DNA of 64,000 bases. Source: Geobacter sp. DSM 9736 (GTDB lineage: Bacteria > Desulfobacterota > Desulfuromonadia > Geobacterales > Geobacteraceae). The notes under the pieces are model-generated. The model was given only the letters and a program-made list of their open reading frames with translations. It was not told where the DNA came from and made no database searches. Of this stretch, positions 1-64,000 are shown piece by piece. Position 1 is the stretch's first letter, and each line of letters opens with the position of its first letter. The position numbers were made by a program, and so were the translations under genes. The DNA is taken from contig NZ_LT896716.1 in the NCBI RefSeq assembly GCF_900187405.1, positions 3,534,753 through 3,598,752 on the forward strand. Direction: 5' to 3'.

Positions 1-1184
1 CAATGGAGGAGTGGACGGCTTTTTCTTCCCTGCTTACACAGCGCGCCCAGCGATTCGCCTCCAGGAACCCGTACGCTCACCTCCGCTTCGAGCTTCCGGT
101 GGAGGAGTATTACCGGCAGATCGTAAACGGCAAGAACTACCGGTACTGGTGGCCGCTGCGCTACCACGATTTCTGCCCCATGTCCGACGGCGTCGCAGCG
201 GTCATCCTTACCGCAGAACCGCAGGACGTTATGGTCACCGGAATCGGAAGCGCAACCGACATCCCGACCATCGCCGACCGCAACTACTTTCACTCCTTTC
301 CCGCAACGGTTGCAGCCGCAGAGGCCGCATACGGCATGGCGGGAGTTAAGGATATCAGGTCCTTCGCGGGAAAAATGCACATCAATATGCATGACCCCTT
401 CAACGGCTTCGGCCCGATCAACATGGTCGACCTCGGAATCGTTTCCCAGGGGCGGCTCCTCGATGCGCTTCTCGATGACGAGCTTACCGGTGAAAATGGT
501 ATGTTCCCCACCAATCTGACTGGTGGGCTCAAAGGGCGCGGGCATCCTCTCGGTGCCACGGGAATGATCCAGGTGGTGGAGAACCATCGGATGATAGCCG
601 ACGGAAAGTTCAGAGCAGGACTCTCCCACTCCATAGGCGGGCCCATCAACAACAACATCGTGATTCTACTGGAGCAGACCGGGCACTATGAACGGCGCAG
701 CCACGAGCCGTACAAGCCGTGGGGCCTCCCTTCGCTGGGGAAGCTGAAGCCGAAGGATGTAACGGTGGAGCGGCTGCTTTCGGAAAGCGGTGCCGTTGAG
801 GGGACATTCGTATCCGCCACGACCCGCTTCGACTACAAGAGCGGCGAACCTGAAAGCGTCGTCGTCATCGTCTCCTGCCGGGCTGCTAACGGCAAGAGCC
901 ATCGCTTTCTTTTCGGCATTCCCGGCGAGAACTACGAGCAGGTGCGCCACCTTGCCGCTGGCGACAGAATCAGCCTGGAACGCATCAACAATGAAATACT
1001 TCTTAACCGCATGCCTGTCCGGCGCTTCTACCAGAAAACCATCGCGGGAGTCGTTGAAATGGCCGGCACCGGATGGAAACGACTCACCGGGAAGGGTGGG
1101 GGCAGGTCCGAGACCGGCGATGAATCCCCCTCCGGTACGTCCTGGAAAATACCTGGTAAAATATTTACAAAAACAGGCAAATGA
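1..1184 (+). CDS. Thiolase family protein, SCP2-like, C-terminal part (5' truncated by window edge)
   Basis: C-terminal part of a thiolase (acyl-CoA C-acetyltransferase or a thiolase-like enzyme); the gene starts before base 1 and the reading frame begins at base 3. About 393 residues are visible. The thiolase active-site histidine motif GRGHPLGATG lies near residue 180. The motif near residue 208 reads SHSIGGP rather than the CxGGG of classical thiolases, as in SCP2-type thiolases. The N-terminal nucleophilic cysteine region lies outside the window. After about residue 225 comes an extra domain of about 110 residues resembling the DUF35 OB-fold proteins that accompany such thiolases, so this may be a natural fusion. 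The substrate cannot be told from sequence. A terminator follows, so it is not in the gcv operon. Confidence 0.75.
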   Translation, partial: MEEWTAFSSLLTQRAQRFASRNPYAHLRFELPVEEYYRQIVNGKNYRYWWPLRYHDFCPMSDGVAAVILTAEPQDVMVTGIGSATDIPTIADRNYFHSFPATVAAAEAAYGMAGVKDIRSFAGKMHINMHDPFNGFGPINMVDLGIVSQGRLLDALLDDELTGENGMFPTNLTGGLKGRGHPLGATGMIQVVENHRMIADGKFRAGLSHSIGGPINNNIVILLEQTGHYERRSHEPYKPWGLPSLGKLKPKDVTVERLLSESGAVEGTFVSATTRFDYKSGEPESVVVIVSCRAANGKSHRFLFGIPGENYEQVRHLAAGDRISLERINNEILLNRMPVRRFYQKTIAGVVEMAGTGWKRLTGKGGGRSETGDESPSGTSWKIPGKIFTKTGK

Positions 1185-1202
1185 TCTACATTGTTGCCTC
1201 CT

Positions 1203-1250
1203 CGGCAGGGGGTGAGAAAAGACTTCTCATTCCCTGCTGAACGTTTTTTT
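1203..1250 (+). terminator. Rho-independent terminator after thiolase gene
   Basis: An imperfect stem (GGCAGGGGGTGAGA pairing with TTCTCATTCCCTGCT, using G-U pairs) is followed by ACGTTTTTTT. It separates the thiolase from gcvT. The space is too short, and lacks the conserved core, for a glycine riboswitch. Confidence 0.7.
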
Positions 1251-1266
1251 ACCGGAGGCCACCATT

Positions 1267-2355
1267 ATGGAACTCAAAAGCACGCCCCTCCTTGTCCGGC
1301 ATCAGAACCTGAACGCACTGATGGCCCCCTTCGGCGGCTGGAACATGCCGATCCAGTATGAAGGGATCATCGCCGAGCACCGGTGGTGCCGGGAAAAGGC
1401 TTCGCTTTTCGACATCTGCCACATGGGAGAGTTCCTGCTGCGGGGAGATCTGGAGGCCTCGGGCATAGAGCAGGTATTCACATTCTCCGTCAAGTCAATT
1501 CCCGTCGGCCGTTCCCGCTACGGTTTCCTCCTCAACGAAAAGGGAGGGATCATTGACGACCTCATCGTATTCCGCCTCGCTGAGGATGAGGCGATGGTAG
1601 TCGTCAACGCGGCCACCATCGAAAACGACTTCGCCGTTATCCGCTCGCGGCTTAAACCAGGCGCTGATTTCATCGACATTTCCGCAGTTACCGGAAAACT
1701 TGATCTTCAAGGCCCGCTTTCCCGGGAGGTGATGGTTGCTCATTTCGGGGAGGAGATATTACGCATCCCTTATTTCAAGTTCATACGGACGAATGTTCTC
1801 GGTGCGGACGCTATCATAAGCCGCACCGGCTATACCGGCGAACTTGGTTACGAAATATTTCTTCCTGCGGAAAAGGTTGAGGAGTTGTGGAGCCTTCTTC
1901 TTTCCGACGAGCGGGTGAAGCCCGCGGGGCTCGGCGCACGGGACGTGCTGCGTCTTGAGGTGGGCTACAGCCTCTATGGAAGCGATATAGACGAAACGAC
2001 GACCCCTTTCGAAGCAGGACTGGGCGCTTTCGTGGACATGAGCAGGGAGTTCCCCGGAAAGCAGGTGCTCCTGCGACAGCAGCATGAGGGGGTGCCGCGC
2101 ACGAGGATCGCCTTCAGGTGTTCTTCCCGCCGTTCTCCTCGCCATCATTACGAGATAATCCAGAACGGCAAACTCACCGGCAGCGTCACGAGCGGGGTTT
2201 TTTCTCCCATGCTCGGGTGCGGTATAGGCCTGGGTTATGTCGCGCCCGGCGCGGCAACTTTGGGTACGCCGCTGATCATCCGGCAGGGCAATGTTTCCAT
2301 CGAGGCAGAGGTGGTGGACATTCCCTTCTTCACAGGCGGGTCGGTAAGGTCCTGA
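1267..2355 (+). CDS. gcvT: Glycine cleavage system aminomethyltransferase (T protein)
   Basis: T protein of the glycine cleavage system. It takes the aminomethyl group from the lipoyl arm of GcvH, releases ammonia and makes 5,10-methylene-tetrahydrofolate. The product is 362 residues, close to the usual 360-370. The start is like other GcvT proteins (TPLLVRHQNLNALMAPFGGW), with the folate-binding domain first and the barrel domain last. A GGAGG ribosome site lies 9 bases before the ATG. It is the first gene of gcvT-gcvH-gcvPA-gcvPB. Confidence 0.96.
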   Translation: MELKSTPLLVRHQNLNALMAPFGGWNMPIQYEGIIAEHRWCREKASLFDICHMGEFLLRGDLEASGIEQVFTFSVKSIPVGRSRYGFLLNEKGGIIDDLIVFRLAEDEAMVVVNAATIENDFAVIRSRLKPGADFIDISAVTGKLDLQGPLSREVMVAHFGEEILRIPYFKFIRTNVLGADAIISRTGYTGELGYEIFLPAEKVEELWSLLLSDERVKPAGLGARDVLRLEVGYSLYGSDIDETTTPFEAGLGAFVDMSREFPGKQVLLRQQHEGVPRTRIAFRCSSRRSPRHHYEIIQNGKLTGSVTSGVFSPMLGCGIGLGYVAPGAATLGTPLIIRQGNVSIEAEVVDIPFFTGGSVRS

Positions 2356-2409
2356 GAGATACGCATTTGTTTCTGTTCCATAACTTATTAATTCGACGGG
2401 GGTGCACCA

Positions 2410-2784
2410 ATGGAAATGTATTTCACCAAAGAACATGAGTGGGTCAAGATCAAGGACGGCGTTGCCGCCGTCGGCATCAGCGAGTATGCTGCGAAGCAGC
2501 TCGGGGACGTTACTTTCGTGGAACTGCCGCAGGTGGGGAAGACGGTGAAGCAGTTCGGCGTCCTCGCCGCCATCGAGTCGGTGAAGGCGGCAAGCGATAT
2601 CTATGCCCCCGTTTCCGGGACTGTCACCAAGGTGAACGATGCCCTGGACGATCGTCCAGAGATAGTCAATGAAGCTGCCGAAGATGCCGGGTGGATTGCG
2701 TGGATCGAGATGAGCGACCAGGGAGAGCTGGAGTCGCTCATGACCCGGGAGCAGTACGATGAATACGTCAGAGGCCTCGAATGA
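2410..2784 (+). CDS. gcvH: Glycine cleavage system H protein (lipoyl carrier)
   Basis: Lipoyl carrier protein that shuttles the aminomethyl intermediate between GcvP, GcvT and the L protein. It has 124 residues, a typical length. The lipoylation lysine is K59 in the motif ESVKAASD. The stop codon overlaps the gcvPA start by four bases (ATGA), suggesting translational coupling. The LipM-like enzyme and LipA encoded just downstream could supply its lipoyl group. Confidence 0.97.
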
Positions 2785-4112
2785 GCTATACACCGAATAC
2801 GCCGGAAGATATCCGGCAGATGCTCGCCGCCATCGGAGTCGCGAGCATCGAAGAGCTCTTCGCTCCCATCCCGGCAGCGCTGCGGGCCAAGTCGTTCGAT
2901 CTCCCCGCCGGCATGTCCGAGTTCGAGATGCTCCGCCGCATGAGGCAACTGGCCGACTGCGCCACCCAGTGCGTGACGCCCTTTGTCGGCGGCGGTTTCT
3001 ACGACCACGCCATCCCGGCCGTCGTCGACCACCTTTCCGGCCGCGCCGAGTTCTACACCGCCTACACCCCGTACCAGCCCGAGTGCTCCCAAGGGACGCT
3101 CCAGGCCCTCTTCGAGTACCAGAGCGCCATCTGCGCGCTCACCGGGATGGAGGTGAGCAATGCCTCCCTCTACGATGGCGGGACGGCTCTCGCGGAGGCG
3201 GCAATGATGGCGCTGCGCATCACCGGCAGAAGCAGGCTTGTCGTGGACGGCGGAGTCAACCCCGCTACCCGCGCGATTGTGCGTACCTACCTCGCTAACA
3301 TGGACGTGGAGATTGTCGAGGTGATGCCGCGTGAAGGGGGAACGGACCGCGATGCCGTCCGGGCGGCGATTACCGACACCACGGCGGCGCTTCTCGTTCA
3401 GAACCCGAACTTCTTCGGAACGCTCGATGATCTGGGGGACCTGGCGGAGGCCATCCACGGGAAGGGGGGGCTCCTCGTCGCCTCCGTCTACCCGATTTCC
3501 CTGGGCCTCGTGAAGAGCCCCGCCGAGATGGGGGCGGACATTGCGGTGGGTGACGGGCAGAGTCTCGGCAATCCCCTCAGTTTCGGCGGTCCATCCTTCG
3601 GCTTCATCACCACAACGAAACAGTTCATCCGGAACATGCCGGGGCGGATCATTGGCGAGACCGTCGACAGGGAGGGGCGGCGCGGTTTCGTCCTCACCCT
3701 CCAGGCCCGGGAGCAGCACATCAAGCGCCACAAGGCGACCTCCAACATCTGCAGCAACCAGAGCCTCTGCGCCCTGCGCGGACTGGTCTTCCTCGCGAGC
3801 CTTGGGCGGCAGGGATTTGCAGAGCTGGCCCGGCTCAACTACGACAAGGCGGAGTACGCCAAGGAGAGGTTCGCCGGCATCCGCGGCGTCTCGGTCCTCA
3901 ACGTCGGCACCACCTTCAACGAATTCACCGTGGCTCTTCCCCGCAACGCGACCGAAGTCGTTGAAAAACTCATGGGGAATATGATTGCTGCTGGCGTTCC
4001 CCTAGGGCCGCACTACCCGGAGATGGAGCGCTGCATGGTCGTCACGGTGACGGAACAGCGCACGAAAGAGGAAATCGACCTCCTCGCGCAGAAGGTGGAG
4101 GGTGTACTATGA
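2781..4112 (+). CDS. gcvPA: Glycine dehydrogenase (decarboxylating) subunit 1
   Basis: N-terminal half of the split P protein of the glycine cleavage system, 443 residues. With GcvPB it forms the PLP-dependent decarboxylase that loads glycine onto GcvH. The opening ([17 protein letters not shown]) and the later stretch with FVGGGFYDH are typical of GcvPA. The PLP lysine is in the partner subunit. It overlaps both neighbours by four bases (ATGA at each junction), so the three genes are coupled. Confidence 0.97.
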
Positions 4113-5551
4113 AACTGATCTACGAACAGTCCGTTCCCGGTCGGCGGGGGGTGAGGCTTCCCGTTTCCGATGTGCCGCGGGGCGCGGAGCTTCCGGAAAA
4201 TCTCCTGCGCAGGGAGGCGCCCGCTCTCCCGGAGATGAGCGAGCTCGACGTGGTGCGCCACTTTACCAATCTCTCCCGGCGTAACTTCTCGGTGGACACT
4301 AACTTTTACCCCCTCGGCTCCTGCACGATGAAGTACAACGCCAAGGCCCTGGAGAATGCAGCGGGGCTCTTCGCCCCCCTCCATCCGATGACGGCGCTTA
4401 TCCCCGGCGGTGAGGAACACTGCCAGGGCGCCCTCGAGATGATCCACGACCTCTCGGAGAAGCTTGCCGAGATAACCGGGATGGACGAGGTGACGTGCCA
4501 GCCCCTGGCGGGGGCCCACGGCGAGATGACGGGTATCATGCTCATTGCCGCCTATCACCGCGCCAAGGGGAACCGAAAGAAATACGTGGTCGTCCCTGAC
4601 TCCTCCCACGGGACGAATCCCGCCAGCGCGGCGATGGTCGGCTACGAGATCATCACGATCCCCACCGCCCCCTACGGCGACATGGACATCGAGAAGTTCC
4701 GCGAGGCGATGAACGGCGAGGTTGCAGCGGTGATGATGACCTGCCCGAACACCCTCGGTCTCTTCAACCCTCACATCAAGGAGATCTGCGACATCGCCCA
4801 CGAGCACGACGCCCTCATGTATTACGACGGCGCGAACCTGAACGCAATTCTCGGTAAGGTCCGCCCGGGGGATGTCGGCTTCGACGTGATCCACGTCAAC
4901 CTCCACAAGACCTTCGGTACCCCCCACGGCGGCGGCGGTCCCGGGAGCGGGCCGGTTGGGGTGAAGAAGTCGCTCGTGCCCTTTCTCCCCACCCCACGCG
5001 TCATCAGGCGCGGTAACGGCAGCTTTGGACTCGAGACAGAGAACCCGGAGAGCATCGGCCGCACCGCCAACTTCTTCGGCAACTTCGGCGTGATGGCCAA
5101 GGCGTACGCCTACATCCTCATCCAGGGGAGGGAGGGGCTGATCGACGTGACGGAGCAGGCGGTGCTCAACGCCAATTACGTGATGAGCCGCCTTAAAGAT
5201 CACTACGACCTCCCCTACGACCAGACCTGCATGCACGAGTGCGTCTTCTCCGCGAGCCGCCAGCTCAAGCAGGGGGTGCACGCCATCGACATCGCCAAGT
5301 ACCTCATCGACAGGGGATACCACCCGCCGACGGTCTACTTCCCCCTCATCGTGAAGGAAGCGATCATGATCGAGCCGACGGAGACTGAGAGCAAGGAGAC
5401 GATGGACTCATTCATCGCCGTCATGATCGAGGCGGCGGAAACGGCAGCCACCGCCCCGGAACAGCTCCACGAGGCCCCTCTCACAACACCGGTGTCACGC
5501 CTCGACGAAACGAAGGCGGCGCGGGAGCAGAATGTCTGCTTCGGCAGCTGA
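4109..5551 (+). CDS. gcvPB: Glycine dehydrogenase (decarboxylating) subunit 2
   Basis: PLP-bearing half of the split P protein, 480 residues. The PLP-binding lysine is K267 in the motif [16 protein letters not shown], with the glycine-rich loop after it. It works with GcvPA to decarboxylate glycine. It starts inside the gcvPA stop codon (ATGA overlap). A strong terminator follows, so the operon may end here, although the lipoate genes start only about 75 bases later. Confidence 0.97.
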
Positions 5552-5575
5552 CATTTTCCCGGCTTCGGCAGTGCC

Positions 5576-5610
5576 GGCCCCGCGATGAGTCGCGGGGCCG
5601 CTTTTCTTTT
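5576..5610 (+). terminator. Strong Rho-independent terminator after gcvPB
   Basis: A perfect 10-bp stem (GGCCCCGCGA, loop TGAG, TCGCGGGGCC) is followed by GCTTTTCTTTT. An in-frame ATG at 5585 lies within the hairpin, which argues against its use as the start of the next gene. Confidence 0.88.
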
Positions 5611-5626
5611 CATGACGGCGAAACGG

Positions 5627-6394
5627 ATGGACAGAGCACGGCAGACCTGGCGGTTAGTAGACACCGGTCCCCTGGACGGCGCGGCTAACATGGCGGTGGA
5701 CGAGGCCCTCCTCGCCTGCTTCGACCCCGAGCGCTCGGAGCCGGTCCTCCGTCTCTACGGGTGGGCTCCGCCGGCGCTCTCCCTGGGGCGGTTTCAGGAG
5801 GCGGATGAGGTCCTCGACACCGGGAAGTGCCGGGCGGCAGGGATAGCGGTTGTAAAACGGATAACCGGCGGCGGGGTTATCTACCACTCCGCCGAGCTCA
5901 CCTACGCCATCGTCTGTGCACCCCGCCACATCCCGCACTCCGCATCCGTCAAGGATTCCTTCCGGGTCCTGACATCCTTTCTCCTTCGCTTCTACCGGAT
6001 GCTCGGCCTCGATCCAGCCTACGCCGTGGACCTGCCGACGGCGGGGGGTCGCCTCGGCGCACGGACCCCCTTCTGCTTTGCGGGAAGGGAGAGCTACGAT
6101 ATCCTTGTCGGAGGAAGGAAGATCGGCGGCAACGCACAGAGACGGCAGCGCCAGGCGATTTTCCAGCATGGCTCGATTCCCTTTCTGAACTATGCCGAGA
6201 AGGGCGCCTCCTTCATGCGTGAGCCGCCAGAAGGGATAGATAGAGGGGTGGCGGCACTGGCGGATCTTGGCATAGAACGAGATGAGCACGAATTGAAGCG
6301 ACTTCTGGTGGATGCGTTCGCTGAGGCAATGGGAGTGGAACTGCAAATGGACGAACTGACGGCGCAGGAGAAGCGGGAGGCGTTCCCGACGTGA
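5627..6394 (+). CDS. lipM: Octanoyltransferase LipM-like / lipoate-protein ligase family
   Basis: Member of the BPL/LplA/LipB family, most likely moving octanoyl from acyl carrier protein to a lipoyl-domain lysine as the first step of lipoate synthesis. The family core KRITGGGVIYH and the later IGGNAQRR motif are clear. A cysteine in PFCFAGRESYDI sits where LipM-type transferases carry the acyl-cysteine, favouring LipM over a free-lipoate ligase. The frame is open back to 5585, but that ATG is in the terminator hairpin; 5612 and 5627 are the realistic starts and neither has a strong ribosome site. It overlaps lipA by four bases (GTGA). Confidence 0.82.
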   Translation: MDRARQTWRLVDTGPLDGAANMAVDEALLACFDPERSEPVLRLYGWAPPALSLGRFQEADEVLDTGKCRAAGIAVVKRITGGGVIYHSAELTYAIVCAPRHIPHSASVKDSFRVLTSFLLRFYRMLGLDPAYAVDLPTAGGRLGARTPFCFAGRESYDILVGGRKIGGNAQRRQRQAIFQHGSIPFLNYAEKGASFMREPPEGIDRGVAALADLGIERDEHELKRLLVDAFAEAMGVELQMDELTAQEKREAFPT

Positions 6395-7233
6395 AGATCA
6401 CCCGGAAGCCGGAATGGCTTCAGAAGAAAATATCCCCTGCGGCCCACGCAGAGATGGACCGGCTCCTCGGCGACCTGAAGCTCAACACTGTGTGCCGCGA
6501 GGCGATGTGCCCCAACATCTCCGAGTGCTTCCGCTGCGGGCAGGCCACCTTTCTCATTCTCGGCGCCCGCTGCACCCGTGCCTGCACCTTCTGCAACGTG
6601 ACGAAGGAGCAGCCGCTCCCCGCCGACCCAGGGGAACCGGCTAGGGTTGCAGAGGCGGTTACACGGCTGGGGCTTCGGCACGTTGTGGTGACGAGTCCCA
6701 CGAGGGACGACCTTCCTGACGGGGGGTCCGCTCTCTACGCCGCCACGGTGGTAGCGATTCGCGCAGTCTCCCCCGCGACGAAGGTCGAGCTCCTTATCCC
6801 AGACTTCGACGGGAGCCGGGAGAGCATCGAGATCATCGTCGCCAGCACTCCCGACATTGTAGGGCACAATGTCGAGACAGTCCCCCGCCTTTACGAGATC
6901 AGGAAGGGTGCCGATTACCGGCGCTCCCTGGAGGTGCTTGCGATGCTTCGGGGGCAGGCCCCGGGGCTGAAGACAAAGTCCGGCATCATGCTGGGGCTGG
7001 GGGAAACGGAGGAGGAGGTTCTTCGGGTGCTCGACGACCTGCGCAACGTGGGATGCACATGGTTGAGCCTGGGACAGTACCTTGCCCCCACCCGTGACCA
7101 CTTTCCCGTCCAGGAATACATTTCTCCGGAGCGATTCGAGAAGTACCGTCAGGAGGCTCTTGTGCGGGGGTTCAGCCATGTGGAGAGCGGGCCGTACGTG
7201 CGCAGTTCCTACCATGCCGATCATTACCGATAA
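6391..7233 (+). CDS. lipA: Lipoyl synthase (radical SAM)
   Basis: Radical SAM enzyme that inserts two sulfurs into protein-bound octanoyl groups. Both iron-sulfur clusters are visible: the auxiliary cluster motif CREAMCPNISECF (CX4CX5C) and the SAM cluster motif CTRACTFC (CX3CX2C). The C-terminal RSSYHA serine motif is present. Length is 280 residues, somewhat shorter than E. coli LipA. The start is GTG, overlapping the upstream stop. It completes a lipoylation pair next to the GcvH gene. Confidence 0.96.
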   Translation: MKITRKPEWLQKKISPAAHAEMDRLLGDLKLNTVCREAMCPNISECFRCGQATFLILGARCTRACTFCNVTKEQPLPADPGEPARVAEAVTRLGLRHVVVTSPTRDDLPDGGSALYAATVVAIRAVSPATKVELLIPDFDGSRESIEIIVASTPDIVGHNVETVPRLYEIRKGADYRRSLEVLAMLRGQAPGLKTKSGIMLGLGETEEEVLRVLDDLRNVGCTWLSLGQYLAPTRDHFPVQEYISPERFEKYRQEALVRGFSHVESGPYVRSSYHADHYR

Positions 7234-7258
7234 TGTGAATCAGACGGACGGAACGATG

Positions 7259-7296
7259 AAAAAAGCCCCGTGTCTTTTAGGATACGGGGCTTTTTA
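7259..7296. terminator. Bidirectional terminator between lipA and the lipoprotein gene
   Basis: AAAAAGCCCCGTGTC and GATACGGGGCTTTTT form a nearly perfect stem with A-run and T-run flanks, so it can end transcription from both converging genes. Confidence 0.88.
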
Positions 7297-7313
7297 GTCT
7301 ATGGCGGTTACCG

Positions 7314-8183
7314 CTATTTTGTTTCCTGCTGTCGCTGCTCGGCTCCTTCTTTGTCGGAGTTCTTTTTGTTCTGCTTGAAGTCCAGGAGGTTCTTTTCCGG
7401 CTTTAGGAGCGATACCATTTCATCGAAAGCATCGGCATAAAGACGGGAGACAGCCGCATTCGGAAGGACCGATGATTTCTGCGCCTTGGCGAGAGATCTC
7501 CTTATGCCGTCGATGGTCTTGAAATGAACATCTACTTTTGCGCTCTCGTTAGCTTCCGCTTCGTCGAAAGCCGGATACTGAAGGGCGAGGAACGTGGGGA
7601 ACGAAAGGTTGCGCTGCCGGAAGTTCGGATACTCCCAGAGAACCGAGCCTTCCGAGTCGATGATCTGCGCCGTCAGTATCAGGTTGTTGTAGTCGGTCTC
7701 CAGGTAGTGCATGAGGTTACTGGAGTAGCGCCGTCCATGTTTGGTAAGGCCGCTCATTACGACAACCAGAAGGGCATCCACTTTGTTCTGCTCTATGAGT
7801 TGCTTGAGTTCCGGCCCCTTGAAAAAATACTTGTTGTAGACGATGCCTGCATCGTCCCGCCGCTCCCGACGGAAGAAGAGAGAGGCAAAGAGCTGGTCCG
7901 GGTCGACGGAAAGGGGCTGGACGAGATAAAAGGTGCCGCTCGACTTGCACTGTGCTACCAGCTCCCGGTCGTTCTTCTTGTTGAACTCCTGGAGGATGGG
8001 AAGCAGCTTTTCTTTTTCCGGGTGACGGATGTCCGATTCAGGGTCGAGCAGTACGGGCGCCACGCCCAGTACCCGCACCTTCTTTTCGAAGGTCTCCCGC
8101 GGCACGTTGTAATAGTTGGTTGCACATCCGGATGTAACAGCGGCGATGCAGGACAGCAGGACTGCGGTGATAATTCTCTTCAT
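7314..8183 (-). CDS. Predicted lipoprotein of unknown function
   Basis: A 289-residue protein I do not recognise. The first 20 residues form a signal peptide ending at a cysteine (AVTSGCATN), which looks like a lipoprotein cleavage site although the -3 position is not the usual leucine. A GGAGGAAGAG ribosome site precedes the ATG. The body has a mixed alpha/beta character with no motif I can name; the last ~30 residues are highly charged (KKNSDKEGAEQRQQ). It may sit on the outer membrane. It stands alone between converging lipA and the MFS gene upstream. Confidence 0.7.
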   Translation of the reverse strand: MKRIITAVLLSCIAAVTSGCATNYYNVPRETFEKKVRVLGVAPVLLDPESDIRHPEKEKLLPILQEFNKKNDRELVAQCKSSGTFYLVQPLSVDPDQLFASLFFRRERRDDAGIVYNKYFFKGPELKQLIEQNKVDALLVVVMSGLTKHGRRYSSNLMHYLETDYNNLILTAQIIDSEGSVLWEYPNFRQRNLSFPTFLALQYPAFDEAEANESAKVDVHFKTIDGIRRSLAKAQKSSVLPNAAVSRLYADAFDEMVSLLKPEKNLLDFKQNKKNSDKEGAEQRQQETK

Positions 8184-8303
8184 GCTACTCTTCCTCCCGG
8201 TGGGAATTCACGGTTGCAGGCGGGTCGTCAGCCGTTTTATAGCAAACAGACGTTCCGAAGGCCATCATTATTTCGACGGAAGGTTCTGCGGGTGCATGAA
8301 GGT

Positions 8304-9572
8304 TTAGCTGCCGCTTCCGTCCGAGTTGGGACGAGCGCTGCTTACGCTACCGCCGTCGGGAGAGGTGTCCTTCACCCACAGGAAGAGAAAGAGTGCAATG
8401 GCCAACCCGCATACCGGCAGTAAAAATGCGGTGTGGTAGGCCTCGGGGGGGTAACCGGCGGAGGTGGGGGAATATCCCTCGATCATGCGACCCATCGCCT
8501 GCTGCACAGTCGCCGCTCCCATCAGGACGAAGAAGTTCATCGCCGTCATTGCGGTGGCACTGATTCCCTGGGGGAACATTTCGCGGACCATCGGATAGAT
8601 GGCCACGCCTGACGAGACGGCAAGTCCGATGACGAGAAACACGGCGGGGAGTGCCGGGCGTGCTATCGATTCCGCAGGCCCGAGAAAAAGTGCCATCAGC
8701 AGCAGGAGAAGGGCTTGGCCGATGAGAAGGGTCCATTTGCGGGACTTCAGAAGCCGGTCGGATATTTTTCCGACAAAGGTGCAGCCGAGAATAAACCCGA
8801 CGGAGGTGAAAAGGAGGATGCTTCCGGCTCCTTTACGGGAGAAGCCAAGGGCGTCCATGAGATAAGGCCCCCCCCACAATCCCTGCAATGCCATGTAGTT
8901 TGCGTACCAGAAGAAGGAGAGCAGGGAGAGAAGCCAGAAGGAGGGGGTCGTGAAGACGGTGTGCCAGCCCCGTAACAATCCCGCATGTTCAGTGGATGCG
9001 GAGCCATGAGGCTGGGCGGGGTCACGGTCACGTACGATCATGTAGGCAAGAAGCACCACGAGCGCCTGGATTATACCCGCTGCAACAAATGGCTCCCTCC
9101 AGCCGAACCGTGCGATCGCCGCCGCAAGGGGAGCAGTTGCGGCGAGGTTTCCCAGATTGCCGATGGCTATGATGAGGCCGGAGATTGTGGCGAATTCTCG
9201 GGGCGAGTACCAGTTCCCGAAGATCTTGAGGGCGCCCATGAGAACGCATGCGCTTCCCATTCCCAGAAGAATCCGCCCGGCCAATGCAGCGTAGAAGGAG
9301 GGGGCCGCCGCAAGCAGAAATGCCCCCGCGGCGGTCAACAGGCCCGTCAGGCTGATGACTATCCTTCCCCCGAACCGGTCGAGGAGGGGCCCGAGGGGAA
9401 TCTGCACGAGCGCGAATGCGTAAAAGAAGGCTCCCGAGAGGGTGCCTAGCTGCACGGCGTCGAGCCTCAGTTCGGTGCTCAGATCCTTCGAAGCCACCGC
9501 CATGGAGACCCGAAAGAAATATGCGAGCACGTACATGCAGGAGAGGACGATAAAGATGTTGCGGCGTTTCAC
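8304..9572 (-). CDS. MFS family transporter
   Basis: Major facilitator superfamily permease of 422 residues with about 12 hydrophobic segments. The loop between segments 2 and 3 carries the family signature (GPLLDRFGGRIV), and its first half resembles sugar-phosphate or anion:cation symporters (VLAYFFRVSMAV). The start is GTG with a GAGGG site just before. The substrate cannot be told. A repeat element ends only 12 bases before the start codon, so its promoter may lie in that element. It closes with a proline- and serine-rich hydrophilic tail. Confidence 0.85.
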   Translation of the reverse strand: MKRRNIFIVLSCMYVLAYFFRVSMAVASKDLSTELRLDAVQLGTLSGAFFYAFALVQIPLGPLLDRFGGRIVISLTGLLTAAGAFLLAAAPSFYAALAGRILLGMGSACVLMGALKIFGNWYSPREFATISGLIIAIGNLGNLAATAPLAAAIARFGWREPFVAAGIIQALVVLLAYMIVRDRDPAQPHGSASTEHAGLLRGWHTVFTTPSFWLLSLLSFFWYANYMALQGLWGGPYLMDALGFSRKGAGSILLFTSVGFILGCTFVGKISDRLLKSRKWTLLIGQALLLLLMALFLGPAESIARPALPAVFLVIGLAVSSGVAIYPMVREMFPQGISATAMTAMNFFVLMGAATVQQAMGRMIEGYSPTSAGYPPEAYHTAFLLPVCGLAIALFLFLWVKDTSPDGGSVSSARPNSDGSGS

Positions 9573-9584
9573 GGTACCCTCTAA

Positions 9585-9723
9585 GAGGTTGCAGAAAAAC
9601 CCGGATTATTCAAAATTAGTCAGATTGTCGCACCCGCAGAAAGCGCCGCGGAGGCCAGCTGCGGTACCCGCCGCGCAATGAGGTTTCTAGGACGCGGCGA
9701 AACGACTCTTTTTCGGCAACCTC
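9585..9723 (-). mobile_element. MITE-like element, copy 1 (139 bp, terminal inverted repeats)
   Basis: The ends are 15-bp inverted repeats with one mismatch (GAGGTTGCAGAAAAA and TTTTTCGGCAACCTC). The interior, read on the minus strand, aligns with the element at 26441-26580: shared blocks include GTCCT(C/A)GAAA, GCAGCT and GGGTGCGAC(G/A)ATCTG in the same order. It fills the gap between pgeF and the MFS gene and has no coding capacity. Confidence 0.72.
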
Positions 9724-9731
9724 CCAAGGCT

Positions 9732-10532
9732 TCAGCGGAGCATGATGAAACCCATTTGTCTCCCCGTGTCCCCCTTATCCCTGCGATAGGAGAAAAAGAG
9801 GTCGGGGGTGCAGGAGACACACATGCCTGAAGTTTCGATGTTGCTCTCCCTCACCCCTGAACGCAGCAGAAGCTGACGGTTCGCTTCCTCCAGATCGAGA
9901 CTCCACTTTTTATCCCCTGCAGCGTTCGTTATCATCTCCCAGGAAAGGCCGCTCTTCCCGAACGCTTCACGCACCGGTTCGTCCACCTCGTAGCAGCAGG
10001 AACCGATGCCGGGGCCGACGGCAGCCAGAATGTCGGCGGGACGCGAACCGAAGATTTCCGCCATGGCGCCCACTCCTTTGCCGGCTATCCCGTGGGCCGT
10101 TCCCTTCCATCCTGCATGGAGGGCGGCGGCGACACCTTTCTTCGGGTCCAGGAGAAGGAGAGGAAAACAGTCGGCGACGCAGATCCCGATCATCACCCCA
10201 GGCTGGTTCGTGACTATCCCGTCGCATTCCAGCTTCTGAAAATGGGCGAAATCGGGATTGGGAGAGTCGATCACGAGGAGATCGGTGCCATGCACCTGGC
10301 TGACGGTGACGAGTCGATCCAGGGTTGCGCCGAAGCTTCGGGCCAGCAGGCTTCGGTTTCCCTTGACGTTGTGGGGCGAATCATTGGTGTTGGTGCCGAG
10401 GTTGAGTGAGTTGTAGGGGGGGCGTGATACCCCTTCGTGCCTGGTGGTGAAACCTTGCGTCGAAATTCCGGCTGCCGCAAAGAGGGCAGGTTCAAGGTAA
10501 TGTATTTTGCTGGTGGTCTTTCTGATTTCCAT
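9732..10532 (-). CDS. pgeF: Peptidoglycan editing factor PgeF / multicopper-oxidase-fold purine nucleoside enzyme
   Basis: YfiH/PgeF (laccase domain, COG1496) family, 266 residues. These enzymes act on purine nucleosides and, in E. coli, prevent wrong amino acids in peptidoglycan precursors. The zinc-ligand motifs are visible: SQVHGTD, ADCFPLLL and ALHAGWKGT, plus GPGIGSCCYEV. The start at 10532 is set by a ribosome site AAGGAG seven bases before; the longer open frame would run into rluD. It lies 13 bases after the rluD stop and is likely co-transcribed with it, an arrangement seen in many bacteria. Confidence 0.93.
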   Translation of the reverse strand: MEIRKTTSKIHYLEPALFAAAGISTQGFTTRHEGVSRPPYNSLNLGTNTNDSPHNVKGNRSLLARSFGATLDRLVTVSQVHGTDLLVIDSPNPDFAHFQKLECDGIVTNQPGVMIGICVADCFPLLLLDPKKGVAAALHAGWKGTAHGIAGKGVGAMAEIFGSRPADILAAVGPGIGSCCYEVDEPVREAFGKSGLSWEMITNAAGDKKWSLDLEEANRQLLLRSGVRESNIETSGMCVSCTPDLFFSYRRDKGDTGRQMGFIMLR

Positions 10533-10545
10533 GAAAAGCTCCTTG

Positions 10546-11532
10546 TCAGGAAAGAGGTGATTCTGTGCCGGCTGCAGCCTGAGCCTGTTCCTGCAGGTAG
10601 CGGAGTACCCGGGCCATATCCTCCGGCATATCGGTCGTAAATTCCCGGTAAGAGGCATCTGAAGGGTGGATGAAGCCCAGGGTGGCTGCATGGAGCGCCT
10701 GTCTTCCCAGCTGCTTTACCATTTTTCGCAGGAGTGGGTCCTGAATGTTTCCGAGCCTGCTTGTCCCGCCGTATACCTCGTCTCCTACCAGCGGATATCC
10801 CGCTTCCGACAGATGCACCCTGATCTGGTGGGTCCGCCCCGTTTCCAGGCGCAGGCTCATCAGAGTGATCCCCCTGTAGCGGGCAAGAACGCGCCAGTGC
10901 GTAACAGCATTCCTGCCGTGCCGCGCCTTGCCGGACATCTTTTTACGTTCGACCGGGTGCCGGCCGATGGCCGATTCTATTCGTCCCTTGTCCTGGCGGG
11001 GTGAGCCGAAAACGAGGGCGAGGTAAACGCGCTTCACCGTGTGTTCCCGAAATTGCTCGGCGAGGGACCGGTGAGCCGCATCATTCTTGGCGACGACCAA
11101 TATACCCGACGTATCCTTGTCTATCCGGTGGACGATGCCGGGTCGCAACTCTCCTCCGATGCCCGAGAGATCGTCGCAGTGGCCGAGGAGGGCATTGACG
11201 AGGGTGCCGGTGTTGCGTCCCGCGCCGGGATGAACCGTCATCCCTGCAGGCTTGTTGATGACAACAACGTCGGAGTCCTCATGTAGGATCTCCAGCGGGA
11301 TTTCTTCGGCAACCGCCTCCGCCGGTGCGGGGGGAGGAATCGTCACATCGATGAGTTCACCCCCCTTCAACTTGAGGGATGGCTTCTGAACCATGCCGTT
11401 CACGGTCACGAACCCCGTTTCGATCAGCCGTGTGGCTGCAGAGCGGGTAAGGTTTTCCACCATACGTGCAACGAACTGGTCGAGCCGCTCGGTTTCTTCC
11501 CCCGCTTCGTATTTCAGCTGCAGTTTCTCCAC
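10546..11532 (-). CDS. rluD: Ribosomal large subunit pseudouridine synthase D
   Basis: RluA/RluD family pseudouridine synthase, 328 residues, modifying 23S rRNA. An S4 RNA-binding domain fills the first ~70 residues (RLDQFVARMV) and the catalytic aspartate lies in HRIDKDTSG. The start is GTG with GGAAAG upstream. The product is about the same length as E. coli RluD. It precedes pgeF in the same direction. Confidence 0.93.
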   Translation of the reverse strand: MEKLQLKYEAGEETERLDQFVARMVENLTRSAATRLIETGFVTVNGMVQKPSLKLKGGELIDVTIPPPAPAEAVAEEIPLEILHEDSDVVVINKPAGMTVHPGAGRNTGTLVNALLGHCDDLSGIGGELRPGIVHRIDKDTSGILVVAKNDAAHRSLAEQFREHTVKRVYLALVFGSPRQDKGRIESAIGRHPVERKKMSGKARHGRNAVTHWRVLARYRGITLMSLRLETGRTHQIRVHLSEAGYPLVGDEVYGGTSRLGNIQDPLLRKMVKQLGRQALHAATLGFIHPSDASYREFTTDMPEDMARVLRYLQEQAQAAAGTESPLS

Positions 11533-11606
11533 TTTCTTTCCAGTTCCAGAAACAGCGAAGGCGCGATCGGTATCGCGCCCCGCTTCCCTGTATGACGAAT
11601 GCTATG

Positions 11607-11870
11607 TTACCAGATTGATGATTCGATATTGCCGGCACGTTTGATCAGCACGTCCACCACTGCGAGATCGTAGATGTTGGTTCCCGAAATCTCCGGCGAA
11701 ACGCGGGACAGAAAATGCTGGCGCCCTTCCTCAAGTTCTGCGGCAAGGACTTCGAAGATGGTATCGTTCCTGATTCCTTCTTCGACCTTCTCCCTGTTGT
11801 AGATGGCGACGTCCGAAACGATCGCCCGCGCAAGCCGCCTGGCCTGATCGGGGTTTGTGATGGTTTCCAT
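11607..11870 (-). CDS. Small conserved-looking hypothetical protein
   Basis: An 87-residue acidic, mostly helical protein that I do not recognise. It begins with METITNPDQARRLARAI, has no signal peptide or membrane segment, and codon use resembles the neighbours. A GGGGGTACC stretch precedes the ATG as a possible ribosome site. It lies 74 bases upstream of rluD; a perfect 8-bp GC hairpin without a U-run (11560-11579) sits between them. Confidence 0.62.
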   Translation of the reverse strand: METITNPDQARRLARAIVSDVAIYNREKVEEGIRNDTIFEVLAAELEEGRQHFLSRVSPEISGTNIYDLAVVDVLIKRAGNIESSIW

Positions 11871-12005
11871 GGTACCCCCGGTCTCCGCTGTTTTCTGCTA
11901 GAACCTCATGGACCTTCTCGAGATGGCTGATCGCGCAGACATTATACAAATAACGGCGGAAATTACTATGAATTTCTCCTGCGGCAGAGGGCCAGGCGAC
12001 AGCCC

Positions 12006-13442
12006 TCAGCGAAGCCGCAGAGCGAAGTAGATGCTGGCGTTGCCGCGCCGCACCAGCAGAGCTACGGATCCCTTCCGTTCCACTTCCTTCATGGATTTGT
12101 CATACTCGGCCAGAGAGTTGATCTTCCTGTTGTTCACCGATACTATGACGTCCCCCTGCTGGAGCCCCGCGTCTGCGGCAATTCCTTCAGGGTCTACAGC
12201 GGTGACCATCACTCCGGAAAGGCCCTTTGCGCGCAATTGCCTCGGCAGTTCCTCCACCGCCATATCGAACCAGCCTGCCGCAGACGCCCCTTCCTCTACG
12301 CTGGGACGTGCCCCTGCGGCGCTCTCCGTGCTTGCCACCGTCACCGAAAGGCTCTGCTGCTTTCCATCCCGATAGACTTCCACCGCTACCTTCTTGCCGA
12401 CAGCCGTGTCCGCAGCCGCCAGTTGCAGCTGATGCGCATCCTTGATCTCCTTACCGTCGAACCGGATTATGATGTCTCCCTGCCTGATGCCCCCTTTCTC
12501 GGCGGGGCTTCCGGCCATCACCTCGCTAACGAGTGCGCCGCGTGGCCGGTCAAGCCCGAAGGACCGGGCTATGTCTTCAGTTACCGGCTGGATTGCGACA
12601 CCGAGCCACCCGCGTGTTACGCTCCCCTTCTTGATAAGCTGGTTCACGACCTGTTTGGCCATGTTGATCGGAATTGCGAAGCCTATCCCCTGTCCGGCGG
12701 CTACGATGGCGGTATTGATGCCAATGACCTCGCCATAGATGTTGAGGAGCGGCCCCCCCGAATTTCCGGGATTTATGGAGGTATCGGTCTGTATGAAGTC
12801 CTCGTAGGTTTCTATTCCCATGTTCGAGCGGCCGGTAGCGGAGACGACACCGACCGTGACGGTCCGGTTCAGGCCGAACGGGTTGCCGATGGCGATAGCC
12901 CACTGTCCCACCTGGAGCTTGTCGGAGTCGCCCAGTACCGCTGTCGGTAGCGGCTCCTTGGCGTTGATCTTGATGACGGCGATGTCGGTCTTCTGGTCGC
13001 TCCCCACCACTTTGCCGATGTAGGTTTTATCGTTGGAAAGTGAAACCTGGATGCTCTCCGCATCGCGCACCACATGGTCGTTGGTTATGATATACCCGTC
13101 CTTGTTGATGATGAACCCGGATCCGAGGCTTTTGTCGCGGCGGTACTGCGGGCGCATCTGCCCCCCGAAAAAGTCGTCGAAGAAGGGGGAGAATTCGAAG
13201 AAGGGCTGAACCAGCTTCTTCTTGCTGACCGTGGAAATGTTGACGACCGCAGGGGTCACGCTCTTGGCTACATTAGTAAAACCCTGCTGTGTTGCGAGGA
13301 GGTCTTTGGAAACCTCTTTAACGGGCGGTTCGCTCGTACTCGGACGGCTCGATTCAGAGAAGTATGCCTCCTCCTTCTTCTTGCAGCCCGAGAGCAGCAC
13401 CAGCACGATCAACGGAGTAATCCACCAGATGTTACGGTTCAT
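12006..13442 (-). CDS. degQ: Lipid-anchored HtrA/Deg-family serine protease with two PDZ domains
   Basis: Envelope serine protease of the HtrA family, 478 residues. The N-terminus is a lipoprotein signal with the lipobox LLSGC, so it should be attached to a membrane rather than free. The trypsin-like triad is visible: His in TNDHVV (near residue 122), Asp in TDIAVIK (near 152) and Ser in GNSGGPLL (near 226). Two PDZ domains follow. ATG at 13442 has GAGG upstream; the frame also allows 13454. It should degrade or refold damaged envelope proteins. It is transcribed divergently from the XRE-cupin regulator. Confidence 0.93.
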   Translation of the reverse strand: MNRNIWWITPLIVLVLLSGCKKKEEAYFSESSRPSTSEPPVKEVSKDLLATQQGFTNVAKSVTPAVVNISTVSKKKLVQPFFEFSPFFDDFFGGQMRPQYRRDKSLGSGFIINKDGYIITNDHVVRDAESIQVSLSNDKTYIGKVVGSDQKTDIAVIKINAKEPLPTAVLGDSDKLQVGQWAIAIGNPFGLNRTVTVGVVSATGRSNMGIETYEDFIQTDTSINPGNSGGPLLNIYGEVIGINTAIVAAGQGIGFAIPINMAKQVVNQLIKKGSVTRGWLGVAIQPVTEDIARSFGLDRPRGALVSEVMAGSPAEKGGIRQGDIIIRFDGKEIKDAHQLQLAAADTAVGKKVAVEVYRDGKQQSLSVTVASTESAAGARPSVEEGASAAGWFDMAVEELPRQLRAKGLSGVMVTAVDPEGIAADAGLQQGDVIVSVNNRKINSLAEYDKSMKEVERKGSVALLVRRGNASIYFALRLR

Positions 13443-13478
13443 GGAGTGCCTCACATTAAGTTAAAGTTCAAGGCCCGT

Positions 13479-13507
13479 AGGTTAGCCAAAACAGGTTTAG
13501 TTGTCAA
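13479..13507 (-). promoter_or_regulatory. Possible sigma-70 promoter for the HtrA protease gene
   Basis: On the minus strand a perfect -35 box TTGACA is followed after 17 bases by TAACCT, a weak -10. Position upstream of the start codon fits. Confidence 0.4.
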
Positions 13508-13596
13508 CCGGCAGGCATGACCTTGTGCCCCGCTCCGCGCGGTATGGGGCGGCTCCGAGATGCTTTGCGCTCTCCTTGCCGGAAGAGAAATCGGCC

Positions 13597-13625
13597 TTGA
13601 CGAAACATCCTCCATTGCATATAAG
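13597..13625 (+). promoter_or_regulatory. Sigma-70 promoter for XRE-cupin regulator
   Basis: TTGACG, a 17-base spacer and TATAAG lie just before the start at 13647. The predicted transcript starts near 13632 and so excludes the longer open frame that begins at 13560. Confidence 0.65.
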
Positions 13626-13646
13626 AATGCGGGAAAAGGAGGGGGC

Positions 13647-14237
13647 ATGGAAGACATCAGGGCCGAGGTCCGTGAGTTGAGGCTGGGGGAAAAGATCCGC
13701 AAGTTGCGCCAGGAGCGACGACTCACCCTGCAGGAGCTTTCCGAGCTTTCCGGACTGTCGAAACCTCTGCTTTCGCAGATCGAGAACGACCAGGTGATCC
13801 CTCCACTGGCCACACTGCTGAAGATCGCAAAGGGCCTGAAAGTCGGCATACATTTTTTCTTCGAGGAGGAGGGGGACCGGCAGAAGTTCGTGCTGGTCAG
13901 AGGAAGCGAAGGGGGGATGAGCACGCGTCGCCCCAAAAGCGACATAACGCAAGGCTACCTCTACCGGCCGCTCGCTCCGGGGGTCCGCCATAAGAAGATA
14001 GAACCCTTCCTGGTGGAGTTCCAGCTCACCGAGTGGGACGACAGCTACTATTACCGGCACGAGGGGGAGGAGTTCATCTACCTTGTGGAGGGAGAACTGG
14101 AATTTCACTACGCGGGTGAGAAGATGGTGCTGAAGCCGGGAGACAGCATTTATTACGATTCGTCGGAACCGCACGGGTATGTTTCCGTGGGAGAAAAGAA
14201 GGCCCGGGCGGTGGCAGTGCTTCATTCTCCCGGTTGA
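13647..14237 (+). CDS. XRE-family regulator with C-terminal cupin domain
   Basis: Transcription factor of 196 residues. A helix-turn-helix of the XRE type spans about residues 12-66 (RRLTLQELSELSGLSKPLLS), followed by a cupin sensor domain near residues 110-190 with the cupin-like HEGEEFIYLVEGELEF and PGDSIYY. Such proteins usually sense a small molecule and often control amine, amino-acid or redox genes; the target here is unknown. Start at 13647 is set by AAAAGGAGGGGG and by the promoter position. Its last 16 bases overlap the end of the converging PilZ gene. Confidence 0.9.
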   Translation: MEDIRAEVRELRLGEKIRKLRQERRLTLQELSELSGLSKPLLSQIENDQVIPPLATLLKIAKGLKVGIHFFFEEEGDRQKFVLVRGSEGGMSTRRPKSDITQGYLYRPLAPGVRHKKIEPFLVEFQLTEWDDSYYYRHEGEEFIYLVEGELEFHYAGEKMVLKPGDSIYYDSSEPHGYVSVGEKKARAVAVLHSPG

Positions 14238-14590
14238 GGAGAGCCTGGGAAGCGCTTTTGCAGTTTCAGGAGCCTTCCGAACTCCCTGACCACCTTCTCG
14301 GTCTTCTCGTCCATTTCCAGAAACCGCAGTCCCATGCTCCCCTGATCGTCCTCGAGACTGGTCCATACCACTTCCGCCGCGACCGGGACCGGCTTTGCCG
14401 AATCCGGTGTGAAGAACTGAAGGCTCACCCGCCTTCCAATGGGTAGCGGGCTGCTTATCAGCACAGACATTCCGGTTCCGGAAACATCGAGGGTGTCGAA
14501 GCAGGCAGCTTCGTCCATGTGAACGAGCCAGCATCCGACGCCGAGCGGCACCCGGCTCTCCTTCCGTTTTTCCAAGATCGACCCCCGCAA
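14222..14590 (-). CDS. PilZ domain protein, probable cyclic di-GMP receptor
   Basis: Short single-domain PilZ protein of up to 122 residues. The two cyclic di-GMP-binding motifs are present: an arginine pair in EKRKESRVP near residue 10 and DVSGTG near residue 36, with the beta-barrel body ending in SMGLRFLEM. No ATG is available near the N-terminus; TTG at 14590 or TTG at 14575 (with GGGGG before it) are the candidates. The output partner is not visible. Convergent overlap of 16 bases with the XRE-cupin gene. Confidence 0.8.
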   Translation of the reverse strand: MRGSILEKRKESRVPLGVGCWLVHMDEAACFDTLDVSGTGMSVLISSPLPIGRRVSLQFFTPDSAKPVPVAAEVVWTSLEDDQGSMGLRFLEMDEKTEKVVREFGRLLKLQKRFPGSPQPGE

Positions 14591-14680
14591 AGCTCAACGT
14601 TCATGTTGCCCCTGAGGCTCGCATTCAGCAAACGCACCACACCACTTGCTCCGGTGGAGCGCATGATGTGTTCGTATACT

Positions 14681-14875
14681 TCAGCGCGCTTCCTCGCAAT
14701 CGGTTGCAGGCCAGCTGTCGAGGCTTCCGTCTTCGAGCTCGACCTGAATGGTTTCTCCAGGGGGGGTACACTGAAAGGCCAACCCGATGTCCCCGGTCTT
14801 GATGTTGCGCAGCCGGACCCGTTCATCTTTCCGTTCGGTCCTGTTGCAGACGCTCTGGTGCTCCCTGTCGCGCAT
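14681..14875 (-). CDS. Small hypothetical protein (64 aa)
   Basis: A 64-residue protein not recognised. A strong ribosome site (GGAAAGGAGGGGG) lies just before the ATG, which is the main support. The first half is highly charged (NRTERKDERVRLRN) and the second half reads like a small beta domain (GETIQVELEDGSLDSWP) with two cysteines. It lies just upstream of the PilZ gene on the same strand and may be co-transcribed. Confidence 0.6.
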   Translation of the reverse strand: MRDREHQSVCNRTERKDERVRLRNIKTGDIGLAFQCTPPGETIQVELEDGSLDSWPATDCEEAR

Positions 14876-14947
14876 GGCCCCCTCCTTTCCCCGCTAGGAG
14901 CAATGGTAGCACGCGCCAGGCATTCTGCAACCTCCTCCGTACCTTAC

Positions 14948-15520
14948 TTAGATGTCGCTCCCTTCCGGGCCCGATACCTGCACGACCCTGACCGGTACCT
15001 TTTCTACGCACGCCTGCTCTACCATCCGGATGACAAAGGAGATGCAAACCTTCTTGTGGATAAGTGCCTGTGTCAGGCGGTAAAACCATCTGCAAAGCTT
15101 CGTTGGATTCGGCCGGCCCAGCAACAGCGGGCGAAAACCGGAGAGCTCCAGCATAAGCCGCATTCCCCCTTCTCCCTGCTCGACGCTAAAGGCGAACTTG
15201 CCGTTGTAGGCATACCCCTTTTGCACCAGCAATCCCCCGCGGATAGGGAGCTTCATGCTGAAACGCTCCTCCTCGGGAGGTGCGAAGGCGAGGAGGGAGA
15301 GCCTGCTGGAGAGGATATTGAAATCGATTCCGGATCTGGTTCGGGTCGGGCGAATGAGGGAGAACGTGGCGCGGCGAATATGCTGCAGGTATCTTTCCAT
15401 CATCAAAGAGGGAGTGATGCTCGCGTTTGTGCAGGGGAGGAGCACCCACTGGGCGGAATATACGTATGTATTTTCGACGAGGATCTGCTTATGGAATATC
15501 TTCAGTTCCGCAGGCTGCAT
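14948..15520 (-). CDS. Hypothetical protein (190 aa)
   Basis: A 190-residue protein I do not recognise. AAGAGGTCGT precedes the ATG as a ribosome site, and a TATAAT box lies upstream. The chain has no signal peptide or clear membrane segment; its middle (QKGYAYNGKFAFSVEQ) and the C-terminal half (HKKVCISFVIRMVEQACVEKVPV) alternate like beta strands. It is the first gene of a minus-strand group with the 64-residue protein and the PilZ gene, so a role in a signalling or surface context is possible but unproven. Confidence 0.68.
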   Translation of the reverse strand: MQPAELKIFHKQILVENTYVYSAQWVLLPCTNASITPSLMMERYLQHIRRATFSLIRPTRTRSGIDFNILSSRLSLLAFAPPEEERFSMKLPIRGGLLVQKGYAYNGKFAFSVEQGEGGMRLMLELSGFRPLLLGRPNPTKLCRWFYRLTQALIHKKVCISFVIRMVEQACVEKVPVRVVQVSGPEGSDI

Positions 15521-15554
15521 ACGACCTCTTGTTTAGTGCTGAAAATGAGGGACA

Positions 15555-15582
15555 ATTATAGCCTCTTTCTCAGCAAAGGGAA
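15555..15582 (-). promoter_or_regulatory. Possible promoter of the 190-aa gene
   Basis: A perfect -10 box TATAAT on the minus strand with a poor -35 (TTCCCT) 16 bases upstream, about 35 bases before the start codon. Confidence 0.42.
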
Positions 15583-15602
15583 TCCTTCTTGGCGGGTGTC
15601 CC

Positions 15603-16520
15603 ATGGCGGAGTCTTCAGGAAAGGTTCTTGTAACCGGAGGGACCGGTTTCATCGGCCTCAGGTTGATCGACGAGCTTCTGCGGCGGGGGTATCAGGTGCG
15701 GAGCCTCGCCAGGCACACACACCCCTCACTTCCTCCTGAGGTCGAGCAGGTGCAGGGGGATCTGCTCGAACCATTGACGCTGCGGGAAACTTTTAACAGC
15801 GTCAGTGCCGCATACTATCTGGTCCACTCACTGGCAGGGGGGCGGAGCGGCTTCGGACGAAGAGACCGTGAGGCGGCCGAAAACTTCGCAGCCGCAGCCG
15901 GCCGGGGAAGGGTACGGCGGGTCATATACCTCGGGGGTCTCGGGGAGGCCGACGACAGGCTTTCCGAACATCTGGAAAGCAGGCGTGAAGTTGCCGATGT
16001 CCTGAGGCACGGCTCCTATGACGCCACGATACTCCGGGCTGCGGTTATCATTGGTGCAGGAGCAGCCTCTTTCGAGATCATGCGGTCTCTTGTGGAACGT
16101 CTTCCCGTGCTTCCTGCGCCGCGCTGGGTTTCAACCCGCTGTCAGCCCATAGCGGTTGCCGATGTCATTCAATATCTTGCAGGTTGCCTCGGTGAGAATC
16201 GTACCTCCCGCGGAACGTTCGACATAGGCGGGCCGGAGGTGCTCACGTATGGCGAGATGCTTGAGCGCCTGGCTTCCATAGAGGGAAGACCTATCCGGAT
16301 TATCCCCCTCCGATTTCTTCCCCGGCATGTTGCCGCATATGCGGCCGGCCTATTTTCTTCAATACCGCCGTCGATTTCCGTACCACTCGTGGAGGGGTTG
16401 AAAAACGAGGTCGTGTGCCGCGACGACCGCATCCGCGAAATTCTCCCTGTTACGCTTACACCGTATGATGACGCAGTAAGGGTGGCCCTTGCGGAGGTGG
16501 GAAAGTGTGCTACACAATAA
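15603..16520 (+). CDS. NAD(P)-binding atypical SDR / NDUFA9-like protein
   Basis: Atypical short-chain dehydrogenase/reductase of 305 residues. The nucleotide-binding loop TGGTGFIG lies at residues 11-18. The chain resembles the NmrA/NDUFA9-like group (YLVHSLAGG, then RVIYLGGL), in which the catalytic Tyr-Lys pair is often lost; I see no clear YxxxK. Function is likely a cofactor-dependent sensor or a reductase of unknown substrate. It is transcribed divergently from the 190-residue gene. Confidence 0.82.
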   Translation: MAESSGKVLVTGGTGFIGLRLIDELLRRGYQVRSLARHTHPSLPPEVEQVQGDLLEPLTLRETFNSVSAAYYLVHSLAGGRSGFGRRDREAAENFAAAAGRGRVRRVIYLGGLGEADDRLSEHLESRREVADVLRHGSYDATILRAAVIIGAGAASFEIMRSLVERLPVLPAPRWVSTRCQPIAVADVIQYLAGCLGENRTSRGTFDIGGPEVLTYGEMLERLASIEGRPIRIIPLRFLPRHVAAYAAGLFSSIPPSISVPLVEGLKNEVVCRDDRIREILPVTLTPYDDAVRVALAEVGKCATQ

Positions 16521-16567
16521 CTATTAGTCCTTCGTAACGACCATCCTGTTATGGTATATTCCGCGCG

Positions 16568-16595
16568 TTGACAGGTGCGGCCCGCACGACATATT
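16568..16595 (+). promoter_or_regulatory. Possible sigma-70 promoter for elbB
   Basis: TTGACA with a 16-base spacer and CATATT as -10, ending 24 bases before the elbB start. The -10 box is only a 4 of 6 match. Confidence 0.45.
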
Positions 16596-16618
16596 TGATG
16601 CAATCACAAGGAGGAACC

Positions 16619-17275
16619 ATGAAAAAGAAAATCGGCGTTGTTCTTTCAGGATGCGGCGTGTACGACGGAAGCGAGATCCATGAGGCGGTCTTTACGCTCC
16701 TCGCAATCGATCGAAATGGTGGCGAGGCCATATGTATGGCCCCAGATATCGAGTTGAGTGAAGTGAACCACATAACGGGTCAGCCCTCCGGAGCGAAGCG
16801 GAGTGTTCTCGCCGAATCGGCCCGGATCGCCCGCGGCAGGATACGGAACATCGCTGAAGTACAGGCGGGGGAGCTTGACGCGATTATTTTTCCCGGAGGA
16901 TACGGGGCGGCGAAAAACCTCTGCAACTTTGCCGAAAAAGGTGCCGAGGCCTCCATTCAGCCGGAGGTGGCGAGACTGCTTCGCGACATGGCGAAGGCGA
17001 AGAAGCCGATCTGTGCCATTTGCATCGCGCCTGCCCTTATCGCCGCGACGCTGGGCAAAGAGTATGCGCCTCAGGTTACCATCGGCACGGATGCGGGGAC
17101 CGCTGCCGCCATCGGCCAGACGGGAAGCGTCCATGTGGAGTGCCCGGTAACCGAATTCGTGGTGGACAAGGAGCGCAGAATCGTTTCGACCCCGGCCTAC
17201 ATGCTGGCGGAGCGAATTTCCGAAGCTGCAGAAGGGATCGAGAAGGCGGTAAAGGCGACGCTTGAAATGGCTTGA
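16619..17275 (+). CDS. elbB: ElbB-type DJ-1/PfpI family protein (glyoxalase-like)
   Basis: Class I glutamine-amidotransferase-like protein of the DJ-1/PfpI superfamily, 218 residues, similar to E. coli ElbB (isoprenoid biosynthesis enhancing, glyoxalase-like). The nucleophile cysteine lies in AICIAPALIA, and the start GVVLSGCGVYDGSEIHE is characteristic. ATG at 16619 has AAGGAGG before it. The biochemical role in the cell is not settled for the family; glyoxalase activity is reported for the E. coli protein. Confidence 0.92.
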   Translation: MKKKIGVVLSGCGVYDGSEIHEAVFTLLAIDRNGGEAICMAPDIELSEVNHITGQPSGAKRSVLAESARIARGRIRNIAEVQAGELDAIIFPGGYGAAKNLCNFAEKGAEASIQPEVARLLRDMAKAKKPICAICIAPALIAATLGKEYAPQVTIGTDAGTAAAIGQTGSVHVECPVTEFVVDKERRIVSTPAYMLAERISEAAEGIEKAVKATLEMA

Positions 17276-17324
17276 AACCTAAAGTTTGGTGTCGGCACCC
17301 AAATCTCTTGAGGAGGTAACGGAA

Positions 17325-17906
17325 ATGAAAAGACTTCTCGTCTTCGGAGGGCTCCTGTTGTCTGTCGCACTATCCACAGGGACCGCGTTTGCTGAGAGCA
17401 TCCAGAACAGGTTCGGCGTCACGGGGCGGTTGGGGTTCCTGATTCCTGCGGACAGCGACTACAACGACCGGAAGCTCAATGCTGACGCCGGCTTTGTCGG
17501 TGGCGGCGGCTTCATCTACGGCTTTGACCGGAACATCGCCCTGGAGCTTGACATCACGCATACATGGTTCGGTACCGAGCTTCCGAGCGGCCCGCGTCAG
17601 GGTGACTTCAGCATCACCAACCTTGCATTCGGTGCCCAGTACCGGTTCATGATCGCGGACCCTAAAATCGTTCCGTACGCCGGCGGCGGACTCGACATCC
17701 TTTTCAACGAATATGAGAGAGCCGACGTGGATACGGTGGTCGGCATCCACGCTTCCGGAGGTGTCGATTACTTCCTCACCCGTGACATTGCGCTGAATGC
17801 TGAAGGGAAGATAGTAATCGCTCCTGAGGCGGATATCGACGGAGCAGGAGGCAATTTCGATCCCTCCAGCTTCTCGGGCACTTTTGGCGTCAGGTACTTC
17901 TTCTGA
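17325..17906 (+). CDS. Outer-membrane beta-barrel protein
   Basis: Exported protein of 193 residues. A signal peptide of about 22 residues ends in TAFA-ES. The mature chain has alternating beta segments and ends in RYFF, the terminal aromatic signature recognised by the barrel-assembly machinery. It resembles the OmpA/OmpW-like eight-stranded barrel group; no ligand is evident. The start at 17325 follows GAGGAGGTAACGGAA, a strong ribosome site. A GC hairpin without a T-run follows. Confidence 0.85.
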   Translation: MKRLLVFGGLLLSVALSTGTAFAESIQNRFGVTGRLGFLIPADSDYNDRKLNADAGFVGGGGFIYGFDRNIALELDITHTWFGTELPSGPRQGDFSITNLAFGAQYRFMIADPKIVPYAGGGLDILFNEYERADVDTVVGIHASGGVDYFLTRDIALNAEGKIVIAPEADIDGAGGNFDPSSFSGTFGVRYFF

Positions 17907-18293
17907 TCCCTTCCCGGCAGGCGCTGCTGCCTGCCGGTCATTGATCTCCTTCCGCCCGTTTCCCCTCACGGGCGATTGCCGTTATTTCCACGGATTCAAT
18001 GACAGCTGGTCGAGCCACGATTCTGCTGCAGGTGCCGCTCCTTTTTGCAAATCTGCATTTCAACTTCGCAGATTTGCAGAAGGAGCATGTTAATCCCTGG
18101 AGGAACAGTCGGTGAGTTAACGTCCAAAAGTCCGTCTCAAGCTAAGCAAACTACTGCCGATGGTGAAGATACGGTCTCGTGAGTCCTCCTTTTCATGCCG
18201 GTCGTGTGTCTGGCATGGATCCTGAAAAAACACGAATGGACGTGCACCCATGGCAGGATGTACACGCAAAGCACGCGGAAAAGAGGTGTGGCA
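17907..18293. other. Gene-free stretch of 387 bases
   Basis: No convincing coding frame. It holds a GC hairpin directly after the barrel-protein gene (CCGGCAGGC...GCCTGCCGG, no T-run), the long inverted repeat at 18038-18085 and the leader of the membrane-protein gene. No riboswitch was recognised. Confidence 0.6.
18038..18085. repeat. 19/18-base inverted repeat with 11-base loop
   Basis: The left arm CTCCTTTTTGCAAATCTGC (18038-18056) and right arm GCAGATTTGCAGAAGGAG (18068-18085) are complementary except for one base bulge/mismatch. No T-run follows, so it is not a simple terminator. It could be an operator or a structured RNA. Confidence 0.7.
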
Positions 18294-18731
18294 ATGAATG
18301 TGGAAATCGACACCATTGACGAAGCAATCGACAAGTACGTGCTCACGCGGAAGGAGAAAGGGGTACAGAAGGCCAGGGAGCGCTTTCTGGCTTACGTATA
18401 CATGAGGCACGGGGGCGATGACCAGCGGGAATTTCTCGGGAAGGTGCGCGGGCTCACCCGCTACTACATCGACTATCTGAAAGTGATGGAGAATCCCTTC
18501 AAGGGACCGGAAGTGGCATGGTTTGCTTCCATGGTGACCATCGCTGTTTACTCCATCGTCCTCATGGCGACCGAGGGTGAGCGGACTCTCGGTATCTGCC
18601 TTTTGGCCGGGACTTTGGCCAACGCCTGGTTCCTTCTGAGCACCGTGGCGAAGAAATGGTGCGACATCGGGGTTATGATCGCCATTTACCGCGAAATAGT
18701 AGAGCTCACCGACAAGGAAATGGCCTCATAA
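18294..18731 (+). CDS. Small membrane protein of unknown function
   Basis: A 145-residue protein with two adjacent hydrophobic segments near residues 75-95 (AWFASMVTIAVYSIVLMA) and 100-120 (GICLLAGTLANAWFLL), a charged N-terminal cytoplasmic-looking part and a short C-terminal tail. ATG at 18294 has AAGAGG upstream; the open frame extends further up without support. Not recognised. It is a single-gene unit ending at a strong terminator. Confidence 0.68.
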   Translation: MNVEIDTIDEAIDKYVLTRKEKGVQKARERFLAYVYMRHGGDDQREFLGKVRGLTRYYIDYLKVMENPFKGPEVAWFASMVTIAVYSIVLMATEGERTLGICLLAGTLANAWFLLSTVAKKWCDIGVMIAIYREIVELTDKEMAS

Positions 18732-18759
18732 TCTTATCGACCCACCAGTCAGCTCTCAC

Positions 18760-18786
18760 AGCGGCCTTCTTCGGCCGCTTTTTTTG
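18760..18786 (+). terminator. Rho-independent terminator
   Basis: AGCGGCC and GGCCGCT pair around a six-base loop, followed by a run of T to 18785. Confidence 0.88.
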
Positions 18787-18879
18787 CTTTTTCTCCCCTG
18801 CTCATAATCACCCTCCTCCCGTTGCAGTCAAACTCATTAATGTTAAACTTTTGCATAATTCCTGTCAGCGGAGGTCGTC

Positions 18880-19218
18880 ATGGAGAAAGATCCTCGTACG
18901 CTTGCGCTCCGTCAGTGCAAAAGACCTGATGCAGGTGCTTCGCCCCTTGGCGTTCCGGAGATAGAGCGGTACATGGCGGAGCTGCCGGGCTGGGAGCTAC
19001 GTGACAACGCCATAGAAAAAAAGTTCAGCTTTGGAAATTTCTGCCAAACCATGGCCTTCGTGAATGCAGTGGCCTGGGTGGCCAACCGTCAGGATCACCA
19101 TCCCGACATCGAATTTTCATATCGGCAGTGCCGCGTGCGTTACAGCACCCATGCCGTAGGCGGTCTTTCCGAAAACGATTTCATCTGTGCCGCCAGGGTT
19201 GAGCAACTCCTGGTGTGA
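18880..19218 (+). CDS. phhB: Pterin-4a-carbinolamine dehydratase
   Basis: Pterin-4a-carbinolamine dehydratase (PCD/DCoH), 112 residues. The family signature is complete: DHHPDIEFSY with the paired histidines, then STHAVGGLSENDF. It dehydrates the 4a-hydroxy pterin formed by aromatic amino acid hydroxylases and is also linked to molybdopterin metabolism in bacteria lacking such hydroxylases. No hydroxylase is encoded in this window. GGAGG precedes the ATG. First gene of a pterin/folate cluster. Confidence 0.93.
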   Translation: MEKDPRTLALRQCKRPDAGASPLGVPEIERYMAELPGWELRDNAIEKKFSFGNFCQTMAFVNAVAWVANRQDHHPDIEFSYRQCRVRYSTHAVGGLSENDFICAARVEQLLV

Positions 19219-19234
19219 ATAGGGGGAGAATGGT

Positions 19235-20410
19235 ATGCGTTACGACTATGTCATCGTGGGGGGCGGAATGGCTGCCGACGCGGCCGTAAAGGGAATTCGC
19301 GAGATCGACGGCAGCGGCACGATCGCTCTTATTTCCGAGGAATCGGCCCCGCCTTATGCTCGGCCACCCTTGTCAAAAAAGTTGTGGCAGGGAAAGCCGG
19401 TGGAAAGCATCTGGCGTGGGACCGAAGCGGCAGGCGCTGAGCTGTTTCTCGGGCATAGGGTGGAGCACCTCGACCCGCGGGAAAAGGCGGTCCGTGACAG
19501 CAGCGGTTCGATCTTCGAGTACGGCAAGCTCCTGCTTGCCACAGGGGGCTCGCCCCGCCGTTTCCTTTTCTCCAATAACGAAGTCATCTACTTCCGTACA
19601 TTGGGGGACTATACTCTGCTTCGGGAGCTCACCGAGAAGGGGCAGCGCTTCGCAGTGATCGGAGGCGGCTTTATAGGATCTGAAATCGCCGCGGCGCTGG
19701 CTATGGTCGGAAAAGAAGTAACTCTCCTCTTTCCGGAGGCGTCTATATGCAAAAAGGTATTCCCTGCGGACCTGAGCCTGTTTCTCAACGAGCACTACCG
19801 GAGGCAGGGGGTTGAGGTGCTGGCGGGGGATACTGTTGCGGGAGTTGCGCGGCACGGGGAATTGCTTACGGTCAAGACGGGCAGCAGCAGGCTCCTTTCG
19901 GTTGACGGCGTCGTAGCGGGGCTCGGCATCGATCTGAACCTGGAGCTGGCAGTGCGGGCGGGATGCACGACAGGCAACGGAATCGAGGTCGACGAGCAAC
20001 TGCGGGCCCTTCCTCCCGATATTTTCGCCGCAGGGGATGTGGCATCGTATCATGTGCCGGCCTTGGAGGGGCGGTATAGGTTCGAGCATGAAGACAACGC
20101 CCTTGCGATGGGGCGCCAGGCCGGTCGCAATATGGCTGGGGCCGGTGAGGCTTACCGCCACCTGCCGTTCTTCTATTCCGACATGTTCGATCTGGGTTAT
20201 GAGGCTGTGGGGGAACTGGATGCCGGGCTGGATGTAGTGGCCGACTGGCAGGAGCCGTATCGTAAGGGAGTGCTCTATTATATGCGCCAGGACAAGGTGC
20301 GTGGAGTCCTCCTCTGGAATGTATGGGACCAGGTTGACCACGCCCGCCGTCTCATCGAATCAGGCGTACAGGTGAAGGCGGATGAGCTTAAGGGGCGGCT
20401 GCCTGCATAG
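19235..20410 (+). CDS. FAD/NAD(P)-dependent oxidoreductase (ferredoxin-reductase/AIF-like)
   Basis: Flavoprotein of 391 residues with two nucleotide-binding domains. The FAD loop is VIVGGGMAADAA near residues 5-16, the NAD(P) loop is IGGGFIGSEIA near residue 142, and IFAAGDVASY near residue 264 binds FAD. The last ~90 residues look like the C-terminal domain of putidaredoxin-reductase or AIF proteins. Electron acceptor unknown. It sits 17 bases after phhB and 42 bases before folE, so a role in pterin reduction is possible but only inferred from position. Confidence 0.85.
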   Translation: MRYDYVIVGGGMAADAAVKGIREIDGSGTIALISEESAPPYARPPLSKKLWQGKPVESIWRGTEAAGAELFLGHRVEHLDPREKAVRDSSGSIFEYGKLLLATGGSPRRFLFSNNEVIYFRTLGDYTLLRELTEKGQRFAVIGGGFIGSEIAAALAMVGKEVTLLFPEASICKKVFPADLSLFLNEHYRRQGVEVLAGDTVAGVARHGELLTVKTGSSRLLSVDGVVAGLGIDLNLELAVRAGCTTGNGIEVDEQLRALPPDIFAAGDVASYHVPALEGRYRFEHEDNALAMGRQAGRNMAGAGEAYRHLPFFYSDMFDLGYEAVGELDAGLDVVADWQEPYRKGVLYYMRQDKVRGVLLWNVWDQVDHARRLIESGVQVKADELKGRLPA

Positions 20411-20452
20411 TGTGTTGAGGCTGCAATGTCATTTTTATAGGAGGAGGGAGTT

Positions 20453-21103
20453 ATGAGCCATGTCCATGATCCTAACAACAACGATTACAGCCACATTCTG
20501 GGTCTGCTTCACCGCAAGCTGACAGACGAGCAGCAGGTGCGCTTCGAGGGATACATCGCCGAAATTTTTTCCGCACTCGGTCTAGACCTCAATTCCGAAT
20601 CCGCCAGGGAGACACCCAGCCGCTATTTAAAGGCCATGCTCGACATAACGAGCGGCTATGACGGTGACCCTAAGCTCGTAAAGGCGTTCGAAACCGAGTG
20701 CCGGGGGGGCTCCGACTGCCGACTCAGCCAGGTGATCGAAGGCCCGATCAGCTTCTTTTCCCTCTGTGAGCACCACGCTCTTCCCTTTTTCGGCTACGCC
20801 TATATAGGATACATTCCTCACGAGCACATTTTCGGCCTTTCAAAGCTGAGCCGTCTAGTGCATCTCTTTGCCGCGCGGTTTGCCGTTCAGGAGCGGATCG
20901 GCAAGCAGATTGCCGACGCGATGGTAACCATCCTCCAGCCTCACGGGGTGGCGGTATATCTGGAGGCGCACCACCTGTGCATCGAGATGCGCGGCGTGAG
21001 GGAGAAGACACCTACGACGCGGACCACTTTCTGGCGCGGATTCTATGAGGATGACCCCGCATTGAGGGCGGAGTTTCTAAATTCGTGCGGTATACACAAG
21101 TAG
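20453..21103 (+). CDS. folE: GTP cyclohydrolase I
   Basis: Converts GTP to dihydroneopterin triphosphate, the first step of folate and pterin synthesis. It has 216 residues, a normal length. The zinc and active-site motif SLCEHHALPFFG lies near residue 102, and the C-terminal part has the second zinc cysteine in HHLCIEMRGV. A strong GGAGGAGGGAG ribosome site precedes the ATG. It lies in a cluster with three other pterin enzymes. Confidence 0.97.
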   Translation: MSHVHDPNNNDYSHILGLLHRKLTDEQQVRFEGYIAEIFSALGLDLNSESARETPSRYLKAMLDITSGYDGDPKLVKAFETECRGGSDCRLSQVIEGPISFFSLCEHHALPFFGYAYIGYIPHEHIFGLSKLSRLVHLFAARFAVQERIGKQIADAMVTILQPHGVAVYLEAHHLCIEMRGVREKTPTTRTTFWRGFYEDDPALRAEFLNSCGIHK

Positions 21104-21114
21104 CGGGGGAGGAG

Positions 21115-21840
21115 ATGAAGCTCGAAGGGAAAACGGCCCTTGTGACGGGGGGCGCTGTTCGTCTCGGCAGATCTCTGGCTACGGCGCTTGCGACTCGCGG
21201 TGTGCGGGTTGCTGTGCATTATGCGGCCTCTGAAGCGGCTGCGGTAGACACCGTTTCGTCCATTCTCGATGCGGGAGGAGAAGCGGAACGTTTTTCAGCT
21301 GATCTGCGGCGGACGGAGGAAGTCACGGGACTCGTGGATCGAGTTGTTGCGCGGTTCGGCGTAATCGACATCCTCGTGAACAATGCTGCGATTTTCTACC
21401 CAGGAGACTTGGAGACTACCGACGAATGGAACTGGGACGAGCACTTTGCGCTTAACCTCAAGGCGCCGTTCTTTCTTTCCCGGCAGTTCGTGCGGCAGCT
21501 GGGAGGGGGGGAGGGGCAGATAATCAATATCGCCGACTGGCGCGCTATCCGTCCCGGCCCCGATTACATCGCCTATACCATCACAAAGAGGGGAATAATT
21601 ACGATGACCGAGAGCCTGGCACTGGCTCTCGCTCCCCGCGTTCGCGTGAATGCCATCGCACCCGGAGCGATTCTTCCCCCTCCCGGAAAAAATGCTTCCT
21701 ACCTCGAAGATCTTGCCGAACGGATACCTCTTCAAAGAAGCGGCTCCCCTCAGGATGTTGCAGAGGCGTTGTTCTACCTTCTCGAAGCCGGATACGTCAC
21801 CGGACAGACCATCTTCGTCAATGGCGGCCAGCATCTCTGA
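21115..21840 (+). CDS. SDR family pteridine reductase-like (FolM-like) protein
   Basis: Classical short-chain dehydrogenase/reductase of 241 residues. The cofactor loop is VTGGAVRLGRSLA, NNAAIF follows, and the catalytic pair is in YTITK near residue 155. The loop reads GGAVRLG, as in pteridine reductases and FolM dihydromonapterin reductase, and together with its place between folE and folB this favours pterin reduction over other SDR roles. ATG at 21115 follows GGGGGAGGAG; the frame opens at 21085 inside folE. Confidence 0.82.
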   Translation: MKLEGKTALVTGGAVRLGRSLATALATRGVRVAVHYAASEAAAVDTVSSILDAGGEAERFSADLRRTEEVTGLVDRVVARFGVIDILVNNAAIFYPGDLETTDEWNWDEHFALNLKAPFFLSRQFVRQLGGGEGQIINIADWRAIRPGPDYIAYTITKRGIITMTESLALALAPRVRVNAIAPGAILPPPGKNASYLEDLAERIPLQRSGSPQDVAEALFYLLEAGYVTGQTIFVNGGQHL

Positions 21841-21858
21841 AAAAGAAAGGAAGCACCC

Positions 21859-22224
21859 GTGAGCGATATTATCCGGATAGAAAAACTCCTCCTCAGGACG
21901 GTCATAGGCATAACTCCTGAAGAGCGCCATAATCGGCAGGACGTCGTCATCAGCCTCGCCCTCTTTGTCGACACGCGCAGTGCCGGCAGGAGTGACGACA
22001 TCGGGAACGCGCCGGTAAATTATCGCACTCTGGTCAAGAAGATCGTCCCGGTGGTGGAGGGGGGGGAGTTCAATCTCGTGGAAAAGCTTGCCGCGGACAT
22101 TGCCCGGCTTTGTCTGGCCGAACCGGGGGTGGAAAGGGTCCGCGTGTCGGTGGACAAGCCGGGGGCGCTGCGGTTTGCCAAGTCCGTCGGCGTTACCATC
22201 GAGCGGGGGAGAGGGGATGCATGA
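21859..22224 (+). CDS. folB: Dihydroneopterin aldolase / epimerase
   Basis: FolB/FolX family enzyme, 121 residues, acting on dihydroneopterin (aldolase) or its triphosphate (epimerase). Start IIRIEKLLLRTVIGI and the Tyr in VNYRTL are typical; the C-terminal VRVSVDKPGALRFAKSVGV fits the family lysine region. GTG start at 21859. Whether it is an aldolase or FolX-type epimerase cannot be decided by eye. It overlaps folK by four bases (ATGA). Confidence 0.9.
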   Translation: MSDIIRIEKLLLRTVIGITPEERHNRQDVVISLALFVDTRSAGRSDDIGNAPVNYRTLVKKIVPVVEGGEFNLVEKLAADIARLCLAEPGVERVRVSVDKPGALRFAKSVGVTIERGRGDA

Positions 22225-22754
22225 CTCCGGGAACCAGCAATCAGGCCCTCCTTTCGCTGGGATCGAATATCGAGCCGGAGCGCAATCTGCCTGAAGCAGT
22301 CCGGCAGCTCTCCCGTTACGGGCAGATACGCTGCGTCTCAACCGTCTGGGAGAGCCCACCTTTCGGATATGAAGAGCAGGCCAACTTTCTCAACGCTGCG
22401 GTATGGCTGGAGACTGATCTTTCTGCTGCAGAACTCAAGGATCATGCAATTGCCGAAATCGAGCGTGTCCTCGGCCGCATCCGCGGTCCGAACCCCAACG
22501 GTCCCCGCACCATCGACATCGACATCGTATTCTTCAATCCCGACCCTCTTCGGACCGGTTCGCGCTACATCTCAGATACTGAGGCGCTGGAGCATCCATA
22601 CATTACGATACCGCTGGGAGAAATCGCGCCGGAGTGGCGACATCCTGAAACCGGAGAGACCCTGGCCGAAACAGCCGCCCACATGTCGCCGGAGACCTCC
22701 GGAATGCGACGCAGGGATGACGTGAAGATTGATCCCCCTAGATCTCCGGCGTGA
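22221..22754 (+). CDS. folK: 2-amino-4-hydroxy-6-hydroxymethyldihydropteridine diphosphokinase
   Basis: HPPK, transferring pyrophosphate from ATP to the pterin before dihydropteroate formation. 177 residues. The start SLGSNIEPERNL, the loop WESPPFGYEEQANFLNA and the signature GPRTIDIDIVFF are all present. ATG at 22221 overlaps the folB stop. Its 3' end overlaps by 17 bases the converging hemerythrin gene. dihydropteroate synthase is not in this window. Confidence 0.95.
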   Translation: MTPGTSNQALLSLGSNIEPERNLPEAVRQLSRYGQIRCVSTVWESPPFGYEEQANFLNAAVWLETDLSAAELKDHAIAEIERVLGRIRGPNPNGPRTIDIDIVFFNPDPLRTGSRYISDTEALEHPYITIPLGEIAPEWRHPETGETLAETAAHMSPETSGMRRRDDVKIDPPRSPA

Positions 22755-23442
22755 ACAGCTCAAGGCGGTAGATATTCAATTCCTTTTCCACCATTCCCAC
22801 CTCTTCGACCATCTCCCTGAATATCCAGGTTCCGAACGTTTTCTCCTCCCTCTCCATGAAAATTTCAGACAGTGATGCCAGATCGTAGGCCGTGGCGCGT
22901 TCGTGAAGCGCCGGGAAAAGGACGGTATCCTCCCGTGATTTGTGCGGGCGATACATGGTTATGAATGCCTTCAGCGATTTTGCCACATCGCTTCTGTTCC
23001 GCGGGTTGCCCAGGGCTTCCCGGTCACCGAGGCGATTCAGGCGTTCTACATGCAGGCGCCCCGCCTTATGCTGCTGCACGAGCACCTTTACAAGTGGCGA
23101 GAAGCCTTCGATGCTTGCGAACCAGGGAAAGACGTATTCTTCTTCCAGCTTTTCGTGAAAATCCTGGACGTAGCGGCGAATCAGGTACGTCGCCTGTGGA
23201 AGGGCTTCTTCGGGAAGTTCACGCTCCTCCGCCAATCGCAGGGCGATATCTTCATAAATAAGCAGCAGCCGGTCCAGTATTCCGTGTTCTCGCATCAGTT
23301 CTTCCACGGCCGGTATATCCTCCCCCTCCGGAGGTTCCGCTGCGAGGGTATGGCCCGGGTGCAGGAGCGGCGCGGCGGCAAGTATCATCGATCCTCGTTT
23401 GAGGAAGGTCCTTCGGTTCTGCATCTCGTTAAGAATTCGCAT
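22738..23442 (-). CDS. Exported hemerythrin-domain protein with Tat-type signal
   Basis: Protein of about 234 residues with a twin-arginine-like leader (NRRTFLKRG followed by a hydrophobic stretch MILAAAPLL) and a hemerythrin HHE-like four-helix domain. Candidate di-iron ligands are His in REHGILDR, His/Glu in DFHEKLEEEYVFP, His in QQHKAGRLH and His in RPHKSREDTVLFP. It probably binds a di-iron centre in the periplasm, but oxygen, NO or iron handling cannot be decided. Start at 23442 is preceded by GCGGGGG; ATG at 23424 is an alternative. Confidence 0.83.
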   Translation of the reverse strand: MRILNEMQNRRTFLKRGSMILAAAPLLHPGHTLAAEPPEGEDIPAVEELMREHGILDRLLLIYEDIALRLAEERELPEEALPQATYLIRRYVQDFHEKLEEEYVFPWFASIEGFSPLVKVLVQQHKAGRLHVERLNRLGDREALGNPRNRSDVAKSLKAFITMYRPHKSREDTVLFPALHERATAYDLASLSEIFMEREEKTFGTWIFREMVEEVGMVEKELNIYRLELFTPEI

Positions 23443-23548
23443 GTAAAACCCCCGCTTGCCGTCGATTGATGTTCGTCCAAAATTATATCGCAAGCGGGAG
23501 AGGATTCAGCGGGGGCGCAGCGAAGAATGGGGAGTAATTGCCAAGGGA

Positions 23549-24319
23549 CTATTTCTCTATCCTGAAGTCGTGCGATATGGTCTGCACCATCGTGCCGCCC
23601 GGGCCGAACGTTCGTTCGATGAAGCTGACCGAACCGTCGTAACTTGTTAGGAGCACCGTTGATGCTCGGGTGCCATAGGCGGGGGAGGTGATGAAGGGAG
23701 GGGACAGGATGCGCTCCCATTCAAGGCCGAACCCGGTTTCCGGCAGTTCGTTGTCTGGAGGAAGAAAGCGATCGGCAAGGATGGAGAAGAGGCGTTCCGC
23801 AATCTGCGCCCCTTCACCCGATAAGGCGTCGGCCAGTGCCGCCGCTCCGCGTCGGACCTTGGGCCAGGGAGTGTCGAGGAGATGGTTGGAGAGGCCGTGA
23901 ATGCCGGGAGGTATTCTGGCGATGGAATCGCCGCGGTTGGTTGCGTAGCAGATGTGGCCGGGAGTGCCGAATATGAGGTTGAAACCGCTGAAGTCAGCCC
24001 CCTTTTCCGTTACCGTTGACAGGTAGCGCTCCTCGCTCATATTGCCGCGAAGGAAGTCGAGCGGTAGCAGCCCGCGGGACTTTGCTCCTTCATGGTGATG
24101 CGGGTGCTCGCGATAGTTGGTGATCGCGGCGAATCGCCCGCACCGAGAGATGCCGAGCCAGGTGCCGCCTCCCCGGAGATCCTTTCCGGCGAGAATGTCG
24201 GGGGAGGTGTTCCAGAAGGCGGCGGGAGCCGTAGGCCTCTCATAGAACTCGTCCCGGTTGGCTGCAATTATGAGCTGGTACCGCGGGTGCACTTCATTCG
24301 CGAAAAGGATCAGGCACAT
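23549..24319 (-). CDS. NRDE (TANGO2) family protein
   Basis: 256-residue member of the NRDE/TANGO2 family, named for the motif near the N-terminus (AANRDEFYERP). Cys2 follows the initiator Met and is conserved in this Ntn-hydrolase-like family. Further family motifs GGGTWLGIS and AITNYRE are visible. The biochemical role is not established; eukaryotic TANGO2 is linked to lipid and haem handling. It lies between the hemerythrin and Sel1 genes on the same strand. Confidence 0.9.
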   Translation of the reverse strand: MCLILFANEVHPRYQLIIAANRDEFYERPTAPAAFWNTSPDILAGKDLRGGGTWLGISRCGRFAAITNYREHPHHHEGAKSRGLLPLDFLRGNMSEERYLSTVTEKGADFSGFNLIFGTPGHICYATNRGDSIARIPPGIHGLSNHLLDTPWPKVRRGAAALADALSGEGAQIAERLFSILADRFLPPDNELPETGFGLEWERILSPPFITSPAYGTRASTVLLTSYDGSVSFIERTFGPGGTMVQTISHDFRIEK

Positions 24320-24334
24320 GTGGGGGCTCTGTCA

Positions 24335-24808
24335 CTACTCCGACGGTTTCCTGGCCAACTGACGGGAGGCCATTTGCTTTCCTCTTGCCAGCTGGTCACC
24401 GGACATCTGCTTGGCCAGTCTGGCCCGGTTGGCTTTTGCTTCAGCAAGCCCCTGGTCCGCAGCGAGCATGAACCATGCGTATGCTTTGACGATATCGCGG
24501 CTTACACCTCGGCCGGTGGCGTATAGGCCCCCCAGGTTGTTCTGTGCTTCCGCCAATCCCTGTTCCGCAGCCTTACGAAACCATCTCGCCGCTTGAGCGT
24601 CGTTCTGGGGGGCTCCTTTGCCGGTGCGGTACATTACACCCAGTTCGTGCTGCGCTACGGCGCGTCCTTCTTCGGCCATCGGCTTCAGGCTTTCGTAGGC
24701 TTGCTTCGATTTCGGTGGGCCTGATGCCGCAGCGGCATTGGCGTTTTCCGCAGCAGGCATTGACACCAGAATGCCTAGCAGGGATAGAAAAAGCAGTTTT
24801 TCCGTCAT
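24335..24808 (-). CDS. Sel1-repeat protein, exported
   Basis: 157 residues: a signal peptide (LLFLSLLGILVSMPAAENANA) and about two Sel1/TPR-like repeats (AQHELGVMYRTGKG...AARWFRKAAEQG, then AQNNLGGLYATGRG...AYAWFMLAADQG). Such repeats bind other proteins; partner unknown. The frame is open further upstream, but the signal peptide beginning at ATG 24808 is the natural start. The C-terminal tail is basic (KQMASRQLARKPSE). It ends 15 bases before the NRDE gene. Confidence 0.82.
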   Translation of the reverse strand: MTEKLLFLSLLGILVSMPAAENANAAAASGPPKSKQAYESLKPMAEEGRAVAQHELGVMYRTGKGAPQNDAQAARWFRKAAEQGLAEAQNNLGGLYATGRGVSRDIVKAYAWFMLAADQGLAEAKANRARLAKQMSGDQLARGKQMASRQLARKPSE

Positions 24809-24935
24809 GACACACGTCCCAAAGCCATCCGGTGTGGGGCCTGTTGCCCGTTCGCAGCAGATAGTACACGGAAGGCAAGGATACGTCAACGCCGCCTCTG
24901 CAGCCATGCTCTGTTGAAAAAGCATCAGAAGGGTA

Positions 24936-24964
24936 TTGACAAACAGTGGGTGGCAGTTTATACA
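24936..24964 (+). promoter_or_regulatory. Strong sigma-70 promoter for rho
   Basis: TTGACA, a 17-base spacer and TATACA. The start point would be near 24971, leaving an untranslated leader of about 220 bases before rho, a possible site of Rho autoregulation. Confidence 0.72.
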
Positions 24965-25190
24965 TGTCAGTATCCTCGCTGAAGCTTCCTAGCTCTGTTT
25001 CGATTCAATTCCATTTTGCGTAACGGTAACTACTAACTCACATTTTGCAAGCAACCATTTGCCGACGCATTTCCTCAGGCTATTCAACGGACCCCCATAG
25101 AGAAAAATTCGTGCAGTAAATGCAATAAAGCTCAACCGCCGATGTCACAGTGCCGATAACAGGTGGATATTTGCGTTATCAGGAGAATAG

Positions 25191-26438
25191 ATGAATCTAC
25201 AAGAATTAAAAGGTAAAAAGATTAATGACTTAGCTGCTATTGCGAAGGGGCTAAACATCGAAGGGGCTTCGAGCCTGCGGAAGCAGGACCTTATCTTCGC
25301 CATTCTCAACGCCCAGACCGAAAAGAACGGTATGATATTCGGCGAGGGGGTCCTCGAAACTCTTCCGGACGGCTTCGGGTTTCTCCGGGCGCCGGACTAC
25401 AACTATCTGCCCGGTCCCGACGATATCTACGTTTCTCCGAGCCAGATACGCAGGTTCAATCTCCACACGGGAGATACAGTTTCAGGGCAGATCCGGCCAC
25501 CCAAGGAAGGAGAGCGTTATTTCGCCCTCCTAAAAGTCGAATCTGTAAACCACGAGCCCCCAGAGGTGGCACGCGACAAGATACTCTTCGACAACCTGAC
25601 TCCTCTCTATCCCGAGGAGAAGCTAAAGCTCGAAACCACCCATGACAACATGTCGACCCGTGTGATGGAGCTGATCGCTCCCATCGGCAAGGGACAGCGC
25701 GGACTCATCGTAGCTCCTCCCCGCACCGGGAAAACGATGCTCATTCAGAACATCGCAAATTCCATCGCCGAAAACCACCCCGAAGTGTTCCTCATCGTGC
25801 TTCTGATCGATGAGCGGCCTGAAGAGGTTACCGACATGCAGCGTTCGGTCCGGGGGGAGGTTGTCTCCTCCACCTTCGACGAGCCGGCCGCACGCCATAT
25901 CCAGGTTGCCGAGATGGTGATTGAAAAGGCGAAGCGTCTGGTGGAGCACAAGCGGGACGTAGTCATCCTGCTGGACTCGATCACCCGCCTAGCCCGCGCT
26001 TACAACACCGTAATTCCTCCTTCCGGCAAGATTCTCTCCGGCGGTGTCGACTCCAACGCTCTCCATAAGCCGAAGCGGTTCTTCGGCGCAGCGCGGAACA
26101 TCGAAGAAGGGGGCTCGCTCACCATCATCGCCACCGCGCTTATAGATACAGGAAGCAAAATGGACGAGGTGATCTTCGAGGAGTTCAAGGGGACCGGCAA
26201 CATGGAGCTCCACCTGGATCGCAAGCTTGTCGAGAAGCGGACATTCCCGGCCATTGACATCAACAAGTCTGGCACAAGGAAGGAGGAGCTGCTCATCGAC
26301 AAGGCCGCCCTCAACCGGATATGGATACTCCGGAAGGTGCTCCATCCGATGAATGTCGTCGACAGCATGGAATTTCTTCTCTCCAAGCTGGAGGGGACAA
26401 AGACGAATCAGGAATTCCTCGATTCCATGAGCAAATAG
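25191..26438 (+). CDS. rho: Transcription termination factor Rho
   Basis: Hexameric RNA-dependent ATPase that ends transcription. 415 residues, the usual length. The N-terminal RNA-binding domain spans about residues 1-125 ([17 protein letters not shown]), the Walker A loop APPRTGKT lies near residue 175, Walker B is in [11 protein letters not shown], and the Q/R loops follow. A GGAGAAT site precedes the ATG. It has its own promoter and long leader, and heads a run with rpmE and prfA. Confidence 0.98.
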
Positions 26439-26440
26439 CT

Positions 26441-26580
26441 TTAACAGGTTGTTGAAAAACCGTGACTTTGCCACCGTCCTCGAAAGCTGCCGTGTGCGGT
26501 ATGTGCAGCTACGCTTCCATGGGCTGTGGGTGCGACGATCTGGTCGTTCCTGAGCAACCCAGGTTTCAACAGCCTGTTAA
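26441..26580 (+). mobile_element. MITE-like element, copy 2 (140 bp, terminal inverted repeats)
   Basis: Ends are inverted repeats of about 19 bases (TTAACAGGTTGTTGAAAAACC and GGTTTCAACAGCCTGTTAA). The interior matches copy 1 at 9585-9723 in opposite orientation. It starts two bases after the rho stop codon and may also act as a hairpin at the end of the rho transcript. No coding capacity. Confidence 0.75.
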
Positions 26581-26696
26581 GTGCGCTGCCAGCCGCGGAA
26601 AAATTTCTTGAAAACAATGTGGGGAAGTGGTAGCGTAACTACTTTCCGAATTGGTTATAACAAAGAGCCCGCTTGAGTCAGGGTGAGGAGGAAGAT

Positions 26697-26894
26697 ATGA
26701 AAGAAGGAATCCATCCGAAGTACACTGAAGTCACGGTGAAATGCCTTTGCGGCAACACCTTCCAGACAAAATCCACAAGGCCGGAGATCAGCACCGAGAT
26801 TTGCTCGGCCTGCCATCCGTTTTTTACCGGGAAGCAAAAGCTGGTCGATACGGCCGGCCGCGTGGAGCGGTTCAAGAAACGTTACGGCATGTAA
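26697..26894 (+). CDS. rpmE: 50S ribosomal protein L31 (zinc-binding type)
   Basis: 65-residue L31. The zinc cysteines are complete: KCLCG and CSACHPF (C16, C18, C37, C40), so it is the zinc-binding form whose level depends on zinc supply in other bacteria. Start at 26697 is preceded by GAGGAGGAAG. Ends at a clear terminator. Confidence 0.97.
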
Positions 26895-26919
26895 GAGCCC
26901 CCAGGGCGTACGGCTTCAA

Positions 26920-26959
26920 AAGGGGATTTTGTCCATGGCGAAATCCCCTTCTGTTTTTT
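26920..26959 (+). terminator. Rho-independent terminator after rpmE
   Basis: AAGGGGATTT and AAATCCCCTT pair perfectly around an 11-base loop, followed by CTGTTTTTT. Confidence 0.87.
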
Positions 26960-27053
26960 GATGGCCGGAACCCTGCATGCGTCGCCTGATCCGAAAAGCC
27001 ATAGGTGGAGAAGCCGGGTGTTAGCGCCCGGTTCAGCAAGGAAAGAATAATTC

Positions 27054-27749
27054 TTGAAGGTTGCTCTCCTACAGCACACTCCCCAGCCGGAACTGACCAT
27101 TGCTCTGGCTGCCAAACTCTGCTACTCCCCGGTCGGCATCGAGGAGCTCTCCGGAAGGCTCTCCGCGTCCGATGTCCAGGCCTTTCTAGACAAGATACTG
27201 TCACTGGGTCACCAGTCGGTGCTGGAGCACGCATCCTTTACCTTCGGAATCGAGGGTATATCCCGTGCGTGCTCTCATCAGCTGGTGCGCCACCGGGTGG
27301 CGAGCTATAGCCAGCAGTCGCAACGATACGTTACTTTCAAAGAAGATAATTTCCCTCAGGTCTTACCTCCGACCATTGCCGCCTCAGAGAAGCGAGCAAC
27401 TCTGTTCGCTCAGGCGATGGACGCGTGCGCAGCAGCTTACCGCGCTCTCATCGAAGACGGTACTCCGGCGGAGGATGCCCGTTTCGTTCTTCCAAATGCG
27501 GCAGAAACGAAGATAATGGTGACCATGAACGCCCGGGAGCTGCTTCACTTCTTTTCGCTGCGTTGCTGCGAGCGTGCGCAGTGGGAAATACGGGAGGTAG
27601 CTCTGGAAATGCTGCGGCTAGTGAGGCGGGTTGCTCCGACGATTTTCCGGCAGGCAGGTCCTGATTGCCTGTGCGGACCCTGTCCAGAAGGGAACATGAC
27701 CTGCGGGAAGATCGCAGATGTCCGCACCTTTTTCAAGGAGATGACATGA
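27054..27749 (+). CDS. thyX: Flavin-dependent thymidylate synthase
   Basis: ThyX makes dTMP from dUMP using methylene-tetrahydrofolate, FAD and NADPH. 231 residues. The ThyX signature RHRVASYSQQSQRY starts at residue 79. The start codon is TTG at 27054, with AAGGAA about 11 bases before. The four-base ATGA overlap with the DUF1385 gene couples the two. The folate it needs can be fed by the gcv and fol genes of this window. Confidence 0.96.
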   Translation: MKVALLQHTPQPELTIALAAKLCYSPVGIEELSGRLSASDVQAFLDKILSLGHQSVLEHASFTFGIEGISRACSHQLVRHRVASYSQQSQRYVTFKEDNFPQVLPPTIAASEKRATLFAQAMDACAAAYRALIEDGTPAEDARFVLPNAAETKIMVTMNARELLHFFSLRCCERAQWEIREVALEMLRLVRRVAPTIFRQAGPDCLCGPCPEGNMTCGKIADVRTFFKEMT

Positions 27750-28693
27750 AACGCGCGATGCGGTTGCTGAGCCGGCTGGTCTTGTTGGCGGAACGGATAA
27801 ATGTCGGAGGGCAGGCGGTTATAGAGGGAGTCATGATGCGCGCTCCCCGCTCCCTTGCCATAGCAGTCAGGAAGCCGAGTGGCGAGATAGCGGTCAAGCG
27901 GGAGGAGGTAGTCCCGTTGTCGGAGCGGTATCCGGTGGTCAAGCTGCCGGTGGTCCGGGGTGCGGTGGCGCTCTTTACATCGCTGGTCGCCGGGATCAAG
28001 GCTCTCAATTTTTCGGCCAACGAAGCGCTGGATGAGGGAGAAAAGAAGGAGGAATTCAGCACGCTTGCCATGGGAGGCACCATGGCCGTCGCGTTCGGTT
28101 TCGGTATTCTCCTTTTTTTCATTCTTCCCCTCTATCTGACCAAGCTCCTTGTTCCCATCATCGGCGATTCAAATCTTGTATTCAATCTGGTTGATGGCGC
28201 GATCCGTGTGGCGGTATTCCTGATCTACATCTGGTCGATCTCCCGGATGAAAGATATCCAGCGTGTATTCCAGTATCATGGGGCGGAGCATAAATCGATC
28301 TTCGCGTTCGAGGCGGGTCGTGAGCTGACGCTTGAAAACGTCAGAGGCTACAGCCGTCTGCATCCCCGCTGCGGCACGAGTTTCCTGCTCATCGTCATGC
28401 TCGTGAGCATCCTTGTTTTTTCGCTTATTCCGAAGCTCTGGCCTTTCTATCTGAAGGCGGGGGCGAGGGTCGTTCTCCTGCCGGTGATCGCCGGCATCTC
28501 GTACGAGTTCCTCAAATGGAGCGCCAGGAACGATACTCATCCCATCGTGAAGATGGTGATAGCCCCCGGGCTCGCCTTGCAGCGGCTCACCACCCGTGAG
28601 CCCGACGACAGCCAGATCGAGGTCGCTATCCGCTCTCTCAACGAGGCGCTAGAGGTGAATGCCGGGTACAAGGACGATCGGCTGGTCGTATAA
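27746..28693 (+). CDS. DUF1385 membrane protein
   Basis: 315-residue protein of the DUF1385 family, often found next to prfA and prmC in bacteria. Family motifs: GGQAVIEGVMMRAP near residue 27 and YHGAEHKSIFAFE near residue 185, the latter rich in histidine and acidic residues like a metal site. About four to five hydrophobic segments (for example FGFGILLFFILPLYL). Function unknown. The start overlaps the thyX stop. Confidence 0.92.
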   Translation: MKRAMRLLSRLVLLAERINVGGQAVIEGVMMRAPRSLAIAVRKPSGEIAVKREEVVPLSERYPVVKLPVVRGAVALFTSLVAGIKALNFSANEALDEGEKKEEFSTLAMGGTMAVAFGFGILLFFILPLYLTKLLVPIIGDSNLVFNLVDGAIRVAVFLIYIWSISRMKDIQRVFQYHGAEHKSIFAFEAGRELTLENVRGYSRLHPRCGTSFLLIVMLVSILVFSLIPKLWPFYLKAGARVVLLPVIAGISYEFLKWSARNDTHPIVKMVIAPGLALQRLTTREPDDSQIEVAIRSLNEALEVNAGYKDDRLVV

Positions 28694-28712
28694 TTTATCT
28701 CGAAGGTAGCCA

Positions 28713-29780
28713 ATGTTCGACAAGATTGAAGAACTTGAACGACGATTTCAGGAGCTGGAAGCGCTTCTCGCCGATCCGGTCGTAATAGCCAACCAGGCCG
28801 AATTTCGCAAACTGTCACGGGAGCATGCCGACCTGTCGGGTCTCGTGGAAGCATATCGGGGTTATCGTAAGATTCTCGAAGAGATCGACGGCAACCGGGA
28901 GCTGTTGGCAGACCCGGAGATGAAGGAGATGGCCGAAGCGGAGCTGGAGGAACTGGAGGGCAGGAAAGAGGAGAGGGAAGCCGAGATAAGGTTGCTGCTC
29001 CTCCCTAAAGACCCCAACGACAGCCGCAACGTCATCCTCGAGATCCGTGCGGGAACCGGAGGAGACGAGTCTGCTCTTTTTGCCGGAGACCTTTTCCGCA
29101 TGTACAGCCGCTTCGCGGAAAAGAACCGGTGGCGGGTGGAGCTCCTGTCATGTTCCGAATCTGAGCGGGGAGGCTACAAGGAAGTGGTCGCATCCATCGA
29201 GGGGACTGATGTCTACGCTAAGCTGAAGTACGAGTCGGGCACCCACCGTGTGCAGCGGGTACCGGAGACGGAGGCTCAAGGTCGCATACACACCAGCGCC
29301 TGCACGGTTGCCATCCTTCCCGAAGCGGAAGATATTGACGTTGATATAAACCCGACGGACCTTAAAATCGATGTCTACCGATCTTCGGGAGCCGGAGGAC
29401 AACACGTAAATACCACTGACTCGGCAGTCCGCATTACACACATTCCCACGGGCATCGTCGTTGCGTGTCAGGAGGAGCGGAGCCAGATCAAGAACCGCGC
29501 AAAGGCGATGAAGGTCCTGAAGACCAAAATGCTCGACATCCTCACATCCGAGCAGAACGCAAAGCTTGCCGCGGACCGTAAGCAGCAGGTGGGGAGCGGC
29601 GACAGGAGCGAACGGATACGGACCTACAACTTCCCCCAGGGACGGATGACCGACCATCGGATAGGGCTCACGCTCTATAAGCTGGACGCCATCATGGAAG
29701 GGGATATCGCCGAAATCACAGAGGCGCTGAGGACGCATTATCAGATGGAGGCGCTCAAGGAACAGAGCCAGGCCGCCTAG
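28713..29780 (+). CDS. prfA: Peptide chain release factor 1
   Basis: Releases finished proteins at UAA and UAG codons. 355 residues. The catalytic GGQ motif is at residues 228-230 in [10 protein letters not shown], and the stretch [14 protein letters not shown] belongs to the RF1 codon-recognition domain. PrmC, encoded next, methylates the glutamine of this GGQ. It lies 19 bases after the DUF1385 gene. Confidence 0.98.
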
Positions 29781-29968
29781 ATCAGAAGAGCCCGGCTATC
29801 TCGGCGTTGCCGGCCGCTCCTTCGGTGCCTTGACTTTTCACAAAATCCAAGTGCCTGGCGCTCGCGCTGAAGAGGAGAACGTCGCTCCGTTGATGGCTAC
29901 GCCTCACTCCTCGGGCTCAGGCTTTTGGAATATCGGCAGTTTTGAGCGCAAGCAGGCACATAAAATAT

Positions 29969-30823
29969 ATGGCAGAAAAGCAGGAAATCTGGACGATCCG
30001 TAGGGTCCTGGAGTGGACGCGGGGGTATCTGGCGGAGAAGGGGGTCGAGAACGCGCGGCTGGAGACTGAGTGGCTTCTTGCTGCAGCACTCGGCCTCGAT
30101 CGGGTGGGCCTCTACGTCAACTTCGACAAGCCGCTCACCGATGAGGAACTCGCAGGCTGCCGGACGATGGTTAGCCGCCGGGCGCGGCGTGAGCCTCTTC
30201 AGTACATACTCGGCACGCAGGAATTCATGGGGCTTGAATTCAGGGTAACTCCTGCGGTGCTCATTCCTCGGCACGATACCGAGGTGCTCGTCGAGGAAGC
30301 GGTGCGCAGGGCGCCGTCGGCCCGCACAATCCTCGACGTCGGGACCGGAAGCGGCTGTATCGCCGTTGCATTGGCTAAAGCGCTTCCGGAAGCGGTGGTG
30401 ACGGGAGCCGACACTTCCTCCGCAGCTCTTGCCATCGCCGGCGAAAATGCAGAATTAAACTGCGTCCGAATTACTTTGGTGGAAGGTTCCTTATTTACCC
30501 CGTTTACGGGGCGGACATTCGACCTGATCGTTTCCAATCCTCCGTATATCAGGTCTGAAGACATTGCGACGCTTCAACCCGAAGTTCGTGATTTCGAACC
30601 TGCAGCCGCCCTCGACGGCGGTGCTGACGGATTCGGCTTCTATCGATCCATCGTCCCTGCTGCTCCACGTCATCTCACCGGGGGCGGGTGGCTTATGGTC
30701 GAAGTGGGTGTGGGCCAGGCCGGAGATGTAGCATCGCTCTTCGCTGAATCAGGTTTTCTTGAAGTCTTTACTGCCCGTGATCGGGGGGGGGTAGAGCGTG
30801 TCGTAGGCGGCTGTCTTCCATAG
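29969..30823 (+). CDS. prmC: Release factor glutamine N5-methyltransferase
   Basis: PrmC/HemK methylates the GGQ glutamine of release factors. 284 residues. The SAM loop DVGTGSGCIAVALA and the catalytic NPPY motif (VSNPPYI) are clear. ATG at 29969 is preferred to the TTG at 29942 because the family start is close to WTIRRVLEW. About 190 bases of non-coding sequence lie between prfA and this gene. A run of nine G in the last codons is a possible slippage site. Confidence 0.95.
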   Translation: MAEKQEIWTIRRVLEWTRGYLAEKGVENARLETEWLLAAALGLDRVGLYVNFDKPLTDEELAGCRTMVSRRARREPLQYILGTQEFMGLEFRVTPAVLIPRHDTEVLVEEAVRRAPSARTILDVGTGSGCIAVALAKALPEAVVTGADTSSAALAIAGENAELNCVRITLVEGSLFTPFTGRTFDLIVSNPPYIRSEDIATLQPEVRDFEPAAALDGGADGFGFYRSIVPAAPRHLTGGGWLMVEVGVGQAGDVASLFAESGFLEVFTARDRGGVERVVGGCLP

Positions 30824-30861
30824 GCAGCTTGTAATCCAGTCAAAATCATCGTGAGGTAGTT

Positions 30862-32115
30862 TTGGACAAATTGATCATAAAAGGCGGCAGGAAGCTGAGT
30901 GGTGAAGTCTCCATCAGCGGATCTAAAAATGCTGCACTTCCCATCTTCATCTCAACCATTCTCGCACCCGGAATCAATGAAATCAGCAACGTTCCCTTCC
31001 TCCGCGACATCAATACGACCATAAAGGTTCTTGAGTCGCTCGGAGCCCGCATTGAGGGGAATGGAAACGTGGTACGGATCGATACCTCCGGCGTCAACAA
31101 TGTCGAGGCAACATACGATCTCGTCAAGACCATGCGTGCTTCGGTGCTCGTGCTTGGACCGCTCCTTGCCCGCCACGGCCGTGCGAGAGTTTCGCTTCCC
31201 GGCGGCTGTGCCATAGGTGCCCGCCCCATCAACCTCCACCTGAAAGGGCTTGCTGCTTTGGGTGCCGACATCACCCTTTCCCATGGCTACGTGGAAGCGA
31301 AGGCCAAGAAACTGAAGGGTGCGCGGGTAAACTTCGACATTTCGACGGTAGGCGGCACCGAACAGCTGATGATGGCTGCGGCCACTGCTGCCGGCGAGAC
31401 CATTCTGGAGAATTCCGCGCGGGAACCTGAAATCATCGATCTTGCCGAAGTTCTCAACAAGATGGGGGCTAAAATTGAAGGCGCCGGCACCGACACCATC
31501 CGGATCACCGGGGTCAAGGAGCTCAATCCGGTAGCCCATCCGGTGATGCCCGACCGGATCGAGGCCGGCACGTTCATTATAGCTGCGGCGATAACCGGGG
31601 GGGACGTCAAGCTGCGCAACATGAAGCTTGAGCACCTGGATGCACTCGTTTTCAAGCTTCAGGACGCGGGGGTCGAGATCATCAATCGGGATAACGTGGT
31701 CCGGGTCAAGGGGCCGCGCCGCCCCAAGGCTGTGAACATCAAGACTAGGCCATACCCAGGCTTTCCCACTGACATGCAGGCACAGTTCATGGCCCTCATG
31801 TCCGTTGCGGACGGTGCCAGTGTAATATCGGAGAATATCTTCGAAAACCGGTTCATGCATGTATCCGAGCTGATGCGGTTCGGTGCAGATATAACCGTCG
31901 AGGGTAATACCGCCACCGTCAAGGGGGTGAAAAAACTCTCCGGGGCTCCTGTTATGGCAACGGATCTGCGGGCTTCTGCGTCCCTCATCCTTGCCGGGCT
32001 CGCCGCCGACAACACCACCGAGGTATCACGAATCTACCACCTGGACCGCGGCTACGAGTCTATCGAAAAGAAGCTGGCGGCACTGGGTGCGGATATACAG
32101 AGAGTCCCGGAATAA
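30862..32115 (+). CDS. murA: UDP-N-acetylglucosamine 1-carboxyvinyltransferase
   Basis: First committed enzyme of peptidoglycan synthesis, adding enolpyruvate from PEP to UDP-GlcNAc. 417 residues. The catalytic cysteine, the target of fosfomycin, is C116 in [11 protein letters not shown]. The start is TTG with GAGG upstream, and the beginning [21 protein letters not shown] is typical. It heads, by 14 bases, the histidine genes. Confidence 0.98.
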
Positions 32116-32129
32116 GTGGATAATCCTTT

Positions 32130-32768
32130 ATGACCGACTACATCACCATCGCTATCCCGAAAGGGCGCATCCTCCACGACTCCGTGGCCCTTTTCAAAAA
32201 GATCGGCATCGAGTGCGACGAGCTCCTGGGGGACACTCGCAAGCTCATCTTCGAGAACCCGGCGCAGAAGATGCGCTACATGATCGTGCGCGCCACCGAC
32301 GTTCCTACCTACGTGGAGTACGGCAGCGCCGATCTTGGGATTGTGGGGAAGGATACTCTCCTTGAACAGGAGAAGGATCTGTACGAGCCCCTCGACCTGA
32401 AGTTCGGCTATTGCCGGCTCATGGTGGCCGAGCCAGCCGAACTTTCTCGTACCGATGACCCCGCCAGCTGGTCGAATATACGAATCGCCACAAAATACCC
32501 GAACATCACTGAGAAGTACTTCGGCAGCAAGGGGATTCAGGTGGAGATCATCAAGCTGTACGGGTCAATCGAACTGGCGCCTCTTGTCGGGCTGTCGGAG
32601 CGTATTGTCGATCTGGTTTCGACCGGTGAGACGTTGCGTCAGAATGGACTGGTGGAGGTGGAGACGATAGCGGAGATAACCACCCGGCTCATTGTCAATC
32701 GTGCCAGCCTGAAAACGAAACACCCGCGTATTTCCGAAATCATCGAGGGGCTTGAAAAGCACGTGTAG
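32130..32768 (+). CDS. hisG: ATP phosphoribosyltransferase, short form
   Basis: First enzyme of histidine synthesis, joining ATP and PRPP. 212 residues: the short form that lacks the C-terminal regulatory domain. Short HisG proteins normally need HisZ as partner; no hisZ is in this window. The start ITIAIPKGRILHDSV and the PRPP loop VSTGETLRQNGL near residue 157 are diagnostic. Confidence 0.96.
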   Translation: MTDYITIAIPKGRILHDSVALFKKIGIECDELLGDTRKLIFENPAQKMRYMIVRATDVPTYVEYGSADLGIVGKDTLLEQEKDLYEPLDLKFGYCRLMVAEPAELSRTDDPASWSNIRIATKYPNITEKYFGSKGIQVEIIKLYGSIELAPLVGLSERIVDLVSTGETLRQNGLVEVETIAEITTRLIVNRASLKTKHPRISEIIEGLEKHV

Positions 32769-32803
32769 TCCGTGCGCCCGATCAGCGAGAGCTAGGATAT
32801 CTT

Positions 32804-34120
32804 ATGAAATTCCTTCAATTTAGCGACAGCGACTTCGATGCCCAATTCGCCGCGATTCTTTCCCGAAGCGAGGAAACGGCAAAGGATGTGGAGCAGGTAG
32901 TTCTCGATATCATTGCGGATGTCCGTACCCGTGGGGATGCTGCGCTTCTTGAGTACACCCGGCGTTTCGACCGGCTGGAGGCCGAGTCGGTGACGGCTCT
33001 TCAGGTTTCCGACGAAGATATAGACTACGCCTTCGCTCGGGTGGCGGAAGAGGAAATCGCCGCACTCAAGCTCGCCGTTGAGAGGGTTGCGCGCTTTCAC
33101 GAGAAGCAGAAGCAGGAGACGTGGCTCTCCACGCACGAGAGCGACATATTGCTCGGCCAGATGGTTACGCCGCTCGAGCGGGTCGGCATCTACGTTCCGG
33201 GGGGCAAGGCCAGCTATCCTTCCAGTGTGATCATGAATGCGGTCCCCGCAAAGGTGGCCGGAGTCGGAGAAGTCGTGATGGTGGCCCCCACTCCGGGGGG
33301 AGAGATAAACCCGCACGTGCTGGTGGCGGCGCGCCTCTCCGGAGTGGACAGGATTTTCCGAATCGGCGGAGCCCAGGCGGTGGCGGCGCTGGCGTACGGT
33401 ACGGCATGTGTGCCGCGTGTGGACAAGATCACCGGACCCGGAAACATTTACGTCGCGACGGCGAAGAAGCTTGTGTTCGGTCAGGTAGGCATCGACATGA
33501 TAGCCGGTCCCTCGGAGATTCTGGTCATCAACGACGGTAGCGGAAACCCTGCGCACCTTGCTGCGGACCTACTGTCCCAGGCGGAGCACGACGAGCTTGC
33601 TTCCTCCATCCTCATAACGACCGATCGTGCGTTCGGCGAAAAGGTGATTGAGGAAGTGGAGCGTCAGCTGAAGAATCTTTCCCGGCAGCAGATAGCACGT
33701 AAATCTTGGGATGCTTTCGGTGTGGTGATAGTGGCGGGCAATCTTGATGAGGCTGTAGCGTTCTCGAACCGTATAGCTCCGGAACACCTGGAGCTGGCAG
33801 TAAATGCTCCTTTCGAGCTGCTGCCGAAGATACGGAACGCCGGAGCGGTCTTTCTTGGTCATTTCACCCCTGAGGCCGCGGGGGATTATCTTGCCGGTCC
33901 CAACCACACCCTTCCCACCGGCGGTACGGCGCGCTTCTTCTCGCCGCTTTCGGTGGACGATTTCATCAAAAAAACATCCATTGTCTATTTCTCCGAAGCA
34001 GGCCTCAACCGGCTCGGCCGCGACATCGTCCGGATCGCCGAACTGGAGGGTCTCGAAGCTCATGGGAAGTCTGTGAGCGTCAGGCTGAAGCCGGAAAGCG
34101 AGAAGAAGGGTAAATCATGA
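32804..34120 (+). CDS. hisD: Histidinol dehydrogenase
   Basis: Last two steps of histidine synthesis, histidinol to histidine with NAD. 438 residues, a usual length. Clear family stretches: [28 protein letters not shown] and the zinc region LLSQAEHDE. Its end overlaps the hisC start by four bases (ATGA). Confidence 0.97.
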
Positions 34121-35169
34121 TTCCGCTGAGGCCGAATATCGCTGCCATGGCAGGCTATGTACCCGGTTTTCAGCCGGAGGACGAGTCGGCGTATATCAAG
34201 TTGAACACCAACGAAAACTGCTATCCGCCGTCACCAAAGGTCGTTAAGGCTATTCTGGATGAGCTCGGTACTGACGGCTCTTCATTGCGCAGGTATCCCA
34301 GCGCATCCAGCGGGAAGTTGCGGGAAGTGGCAGGCAGACTTTATGGTTTCGATCCCTCGTGGGTGATAATGGCCAACGGCTCAGACGAAGTGCTTAACAA
34401 CCTGATCCGCGCATTTGCCTCGGAAGGGGAGGAGATAGCCTACGTCCATCCCTCATACTCATACTACGCGACGCTGGCCGAGGTGCAGGGGGCTAATGTC
34501 CGCACCTACCGTTTCAGCGAAGATTTCCGCGTCGCCGATTTCCCTGAAGTCTACACTGGAAAGATATTCTTCCTTACCACTCCGAATGCTCCCCTGGGGG
34601 TCGGCTTCCCCCTTTCCTACATCGAAGAACTTGCCCGTCGATGCAGCGGGATGCTGGTTCTTGACGAGACATATGCGGATTTCGCCGGGACTACTGCGCT
34701 GGAGCTGGTGAAAAAACATGAGAATGTTGTTGTCACTAGGACCCTCTCCAAGAGCTATTCTCTTGCCGGCATGCGGCTTGGGTTCGCCATCGCCCGGCCG
34801 GAGGTTATTTCAGCACTCGACAAGATCCGTGATCATTACAACCTCGACCGCTTGGCGCAGGCTGCGTGCGTGGCCGCATTGGAAGATCAGGATTATTTCC
34901 TCGAATGCATACGCAAGGTTCGCGAAACACGTGACTGGTTCACCACCGAGCTGCGGGGCCTCGGCTATGCAGTGATCGAGTCCAAAGGGAATTACGTCTT
35001 TGTCATGCCACCCGATGCAGATGGAAGGCGGGTGTATGACGGTCTTTTTCAGCGCAAGATCCTGGTTCGCCATTTTTCCGACCCGCTTCTTGTCCATGGT
35101 CTGCGCATATCCATCGGCACACGTGAGGAGATGGAGAAGACCCTGGAAGCATTGGGGGAAATAGGCTGA
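34117..35169 (+). CDS. hisC: Histidinol-phosphate aminotransferase
   Basis: PLP enzyme of histidine synthesis, 350 residues. The PLP lysine lies in [17 protein letters not shown]; the start [11 protein letters not shown] and [11 protein letters not shown] are typical of HisC. Related enzymes can also serve aromatic amino acids, but the operon setting fixes the role. A gap of 149 bases without recognised signals follows. Confidence 0.96.
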
Positions 35170-35318
35170 ATTGATGTCGCACGATCTTTAACACGGCCTT
35201 TTGCACGGCAACCAAGGCTTTTGCTTCAGATCAGCAACCCAGCGCTGCGTCGTATAGGGAGACTAGCCGAGGACGGTTTATAGATGACGCAAAAGGTGCA
35301 ACCTTCAATGGAGGGGAT

Positions 35319-35906
35319 ATGTCCCGACAGGCAAATATAGAACGTATTACAAAGGAAACGCAGATAAAGCTTTCCCTGGATATCGACGGCACCGGGCAGT
35401 CGAAGATCTGTACGTCGGTCCCGTTTCTCGACCACATGCTAGACCTCTTTGCGCGGCATGGGCTCTTCAACCTTGAAGTGGAAGCCTGCGGCGACATCGA
35501 CATCGACTTTCACCACACGGTGGAGGATATCGGCATCGTCCTCGGCAGTGCCTTTCGTGAAGCTTTGGGTGACAAGAAGGGTATCCGCCGCTACGGCCAG
35601 GCCACGGTGCCAATGGATGAGACCCTTGCCAGTGCGGCGGTGGACCTCTCGGGCCGCCCTTACCTGGTGTACAACGTTCGGCTTCCCAAAGTGAAGATCG
35701 GGGACTTCGACGTGGAACTGGTGAGGGAGTTCTTTCAGGCTTTCGTCAACAACTCCTGCGCAAATCTGCACCTCAATGTGATGTACGGAGATAACGTGCA
35801 CCATGTCGTGGAGGCATGCTTCAAGGCAGCCGCCCGTGCACTCGATACCGCGACCCAGATCGACACGCGGATCGAAGGTGTGATGTCGACAAAAGGGAAG
35901 CTGTAG
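35319..35906 (+). CDS. hisB: Imidazoleglycerol-phosphate dehydratase
   Basis: Mono-functional HisB of 195 residues, with no phosphatase domain. The two metal-binding His motifs are present: [11 protein letters not shown] and the later [14 protein letters not shown] (AATGGAGGGGAT) precedes the ATG. A separate histidinol-phosphatase is needed and is not seen here. Confidence 0.97.
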
Positions 35907-35938
35907 GTCCCGCTACCACAGTGGCAAAGGCTGGAGCG

Positions 35939-36571
35939 ATGAGAAAGATAGCGATTATAGATTACGGGATGGGGAACCTGCGCTCCGTGCAGAAGGGGTT
36001 CGAAAAAGTCGGTTTTGAAGCGACGGTGACTGCCGACCCGAAGCTGGTACTTGAAGCCGACAAGGTAGTCCTGCCGGGTGTCGGTGCATTTGCCGACTGC
36101 ATGCGGAATCTGGAGCAGGGAGGCTTTGTCGATCCGCTTCTGAAGGTAATCCGGGAGGGCCGACCCTTTCTCGGTATCTGCCTCGGACTTCAATTACTCT
36201 TCACGGAAGGGGAGGAGTTTGGTGTGCACAGGGGGCTAGATGTCGTCCCTGGTCGGGTTGTGCGCTTTCCTGAAGGCATGAGCGAGAACGGGGAAAAGCT
36301 TGCGGTGCCTCACATGGGGTGGAACCAGCTTTCCTTCCGGCAGCGTCACGGCGTCTTTGAAGGGATCGAAGATGGTAAAAACGTCTACTTCGTTCACTCA
36401 TATTATGTGCAGCCGGCGGAACAGTCGGTTGTCGCTACCACCACCGACTACGGCATCGAATTCTGCTCCTCCATCTGCAGGGACAATATCGTTGCGACCC
36501 AGTTTCACCCGGAGAAGTCCCAGGATGTGGGACTGCGGATACTGAGAAACTTTGCCGAGAGCAAGTTCTGA
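35939..36571 (+). CDS. hisH: Imidazole glycerol phosphate synthase, glutaminase subunit
   Basis: Class I glutamine amidotransferase subunit, 211 residues, passing ammonia to HisF. The nucleophile cysteine is in GICLGLQLLF, and His/Glu are in TQFHPEKSQ. ATG at 35939 has GGAG upstream; the open frame reaches back into hisB without support. Confidence 0.96.
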   Translation: MRKIAIIDYGMGNLRSVQKGFEKVGFEATVTADPKLVLEADKVVLPGVGAFADCMRNLEQGGFVDPLLKVIREGRPFLGICLGLQLLFTEGEEFGVHRGLDVVPGRVVRFPEGMSENGEKLAVPHMGWNQLSFRQRHGVFEGIEDGKNVYFVHSYYVQPAEQSVVATTTDYGIEFCSSICRDNIVATQFHPEKSQDVGLRILRNFAESKF

Positions 36572-36696
36572 GAGACTAATCAATATCCTGAGGCACAGAG
36601 AAGATCTGACAGGTGTCGATTCGGCTGCCCGGCCGGTGTCATCACTTCTTCCCCCCTTTTTTATTTCTGTTGCTCTCTGATGAAAGGAATCAAGCC

Positions 36697-37428
36697 TTGA
36701 TTGTAATTCCTGCTATTGACCTGAAGGAAGGAAAGTGCGTTCGCCTCGAGCAGGGGCTCATGGAGAAGGATACCGTCTTCTGCGACAAACCTGCCGAGCA
36801 GGCGCTGGAGTGGCAGCGCCAGGGGGGGGAGCTTCTGCATATCGTCGATCTTGATGGCGCATTCGCTGGCGAACCAAAAAATCGGGCATCCATAGAGAGT
36901 ATAGTTAATGCCATATCGATACCGACGCAGCTTGGCGGAGGTATTCGTGATCTGGCCACCATCGAGGCGTACCTTTCCCTTGGTATCGGGCGGGTAATTC
37001 TCGGCACGGCGGCTCAACGTAATCCACAGCTCGTGAAGGACGCGTGCTCCCGGTTTCCCGGCAGGATAGTCGTCGGTATCGACGCCAAGAACGGGATGGT
37101 CGCTGTCCAGGGCTGGGCTGAGGTGACGGGGATCAGCGCCGTCGAACTCGCCCGAAAATTCGAAGGAGATGGCGTCGCAGCCATCATCTACACCGACATC
37201 AGCCGCGACGGGATGATGCAAGGGCCGAATATAGAGGCTACTAAAGCTTTGGCAGAAGCGATCTCCATTCCCGTTATCGCATCCGGCGGGGTTTCGAGCC
37301 TGGGAGATATAGAGCGGCTCCTTGCCATTGAGTCGTCGGGGATTTCCGGGGTGATTACCGGGAAGGCCATCTATAGCGGCGCTATCAATCTGGCAGAGGC
37401 AGTGGCGCTTACGAGAAAAGGCAGGTAG
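36697..37428 (+). CDS. hisA: Phosphoribosylformimino-5-aminoimidazole carboxamide ribotide isomerase
   Basis: TIM-barrel isomerase of histidine synthesis, 243 residues. The start is TTG at 36697 ([16 protein letters not shown] follows), supported by AAAGGAA seven bases before and by family length; the longer frame from 36613 adds an unrelated leader. The catalytic Asp pair sits in PAIDLKEG and YTDISRDG. The stop codon lies inside the left arm of a repeat hairpin. Confidence 0.95.
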
Positions 37429-37490
37429 ATGTAAAGGTAAGGCATCCTTCCTCGGGTTTTTCTCTACCTCTACCTTTACCTCTACCTGTG
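37422..37490. repeat. Intergenic hairpin of purine-rich repeats, copy 1 (hisA-hisF)
   Basis: Left arm CAGGTAGATGTAAAGGTA (37422-37439) and right arm TACCTTTACCTCTACCTG (37471-37488) are complementary with one mismatch over 18 bases, around a 31-base loop. The right arm consists of CTACCT/TTACCT units. The hisA stop codon is within the left arm. A similar structure follows murG. Confidence 0.75.
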
Positions 37491-37505
37491 AATTTGGAGA
37501 ATTCA

Positions 37506-38267
37506 ATGCTTACCAAACGCATAATTCCCTGCCTCGATGTTAAGGGGGGGCGAGTCGTCAAGGGGGTACAGTTCCTTGAGCTAAGGGATGCAGGTGATCC
37601 CGTTGAGATCGCGGAAATGTACGATCGTCAGGGAGCCGATGAACTGACCTTTCTCGACATAACAGCTTCCTCCGACGAGCGAGATATCATCATAGACGTG
37701 GTTCGGCGGACTGCCGAGCGGGTATTCATGCCGCTTACTGTTGGTGGAGGAGTCCGGACGGTGGAGGACATTCGCCGGTTGCTCAATGCAGGAGCCGACA
37801 AGGTGTCGATCAACACTGCCGCGGTGCACCGTCCAGAGTTCGTGCGGGAGGCTGCGGAGCGGTTCGGCTCCCAGTGCACCGTTGTGGCGATAGATGCCCG
37901 TCGCGTGCCGGGCGAGGAGCGGTGGGAGGTTTATACTCATGGAGGCCGCAATGCTACCGGGATAGACGCCATTGAATGGGCAAGGCGGATGGAAAGCTAT
38001 GGAGCGGGGGAAATTCTCCTAACCAGCATGGACCGTGACGGCACTAAGGATGGTTACGATATCGGGCTCACGAGGGGAATCGTCGATGCCGTTTCGATAC
38101 CGGTAATAGCCTCCGGAGGGGTCGGCAATCTGGAACACCTGTACGACGGCTTTACTCGGGCGGGTGCCTCGGCATGTCTTGCCGCCTCTGTTTTTCACTA
38201 CCGCGAATATACCATCCAGGAGGCAAAGGAGTATCTTCAGGAGAAGGGAGTAGCGGTAAGGATATGA
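37506..38267 (+). CDS. hisF: Imidazole glycerol phosphate synthase, cyclase subunit
   Basis: TIM-barrel cyclase subunit, 253 residues, forming imidazole glycerol phosphate with HisH. The start [19 protein letters not shown] and [12 protein letters not shown] carry the two catalytic aspartates. ATG at 37506 has TTGGAGAA upstream. It overlaps hisE by four bases (ATGA). Confidence 0.97.
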
Positions 38268-38602
38268 ACCAGCAAAACGACATTCTCTGCGCTCTTTATC
38301 AGGTGATAGAGGAGCGGAAGCGTTCAGGAGGGGAGTCTTCATATACGGCTTCCCTGTTCCAGAAGGGGCTCGACACTATCCTGAAGAAGCTTGGAGAAGA
38401 AGCAACTGAACTGGTCATTGCCGGCAAAGGGGGGGGGAGAGACGGCATCGTCTATGAGACAGCTGACCTTCTATTCCACACACTGGTGCTGCTCGGCTAC
38501 TACGACATTCCTCCCGAGGAGATATTCACAGAATTGCGCCGCCGGTTTGGCACGTCGGGAATTCACGAGAAAAACTCACGGGAAAAGACAAAAGAGACTT
38601 GA
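38264..38602 (+). CDS. hisE: Phosphoribosyl-ATP diphosphatase
   Basis: Second step of histidine synthesis, 112 residues, as a stand-alone HisE. The MazG-like helices with [14 protein letters not shown] and [13 protein letters not shown] are typical. A run of nine G codes for GGG in the middle. The cyclohydrolase HisI is not in the window. ATG at 38264 overlaps the hisF stop. Confidence 0.95.
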
Positions 38603-38620
38603 TAAATTGCAAATCTATGC

Positions 38621-38648
38621 TTGACTTTGTAGTCATGGGTGATATCAT
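38621..38648 (+). promoter_or_regulatory. Sigma-70 promoter for rpsU
   Basis: TTGACT, 16 bases, TATCAT; each box matches five of six positions. It lies about 80 bases before rpsU and after the end of the his genes. Confidence 0.6.
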
Positions 38649-38727
38649 ACGTTTTCTTTGAAAAATTTTATCCGGCCACCCTGTTGTTTAATAAAAAATT
38701 TACGTTACAGAAGGGGGGGGATTATGG

Positions 38728-38925
38728 ATGCCGGGAATAAAGGTCAAAGAGGCTGAATCTTTCGAGCTAGTCCTGAAGAAATTCAAGAAGCAGTGCGAGA
38801 AGGCAGGTATTCTCTCGGAAATCCGCAAGCGCGAGCATTTCGAGAAGCCTAGCATCAAGCGGAAGAAAAAGGCTATTGCCGCCCGCAAGAGGGCATTGAA
38901 GAAACAGCGGAAAATGATGGAGTAG
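38728..38925 (+). CDS. rpsU: 30S ribosomal protein S21
   Basis: 65-residue basic ribosomal protein; the start [20 protein letters not shown] and basic tail ([13 protein letters not shown]) are diagnostic. The ribosome site is a run of eight G (AAGGGGGGGG). It heads the rpsU-yqeY unit and lies ahead of dnaG and rpoD as in many bacteria's macromolecular-synthesis region. Confidence 0.97.
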
Positions 38926-38931
38926 TATGTA

Positions 38932-39375
38932 ATGTCGCTGCGGGAGAGGCTTGAAACTGAAATGAAGGGTGCAATGAAAGCACGGGATGACCTGAAGCTT
39001 TCTGCTATCCGACTTGTTCGTTCCGCAGTGAAGAATAAAGAAATAGATTCGAAGCGGGAGTTGGACGACCAAGGTATCACCGAGGTCGTCTCATCTCTTG
39101 TGAAGCAACGACGTGAGTCGATCCGGATGTTCGGTGAAGCCGGACGACAGGATCTGGTTGCGAAAGAAGAGCAGGAACTCGAAGTCCTTCTCAGTTTTCT
39201 TCCAAGGCAGATGTCCCGCGAAGAGCTGATAGAAGTAGTCATGCAGACCATAAATGAGTGCGGAGCGGCGGGCGCGAAGGATATGGGTCGGGTAATGAAG
39301 GCCCTACAGCCTCGTGTTGCCGGTCGTGCAGACGGCAAAGCCGTCAGCGATCTCGTCAGGGAAAAACTTTCCTGA
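38932..39375 (+). CDS. yqeY: GatB/YqeY domain protein
   Basis: 147-residue YqeY protein, related to the tail domain of GatB (tRNA-dependent amidotransferase). The start SLRERLETEMKGAMKARD and the helical body with LSFLPRQMSREEL are typical. Proposed to touch tRNA, but the role is not proven. Six bases after rpsU and followed by a terminator. Confidence 0.93.
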   Translation: MSLRERLETEMKGAMKARDDLKLSAIRLVRSAVKNKEIDSKRELDDQGITEVVSSLVKQRRESIRMFGEAGRQDLVAKEEQELEVLLSFLPRQMSREELIEVVMQTINECGAAGAKDMGRVMKALQPRVAGRADGKAVSDLVREKLS

Positions 39376-39421
39376 GCTCCCAATCTCGTTGAACAGACCA
39401 GCGGCACCTACATATGGAAGC

Positions 39422-39461
39422 GGGGGCGATTCTCGATGATTGCCCCCTTCTTTTGCTTTTG
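39422..39461 (+). terminator. Rho-independent terminator after yqeY
   Basis: GGGGGCGAT and ATTGCCCCC pair around an eight-base loop, followed by TTCTTTTGCTTTT. It separates rpsU-yqeY from cvpA-dnaG-rpoD, leaving only about 20 bases before cvpA. Confidence 0.8.
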
Positions 39462-39482
39462 GTGTTTAGCCGGGTGTAATGA

Positions 39483-39983
39483 ATGAGCCTTGTTGACATC
39501 CTTATCTGGGCCGTTTTGCTGTTGTTTGTGGTGAAAGGTTTCATGAAAGGCTTGGTAAGGGAGGTGTGTTCGCTGCTCGGCCTGCTGGCAGGGGGCTGGG
39601 CCTCTTTCAGGTATTATCATTACCTCGCGGAGCTGCTCAGGCCCTTCATCCATCTTCCCCATAGCGTTGCACGCGCTCTCTCATTCATAGCAATATTTCT
39701 GGTCATCGGCCTGCTTTTCTACCTGTTCGGCCATCTGTTAACCATAATCTTCCGCATAATGCTTCTAGGCGGGATCAACCGCATAGGGGGAGTCTTCTTC
39801 GGGCTGCTCGAAGGAGCATTCATTCTATGCATGGTGCTCTATTTCGGAACAGCCGATCCTGTGCCTGAGCGAATAAGGAAGGCGATTTTGAAATCGAAGA
39901 CAGCCCTGTCGTTCATCCGGGCGGGACGGGAGATGATCGCAGGGTGGGACAGTGCAGATGCGCGTAATAGGCTGTCTAACTGA
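39483..39983 (+). CDS. CvpA family membrane protein
   Basis: 166-residue protein with about four hydrophobic segments (LIWAVLLLFVVKGF, LGLLAGGWASF, FIAIFLVIGLLFYLF, GLLEGAFILCMVLYF). The start VDILIWAVLLLFVVKGFMKG matches the CvpA/colicin V production family. Its role in this organism is unknown. It precedes dnaG by 33 bases. Confidence 0.88.
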   Translation: MSLVDILIWAVLLLFVVKGFMKGLVREVCSLLGLLAGGWASFRYYHYLAELLRPFIHLPHSVARALSFIAIFLVIGLLFYLFGHLLTIIFRIMLLGGINRIGGVFFGLLEGAFILCMVLYFGTADPVPERIRKAILKSKTALSFIRAGREMIAGWDSADARNRLSN

Positions 39984-40016
39984 TGGGTGAAGCACAAGTG
40001 CCAAAATCAGGAAACG

Positions 40017-41768
40017 ATGATACCGGACGATAAAGTCAAGGAAGTAAGCGAGAGGTCTTCGATCCTTGAAGTGGTTTCAGATTACGTCCACCTTCGCCGA
40101 TCAGGAGCTAATTATCAGGGGCTCTGTCCGTTCCACGGCGAAAAGACGCCATCGTTCAACGTAAACCCAGGGCGGGGTATCTTCCACTGTTTCGGCTGCG
40201 GCGTAGGAGGTAATGTTTTCTCATTCATCATGAAGATGGAGGGGCTGGCATTTCCGGAGGCGGTAAAATTTCTTGCGAAACGCTCTGGGGTGGTGATCCA
40301 GGAACGGCCCTTGACGAGTTCCGAAAAACGGCGGCAGGACGAGAGGGAGACACTTTTCCGGATTAGTGAATTGTGCGCTCAATACTACCGTGAGGTTCTG
40401 CTGAAAGACCCGGCGGGAGAACCTGGGCGGCGCTACCTGGCAAAGCGAGGGGTGGATGCTGCAACAGCTGAATCCTACCGGCTCGGTTACGCCACCGACA
40501 GGTGGGACGGACTCGTCAGATTTCTGGAACAGAGGCACGTTTCTCTCGAAGCTGCGGAGAAACTTGGGGGTATACGCCGCAAGAGTGGAGGTTCTGGTTT
40601 CATCGATCTCTTCAGAAACCGCCTTATCTTCACCATAAGCGACCCGCATGGCCGTCCCATCGCCTTCGGTGCAAGGGTGCTGGACGACTCGCTCCCTAAA
40701 TACATAAACTCCCCTGAATCTCCCATTTACCGGAAAGGGGATGTGCTTTTCGGCATTGATCTGGCCAAGCAGGCAATGCGCGAGAATGGCAGCGCAATCA
40801 TCGTGGAGGGGTATTTCGATCACCTTGCGCTCTACCAGGCGGGGGTCAGAAATGCCGTCGCCACATGCGGCACTGCAATGACCGAAGGGCACGTAAAGCT
40901 TCTGCAGCGTTACGCCGGGAAGCTCTACACGCTTTTCGATTCCGACTCCGCCGGAAAGAAGGCAACTTTCAGGGCAATGGAGCTTCTCCTTGGAGAGAAC
41001 CTTCCGGTAAGTGTTATCGAGTTGCCGGAAGGGGAGGATCCTGACAGCTTTATCCGAAGCGAAGGGCAGGAAGCCTTTGCGGCACGTATGGGAGCAGCTC
41101 GCCCTGTGCTTGATTTTTTTTTCCGCCATCTTCTCCGGCAGTCAGATACCGGTACGGTGGAGGGAAAAGTGCGGGTCGTCGCCGAGCTGGCCCCCCGGCT
41201 GGAAAAAGTCTCTGATGATGTGGAGAGGGCACTCTACGTCAGGGAAATAGCGCGTGTGTTGGGGATTGATGAGCGCCTTCTCCAGCAGAAACTTCGGAAG
41301 GGGGGGGTAGCCCCTGCCGATTTTTCCGTGCCACGGGAGAAGAGGCCGAAGGTCGATACCGAGGAGTTGCTCCTCGCTCTGATGGGTAAATATCCGGAAA
41401 TTGCGGAAAAGGTGACGGAGTACGGGGTTCATCGGCTTTTTCAACCGGATCTGGCCACAGTTGCCGAGGCAGTTGCCGCCTCGGCGCTCACTCACGGAGA
41501 GGTGAATTGGCCCGACATCCTTGAACTGGTTGGTTCCCCGGAGGAGCGGAGCCGCCTGGCATCGTTTCTTGTTAAGGAAGATCAGCTTGATGGAGTGAAT
41601 CCGCAGAAGATGTTCGAGGAACTGTGTGTAAGCCGGGAGCGGCGTGCCCTGAAGGAGATGGATCGGCTCAAGAAAGAGCTTGTGCGCGTAGAGCCGGGGA
41701 GCGAACGGTATGTTGAACTCCTGAGGGAGATCGACTCCTTGCGAAACAGGAAATCGCAATTACTATAG
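40017..41768 (+). CDS. dnaG: DNA primase
   Basis: Primase of 583 residues. The N-terminal zinc domain has CPFHGEKTPSF and FHCFGCG (ligands C, H, C, C). The TOPRIM catalytic core contains IIVEGYFD and LFDSDSAGK. A C-terminal helicase-binding part follows. ATG at 40017 with AGGAAA before it is preferred to GTG 39987, since the family starts at IPDDKV. Confidence 0.97.
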   Translation: MIPDDKVKEVSERSSILEVVSDYVHLRRSGANYQGLCPFHGEKTPSFNVNPGRGIFHCFGCGVGGNVFSFIMKMEGLAFPEAVKFLAKRSGVVIQERPLTSSEKRRQDERETLFRISELCAQYYREVLLKDPAGEPGRRYLAKRGVDAATAESYRLGYATDRWDGLVRFLEQRHVSLEAAEKLGGIRRKSGGSGFIDLFRNRLIFTISDPHGRPIAFGARVLDDSLPKYINSPESPIYRKGDVLFGIDLAKQAMRENGSAIIVEGYFDHLALYQAGVRNAVATCGTAMTEGHVKLLQRYAGKLYTLFDSDSAGKKATFRAMELLLGENLPVSVIELPEGEDPDSFIRSEGQEAFAARMGAARPVLDFFFRHLLRQSDTGTVEGKVRVVAELAPRLEKVSDDVERALYVREIARVLGIDERLLQQKLRKGGVAPADFSVPREKRPKVDTEELLLALMGKYPEIAEKVTEYGVHRLFQPDLATVAEAVAASALTHGEVNWPDILELVGSPEERSRLASFLVKEDQLDGVNPQKMFEELCVSRERRALKEMDRLKKELVRVEPGSERYVELLREIDSLRNRKSQLL

Positions 41769-41796
41769 ATAGACGAGAATGCACGAGGTGAAGTGA

Positions 41797-43554
41797 ATGG
41801 CGAAGAAAAACATGGAAGAAGTGAAGCAGCTGATAGACCTTGGTAAGGAAAAAGGTTTTCTTACCTATGATGAGGTCAACGATCTGCTGCCCCCGGACAT
41901 GGTCTCTTCCGAGCAGATCGATGATGTGATGAGCATGTTCGGCGAAATGGATATAGAAATAGTCGACTCGGTGCAGAAGGTAAAGATCCCCAAAGTCAAG
42001 CTCGACCTGGAAGAGGAAGAGGAGATGGAGGGGGAGCAGGAAGAGCAGGAATTTGAGCCGGGAACCCTTGGCCGCACCAGTGATCCTGTACGTATGTATC
42101 TGAGAGAAATGGGTTCTGTTTCCCTCCTGACACGGGAGGGGGAGGTAGAGATTGCCAAGCGGATCGAAGAGGGTGAAAAGGATATGGCAAGTGTAATTCT
42201 TAACACCCCGATCACCGTCAAGGAAGTGATTTCCCTCGGGGAGCGGCTGCGCAAGGGACAGATCAGCGCGGCGGAGATAAGCAAAGAGGTTGAAGAGGAG
42301 GAACTGGAAGAGGACGAGGAGGATGTGCAGAAGATCCGTCTTCTCTCCCTAATCGATGAAATCCGTGAAAACGACCAGCAGATGGACCAACTGGTCAGCG
42401 AGCTCGACACAGTTCCTGAAGCTGCCAGAGCCGAAGAGCTTCTCGGTATACAGCGGGAGCTGAGGGGTAAGATGGCGGAGCAGCTGAAGTCGCTGCGCCT
42501 CAAGGACCGTCACATAGAGAAGATTTCCGAGCGGCTGAAAGAACTGTCGGTCAAGGTGGAAAAGCTGCTTCACGAGATTTCGGACCTGGAAGAGGAAGCA
42601 AAGCTCCCTGCCGCTGAGCTTTCAGATGCCTGTGCACAGATTCAGGCCGGTGAAGCGGATGAAAAAGCGCTTTTTGCAAAGACCGGTTTGACATCCGAAG
42701 AACTGCTGAAACTGGAGAAGCGGTTAAAAGGTTCTGAGCGTAAGTTGAAGAAGGTGGAGCAGGAATCGGGTTTCAGAGCCACCGATCTCTCCAAGGCCCT
42801 CCTCGCGATTGAGGAGGGGGAAAGCAAGGCAAAGCTGGCTAAGTCGGAACTGGTCGAAGCCAACCTGCGCCTAGTCGTTTCGATCGCGAAGAAATACACC
42901 AACAGAGGACTTCAATTTCTCGACCTGATCCAGGAGGGGAACATCGGCCTCATGAAGGCTGTGGACAAGTTCGAATATCAACGCGGGTACAAGTTTTCAA
43001 CATACGCGACTTGGTGGATCCGTCAGGCCATTACCCGCGCTATTGCCGACCAGGCTCGCACGATCCGGATTCCGGTGCACATGATTGAAACTATCAACAA
43101 GCTGATCCGCACGAGCCGCCAACTGGTTCAGGAGATAGGCCGAGAACCCTCGCCAGAGGAGATCGCGGAGCGGATGAGCCTTCCTCTCGACAAAGTGCGT
43201 AAGGTGCTGAAAATAGCGAAGGAGCCGATTTCCCTGGAAACTCCCATTGGGGAGGAGGAAGATTCTCATCTCGGTGACTTCATTGAGGACAAGGGGGTTG
43301 TCTCTCCTTTGGAGGCGGTGATCAAGGCGAATCTTTCCGAACAGACTTCCCGGGTACTCGCCACGCTTACCCCTCGTGAGGAGAAGGTGCTGCGGATGCG
43401 CTTCGGTATTGGAGAAAAGAGCGATCACACTCTCGAAGAAGTAGGACAGGATTTCGAGGTGACCAGAGAGCGTATCAGGCAGATCGAGGCGAAAGCATTG
43501 CGCAAACTTCGCCACCCGAGCAGAAGCAAGAAGCTGAAGAGCTTTGTGGAGTAG
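41797..43554 (+). CDS. rpoD: RNA polymerase primary sigma factor (sigma-70)
   Basis: Housekeeping sigma factor, 585 residues. Region 1.1 is at the N-terminus, region 1.2 includes [16 protein letters not shown], a long acidic non-conserved insert follows, and region 2.4 includes [17 protein letters not shown]. Region 4 ends in [19 protein letters not shown]. It lies 28 bases after dnaG. Confidence 0.98.
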
Positions 43555-43575
43555 ATGCGGAAATTGCCGTCATGA

Positions 43576-43606
43576 GGCCGCACCGGAAACCGGTGCGGCC
43601 TTTTTT
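43576..43606 (+). terminator. Strong terminator after rpoD
   Basis: Perfect 11-bp stem GGCCGCACCGG / CCGGTGCGGCC with a three-base loop, followed by six T. Confidence 0.92.
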
Positions 43607-43647
43607 GCCAGCAATGCATGTTCCCGGTGGTGCAGTGAGGAGGGTGA

Positions 43648-44133
43648 ATGGCAAAGGATAAGACTCCCGTAACCCCGGCTATCAGAATGTTACGGGCAGA
43701 GAGGGTAGCGTTTACCGATCACCTGTACAGTTATGAGGAGAAAGGGGGGACGTCCGTTTCTGCACGGGAGATCGGAGTGGACGAGCATTGCGTTGTTAAG
43801 ACCCTCATTTTGGAGGATGATCGGAAACAGCCGCTGATTGTCCTGATGCACGGCGACCTTCATGTTTCGACGAAAGAATTGGCCCGGTTGATAGGTGCCC
43901 GTTCCGTTTCACCATGTTCTCCCGAAACTGCAAACAAGCATTCCGGTTATCTCGTAGGGGGTACGTCCCCATTTGGTACCCGGAAACAGATGCCGGTGTA
44001 TATGGAAGAGACAATCACCGCCCTGCCTAAAATTTACCTTAACGGCGGCAAGCGGGGCTATCTTGTGGGGCTTGATCCTCGGGAGGCTGTGCGTGTTCTT
44101 CAGCCGACACTCGTGAAGGTGGGGATTCCGTAA
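43648..44133 (+). CDS. ybaK: Cys-tRNA(Pro)/Cys-tRNA deacylase YbaK/EbsC
   Basis: 161-residue YbaK-domain editing protein that clears mischarged Cys-tRNA(Pro). The pattern VVKTLILEDDRKQPLIVLMHGD and GYLVGGTSPFGTRK with the conserved lysine is diagnostic. Located directly after the rpoD terminator; the sirtuin gene starts 15 bases later. Confidence 0.94.
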   Translation: MAKDKTPVTPAIRMLRAERVAFTDHLYSYEEKGGTSVSAREIGVDEHCVVKTLILEDDRKQPLIVLMHGDLHVSTKELARLIGARSVSPCSPETANKHSGYLVGGTSPFGTRKQMPVYMEETITALPKIYLNGGKRGYLVGLDPREAVRVLQPTLVKVGIP

Positions 44134-44148
44134 CGGCAAGGGGGAGCC

Positions 44149-44985
44149 ATGAATTTGTCAGATCCGTTTCGAAAGGCTGCTGAAGCTGTAGAGAGAGCCA
44201 GGGCCGTGGTAATAACTGCCGGCGCGGGAATGGGAGTCGATTCGGGACTTCCCGATTTCAGGGGAGATCATGGGTTCTGGAAGGCGTATCCCATTTACCA
44301 GCGGCTCGGCATCAATTTCGTTGCGGCTGCCAATCCCGTTCATTTTCAGCGGGACCCGTCTTTCGGCTGGGGTTTTTACGGTCACCGTACAAACCTCTAC
44401 CGTGAGACGGTGCCCCACGGGGGCTTTGGTCTTCTGCTCGAATGGATCGACCGCTTTGGTTTCGAATACTTCGTGGTGACCTCAAACGTGGACGGACAGT
44501 TCCAGAAAGCCGGTTTTCCAGAGGACCGGATCCTGGAGGTGCACGGCTCGATCCATCACCTCCAGTGCATTACTCCCTGCTGCTCGGCTATCTGGGGCAA
44601 CGCTGAGGAGGTCCCGGTGGATTCTGAAACGATGCGGGCCATCCACATACCGCGCTGTATCCACTGTGGTGATGTCGCACGGCCGAACATACTTATGTTC
44701 GGCGATTACTCCTGGTTGAGCGATCGTACGAGACAACAGGAACACCTTTTTGATGAATTTCTTGCCGACAGTCGAGCGCTACCTATGGCAGTCATCGAGA
44801 TGGGTGCCGGGACGGCAATCCCAACAATACGCAGTCTGGGCGAACAGATCGGCGATAGTTATGGCGCCACCGTTGTCAGAATAAACCCACGAGAGCCGAC
44901 CATTACCTCACCCCACATATCCTTGCCCTGCGGAGCCGTGCAGGGACTGGAAGGGATCGAGGCTTCTTTCTCCGCAGGATCGTGA
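44149..44985 (+). CDS. SIR2-family NAD-dependent protein
   Basis: 278-residue SIR2-family protein. Motifs: GAGMGVDSGLPDFRG for NAD, TSNVDGQF, the catalytic histidine in EVHGSIHHLQC, and zinc cysteines (LQCITPCC then CIHCG). NVDGQFQ replaces the common NIDGLHE/Q, so it is a divergent subgroup and its activity (deacetylase or NAD hydrolase) is open. It shares a direction with ybaK and the methyltransferase. Confidence 0.85.
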   Translation: MNLSDPFRKAAEAVERARAVVITAGAGMGVDSGLPDFRGDHGFWKAYPIYQRLGINFVAAANPVHFQRDPSFGWGFYGHRTNLYRETVPHGGFGLLLEWIDRFGFEYFVVTSNVDGQFQKAGFPEDRILEVHGSIHHLQCITPCCSAIWGNAEEVPVDSETMRAIHIPRCIHCGDVARPNILMFGDYSWLSDRTRQQEHLFDEFLADSRALPMAVIEMGAGTAIPTIRSLGEQIGDSYGATVVRINPREPTITSPHISLPCGAVQGLEGIEASFSAGS

Positions 44986-45001
44986 ATGTCGAGGTTCAAC
45001 C

Positions 45002-46129
45002 ATGGATGACAATCGGGAATTTTTCGTCACTACTGCCAAGGGGCTGGAAGAAGTTCTGGCAGGAGAAGTTTCAGCCCTGGGGCTATCTTCGGTCATGGTC
45101 GAAACCGGCGGGGTGCGTTTCAAAGGCACCGTTGCCGATTGCTATCGTGCCAATCTCTGGCTGCGCACCGCTAACAGAATCCTCCTCCCCCTTGCGGAGT
45201 TTCCTTGCTCTACGCCTCAGCAACTGTACGAGGGCGTCCGGACCATATCATGGCACCACTACCTGACACCGGACATGACCCTCGCCGTCGATTGCAGCCT
45301 GCGCAACTCGACCCTTACCCATTCGGGGTTCGTAGCTCTGAAGACCAAGGATGCAGTTGTGGATGCACTCAGGGACCTGGTGGGTCGGCGCCCGAGCGTG
45401 GATGCGAAGGATCCTGATCTCCGCATCAATGTCTACCTGGTACGCGACCGCTGTACGGTCAGTATCGACAGCTCGGGAATTCCATTGGACAGGCGCGGGT
45501 ACAGGCTGGCCAGACGTGAGGCGCCACTGCGTGAAACGCTGGCAGCGGCAATGGTGCTTCTGACCGGCTGGGATGGCTCGCTTCCCCTCACCGATCCTAT
45601 GTGCGGGTCCGGAACGATTCCGATTGAAGCCGCTCTTCTTGCATCGCATCGCGCTCCCGGACTGGGAAGAACGTTCGGGTTCGAGCGGTGGACCGAATTT
45701 GATGGGAAGCTATGGCAACAGCTCGTGGAGGATGCACGGGAGCGGGTACGGAATGTCATTCCTGCCCCTGTGACTGGAGCCGACGTGTCGGCTGCTGCAC
45801 TCTCCACTGCCCTTCAGAACGCCAGACGGGCTGAGGTGGAAGGCATAATCCGGTGGCGGAAGGAGGATATCCTCTCTGCCTCTCCGTCATCCCCGGGAGT
45901 TCTCCTATTCAATCCTCCTTATGGGGAGAGGCTGGGGGAGGTGGAGGAGCTGAAGATTTTTTACCGGCAAATAGGAGATTTTCTGAAGAAAAAATGTGTC
46001 GGGTCGACAGCGTTCATTCTCGTGGGAAACTCGGAATTGGCGAAACATATAGGATTAAAGGCTTCACGTCGCTTCGTTCTCTTCAACGGACCTATAGAAT
46101 GCCGGCTGCTCAAGTTCGAGCTTTATTGA
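45002..46129 (+). CDS. THUMP-domain rRNA methyltransferase (RlmL/YpsC-like)
   Basis: 375-residue class I SAM-dependent RNA methyltransferase. An N-terminal THUMP domain (about residues 45-160) is followed by the methyltransferase fold, with DPMCGSGTIPIEA as motif I and LFNPPYGERLG as the catalytic motif. Relatives make m2G in 23S rRNA; the exact base here is unknown. GAGG lies before the ATG. A promoter for the downstream tRNA follows. Confidence 0.9.
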   Translation: MDDNREFFVTTAKGLEEVLAGEVSALGLSSVMVETGGVRFKGTVADCYRANLWLRTANRILLPLAEFPCSTPQQLYEGVRTISWHHYLTPDMTLAVDCSLRNSTLTHSGFVALKTKDAVVDALRDLVGRRPSVDAKDPDLRINVYLVRDRCTVSIDSSGIPLDRRGYRLARREAPLRETLAAAMVLLTGWDGSLPLTDPMCGSGTIPIEAALLASHRAPGLGRTFGFERWTEFDGKLWQQLVEDARERVRNVIPAPVTGADVSAAALSTALQNARRAEVEGIIRWRKEDILSASPSSPGVLLFNPPYGERLGEVEELKIFYRQIGDFLKKKCVGSTAFILVGNSELAKHIGLKASRRFVLFNGPIECRLLKFELY

Positions 46130-46175
46130 ATTCAACCGCAGACATCCTGTCTCTCGGGTACGGTCCAAAAACAGC

Positions 46176-46204
46176 TTGACACCCGATGGGTAACCTCTTA
46201 TAGT
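46176..46204 (+). promoter_or_regulatory. Strong promoter for the tRNA gene
   Basis: TTGACA, a 17-base spacer and TATAGT, ending 15 bases before the tRNA. Confidence 0.8.
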
Positions 46205-46219
46205 GAAAATTCGCTTTGC

Positions 46220-46296
46220 GGGCCTATAGCTCAGTTGGCTAGAGCTACCGGCTCATAACCGGTCGGTCCCAGGTTCGAGTCCTGGTGGGCCCACCA
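46220..46296 (+). tRNA. tRNA with CAU anticodon (Met or Ile2)
   Basis: 77 bases including encoded CCA. The acceptor stem GGGCCTA pairs with TGGGCCC, the D arm is GCTCAGTTGGCTAGAGC, the anticodon stem and loop are CCGGCTCATAACCGG, and the T arm is CCAGGTTCGAGTCCTGG. Anticodon CAU fits elongator Met, or Ile2 if C34 becomes lysidine. C4-G69 and C5-G68 are the pairs favoured by TilS, so Ile2 is a real possibility. Confidence 0.96.
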
Positions 46297-46392
46297 CCTA
46301 TTAAAGAATACCGGCGCCAGTCGGTATTGCAGGAAGATGTGGGGAATGCCCTTAAAGCGCCTGAGCAGACGAACGGATACCCTGAATGGGAA

Positions 46393-46433
46393 GAAAAAGA
46401 GTGCATACCGTAAGGATGCACTCTTTTTCTTTT
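46393..46433 (+). terminator. Terminator after the tRNA
   Basis: GAAAAAGAGTGCAT and ATGCACTCTTTTTC form a perfect stem with A and T flanks; further T follow. It ends eight bases before the Nif3-family start. Confidence 0.88.
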
Positions 46434-46440
46434 GTGGGCG

Positions 46441-47559
46441 ATGAGCGTACCAAAAGTATCCGACATACTCGGAATCATTGATAAATTGGCGCCATTCTAC
46501 CTCTCTGAGGGATGGGACAACGCAGGGCTGCAGCTCGGTGATCCAGCTGCGGAAGCCGGAAAGATCATGGTTTCTCTGGACCCAGGCGCCGATGCAATCA
46601 ATGCTGCAATTGCGGGGCATTGTAACCTTTTGCTTACCCACCACCCTCTTTTCTTCTCCCCGATCAAGAAACTTTCCACCGCCGACACTTTGGGTCGGAT
46701 TGCAATAAATGCCCTTAAAAACGATCTTTCAGTCATTTCCCTGCACACGAACTACGATATCGCTGAAGGAGGATTGAACGATCTGCTGGCGCAGCGGCTC
46801 GGTGTTCATGATGTGGAGCCCCTCAAGTCCACTGGAGCAGAAGAGCTTGCCAAGCTTGCTGTTTTTGTTCCGAGAGGGCATGAGGAGCGGGTGTTGGAGA
46901 GTTTGTTTCGTTTCAGCGGGTTCATAGGCAACTACAGTGAGTGCTCATTCCGAGTCGAAGGCGCCGGTACCTTCAAGCCTCTTTCCGGTGCCCGCCCCTT
47001 TATAGGGGAGGTTGGGATGCGGGAAGAGGTTGATGAGGTCCGTGTAGAGGTGTTGTTGCGAAAACAGGACTTGGCGTCGGCGATCAAGAGTTTGAAATCT
47101 GTTCATCCCTACGAGGAGCCTGCACTTGATGTTTATCCGCTGCTGAATCAGGGAAAGGCGAGGGGGCTTGGGCGCGTCGGAAAACTTTTGCAGCCGATGA
47201 CGCTGGATGCATTTGCGGCGCGGGTTAAGGAGCTGCTGTGCCTGGATGGGCTACGGCTCGTTGGAGATACTGGCCGTCCCGTCCGTAAGGTAGCTTTGTG
47301 TGGGGGGAGCGGGATGTCGGTTCTGCGTGCTGCGCGGTTTTGTGGGGCGGATGTTCTTGTGACGGGAGACATCAAGTATCACGAAGCCCGTGAGGCGGAA
47401 GCACTCGGGATAGCGCTCATAGATGCAGGTCATTTCGGTACCGAGCGGATCATGGTGCAGGGGGTGGCGGAGAAGCTTGTGGATGAGCTGACAAGAAAAA
47501 AACTTGAAGCGGATATTTTGCCATTTACGGGAGAGCGGGAGCCGTTCACTTACCGGTAA
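46441..47559 (+). CDS. Nif3-like dinuclear metal-binding protein (YqfO type)
   Basis: 372-residue NIF3-family protein. The metal-ligand motifs LLTHHPLFF and LHTNYDIAEGG are near residues 63 and 100, with further ligands near the end (ITDAGHFGTE-like LIDAGHFGTER). The central insertion (about residues 125-245) makes it the longer YqfO type. Function is unknown; a GTP cyclohydrolase I type 2 name is used in databases but unproven. ATG at 46441 lies just after the terminator with no clear ribosome site. Confidence 0.9.
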   Translation: MSVPKVSDILGIIDKLAPFYLSEGWDNAGLQLGDPAAEAGKIMVSLDPGADAINAAIAGHCNLLLTHHPLFFSPIKKLSTADTLGRIAINALKNDLSVISLHTNYDIAEGGLNDLLAQRLGVHDVEPLKSTGAEELAKLAVFVPRGHEERVLESLFRFSGFIGNYSECSFRVEGAGTFKPLSGARPFIGEVGMREEVDEVRVEVLLRKQDLASAIKSLKSVHPYEEPALDVYPLLNQGKARGLGRVGKLLQPMTLDAFAARVKELLCLDGLRLVGDTGRPVRKVALCGGSGMSVLRAARFCGADVLVTGDIKYHEAREAEALGIALIDAGHFGTERIMVQGVAEKLVDELTRKKLEADILPFTGEREPFTYR

Positions 47560-47633
47560 CGTGTGCGGCGCGGGTGTGCATGTCGTACATGCGCGTTGCG
47601 GGACAGGAACAGCAGAAAAAAGGGAGGCAGGTT

Positions 47634-48350
47634 TTGAGAAACAATCTGAAGGTATTGGATGGTCTGCAGGAGATTGACCTGCGTATCGATGCACTGAAAG
47701 TCGATGTGAAGGGGCTTGAGGACGGCATCGCCGTTCTGGAGAGGGATGTGGCGGAGGCACAGGAGGCCGTCGACACACGGAATGCCGCACTCCTTGCGCT
47801 TGAAGAGGAGAAACGGCAGCTGGAAGAGAGCGTTTCAGCTGAAAGTGAGAACATAGTCCGTTCCGAGCAGCGTCTCAAGGAAATCAAGACCCAGAAGGAA
47901 TATCAGGCGGTCTCCAAGGAGATTACCAGCGCTAAAAAATTGAAAGTTGAGCTTGAAGAGCAGGCATTGCAGAAGATCTCGCAGATTGAGGAAGTGCGGG
48001 CCGATCTGAACAGTCGCATGGAAAGCATTCGCGAATTGGAACAAAACGTGGCTGCCAGGAAGTCGGAACTTCAGACCCAGATAGATCAGCTGAGCGGAAC
48101 AGTGGCGGAGGAAACAGGTGCGAGGGACAATGCCGTCAAAACACTACCTTCCTCCATCGTCAAGCGATACAGCCTCCTGCGTGAGCAGCGGCGCGGGCTC
48201 GCTGTAGTAGAGGCCCGGGAGGGATACTGTCTCGGCTGCAACATGAACCTTCCTCCACAGCTGTACAACAGCCTGTACCGCGGCGCCGAGCTTATCACCT
48301 GTCCTCACTGCCAGCGGATTCTTGTCTTGAGGCAGGACCTGCAGCAGTAG
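47634..48350 (+). CDS. Coiled-coil zinc-ribbon protein (C4-type, DUF164)
   Basis: 238-residue protein with a long antiparallel coiled coil (about residues 10-180, heptad-rich) and a C-terminal four-cysteine zinc ribbon (YCLGCNMNLPPQ and TCPHCQRIL). Families of this shape occur beside Nif3 and rnpB in many bacteria. TTG at 47634 with GGGAGGCAGG before it is chosen; ATG codons at 47580 and 47589 extend the frame with less support. Function not established. Confidence 0.85.
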   Translation: MRNNLKVLDGLQEIDLRIDALKVDVKGLEDGIAVLERDVAEAQEAVDTRNAALLALEEEKRQLEESVSAESENIVRSEQRLKEIKTQKEYQAVSKEITSAKKLKVELEEQALQKISQIEEVRADLNSRMESIRELEQNVAARKSELQTQIDQLSGTVAEETGARDNAVKTLPSSIVKRYSLLREQRRGLAVVEAREGYCLGCNMNLPPQLYNSLYRGAELITCPHCQRILVLRQDLQQ

Positions 48351-48365
48351 GTATTATAATAAAGC

Positions 48366-48759
48366 TTGGCCGAAGCAGACCGGGTGACCGCTGCCCGTAA
48401 GGGGAGAGGAAAGTCCGGGCTCCGAAGGGCATGGTGCTGGATAACGTCCAGCGGGGGTGACCCCAGGGAAAGTGCCACAGAGAGAAGTCCGCCTGCAATG
48501 GATCGTCACGCGCGATCCGGAAACAGGTAAGGGTGAAAGGGTGAGGTAAGAGCTCACCGGGTCCGGCGGTGACGCCGGATGCCAGGTAAACCCCACCAGG
48601 AGCAAGGCCGAATAGGGAGGCGTCAAGGACGGCCCGTCCGTGCTTCCGGGTTGGCTGCTTGAGGCCGTCGGCAACGGCGGTCCTAGATGAATGGTCGCCG
48701 CCCTCTGTCGGGTAACCGGCGGAGGGAACAGAACCCGGCTTATGGTCTGCTTCGGCCAA
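48366..48759 (+). ncRNA. rnpB: RNase P RNA, bacterial type A
   Basis: Catalytic RNA of ribonuclease P, about 394 bases. The ends pair perfectly (TTGGCCGAAGCAGAC with GTCTGCTTCGGCCAA, helix P1). Conserved blocks: GAGGAAAGTCCGGGC, CCACAGAGAGAA, GCCAGGTAAACCCCACC, AGATGAATGG and ACAGAACCCGGCTTATG. It processes tRNA 5' ends, including the tRNA upstream. It lies between the zinc-ribbon gene and the cysteine-cluster gene. Confidence 0.97.
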
Positions 48760-48770
48760 TAGACGAATCA

Positions 48771-49343
48771 ATGACGGATAGAGAGAAGTGGGAACGAGCT
48801 GTTGCGGCGGTCAGGTTAGAATACGGTGGCCTGTCGCAGGAGGTGAAGGAACGGGTTCTCTTCCTGCTAAAACGGGTGCAAAGGGGTAAAGAACGCGTTC
48901 ACCAGCGCGCCGCCGGCCTGAACGGTGCAGAGATCTGCGCGGCGTGCGGTGGCCAGTGCTGCATGACAGGAAAACATCACTTTACGGTGATCGAACTGCT
49001 GACATACCTCGCCAAGGAAGAGGATCTTTTCACACCCCGTTTCGATTCGGGGCGTTGCCCGTACCTGGGCGACGACGGCTGTCTCATGTCTCCCAGCTAT
49101 CGACCCTTCAACTGTATCACCTTCAATTGCGAGCAAGTGGACTCCTTGTCGCAGCGTTCGGAAGCCGCAGTGTTCATGCACGTGGAAAAGGAGCTGCGGG
49201 AAGCATATGCAGACGTAGAGGGTTTCTTTGGAAACCGGTTTTTGCACGGCCTGTTCATCAACTTTGAGCGGGATATCCTTCAGCGGCGTCAAATCCTCCG
49301 AGGAGTCGCAGCGGATGGTGCTGGTGTCGACCGGCAGGTTTAG
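48771..49343 (+). CDS. Cysteine-cluster (YkgJ-like) protein
   Basis: 190-residue protein with the Zn/Fe-chelating cysteine pattern CAACGGQCC near residue 60, then GRCPYLGDDGCLM and FNCITFNC near residues 100-120, typical of the CxxCxxCC (UPF0153/YkgJ) family. Metal identity and role are unknown. ATG at 48771 is 11 bases after rnpB ends; the frame also opens inside rnpB but that is a coding shadow. Confidence 0.8.
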   Translation: MTDREKWERAVAAVRLEYGGLSQEVKERVLFLLKRVQRGKERVHQRAAGLNGAEICAACGGQCCMTGKHHFTVIELLTYLAKEEDLFTPRFDSGRCPYLGDDGCLMSPSYRPFNCITFNCEQVDSLSQRSEAAVFMHVEKELREAYADVEGFFGNRFLHGLFINFERDILQRRQILRGVAADGAGVDRQV

Positions 49344-49354
49344 GAGTATCAAGT

Positions 49355-49696
49355 ATGGCGGGAATCCGGGACCTCGTACTGGTCCATATCGATAGAAAGC
49401 CGGGATTCTATGCTCGGATAGAGAGCATCGTGCCCGATGTGAAACCAGGGTGGTGGCAAGTCAAGCTGCTTGTTCTGACCTTTCCGCTGCAAGTCTACAC
49501 CTGGATTCTCGATGAAAGTCAGGTTAACGGCTCTCCTTTCACTATGGGTGGAACTCCGGTAATGCTCGAAAAGCTAATATCCCCCGTGGACGAGCCAGGG
49601 CCTCCTGGAGAGGGTGTTGAGCAGAAGCCGAAGCAGGAAGGTTCTTCCGTCGCTTCCAAGGTCGTGTCTCTGGCAGACAGAAAAAAAGAGCGATAA
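49355..49696 (+). CDS. Small hypothetical protein
   Basis: 113-residue protein I do not recognise. AGGAG lies before the ATG. The first 80 residues look like a compact beta fold (RIESIVPDVKPGWWQVKLLVLTFP), and the last ~30 are charged and disordered (EQKPKQEGSSVASKVV...RKKER). It lies 11 bases after the cysteine-cluster gene and is probably co-transcribed with it. Confidence 0.72.
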   Translation: MAGIRDLVLVHIDRKPGFYARIESIVPDVKPGWWQVKLLVLTFPLQVYTWILDESQVNGSPFTMGGTPVMLEKLISPVDEPGPPGEGVEQKPKQEGSSVASKVVSLADRKKER

Positions 49697-49836
49697 ATTC
49701 GCGTTTTTTAGACCTGTTACAGTGCAATATTCAGATAATTCGACTACTTCCCCCACAATCCCTCATCTCATGCTTTATCCTTTCGTAAACCATTAAAAAA
49801 TAACTGAAAAAATTGATTTCGGGGGCACTTTTTGCC

Positions 49837-49866
49837 TTGACAGTCTCGGGCGCTCGCGAGTATAGT
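49837..49866 (+). promoter_or_regulatory. Promoter of the dcw (cell wall and division) cluster
   Basis: TTGACA, an 18-base spacer and TATAGT, 54 bases before mraZ. The MraZ-type repeats lie just downstream of the -10. Confidence 0.8.
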
Positions 49867-49876
49867 TTGTGCCCAA

Positions 49877-49910
49877 GTGGAAAAAAGTGGTAAATCGTGG
49901 CAACGAGTGG
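49877..49910 (+). promoter_or_regulatory. Putative MraZ operator: four GTGG repeats at 10-base spacing
   Basis: GTGG occurs at 49877, 49887, 49897 and 49907, each separated by six bases. MraZ is known to bind short G-rich direct repeats spaced about 10 bases in the mra promoter of other bacteria. Here they lie between the -10 and the mraZ start. Confidence 0.78.
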
Positions 49911-49920
49911 CTGAGGGGAT

Positions 49921-50397
49921 ATGTTCAGGGGTATTTTTCATACCACTATCGATGCAAAAGGACGAACGAGCATTCCCTCTCGTTTTAGGGAAATGTTTGC
50001 CGAGTGCTTTGGCGACGATCGGTTCTTTATCACGAACTCGGCCCCTGTGGACCTGGGCGACGGCGAATTCGGCCGGGGCCTTACCGTCTATCCCTACAAA
50101 GAGTGGCTGGCGCTGGAAGAGCGGGTTGCGCAGGGTGCTGGCCTCACCGCAAAGCAGCTCAACAGTATCAATCGTCTCATTCTTGCTCCCGGAGTCGAAT
50201 GTGCCGCCGACAAGCTGGGCAGAGTGCTCGTGCCACCACATCTCCGCAATTCTGCCGCGCTTGAGCGTGATATCGTTTTTGTCGGTTCTCTGAAAAAGAT
50301 AGAGATCTGGAGCCAGCAGGAATGGGAGAAGGTTGTTCGCCAGGCCGAGAAGGATTTCCCCAGTGATACTGCTGGGTTGGCCGAGCTGGGGATCTAG
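49921..50397 (+). CDS. mraZ: Transcriptional regulator MraZ
   Basis: 158-residue ring-forming DNA-binding protein that represses its own operon in E. coli. Two AbrB-like repeats are seen (FHTTIDAKGRTSIPSRFR and LGRVLVPPHLRN). Its likely operator is right upstream. It is the first dcw gene and touches the next, rsmH, without a gap. Confidence 0.96.
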   Translation: MFRGIFHTTIDAKGRTSIPSRFREMFAECFGDDRFFITNSAPVDLGDGEFGRGLTVYPYKEWLALEERVAQGAGLTAKQLNSINRLILAPGVECAADKLGRVLVPPHLRNSAALERDIVFVGSLKKIEIWSQQEWEKVVRQAEKDFPSDTAGLAELGI

Positions 50398-51333
50398 GTG
50401 GAATTCCGCCATGCTTCGGTTATGCTTGAGGAAAGTCTCCGCTTTCTCGCGCCCAGATCAGGCGGTATCTACGTAGATGGTACTCTTGGCGGCGGAGGCC
50501 ATGCCGAGCGCATCCTCGCAGACACTGCTCCGGATGGCCGCCTGATCGCATTCGACAAAGATCCGGATGCATTGTCAGCAGCCGGGCAGCGACTCTCACC
50601 GTTCGGGAGCCGGGTCAGGCTGGTTCATGGTGACTTCGCAGTTCTCTCGTCGGCGTTGGCTGAAATGGGTATCGACGGCATCGACGGCATCATGCTTGAT
50701 CTCGGTGTCTCATCCCATCAGCTGGATTCCGGGGAACGGGGATTCAGCTTTCAGCAGGACGCCCCACTCGATATGCGGATGGACACGACCAAAGGGGTCA
50801 CAGCAGCTGATATCGTAAATAACGAAAGCAGAGAAGAGCTGATACGGATCATCCGGGAGTATGGAGAAGAGCGGTGGGCATCCAGAATCGCCTCGGCAAT
50901 AGTCCGGGCACGGGAGACGCTGCCGGTGACGAGCACGCTGCAACTGGCCGAGCTGGTCAAGGGGGCGATACCGAGACCCGCATGGGAAGACAGGATTCAT
51001 CCTGCGACCCGGACATTTCAGGGGTTGCGGATTGCCGTGAACGATGAACTTGGAAGCATCAGGCGGGGACTGCCCGCCGCGATGCAGCTTCTCAACAGGG
51101 GGGGCAGAGCGGTGGTAATTTCGTTTCATTCCCTCGAAGACAGGATCGTGAAGGACACATTCAGAAGCTTTACCGGGCGGTGCACCTGCCCCCGCGACCT
51201 TCCCGTGTGCGTCTGCGGACAAAGTGCCGCGGTGCGAATTCTGACTGCAAAGCCGGTTCGGGCGGGAGAGGATGAGATAGCTGCCAACCCAAGGGCGCGT
51301 AGTGCACGACTTAGAGCTGCCGAGAAGCTTTAA
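50398..51333 (+). CDS. rsmH: 16S rRNA (cytosine-1402-N4)-methyltransferase
   Basis: 311 residues. The SAM motif [14 protein letters not shown], the stretch [11 protein letters not shown] and the C-terminal [11 protein letters not shown] are all typical. Methylates C1402 in the decoding centre. GTG start directly at the mraZ stop. Confidence 0.97.
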
Positions 51334-51374
51334 CGGCTCCAGCTTTTTTTGATATGGAATGAGGTGGAGGTCCC

Positions 51375-51710
51375 ATGGCCGACGTGAAAACAATACACAG
51401 CAAAGTTGCAGCTCCCCGCAAAGTAGTGGCCTTGTCGGCGCAGAAGTGGGACCTCTTCCCGTACCTCATCGTGATCATGGTGCTCCTCACTGTCGTGTCG
51501 GTATTTCATGTCTGGTCCAGGGTCAGGGTGATCGATCTCAATCTGGCGATCTCGGAAGCGAGGCGGCAGGTCAAGGACCAGCACCAGGAGAACAGTCGGC
51601 TGAAGCTGGAGGTAGCATCATTGAAAACGCCGGCCCGCATAGAGGCCTTCGCTAAAGAGGAGTTGGGAATGCGATTGCCGCTCGACCAGCAGGTGGTGGT
51701 CGTCAAATGA
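51375..51710 (+). CDS. ftsL: Cell division protein FtsL
   Basis: 111-residue bitopic membrane protein with one hydrophobic segment (LFPYLIVIMVLLTVVSVFHV, about residues 27-46) followed by a coiled coil (about 55-90). In E. coli it forms the FtsQLB complex. GGAGG before the ATG; four-base overlap (ATGA) with ftsI. Confidence 0.85.
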   Translation: MADVKTIHSKVAAPRKVVALSAQKWDLFPYLIVIMVLLTVVSVFHVWSRVRVIDLNLAISEARRQVKDQHQENSRLKLEVASLKTPARIEAFAKEELGMRLPLDQQVVVVK

Positions 51711-53674
51711 AAGACGGGCGAGAGAAATGGGCGAGAGTGCGCATCCGCCTGGTCGGCGGAGCTTTCGCCTTTTTCTTCGCCATCACTTCTGCGCGTGCCT
51801 TTTACCTCCAGGTTGTCCAGAAAGACCAGTTCCTAAAGCTAGCCGAAAAGCAGCATCAGAAGGTCGTCCAGTTGACCCCGGGGCGTGGGGGGATTTACGA
51901 CCGCAACAACAGCGAACTTGCAGTTTCCATCGAAATGGATTCCTGCTTCGCCGAGCCGCGTAACATGGATGATGCAGCGGATGCGGCTTCGAGACTGGCG
52001 CCTATCCTCGGGACCAGCGTCGATGTGTTGCAGCGGAAGCTGACGGGGAGCAAAGGTTTCGTCTGGTTGCAGCGCCGGCTCATGCCGGATCAGGTCCAGC
52101 GCATCAAGCAGCTCGGCATAGACGGAATCGGTTTCGTCAAGGAAAGCAAGCGCTTCTATCCACATTCGGAGATGGCGAGCCATGTAATCGGCTTCACCGG
52201 AATGGATCCCGAAGGACTTGAGGGCATCGAGCGCAAGTATGATTCGGTACTGCTGGGGAGCACCGGGTACATGGTTACCGAGCGGGACGCCCTGGGACGT
52301 GACATCGCCCTCAAGAACACCGTGGTCAAGAGCGCCTCGAAAGGGCAGAGCATCACCCTCACCCTCGACAAGAACATCCAGTACATCACTGAAAAGGAAC
52401 TTGCCAAGGCAGTTCAGTCGAGCAGAGCAGTTGGAGGAATCGCCGTCGTCATGGAACCTTCTACCGGAAAGGTTCTGGCGATGGCCAACTATCCGGGTTT
52501 CAATCCCAACCTCTCCGACCGTCCCCTGCAGCATCTTCGCAATAAAGCCATTGTCGACAGCTTTGAGCCGGGATCGACCTTCAAGGTGTTTCTCCTGGCC
52601 GCTGCACTCGAAGAGCATATCATCGGGGCACACGAAACCTTCAATTGCGAAAACGGAAGCTACGAGATAGGCGGCAGGGTCATACACGACACCCACAAGT
52701 ACGGAACGCTTTCGGTTTCCGACATTCTGAAGTATTCGAGCAATATCGGTTCTGCAAAGATCGGCGCCCGACTCGGAGCTGAGCGGCTCTATAACTATCT
52801 GCGTTCCTTCGGTTTCGGGGAACGCAGCGGCATTGATCTGCCGGGAGAGGTTTCCGGCAATCTCCGTAACCGGAACCAGTGGGTGCCGGTGGACCTTGCG
52901 ACCATCTCCTTCGGACAGGGGGTTTCCGCAACGGCCGTTCAATTGGCGACAGCTTTTTCGGCCCTGGCAAACGGCGGCATGCTTATGAAGCCGTACATAG
53001 TCGAGAGGATCAGCGACAGCCAGGGTACGGTTCTGCAAAAATTCGAGCCGCAGGTCCGCCGTCGCGTGGTCTCCAAGGAAACGGCTTCGCGGGTCGCAAA
53101 AATGATGGAAGGTGTTACCGCCGAAGGGGGCACAGCCATCAGTGCGGCTGTGGAAGGGTATCGAGTAGGGGGTAAGACGGGCACCGCACAGAAGGTGGAT
53201 CCGGTCACGCGGGGATACTCCATCGATAAGCGAACAGCCTCCTTTATCGGATTTGCTCCCCTCTCGGACCCGAAACTCACCATAGTCGTAATCGTCGATG
53301 AACCGAAGACGAGCCCTTATGGGGGAGTGGTGGCTGCGCCGGCGTTCAGCGCCATAGCCCTTCGCTCCCTCTGCTACCTGAATGTGCCCAAGGATAAGAA
53401 GGAGAAGCCGAAGATCGTGCAGGTTGAGGCGAAGGCCGAGGTTGATGAGGAAGATCCTCCAGCTGCAGAAGGTTCCATCACTGAAAGCGGAGAAGGGGAA
53501 GTCATGCCCAATTTCCGCATGATGAGCATGAGACAGGTATTACGCGTCATGGAGCAGAAAGGGCTTAACGTCAAGCTTCTGGGGAGTGGCCGGGTAGTGG
53601 AGCAGAATCCTCCTCCCGGAAGAAAAATCGGGCCGTCGGACAGAGTGTGGGTAAGGCTTGCACCGGCGGCGTGA
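51707..53674 (+). CDS. ftsI: Penicillin-binding protein FtsI with C-terminal PASTA domain
   Basis: Septal transpeptidase of 655 residues. One N-terminal membrane segment (VGGAFAFFFAITSARAFYLQ), then the pedestal and the transpeptidase with the three motifs SxxK (EPGSTFKVF), SxN (YSSNIG) and KTGT (GGKTGTAQK). After residue 590 there is a PASTA domain (VMPNFRMMSMRQVLRVMEQK), an arrangement common in Gram-positive and some delta-proteobacterial FtsI. It crosslinks peptidoglycan during division. Confidence 0.97.
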   Translation: MKDGREKWARVRIRLVGGAFAFFFAITSARAFYLQVVQKDQFLKLAEKQHQKVVQLTPGRGGIYDRNNSELAVSIEMDSCFAEPRNMDDAADAASRLAPILGTSVDVLQRKLTGSKGFVWLQRRLMPDQVQRIKQLGIDGIGFVKESKRFYPHSEMASHVIGFTGMDPEGLEGIERKYDSVLLGSTGYMVTERDALGRDIALKNTVVKSASKGQSITLTLDKNIQYITEKELAKAVQSSRAVGGIAVVMEPSTGKVLAMANYPGFNPNLSDRPLQHLRNKAIVDSFEPGSTFKVFLLAAALEEHIIGAHETFNCENGSYEIGGRVIHDTHKYGTLSVSDILKYSSNIGSAKIGARLGAERLYNYLRSFGFGERSGIDLPGEVSGNLRNRNQWVPVDLATISFGQGVSATAVQLATAFSALANGGMLMKPYIVERISDSQGTVLQKFEPQVRRRVVSKETASRVAKMMEGVTAEGGTAISAAVEGYRVGGKTGTAQKVDPVTRGYSIDKRTASFIGFAPLSDPKLTIVVIVDEPKTSPYGGVVAAPAFSAIALRSLCYLNVPKDKKEKPKIVQVEAKAEVDEEDPPAAEGSITESGEGEVMPNFRMMSMRQVLRVMEQKGLNVKLLGSGRVVEQNPPPGRKIGPSDRVWVRLAPAA

Positions 53675-53716
53675 TCCGTTAGGACGCGGCGCCGAAGCCA
53701 CATCAAAGAGGTCAGC

Positions 53717-55237
53717 ATGCTGTGCACGAAACTGATTGAAGCGACAGAACCCCTGGCAACAAGCGGAGTGGCGGACCGTGAAATAAGCGGCCTCAGCTAC
53801 GACTCCCGCACGGTACAGCCGGGGGATATGTTTTTCGCTCTGCGAGGAGCCGCCGCCGACGGTCACCGTTTCCTCGGTGCAGCGGTCGAGGCGGGTGCGG
53901 CTGTTCTTGTCGTAGAGGATGAGTCGTTGGTGCCGGCGGGTACACCGTATGTTAAGGTGGTCGACAGCCGTATGGCCATGGCCCGGGCAGCAGCCGAGTT
54001 TTACGGAAATCCCTCGCTGGGGTTGCCGCTGATCGGGATCACCGGGACCAACGGCAAGACGACCACCACCTACCTGGTCGAGGCAATCCTCGCTCATGCA
54101 GGTCTGGAAGCCGCGGTACTGGGCACCATCAGCTACAGGTTCCGCGACCTGAGCATCCCTGCACCACATACCACTCCGGAATCCGTGGATCTGCAAAAAA
54201 TCCTCCGTGACCTGGTCAACCGGGGAGCCGCCGCCGTAGTGATGGAAGTTTCATCCCACTCCCTCGAACAACGCAGGGTTGATGGATGCCGGTTCGATGT
54301 AGGGATATTCACCAATCTGACTCACGACCACCTGGATTACCACCACACCATGGAAGCCTATCTGGGGAGCAAGATACGACTTTTCTCGGAACTTTTGAAG
54401 GAGGACCGGGAGAAACCGCGCCGCAGGGGGGTGGTCAATGTCGACGACCCGTACGGACCCAGGTTTGCGAGGGGCGCGGCCTGTCCGGTCATTACCTACG
54501 GACTTCTCGGCGAGGCAGACGTAATCGCGAAGGATGTCCAGTTTTCGGTCAACGGCATCGCCGGTACTCTGGTGACTCCCCTCGGAAAAGCTCCATTCCG
54601 GTCACGGATGCTTGGCCGCTTCAACATGTACAACATCCTAGCCGCCGCCGCCGCCGGTATCGCTCTCGATCTGCCACTTCATGCGATTGTGGCGGGGATC
54701 GAGCAGCACAGAAGCGTTCCCGGCCGGCTCGAACGGGTAGAGAACGACCGGGGAGTGACGGTGCTCGTCGATTATGCGCATACCGGGGATGCACTGGAGA
54801 ACGTGCTGCGCACGGTGCGAGACGTGGCGCAGGGGCGCCTGATCACGGTCTTTGGTTGCGGTGGCGACCGGGACCGCACAAAGCGCCCCGTCATGGGAGA
54901 GGTTGCAGTCCGTTTCAGCGATCTCGCCGTTGTTACCTCCGATAATCCGCGCACCGAGCAACCCGCCGATATCATCGCCGACATTCGAGCCGGCATAGAG
55001 CCTCTCGGGGTGAGAGAGTACCGGCTTGAGGAGTTGTCCGCGGGGACTTTCGGAAAGGGTTTCATCGCAGTGGAATCGAGACGTGATGCGATAAAGCTGG
55101 CCATAAACCTCGCAAAGCCGGGTGATGTGGTCCTGCTGGCGGGAAAGGGGCACGAGGATTATCAGATAATCGGCACCGTGAAGCATCATTTCGATGACCG
55201 GGAAGAAGCGGCCGCGGCCTTCAGGGAATTGAGCTAG
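53717..55237 (+). CDS. murE: UDP-MurNAc-tripeptide synthetase (meso-DAP adding)
   Basis: 506 residues. ATP loop [14 protein letters not shown] near residue 110. The DNPR motif (SDNPRTEQP) near residue 413 marks meso-diaminopimelate as substrate. It adds the third residue to the UDP-MurNAc-dipeptide. murF follows after 74 bases. Confidence 0.97.
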   Translation: MLCTKLIEATEPLATSGVADREISGLSYDSRTVQPGDMFFALRGAAADGHRFLGAAVEAGAAVLVVEDESLVPAGTPYVKVVDSRMAMARAAAEFYGNPSLGLPLIGITGTNGKTTTTYLVEAILAHAGLEAAVLGTISYRFRDLSIPAPHTTPESVDLQKILRDLVNRGAAAVVMEVSSHSLEQRRVDGCRFDVGIFTNLTHDHLDYHHTMEAYLGSKIRLFSELLKEDREKPRRRGVVNVDDPYGPRFARGAACPVITYGLLGEADVIAKDVQFSVNGIAGTLVTPLGKAPFRSRMLGRFNMYNILAAAAAGIALDLPLHAIVAGIEQHRSVPGRLERVENDRGVTVLVDYAHTGDALENVLRTVRDVAQGRLITVFGCGGDRDRTKRPVMGEVAVRFSDLAVVTSDNPRTEQPADIIADIRAGIEPLGVREYRLEELSAGTFGKGFIAVESRRDAIKLAINLAKPGDVVLLAGKGHEDYQIIGTVKHHFDDREEAAAAFRELS

Positions 55238-55311
55238 GAGAGTCGGAAGAGTGGAGGGGAATGGACCTTCCGCCTCTCCCGTAAAGAGCCGAGAGATCTA
55301 TAGATACGATT

Positions 55312-56697
55312 ATGATGTTTACCATTGAAGAAATAGGTCGGGCAACCGGCGGAGTGGTCAGAGGGAATGGTCCTTCAGGTGTGGAAGGCGTATCGACCGA
55401 TTCCCGCTCGATCCATGCAGATGAGCTGTTCGTGCCCCTCAGAGGTGCCAACTTCGACGGGCACGATTATATACCCTCTGCTCTTGCCAAGGGCGTACGT
55501 GTCTTTCTTGCCGACAGCAGATGGGCAGAGCTGAATTCTCCTGATGAAGGATCTGTCTGCATCGTAGTCACCGACACACTGCGGGCGCTGGGGGATGTCG
55601 CGTCGTTTCATCGAAGCCGCTTCAGCATCCCTGTGGCAGGTGTCACGGGAAGCAACGGAAAGACCACTACCAAGGAGATGCTTGCGTCCATCCTTGTCCG
55701 CACCGGCAAAGGACTCAAGACCTCGGGAAATCTCAACAACCTGATCGGGTTGCCGCAGATGCTGTTGCGCCTCTCCGGTGAAGACCGGTGGGCGGTGATG
55801 GAAATGGGAATGAGCGAGCCGGGGGAAATCGATCGGCTTGCGGAAATCGCTTCTCCCCGGGTCGGAATCATTACCAACGCCTCCCCTGCGCATTTGGAGA
55901 CAATGGGCAGCATAGAGGCGGTCGCCGCTGCGAAGGGTGAGCTCTTCCGCAGGCTCCCTGCCGGGGGAGTCGCGGTGTACAATGCCGACGACGCACTCAT
56001 TTCAGCCCAGCCGTCTGCGCCGGGAGTCAGACGACTCTCCTTCGGCCTTTCGGGTGGTGATATCCGGGCAAGCGAGATACGTAACGAAGGCACTGCGGGA
56101 CAGAGCTTCAAGCTCCATGTGGAGGGCACCTCCTTTGCGGTAATGCTGCGGGCCTTCGGCAGACACAATGTCTATAACGCGGCAGCGGCGGCGGCAGGAG
56201 CATGGGCTCTCGACGTCGACCTGGACACGATCCGCGAGGGGCTTGAAGCGTTCTCACCTTTCGACAAGCGCTTCAACCTGGAAGAGGTGAATGGGATCAT
56301 CCTTATCGACGACAGTTATAATGCCAACCCTGCTTCCATGGAAGCGGCCCTCTTGACGGTGCGCGATCTGAACCGTCCTGGAAACGCCATTGCCGTCCTT
56401 GGAGACATGCTTGAACTTGGCCCGGGCTCCGGTGATGCCCACGAAGCTCTCGGACGCCTTGCAGCACAATGTGTCGATCGTCTGTTTGTCACGGGTGCAA
56501 TGGCGGAAAGAGTCGAGGCAGGAGCGAAGCAGGAGGGAATGGCTCCGGACAGGATCCTGAGGGCTGCGGATCGCAACACGATTTTCGAGGAGCTTTGCCG
56601 CGTGCTGCGCAGGGGAGACCTTGTACTCGTAAAGGGATCGAGGGGAATGCGGATGGATGAGATAGCCTCGAAGCTTCGAACAACGGAGGTGAACTGA
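55312..56697 (+). CDS. murF: UDP-MurNAc-pentapeptide synthetase
   Basis: 461 residues. ATP loop [14 protein letters not shown] near residue 110; C-terminal [12 protein letters not shown] is a MurF hallmark. It adds D-Ala-D-Ala, made by Ddl at the end of the window. The stop shares one base with the mraY start (TGATG). Confidence 0.97.
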
Positions 56698-57773
56698 TGC
56701 TTTACCATCTCCTCTACCCCCTCGCAAGCGACGTCAGGTTCCTCAACGTCTTCAAGTACCTGACGTTCAGGACCATCTATTCGATGATCACCGCCCTCAT
56801 TGTCTGCTTCCTGGTAGGACCATGGATCATCCGGAAGCTGGAAGGTCTTCAGGCCCGCCAGGTCATCCGCACGGACGGACCGGAGTCTCACCTGAAGAAG
56901 GCCGGAACGCCGACAATGGGGGGAGTGATGATCCTTGCGGCAATCATCATTCCAACACTGCTTTGGGCCGATCTCACCAACCGTTTCGTCTGGCTTACCC
57001 TCGTTATAATCGCGGGATACGGCGCCATAGGATTCGTGGACGATTACAAGAAGGTGGTGGAAAAGAATCCGAAAGGACTCTCTCCCCGGCAGAAGATGTT
57101 CTGGCAGACCTTCCTGGCGCTGGGGGTTGCAACGTACCTTTTTTTCACTCCGGGGTTCTCTACGGAACTTTACTTCCCGTTCTTCAAGCGTCTTCATCCG
57201 GAGCTGTGGATATTCTTCATTCCATTTGCCGCTCTGGTCATCGTCGGTGCCAGCAATGCCGTCAACCTCACCGACGGCCTCGACGGCCTGGCAATAGGAC
57301 CTGTAGCCATCAACGCGGGCACATTCATACTCTTCACCTACATTGCCGGAAACGCCAAATATTCCTCGTATCTGCAGATACCCTATGTGCCGGGCAGCGG
57401 TGAACTCGCCATCGTATGCGGCGCAATGGTGGGAGCCGGCCTCGGTTTTCTCTGGTACAACTCCTATCCGGCCGAGGTATTCATGGGCGACGTCGGCTCC
57501 CTCTCGCTGGGTGGCGCTCTCGGCATCCTTTCGGTCATCACGAAACAGGAGTTCCTGCTGGTTATCGTCGGCGGTGTCTTCGTAATAGAGGCGCTATCGG
57601 TGATATTCCAGGTCGGCTCGTACAAGTACCGCGGCAAGCGGATATTCAGAATGGCTCCCATACACCACCATTTCGAGCTGAAGGGGGTAGCGGAGCCGAA
57701 GATCATCGTCCGCTTCTGGATCATAACCATAATCCTTGCCCTTGTAGCTATTTCGACGTTGAAAATGCGGTAG
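56697..57773 (+). CDS. mraY: Phospho-MurNAc-pentapeptide translocase
   Basis: 358-residue membrane protein with about ten helices, forming lipid I. Family motifs: [31 protein letters not shown] (catalytic Asp pair), [10 protein letters not shown] and HHHFE ([11 protein letters not shown]). It ends just before a repeat-rich gap. Confidence 0.97.
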
Positions 57774-57778
57774 TTAGC

Positions 57779-57880
57779 CACAGAGACACAGAGACGCAGA
57801 GGATAAACAAAGCTGGACCCCGGACAGATGACGGAGAAGGCAGGATAGACGGTAGGATTTGGTTGCTCTGTGTCTCCCTG
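57779..57880. repeat. CACAGAGA-type intergenic repeat (mraY-murD)
   Basis: A left part CCACAGAGACACAGAGACGCAG starts six bases after the mraY stop codon; a right part CTCTGTGTCTC (57866-57876) is the exact complement of GAGACACAGAG (57783-57793). About 70 bases lie between. Repeats of this CCACAGAGACACAGAG kind are widespread in bacterial genomes. No coding function. Confidence 0.65.
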
Positions 57881-57915
57881 TCCAGATCTTGGTGGCAGAT
57901 ATCGAAGGTGCTCAT

Positions 57916-59274
57916 ATGACAATGAATCTCAAAGATAAAACGGTACTTGTAGTCGGTCTCGCCCGCACCGGGGTGGCAGTGGCGCGGTTTCTCGTTTCCC
58001 AGGGGGCCAGGGTCATAGTGACCGACATGAAGGATGAGACGGCTCTCGCACAATGCATGCAGGAGCTGGCAGGGCTCGATATCGATTATCAGCTCGGCCG
58101 CCATGACAGGCACACTTTTCTGATGGCCGACCTCATCGTTGTAAGCCCTGGTGTGCCGATGGACATTGCACCGCTTCAGAGAGCCAGGGCGCAGGGGCGG
58201 GAGATCATCAGCGAGATCGAGCTGGCAAGTGCCTTCATTTCAGCTCCCATGGTCGCCATTACCGGAACCAACGGGAAGACCACCACTACCACTCTGACAG
58301 GCGAAATATTCAGACACTGCGGCTTTCCGACCTTCGTAGGGGGAAATATCGATCCCCCCCTGATAGAGCTCCTCACTTCCGCCGAGGCGGTGGAGAGGGT
58401 CGTTGTCGAGCTGAGTTCTTTCCAGCTGGAAGCAATAAAGTCATTCCACCCGCGTGTCTCAGTGCTCCTCAACATCACAGAGGACCACCTTGACCGGTAT
58501 GAGACATTTCGCGATTACATCGACGCAAAGATGCACATCTTCGACAACCAGTCGGAGGAGGACTTCGCGGTGCTCAACATCGATGACCCCCTGGTGAAGG
58601 CAGAACAGGGGAAGATTCGGGCGACGGTGGTCCCCATGAGCCGGCTGCAGGTCCTGGAGCAGGGTATATGGCATCGTGACGGCGTGATCACGTTCCGCTG
58701 GCAGGGGCGTGAGGAGACCTTCCCAACCGCCGGGTTCAAGCTGCAGGGGGTGCACAACATCGACAACATCATGGCTGCCCTCGCATCTACTCTTCTCATG
58801 GGATGCCCTGCGGATCGAGCCCTCGCGGCAGTCAACGCTTTCAAGGGTCTTCCCCACCGGATGGAGCATGTCGCCACCGTCAACGGCATTCCCTACTATG
58901 ACGACAGCAAGGGAACCAACGTCGGGAGCGTTGTGAAGTCACTGGAGAGCTTCCCCGGAAAGGTGACCCTGATAGCCGGGGGTAAAGACAAAGGGGGAGA
59001 ATATGCGCCCCTGGCCGATCTCGTGCGGGAGCGGGTCAGCCATCTGATCCTGCTCGGGGAGGCGAAGGAGCGGATACGGAAGGAATTGGGAAACCTCACC
59101 GACACGCACCTCGTCGGAAGTCTCGAAGAAGCGGTGAAGCTCGCGCATAGGCTGACCGAGCCGGGTGGGGTGGTGCTCCTCTCCCCGGCATGTTCCAGCT
59201 TCGACATGTTCAGCAGCTACAAGGAGCGCGGCGATCGATTCAAGGCGATTGCCTGTGCACTGGCGGAGAAATGA
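57916..59274 (+). CDS. murD: UDP-MurNAc-L-alanine:D-glutamate ligase
   Basis: 452 residues. The start [20 protein letters not shown] and ATP loop [12 protein letters not shown] near residue 113 identify MurD. ATG at 57916 follows GAAGGTG; the longer frame has no support. It overlaps ftsW by four bases (ATGA). Confidence 0.96.
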
Positions 59275-60377
59275 TAAAGCAGCTCGACCGGTACGACATG
59301 ATCATCCTCATGATGGCGGTGGCACTCACCTGCTTCGGTGTGGTGATGGTCTACTCGGCCTCCTCGGTCATGGCTGCCAAAAAGTATCACGATGGATTCT
59401 ACTTTCTGAAGCGGCAGGGTATATACGTCCTGCTCGGTTTCACCGCCATGTACGTCGCCATGTTCATTGACTATGAAACGTGGCGGCGCTGGGCGGTTCC
59501 GCTCCTTCTTGTCTGTCTAGGGCTGCTGCTGCTGGTCTTCATTCCCGGGATCGGCGGCACGGCAAAGGGGGCATCGCGCTGGATAAGGCTCCCGGGCTTC
59601 AACTTCCAGCCTTCGGAGATGGCAAAGGTAGTTCTGATCATGTACATGGCCTACTCCCTCGACAAGAAGCAGGAGAAAATGAAGTTTTTCTCCACCGGGT
59701 TTCTGCCGTACATGGTGCTGTTGACGGTGCTGCTCGGAATTCTGCTCAAACAGCACGACCTGGGTGCCGCCGTGACCCTCTGGGCAGTGGCCTTCGCGAT
59801 GCTCTTCGTGGCGGGCGCCAGGATACAGTACTTCCTGTCGGTGGTAATGCTTGCGTTGCCTATCCTCGTCTACGTTGTCATGTTCGAACCGTACAGGCTG
59901 CGGCGTATCACCGCATGGAGGAATCCGTGGGCGGATCCTACCGATTCCGGATTCCAGATCATCCAGTCCTGGCTCGCGTTCGGAAATGGCGGCATATTCG
60001 GCCAGGGGCTCGGTGAAGGGAAGCAGAAGCTTTTCTATCTCCCTGAGGCTCACACGGACTTCATCCTGTCGGTGGTGGGTGAGGAACTCGGTTTCATCGG
60101 GGTGATGGTGATAGCAGGAATGTTTTTCCTCCTGGTACAGCGGAGCATACGCGTTGCACTCACCTCTCCGGATGACTTCGGCAGATATCTGGCGTTCGGA
60201 ATCGCCACTCTCATCGGAATCGAGGCCTTCGTGAACATAAGTGTCGTAACGGGACTTCTGCCGACAAAGGGGCTTGCGCTTCCCTTCATCAGTTACGGAG
60301 GGAGCTCATTGATCATCAGCCTGTTCGCCATCGGCATTTTGCTCAACATTTCGAGCAAAGCAAGGAGCGGCTCATGA
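59271..60377 (+). CDS. ftsW: SEDS-family peptidoglycan glycosyltransferase FtsW
   Basis: 368-residue membrane protein of the SEDS family with about ten helices, polymerising lipid II at the septum with FtsI. Motifs: [30 protein letters not shown] and the C-terminal [10 protein letters not shown]. Four-base overlaps with murD and murG. Confidence 0.97.
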
Positions 60378-61468
60378 GGCTCTTGATAGCAGGTGGAGGG
60401 ACAGGGGGGCATCTATTTCCCGGCATAGCAGTGGCGGAAGAATTTCTCGCCCGCAACCAGGAAAATGAAGTCCTCTTTGTGGGGACCGAGCAGGGTATCG
60501 AGGCTCGGCTTCTCCCCCGGCTCGGTTTCAGCCTGCGTTGCATCACTGCCGCAGGAATTCGTTACAAGGGCACCTTGTCACAGATCAAGGGAGTGGCGAT
60601 GCTGCTTTACGGCTACTCCGAATCGCGCAAGATCCTGCGCGAGTTCCGTCCGGATGTGGTTCTGGGGGTGGGGGGATACGCGTCGGGGCCTGTGGTGCTT
60701 GCGGCAAGAGGGCTTCTCATCCGGCGCTTCATTCACGAGCAGAACGCCATACCGGGGCTCACCAACAAGGTCCTGTCCCGTTTTGCGGAGCGTGTATTCG
60801 TCTCCCTTGACGGCTCGGAAAAGTTCTTCCCCAAAGATACAACACTGCTGACTGGAAATCCGGTGCGCAAGGAGATTCGTGCGGAGCTGGCTGCAGGCTC
60901 GGTGGCGGAGGAAGCACCTACCGGGAAGAAGCCTTTCCGCCTCCTCATATTTGGTGGAAGCGCCGGAGCTCACAGCATAAATCTGGCTGTTGCCGCCGCT
61001 CTGCCGATTCTTGCGCCGGTTTCCGAGAGTCTTCTCATAACGCACCAGACGGGTGAAAAGGATCTGGCCGAGGTACGGGAGGCGCACGAGCGGGCAGGGT
61101 TCAAAACGACGGTGGTCCCGTTCATAGACGATATGGCTGCAGCATACCGCGATGCCGACCTGGTGATATGCAGGGCGGGGGCGACTACCGTTGCCGAGGT
61201 TGCCATAAGCGGAAAACCCTGCATTTTCATCCCGTTCCCGCATGCAGTGGACGATCACCAGCGGCTCAATGCAGAGGCACTCCTGAAGAAGCAGGCCGGA
61301 TATATGCTCCTGGAGCGAGAGCTCTCGGGGGAGAGTCTGGCAGGACTGATCAGGGAGCTTATGGCAGACCCTGAACAGCTCAGGCGGACCGGCCAAAATG
61401 CCAGAAGTCTCGCACGTCCGGACGCGGCGAAGGTTATTGTGGATGAGATGCTGAAAAATGCAGGTTGA
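60374..61468 (+). CDS. murG: UDP-GlcNAc:lipid I GlcNAc transferase
   Basis: 364-residue GT-B fold enzyme making lipid II. The glycine-rich loop IAGGGTGGHLFPGIAVAEE at the start and VICRAGATTVAEVAISGKP near residue 260 are typical. Its stop codon lies in the left part of a repeat hairpin like the one after hisA. Confidence 0.97.
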   Translation: MRLLIAGGGTGGHLFPGIAVAEEFLARNQENEVLFVGTEQGIEARLLPRLGFSLRCITAAGIRYKGTLSQIKGVAMLLYGYSESRKILREFRPDVVLGVGGYASGPVVLAARGLLIRRFIHEQNAIPGLTNKVLSRFAERVFVSLDGSEKFFPKDTTLLTGNPVRKEIRAELAAGSVAEEAPTGKKPFRLLIFGGSAGAHSINLAVAAALPILAPVSESLLITHQTGEKDLAEVREAHERAGFKTTVVPFIDDMAAAYRDADLVICRAGATTVAEVAISGKPCIFIPFPHAVDDHQRLNAEALLKKQAGYMLLERELSGESLAGLIRELMADPEQLRRTGQNARSLARPDAAKVIVDEMLKNAG

Positions 61469-61517
61469 GGTCCAGGTTAAGGTTAAGGAAGTACTCAACC
61501 TCAACCTTAAACTGTGA
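61461..61517. repeat. Intergenic hairpin of purine-rich repeats, copy 2 (murG-murC)
   Basis: GGTTGAGG/GGTTAAGG units on the left (61461-61488) face CCTCAACC/CCTTAA units on the right (61494-61514), pairing in more than one register. Like copy 1 it begins CAGGT at the final codons of the upstream gene and ends CTGTGA. Confidence 0.7.
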
Positions 61518-61556
61518 GCGAAGCGAACGTAAATCTGGCGACCGAAGGGAGCCTTT

Positions 61557-62939
61557 ATGTACGGCAAAATCGAAAAAATACACTTCGTCGGGATAGGCGG
61601 CATCGGCATGAGCGGGATTGCGGAGGTGCTCCTGAACCTCGGCTACAAGGTCTCCGGTTCGGATCTGCGTGGCTCCGACATTACCGAGCGCCTCGCTTCT
61701 CTGGGGGGGGAAATCTACATCGGCCACAGAATGGAAAACCTCGCCAATGTCGATGTGGTTGTGATCTCTTCTGCAGTGCATGAGGAGAACCCTGAGGTGG
61801 TCGAGGCCAGGGCGCGGCTGATACCCGTAATACCGCGGGCGGAAATGCTCGCCGAACTGATGCGCATGAAGTACGGCATCGCCATTGCCGGCACCCACGG
61901 AAAGACGACCACCACCTCCATGGTGGCGACAATACTTACCCACGGAGGCATCGATCCGACAATTGTCATCGGCGGGAAGCTGAACACGCTGGGAACCAAC
62001 GCTAAACTCGGGCAGGGAAAGTTTCTCGTCGCAGAGGCGGACGAGTCGGATGGTTCCTTCCTCAGGCTCTCCCCAACCATCGCCGTCGTTACCAACATCG
62101 ATGCCGATCACCTCGATTTCTACAAAGGGGGGATCGAGGAGATAAAGGATACGTTCGTCGACTTCATCAACAAGGTTCCATTCTACGGGATGGCAGTCCT
62201 CTGCCTCGATGACAGGAACATAGCGACGGTCATTCCGCGGGTCAAGAAACGGTTCGTAACCTACGGCATGTCGTCCCAGGCCGACCTTAGAGCGACCCAT
62301 ATCAGGCTCGAAGGTGGGACCACCAGCTTTACTGCTCACTACAAGGGTTACCGTATGGGGGACATCTCCTTCCGGATGCCCGGCGTTCACAATGTTCTCA
62401 ACGCCCTCGCCTGTACGGCGGTAGCTATGGAACTGGACGTCCCCTTCCCGCTGATTCAGGAGGGCTTTGCGAAGTTCGGAGGAGTGGGACGCAGGTTCCA
62501 GGTAAAGGGGGAGCCTGACGGGATCATGATCGTTGACGACTACGGTCATCACCCGGTGGAGATCCGGGCGACTCTGGCAGCCGCCAAACGCGGTTGGCCC
62601 GAGCGGCGGCTGGTCGTGGCATTCCAGCCGCACCGGTATACGCGGACGCACGAACTCTTCAACGATTTCGTGAAGTGTTTTTACGATGCCGACGTGCTCG
62701 TGCTGACCGACATCTATGCTGCCGGAGAACCTCCCATCGAGGGGGTGAGCAGCGAGAGCCTGGTCACTACAATCCGCCAGCACGGCCAGCGTGACGTCAC
62801 CTATATCGCCGACAGGGAGGAGCTTCCGGAGTATTTCGCGGGTGTCGTGAAGCCGGGAGACATATTCCTTACCCTGGGCGCGGGGAACATATGGCAGACG
62901 GGCGAGGCGCTCCTGGAGCGCCTTCAGGGAGCGCAGTGA
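61557..62939 (+). CDS. murC: UDP-N-acetylmuramate-L-alanine ligase
   Basis: 460 residues. The start [18 protein letters not shown] and ATP loop [12 protein letters not shown] near residue 107 are diagnostic. Adds the first residue of the stem peptide. It overlaps murB by four bases (GTGA). Confidence 0.97.
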
Positions 62940-63838
62940 CGAGCGAGCTTGAGCGGGAGCTTCGGAGGGAGTTCCGGGGAGAGCTCCTGGCCGGCGAGTC
63001 TCTCGCCCGGCATACTTCGCTGAAGGTCGGAGGGCCGGCCGATCTCTTCGCCATTCCGGCTGACGAGGCAGACCTCCTCATCCTGATGGCTTTCATATCC
63101 GCCGCAGGGAAAGCCTACTTCGTGATCGGCGGCGGCTATAACCTCCTTGTACGGGATGGAGGTTTTCCCGGGGTGGTCATATCGCTCAGGAAACTGGATC
63201 GCCTCGAATATCTGAAGGATGGCTGCATCACGGCCGGAGCTGGAGTCGGCAACCTGCCGCTGGCCCGTTTTGCTGAGCAGCATAAAAGGACGGGACTAGA
63301 ATTCATCAGCGGCATCCCGGGAACGGTTGGCGGCGCTCTGGCGGTAAATGCCGGCGCCCATGACGCGGCGCTCCTGGACCGGGTAGTAACCTTGACCACG
63401 CTCCTTGACAGGAAAAAAAGAGTAAGGGCACGGGCCGAACTGGAATACGGCTATCGCTTTCTCAGCCTCGAACCGGGAGAGATCATACTCGGGGCCAATT
63501 TCCACGCTCCGGAAGGAAAGAGGGAAGAGATCAGGGAGCGTATGTCGGCATGCCAGGCCCATCGGCGGTCCGCTCAGGCGGTAACACTTCCAAACGCGGG
63601 CTCCTTTTTCAAGAACCCCACAGGAATGCAGGCCTGGCGTCTGATTGACCAAGCCGGATTGCGGGGGGCGAAGGTTGGGGGGGCTCAGGTCTCGGAAGCA
63701 CATGCCAATTTCCTGGTGAATGCAGGCGGAGCAACGGCGGCTGACTTTATCCAACTGGCAGCGCTGATCAAGGAGAGAGTAAAAGCGCTGCTGGGGGTAG
63801 AACTTGAAGAGGAAGTGCGGATCGTAGGAACTGATTGA
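62936..63838 (+). CDS. murB: UDP-N-acetylenolpyruvoylglucosamine reductase
   Basis: FAD enzyme of 300 residues reducing enolpyruvyl-UDP-GlcNAc made by MurA. The FAD stretch [32 protein letters not shown] and the proton-donor Ser in NAGSFFKNP are present, as in type II MurB. GTG start at 62936 overlapping murC. Confidence 0.96.
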
Positions 63839-63866
63839 GAAAGTCTGCGTGCGGAGGAGCACGATT

Positions 63867-64000
63867 ATGGGCAAGGAATACATGAAAGAGAAGAAAATCG
63901 GAGTGCTGATGGGGGGGCTGTCGGCGGAGCGGGAAGTGTCGCTGAAGAGCGGAGCCGCCGTTCACAAAGCCCTCATCGCCCGGGGCTACGACGCCGTCGC
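63867..64000 (+). CDS. ddl: D-alanine-D-alanine ligase (3' truncated by window edge)
   Basis: First 44 codons only. [20 protein letters not shown] is the usual Ddl start. It forms D-Ala-D-Ala, the substrate of MurF. GGAGG lies before the ATG at 63867. The rest lies beyond the window. Confidence 0.9.

Follow-up and report, generated by a model that had tools for sequence, protein, structure and literature searches.

Probable MITE-like hairpin elements with YTAR flanks in Geobacter sp. DSM 9736 and related genomes

Two copies of a repeat in the window

The window, a 64,000-nt stretch of the Geobacter sp. DSM 9736 chromosome, contains two small, non-coding repeats in opposite orientation (132 and 139 bp, lengths that could not hold a transposase gene). 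One lies between rho and a ribosomal protein-like reading frame, and the other between a laccase-domain gene and a transporter gene:

8304–9572, minus strand: MFS transporter gene (Pfam MFS_1, 1.2e-41)
9581–9584, no strand: target repeat CTAA (TTAG on the element strand), from the sequence
9585–9723, minus strand: element copy 2, 139 bp, core 9603–9722 (covariance-model match on the minus strand, 78.7 bits)
9724–9727, no strand: target repeat CCAA (TTGG on the element strand), from the sequence
9732–10691, minus strand: Cu-oxidase_4 (laccase-domain) gene (Pfam, 6.5e-83)
25191–26438, plus strand: rho, transcription termination factor (Pfam Rho_RNA_bind, 2.1e-34; Rho_N, 5.8e-19)
26441–26444, no strand: left target repeat TTAA, from the sequence
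26445–26576, plus strand: element copy 1, 132 bp, CAGGTTGTTGAAAAA...CAACAGCCTG, core 26446–26560 (covariance-model match, 81.0 bits)
26577–26580, no strand: right target repeat TTAA, from the sequence
26697–26894, plus strand: 65-aa ORF after element copy 1, presumably rpmE-like (from its translation)

Copy 1 starts after a gap of 6 nt from the rho stop. Copy 2 has its 5′ end 8 nt from the stop of the Cu-oxidase_4 gene and its 3′ end 12 nt from the first start codon of the MFS gene, that start being the mechanical start of the ORF. The repeats that flank copy 2, CTAA and CCAA, differ at one position. When one copy is reverse-complemented, the pair aligns with 83 identities over 129 columns and a score of 65, whereas 2000 dinucleotide shuffles reach at most 35 and the same-strand comparison gives 24. 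A first-pass annotation had described two diverged, oppositely oriented copies of about 140 bp and had let the claim hinge on the comparison with shuffled sequence; its sizes, coordinates and similarity are correct. Its boundaries are almost exact, 9585–9723 being the element without target repeat and 26441–26580 the element with both TTAA repeats. The proposed solo end at 24909 does not hold up, as the 13-mer sits at 24911 and has neither CAGG/YTAR context nor an adjoining core.

Size, anatomy and distribution of the family

As DNA queries, the window copies match at least 41 and at least 42 places in the genome, themselves included, with the best 40 of 95 and of 88 candidates scored and identities to the other places of 69–85% and 74–92%, respectively; the copy at 9585–9723 has matches at no fewer than 41 other places. 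Neither DNA search listed the other window copy. Both are recovered by a covariance model built from 40 copies, whose alignment includes the two and whose RNAalifold structure was kept. In the 3.96-Mb genome, this model gives 143 matches with E up to 0.01 (best 150 of 1678 candidates scored), or 115 places after removal of 28 opposite-strand duplicates, so the further copies that the first pass proposed to look for are present. The weakest matches are fragments of the central hairpin. Counts of anatomy and placement rest on 93 of the 115 places, taken with their flanks.

Type I, defined by a loose match to both ends, accounts for 72 of the 93 copies, and 21 lack these ends. The family ends read CAGGTTGTTGAAAAAC...GTTTTTCAACAACCTG, with YTAR as a 4-bp repeat on either side. 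The type I core AGGTTGTTGAAAAACAGCC...GGCTGTTTTTGAACAACCT is in most cases some 121 bp long, or some 139 bp where the loop holds a module; longer modules are rarer. To the right of the core, the second arm GTTTTTCAACAACCTG mirrors the left end. Terminal inverted repeats are thus present in the family, with the outer right arm lost, worn or unrecognisable in many copies. The type I consensus folds into one long hairpin (−70.8 kcal/mol, z −8.0), and 92% of cells pair in 40 type I copies. Since the RNAalifold consensus missed this hairpin, pairs were counted on the named structure instead. Both window copies fold more weakly than the consensus (z −4.25 and −1.94), as expected of worn copies; they are worn and may be immobile. 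A second repeat, around CAGATTCGCGATGATTCCGTCGTCG or a variant of it, stands near several copies (L018, L025, L028, L032 and L060).

The first-pass annotation had also suggested, from position, a role for the window copies as terminators or promoters of their neighbours, and consensus scans lend this no support at either copy. The terminator scan finds a single site, at 26462–26474 on the minus strand, where 0.5 are expected, and none at 9585–9723; the promoter scan of both copies finds none. The wider idea that the family consists of bidirectional intrinsic terminators, alike by convergence, draws on the position behind stop codons and on T-runs in the arms. These T-runs, however, are paired inside the stem of the consensus fold, the scans give chance numbers at the window copies, and convergence is contradicted by the identity of the loop sequences and by the insertion data below, which together leave this explanation hardly credible. 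Integron attC sites and group II or retron RNAs were dropped by eye, because the copies lie among ordinary genes in both orientations.

Among 78 genomes, 31 (our own included) contain matches with E up to 1e-5, and 12 contain 10 or more. Copy number ranges from 0 to at least 46 and also varies widely inside genera; species of genus g18 differ from 0 to 38 matches. G020, which we take to be G. uraniireducens Rf4, gave 0 family-model matches under stricter filters. A search of the genome collection for a 24-nt core pattern, matched exactly, yields 54 stretches; each bears the title Geobacter, Oryzomonas, Geobacteraceae, Desulfuromonadales or Deltaproteobacteria. The phage and plasmid collections returned no family match. 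In G069 and G048 pooled, the nearest neighbour of 56 of 83 copies lies within the same genome (shuffled mean 31, maximum 46); the same is true of 0 of 7 copies in three genomes with 2–3 copies. Uneven copy number together with same-genome neighbours is counted here as a sign of probable lineage bursts.

Empty sites, target duplications and the putative engine

The junction between rho and rpmE was compared in our genome and in 29 relatives, out of 78 genomes with a rho match. The element is absent in all 29 relatives read, where the junction measures 98–165 nt; the junction of our own genome, at 258 nt, is longer because of the element. Judged from these sequences, the copy at 26445 is an insertion directly behind rho.

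A closer comparison is offered by G069, a metagenome-assembled 'Geobacter sp.' (JACRPV), and G048 of the same genus, whose flanks are mostly 82–98% identical. A subset of the G069 copies, 37 sites, was compared; 34 have both flanks in G048 (L154, L261 and L273 do not), and one, L275, is a type II element in G069 with no such element in G048. At 18 of the 33 comparable sites, G048 has no element. Nine sites have one in the same orientation, four in the opposite orientation, and two carry another element with the same centre; at L112/L235 and L272/L281, type I in G069 stands against a different hairpin in G048 whose centre is of the same kind. Some of the 18 empty sites retain end fragments (L127 and L258, perhaps also L244 and L257), and several junctions are frayed, such as kdpDE, L158 and L159. 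The kdpDE site, where the element is absent in G048, was for this reason set aside as a duplication case.

Three sites resolve the duplicated target. L246 has TTAG on both sides in G069 and a single TTAG at the empty G048 site, with the bases to the right of TTAG differing between filled and empty site. L252 likewise has TTAG on both sides, and the empty site reads CTAG; L131 is flanked by CTAG and CCAG and faces one CTAG at the empty site. Across the family, TA occupies the expected left place in 31% of our own copies (n = 51) and 43% of the others (n = 30), against 0–10% at other positions. On the right, where copies whose outer arm matches loosely were counted, the figures for the expected place are 23% (n = 31) and 40% (n = 25), against 0–19% elsewhere. 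Where the outer arm was matched more strictly, 11 of 29 copies carry a 4-bp repeat that differs at no more than one position; shifted controls give 0–3, except that a one-base shift gives 8, nearly equal to the count itself. The remaining 18 of these 29 copies lack a recognisable 4-bp repeat, which counts against a mobile-element origin. A TA-only duplication by an IS630 transposase was considered and dropped, as the 4-bp YTAR is seen at empty sites and 30 DDE_3 loci are without the ends.

The empty sites at rho–rpmE and in G048, together with these duplications, indicate that the element is MITE-like and was mobile. We consider a MITE-like family very probable: its copies are dispersed, its ends CAGGTTGTTGAAAAAC inverted and its hairpin core conserved, and several sites show a YTAR duplication. 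The non-autonomous family proposed in the first pass therefore stands as regards its further copies, its target-site duplications (L246, L252, L131 and the TTAA/TTAA pair at 26441/26577) and its empty orthologous sites (29 of 29 relatives; 18 of 33 sites in G048); a transposase with matching ends did not turn up among the listed end-like sites of the own genome, in 30 DDE_3/IS630 loci or in 1.01 Mb of fetched loci. Our genome has no IS-sized inverted pair among the end-like sites listed (about 100 of 158, complete to 2 mismatches). The 30 DDE_3/IS630 loci have no end with fewer than 3 mismatches, and a RUP-like mobilisation by IS630 finds no footing there. The 1.01 Mb of fetched, partly overlapping loci hold 24 loose end pairs (at most 3 mismatches, 0.7–3.2 kb apart), and in the 18 stretches that cover them the best-scoring ORFs resemble host genes by eye.

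The element may be moved in trans, or may once have been, by a DDE transposase with an IS5-like target and a YTAR duplication. IS5 is reported to duplicate YTAR (PMC10359306), which makes an IS5-type enzyme our first suspect for the engine. The IS5 group shares this duplication with the family (PMC10359306) and differs in that no IS5-type element with CAGGTTGTTGAAAAAC ends was found among the end-like sites of our genome or in the fetched loci; IS711 also targets YTAR but duplicates TA (PMC2266754).

REP/REPIN elements moved by a RAYT (Y1) transposase would resemble the family in being palindromic and extragenic, and by eye the nif region described below has four units in tandem as well as opposite pairs. 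Over 78 genomes, however, copy number shows no correlation with the count of Y1 genes (rho −0.04), and G069 and G075, both 81% complete, carry 41 and 16 copies with no Y1 match. Y1 enzymes are not known to leave a 4-bp duplication, which likewise counts against this origin, and we regard it as very improbable.

Hairpin core, placement and relation to known elements

Shared sites in G069 and G048 differ in their interiors. Of the 9 same-orientation sites, 8 have the loop module (about 18 nt, TTTATGCCC...) in one genome and lack it in the other (L145/L293, L156/L240, L251/L277, L264/L280, L266/L295, L269/L297, L270/L298 and L271/L296), and orientation is opposite at 4 of 13 shared sites (L115/L292, L140/L239, L155/L238 and L253/L294), where the left boundary is shifted. 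These differences could reflect interior exchange, repeated insertion, beside which the shifted left boundaries of the flipped sites are to be noted, or an assembly error at this palindromic repeat in the G069 draft. The ranks of nearest neighbours at shared sites carry little weight, because the distances are small. We put forward as a tentative and rather doubtful idea that the sites are fixed slots, whose interior is swapped or inverted between dispersed copies by ectopic gene conversion through the matching arms. If true, the hairpin core would be a selected RNA or single-stranded DNA module that is transposon-borne.

The pairing within the core bears on a further alternative, a conserved regulatory RNA family whose core is selected as RNA in 3′ UTRs or between cistrons, with dispersal secondary. 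Two-sided changes affect 13 of 50 type I pairs, compared with 4.5 in shuffled (sd 1.4) and 2–7 in slid alignments. Nine copies of type II were extracted and eight aligned, the ninth, from nif, being left out. In the eight, the sequence of the outer stem differs yet pairs, and the internal loops are fixed. Their outer and inner stems covary with a score of 0.287 (0.120 shuffled, at most 0.082 slid), and two-sided changes occur at 9 pairs against 5.4 shuffled, a number reached by 4 of 500 shuffles; pair types are no more numerous than after shuffling (12 against 12.4). At L073 (G000:C1:1391010–1399628), diverged hairpins with the same core but other ends lie in the gaps between nifH and nifD and between nifD and nifK, and after nifK, genes that we take to be such from their translations. 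The locus also has a four-unit tandem array upstream of nifH and, by eye, opposite pairs around the nif genes. In the same locus, positions 6451–6574 on the minus strand, upstream of nifH, match Rfam P11 (a Pseudomonas sRNA) at an unconvincing 32.5 bits, the gathering threshold being 70.

Compensatory changes, along with internal loops that stay fixed, suggest something beyond a selfish MITE, and the two-sided changes, the type II covariation and the nif cores all speak for a regulatory RNA. Matching arms in palindromes can also arise by template switching, which counts against it, as do the presence in only 31 of 78 genomes with large differences inside genera, the 18 of 33 compared sites, over half, that are empty in the related genome, and the lack of any Rfam family in the window or the 9 loci tried. 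In its favour is also that the same centre occurs in short RNAs predicted in 2009, in the part of that source available to us (PMC2700814). On balance, a primarily regulatory family appears rather unlikely.

Placement was read from a simple codon-usage gene caller, which is crude and missed both the Cu-oxidase_4 gene and the rpmE-like ORF. On these calls, 2 of 72 type I copies fall within a gene, and 36 of 70 with a called upstream gene start −3 to +10 nt from its same-strand stop (32 of 63 among copies with genes on both sides). The stops at these 36 copies are 20 TAG, 8 TAA and 8 TGA, and 15 of the 36 are YTAR stops, compared with 9 of 64 among the genes called in the window. On the right, the mirror position has an opposing stop in 7 of 63 copies, and on the left side 10 of 63 copies lie 5–16 nt upstream of a start. 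Divergent junctions hold 2 of 63 type I copies against 6 of 63 window junctions, and we claim no avoidance. Symmetric ends do not account for this bias in placement towards the left end, which counts against a mobile-element origin.

For the MITE-like family that we favour, insertion into YTAR would leave the upstream gene intact, TAR often being its stop codon, and copies would for that reason persist after genes and immediately before start codons. Transcripts that run through such copies may carry them as a very stable hairpin, with a possible effect on mRNA processing like that reported for ERIC and Correia elements.

In the parts of the sources available to us, ERIC, Correia, RUP and YPAL resemble the family in size (about 100–200 bp), intergenic position, mostly inverted ends with TA, uneven copy number and hairpin transcripts (PMC2229807, PMC10969869). 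Compared by these descriptions, the family is set apart by its YTAR duplication and its clade. Chunjie, a MITE of 178–235 bp in Geobacter uraniireducens, is alike in belonging to the genus Geobacter, as far as the excerpts of its source describe it (PMC10969869), and differs through the absence of family-model matches from G020. No paper in the literature searched combined GTTGTTGAAAAA with 'transposase', and on Geobacter MITE or REP elements it yielded only Chunjie and general papers, with no MITE reading of the family in the text available.

The nearest precedent is a set of 24 predicted short RNA elements in Geobacter metallireducens with the centre GRCGTAGCGCTGCTACGCC (Aklujkar et al. 2009; PMC2700814, Additional file 4), the only source in the literature searched to contain GTAGCGCTGCTACG. 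In the portions of that paper available to us, the centre is recorded also in G. sulfurreducens, G. uraniireducens and Desulfotalea, and one G. metallireducens element lies in the dapAB-dapL operon (PMC2700814). This central palindrome equals the apex of our family, from which the window copies deviate, and both sets are multicopy and intergenic; the 2009 elements differ in being called RNA and in their 24 copies, and terminal repeats, duplications and empty sites go unmentioned in those portions (PMC2700814). The family is ordinary in kind and new in detail. Its duplications and empty sites give a probable mobile-element origin to repeats whose centre had been noted in 2009 in predicted RNAs of unassigned role, and the G069/G048 pair makes insertion, loss and perhaps interior exchange traceable.
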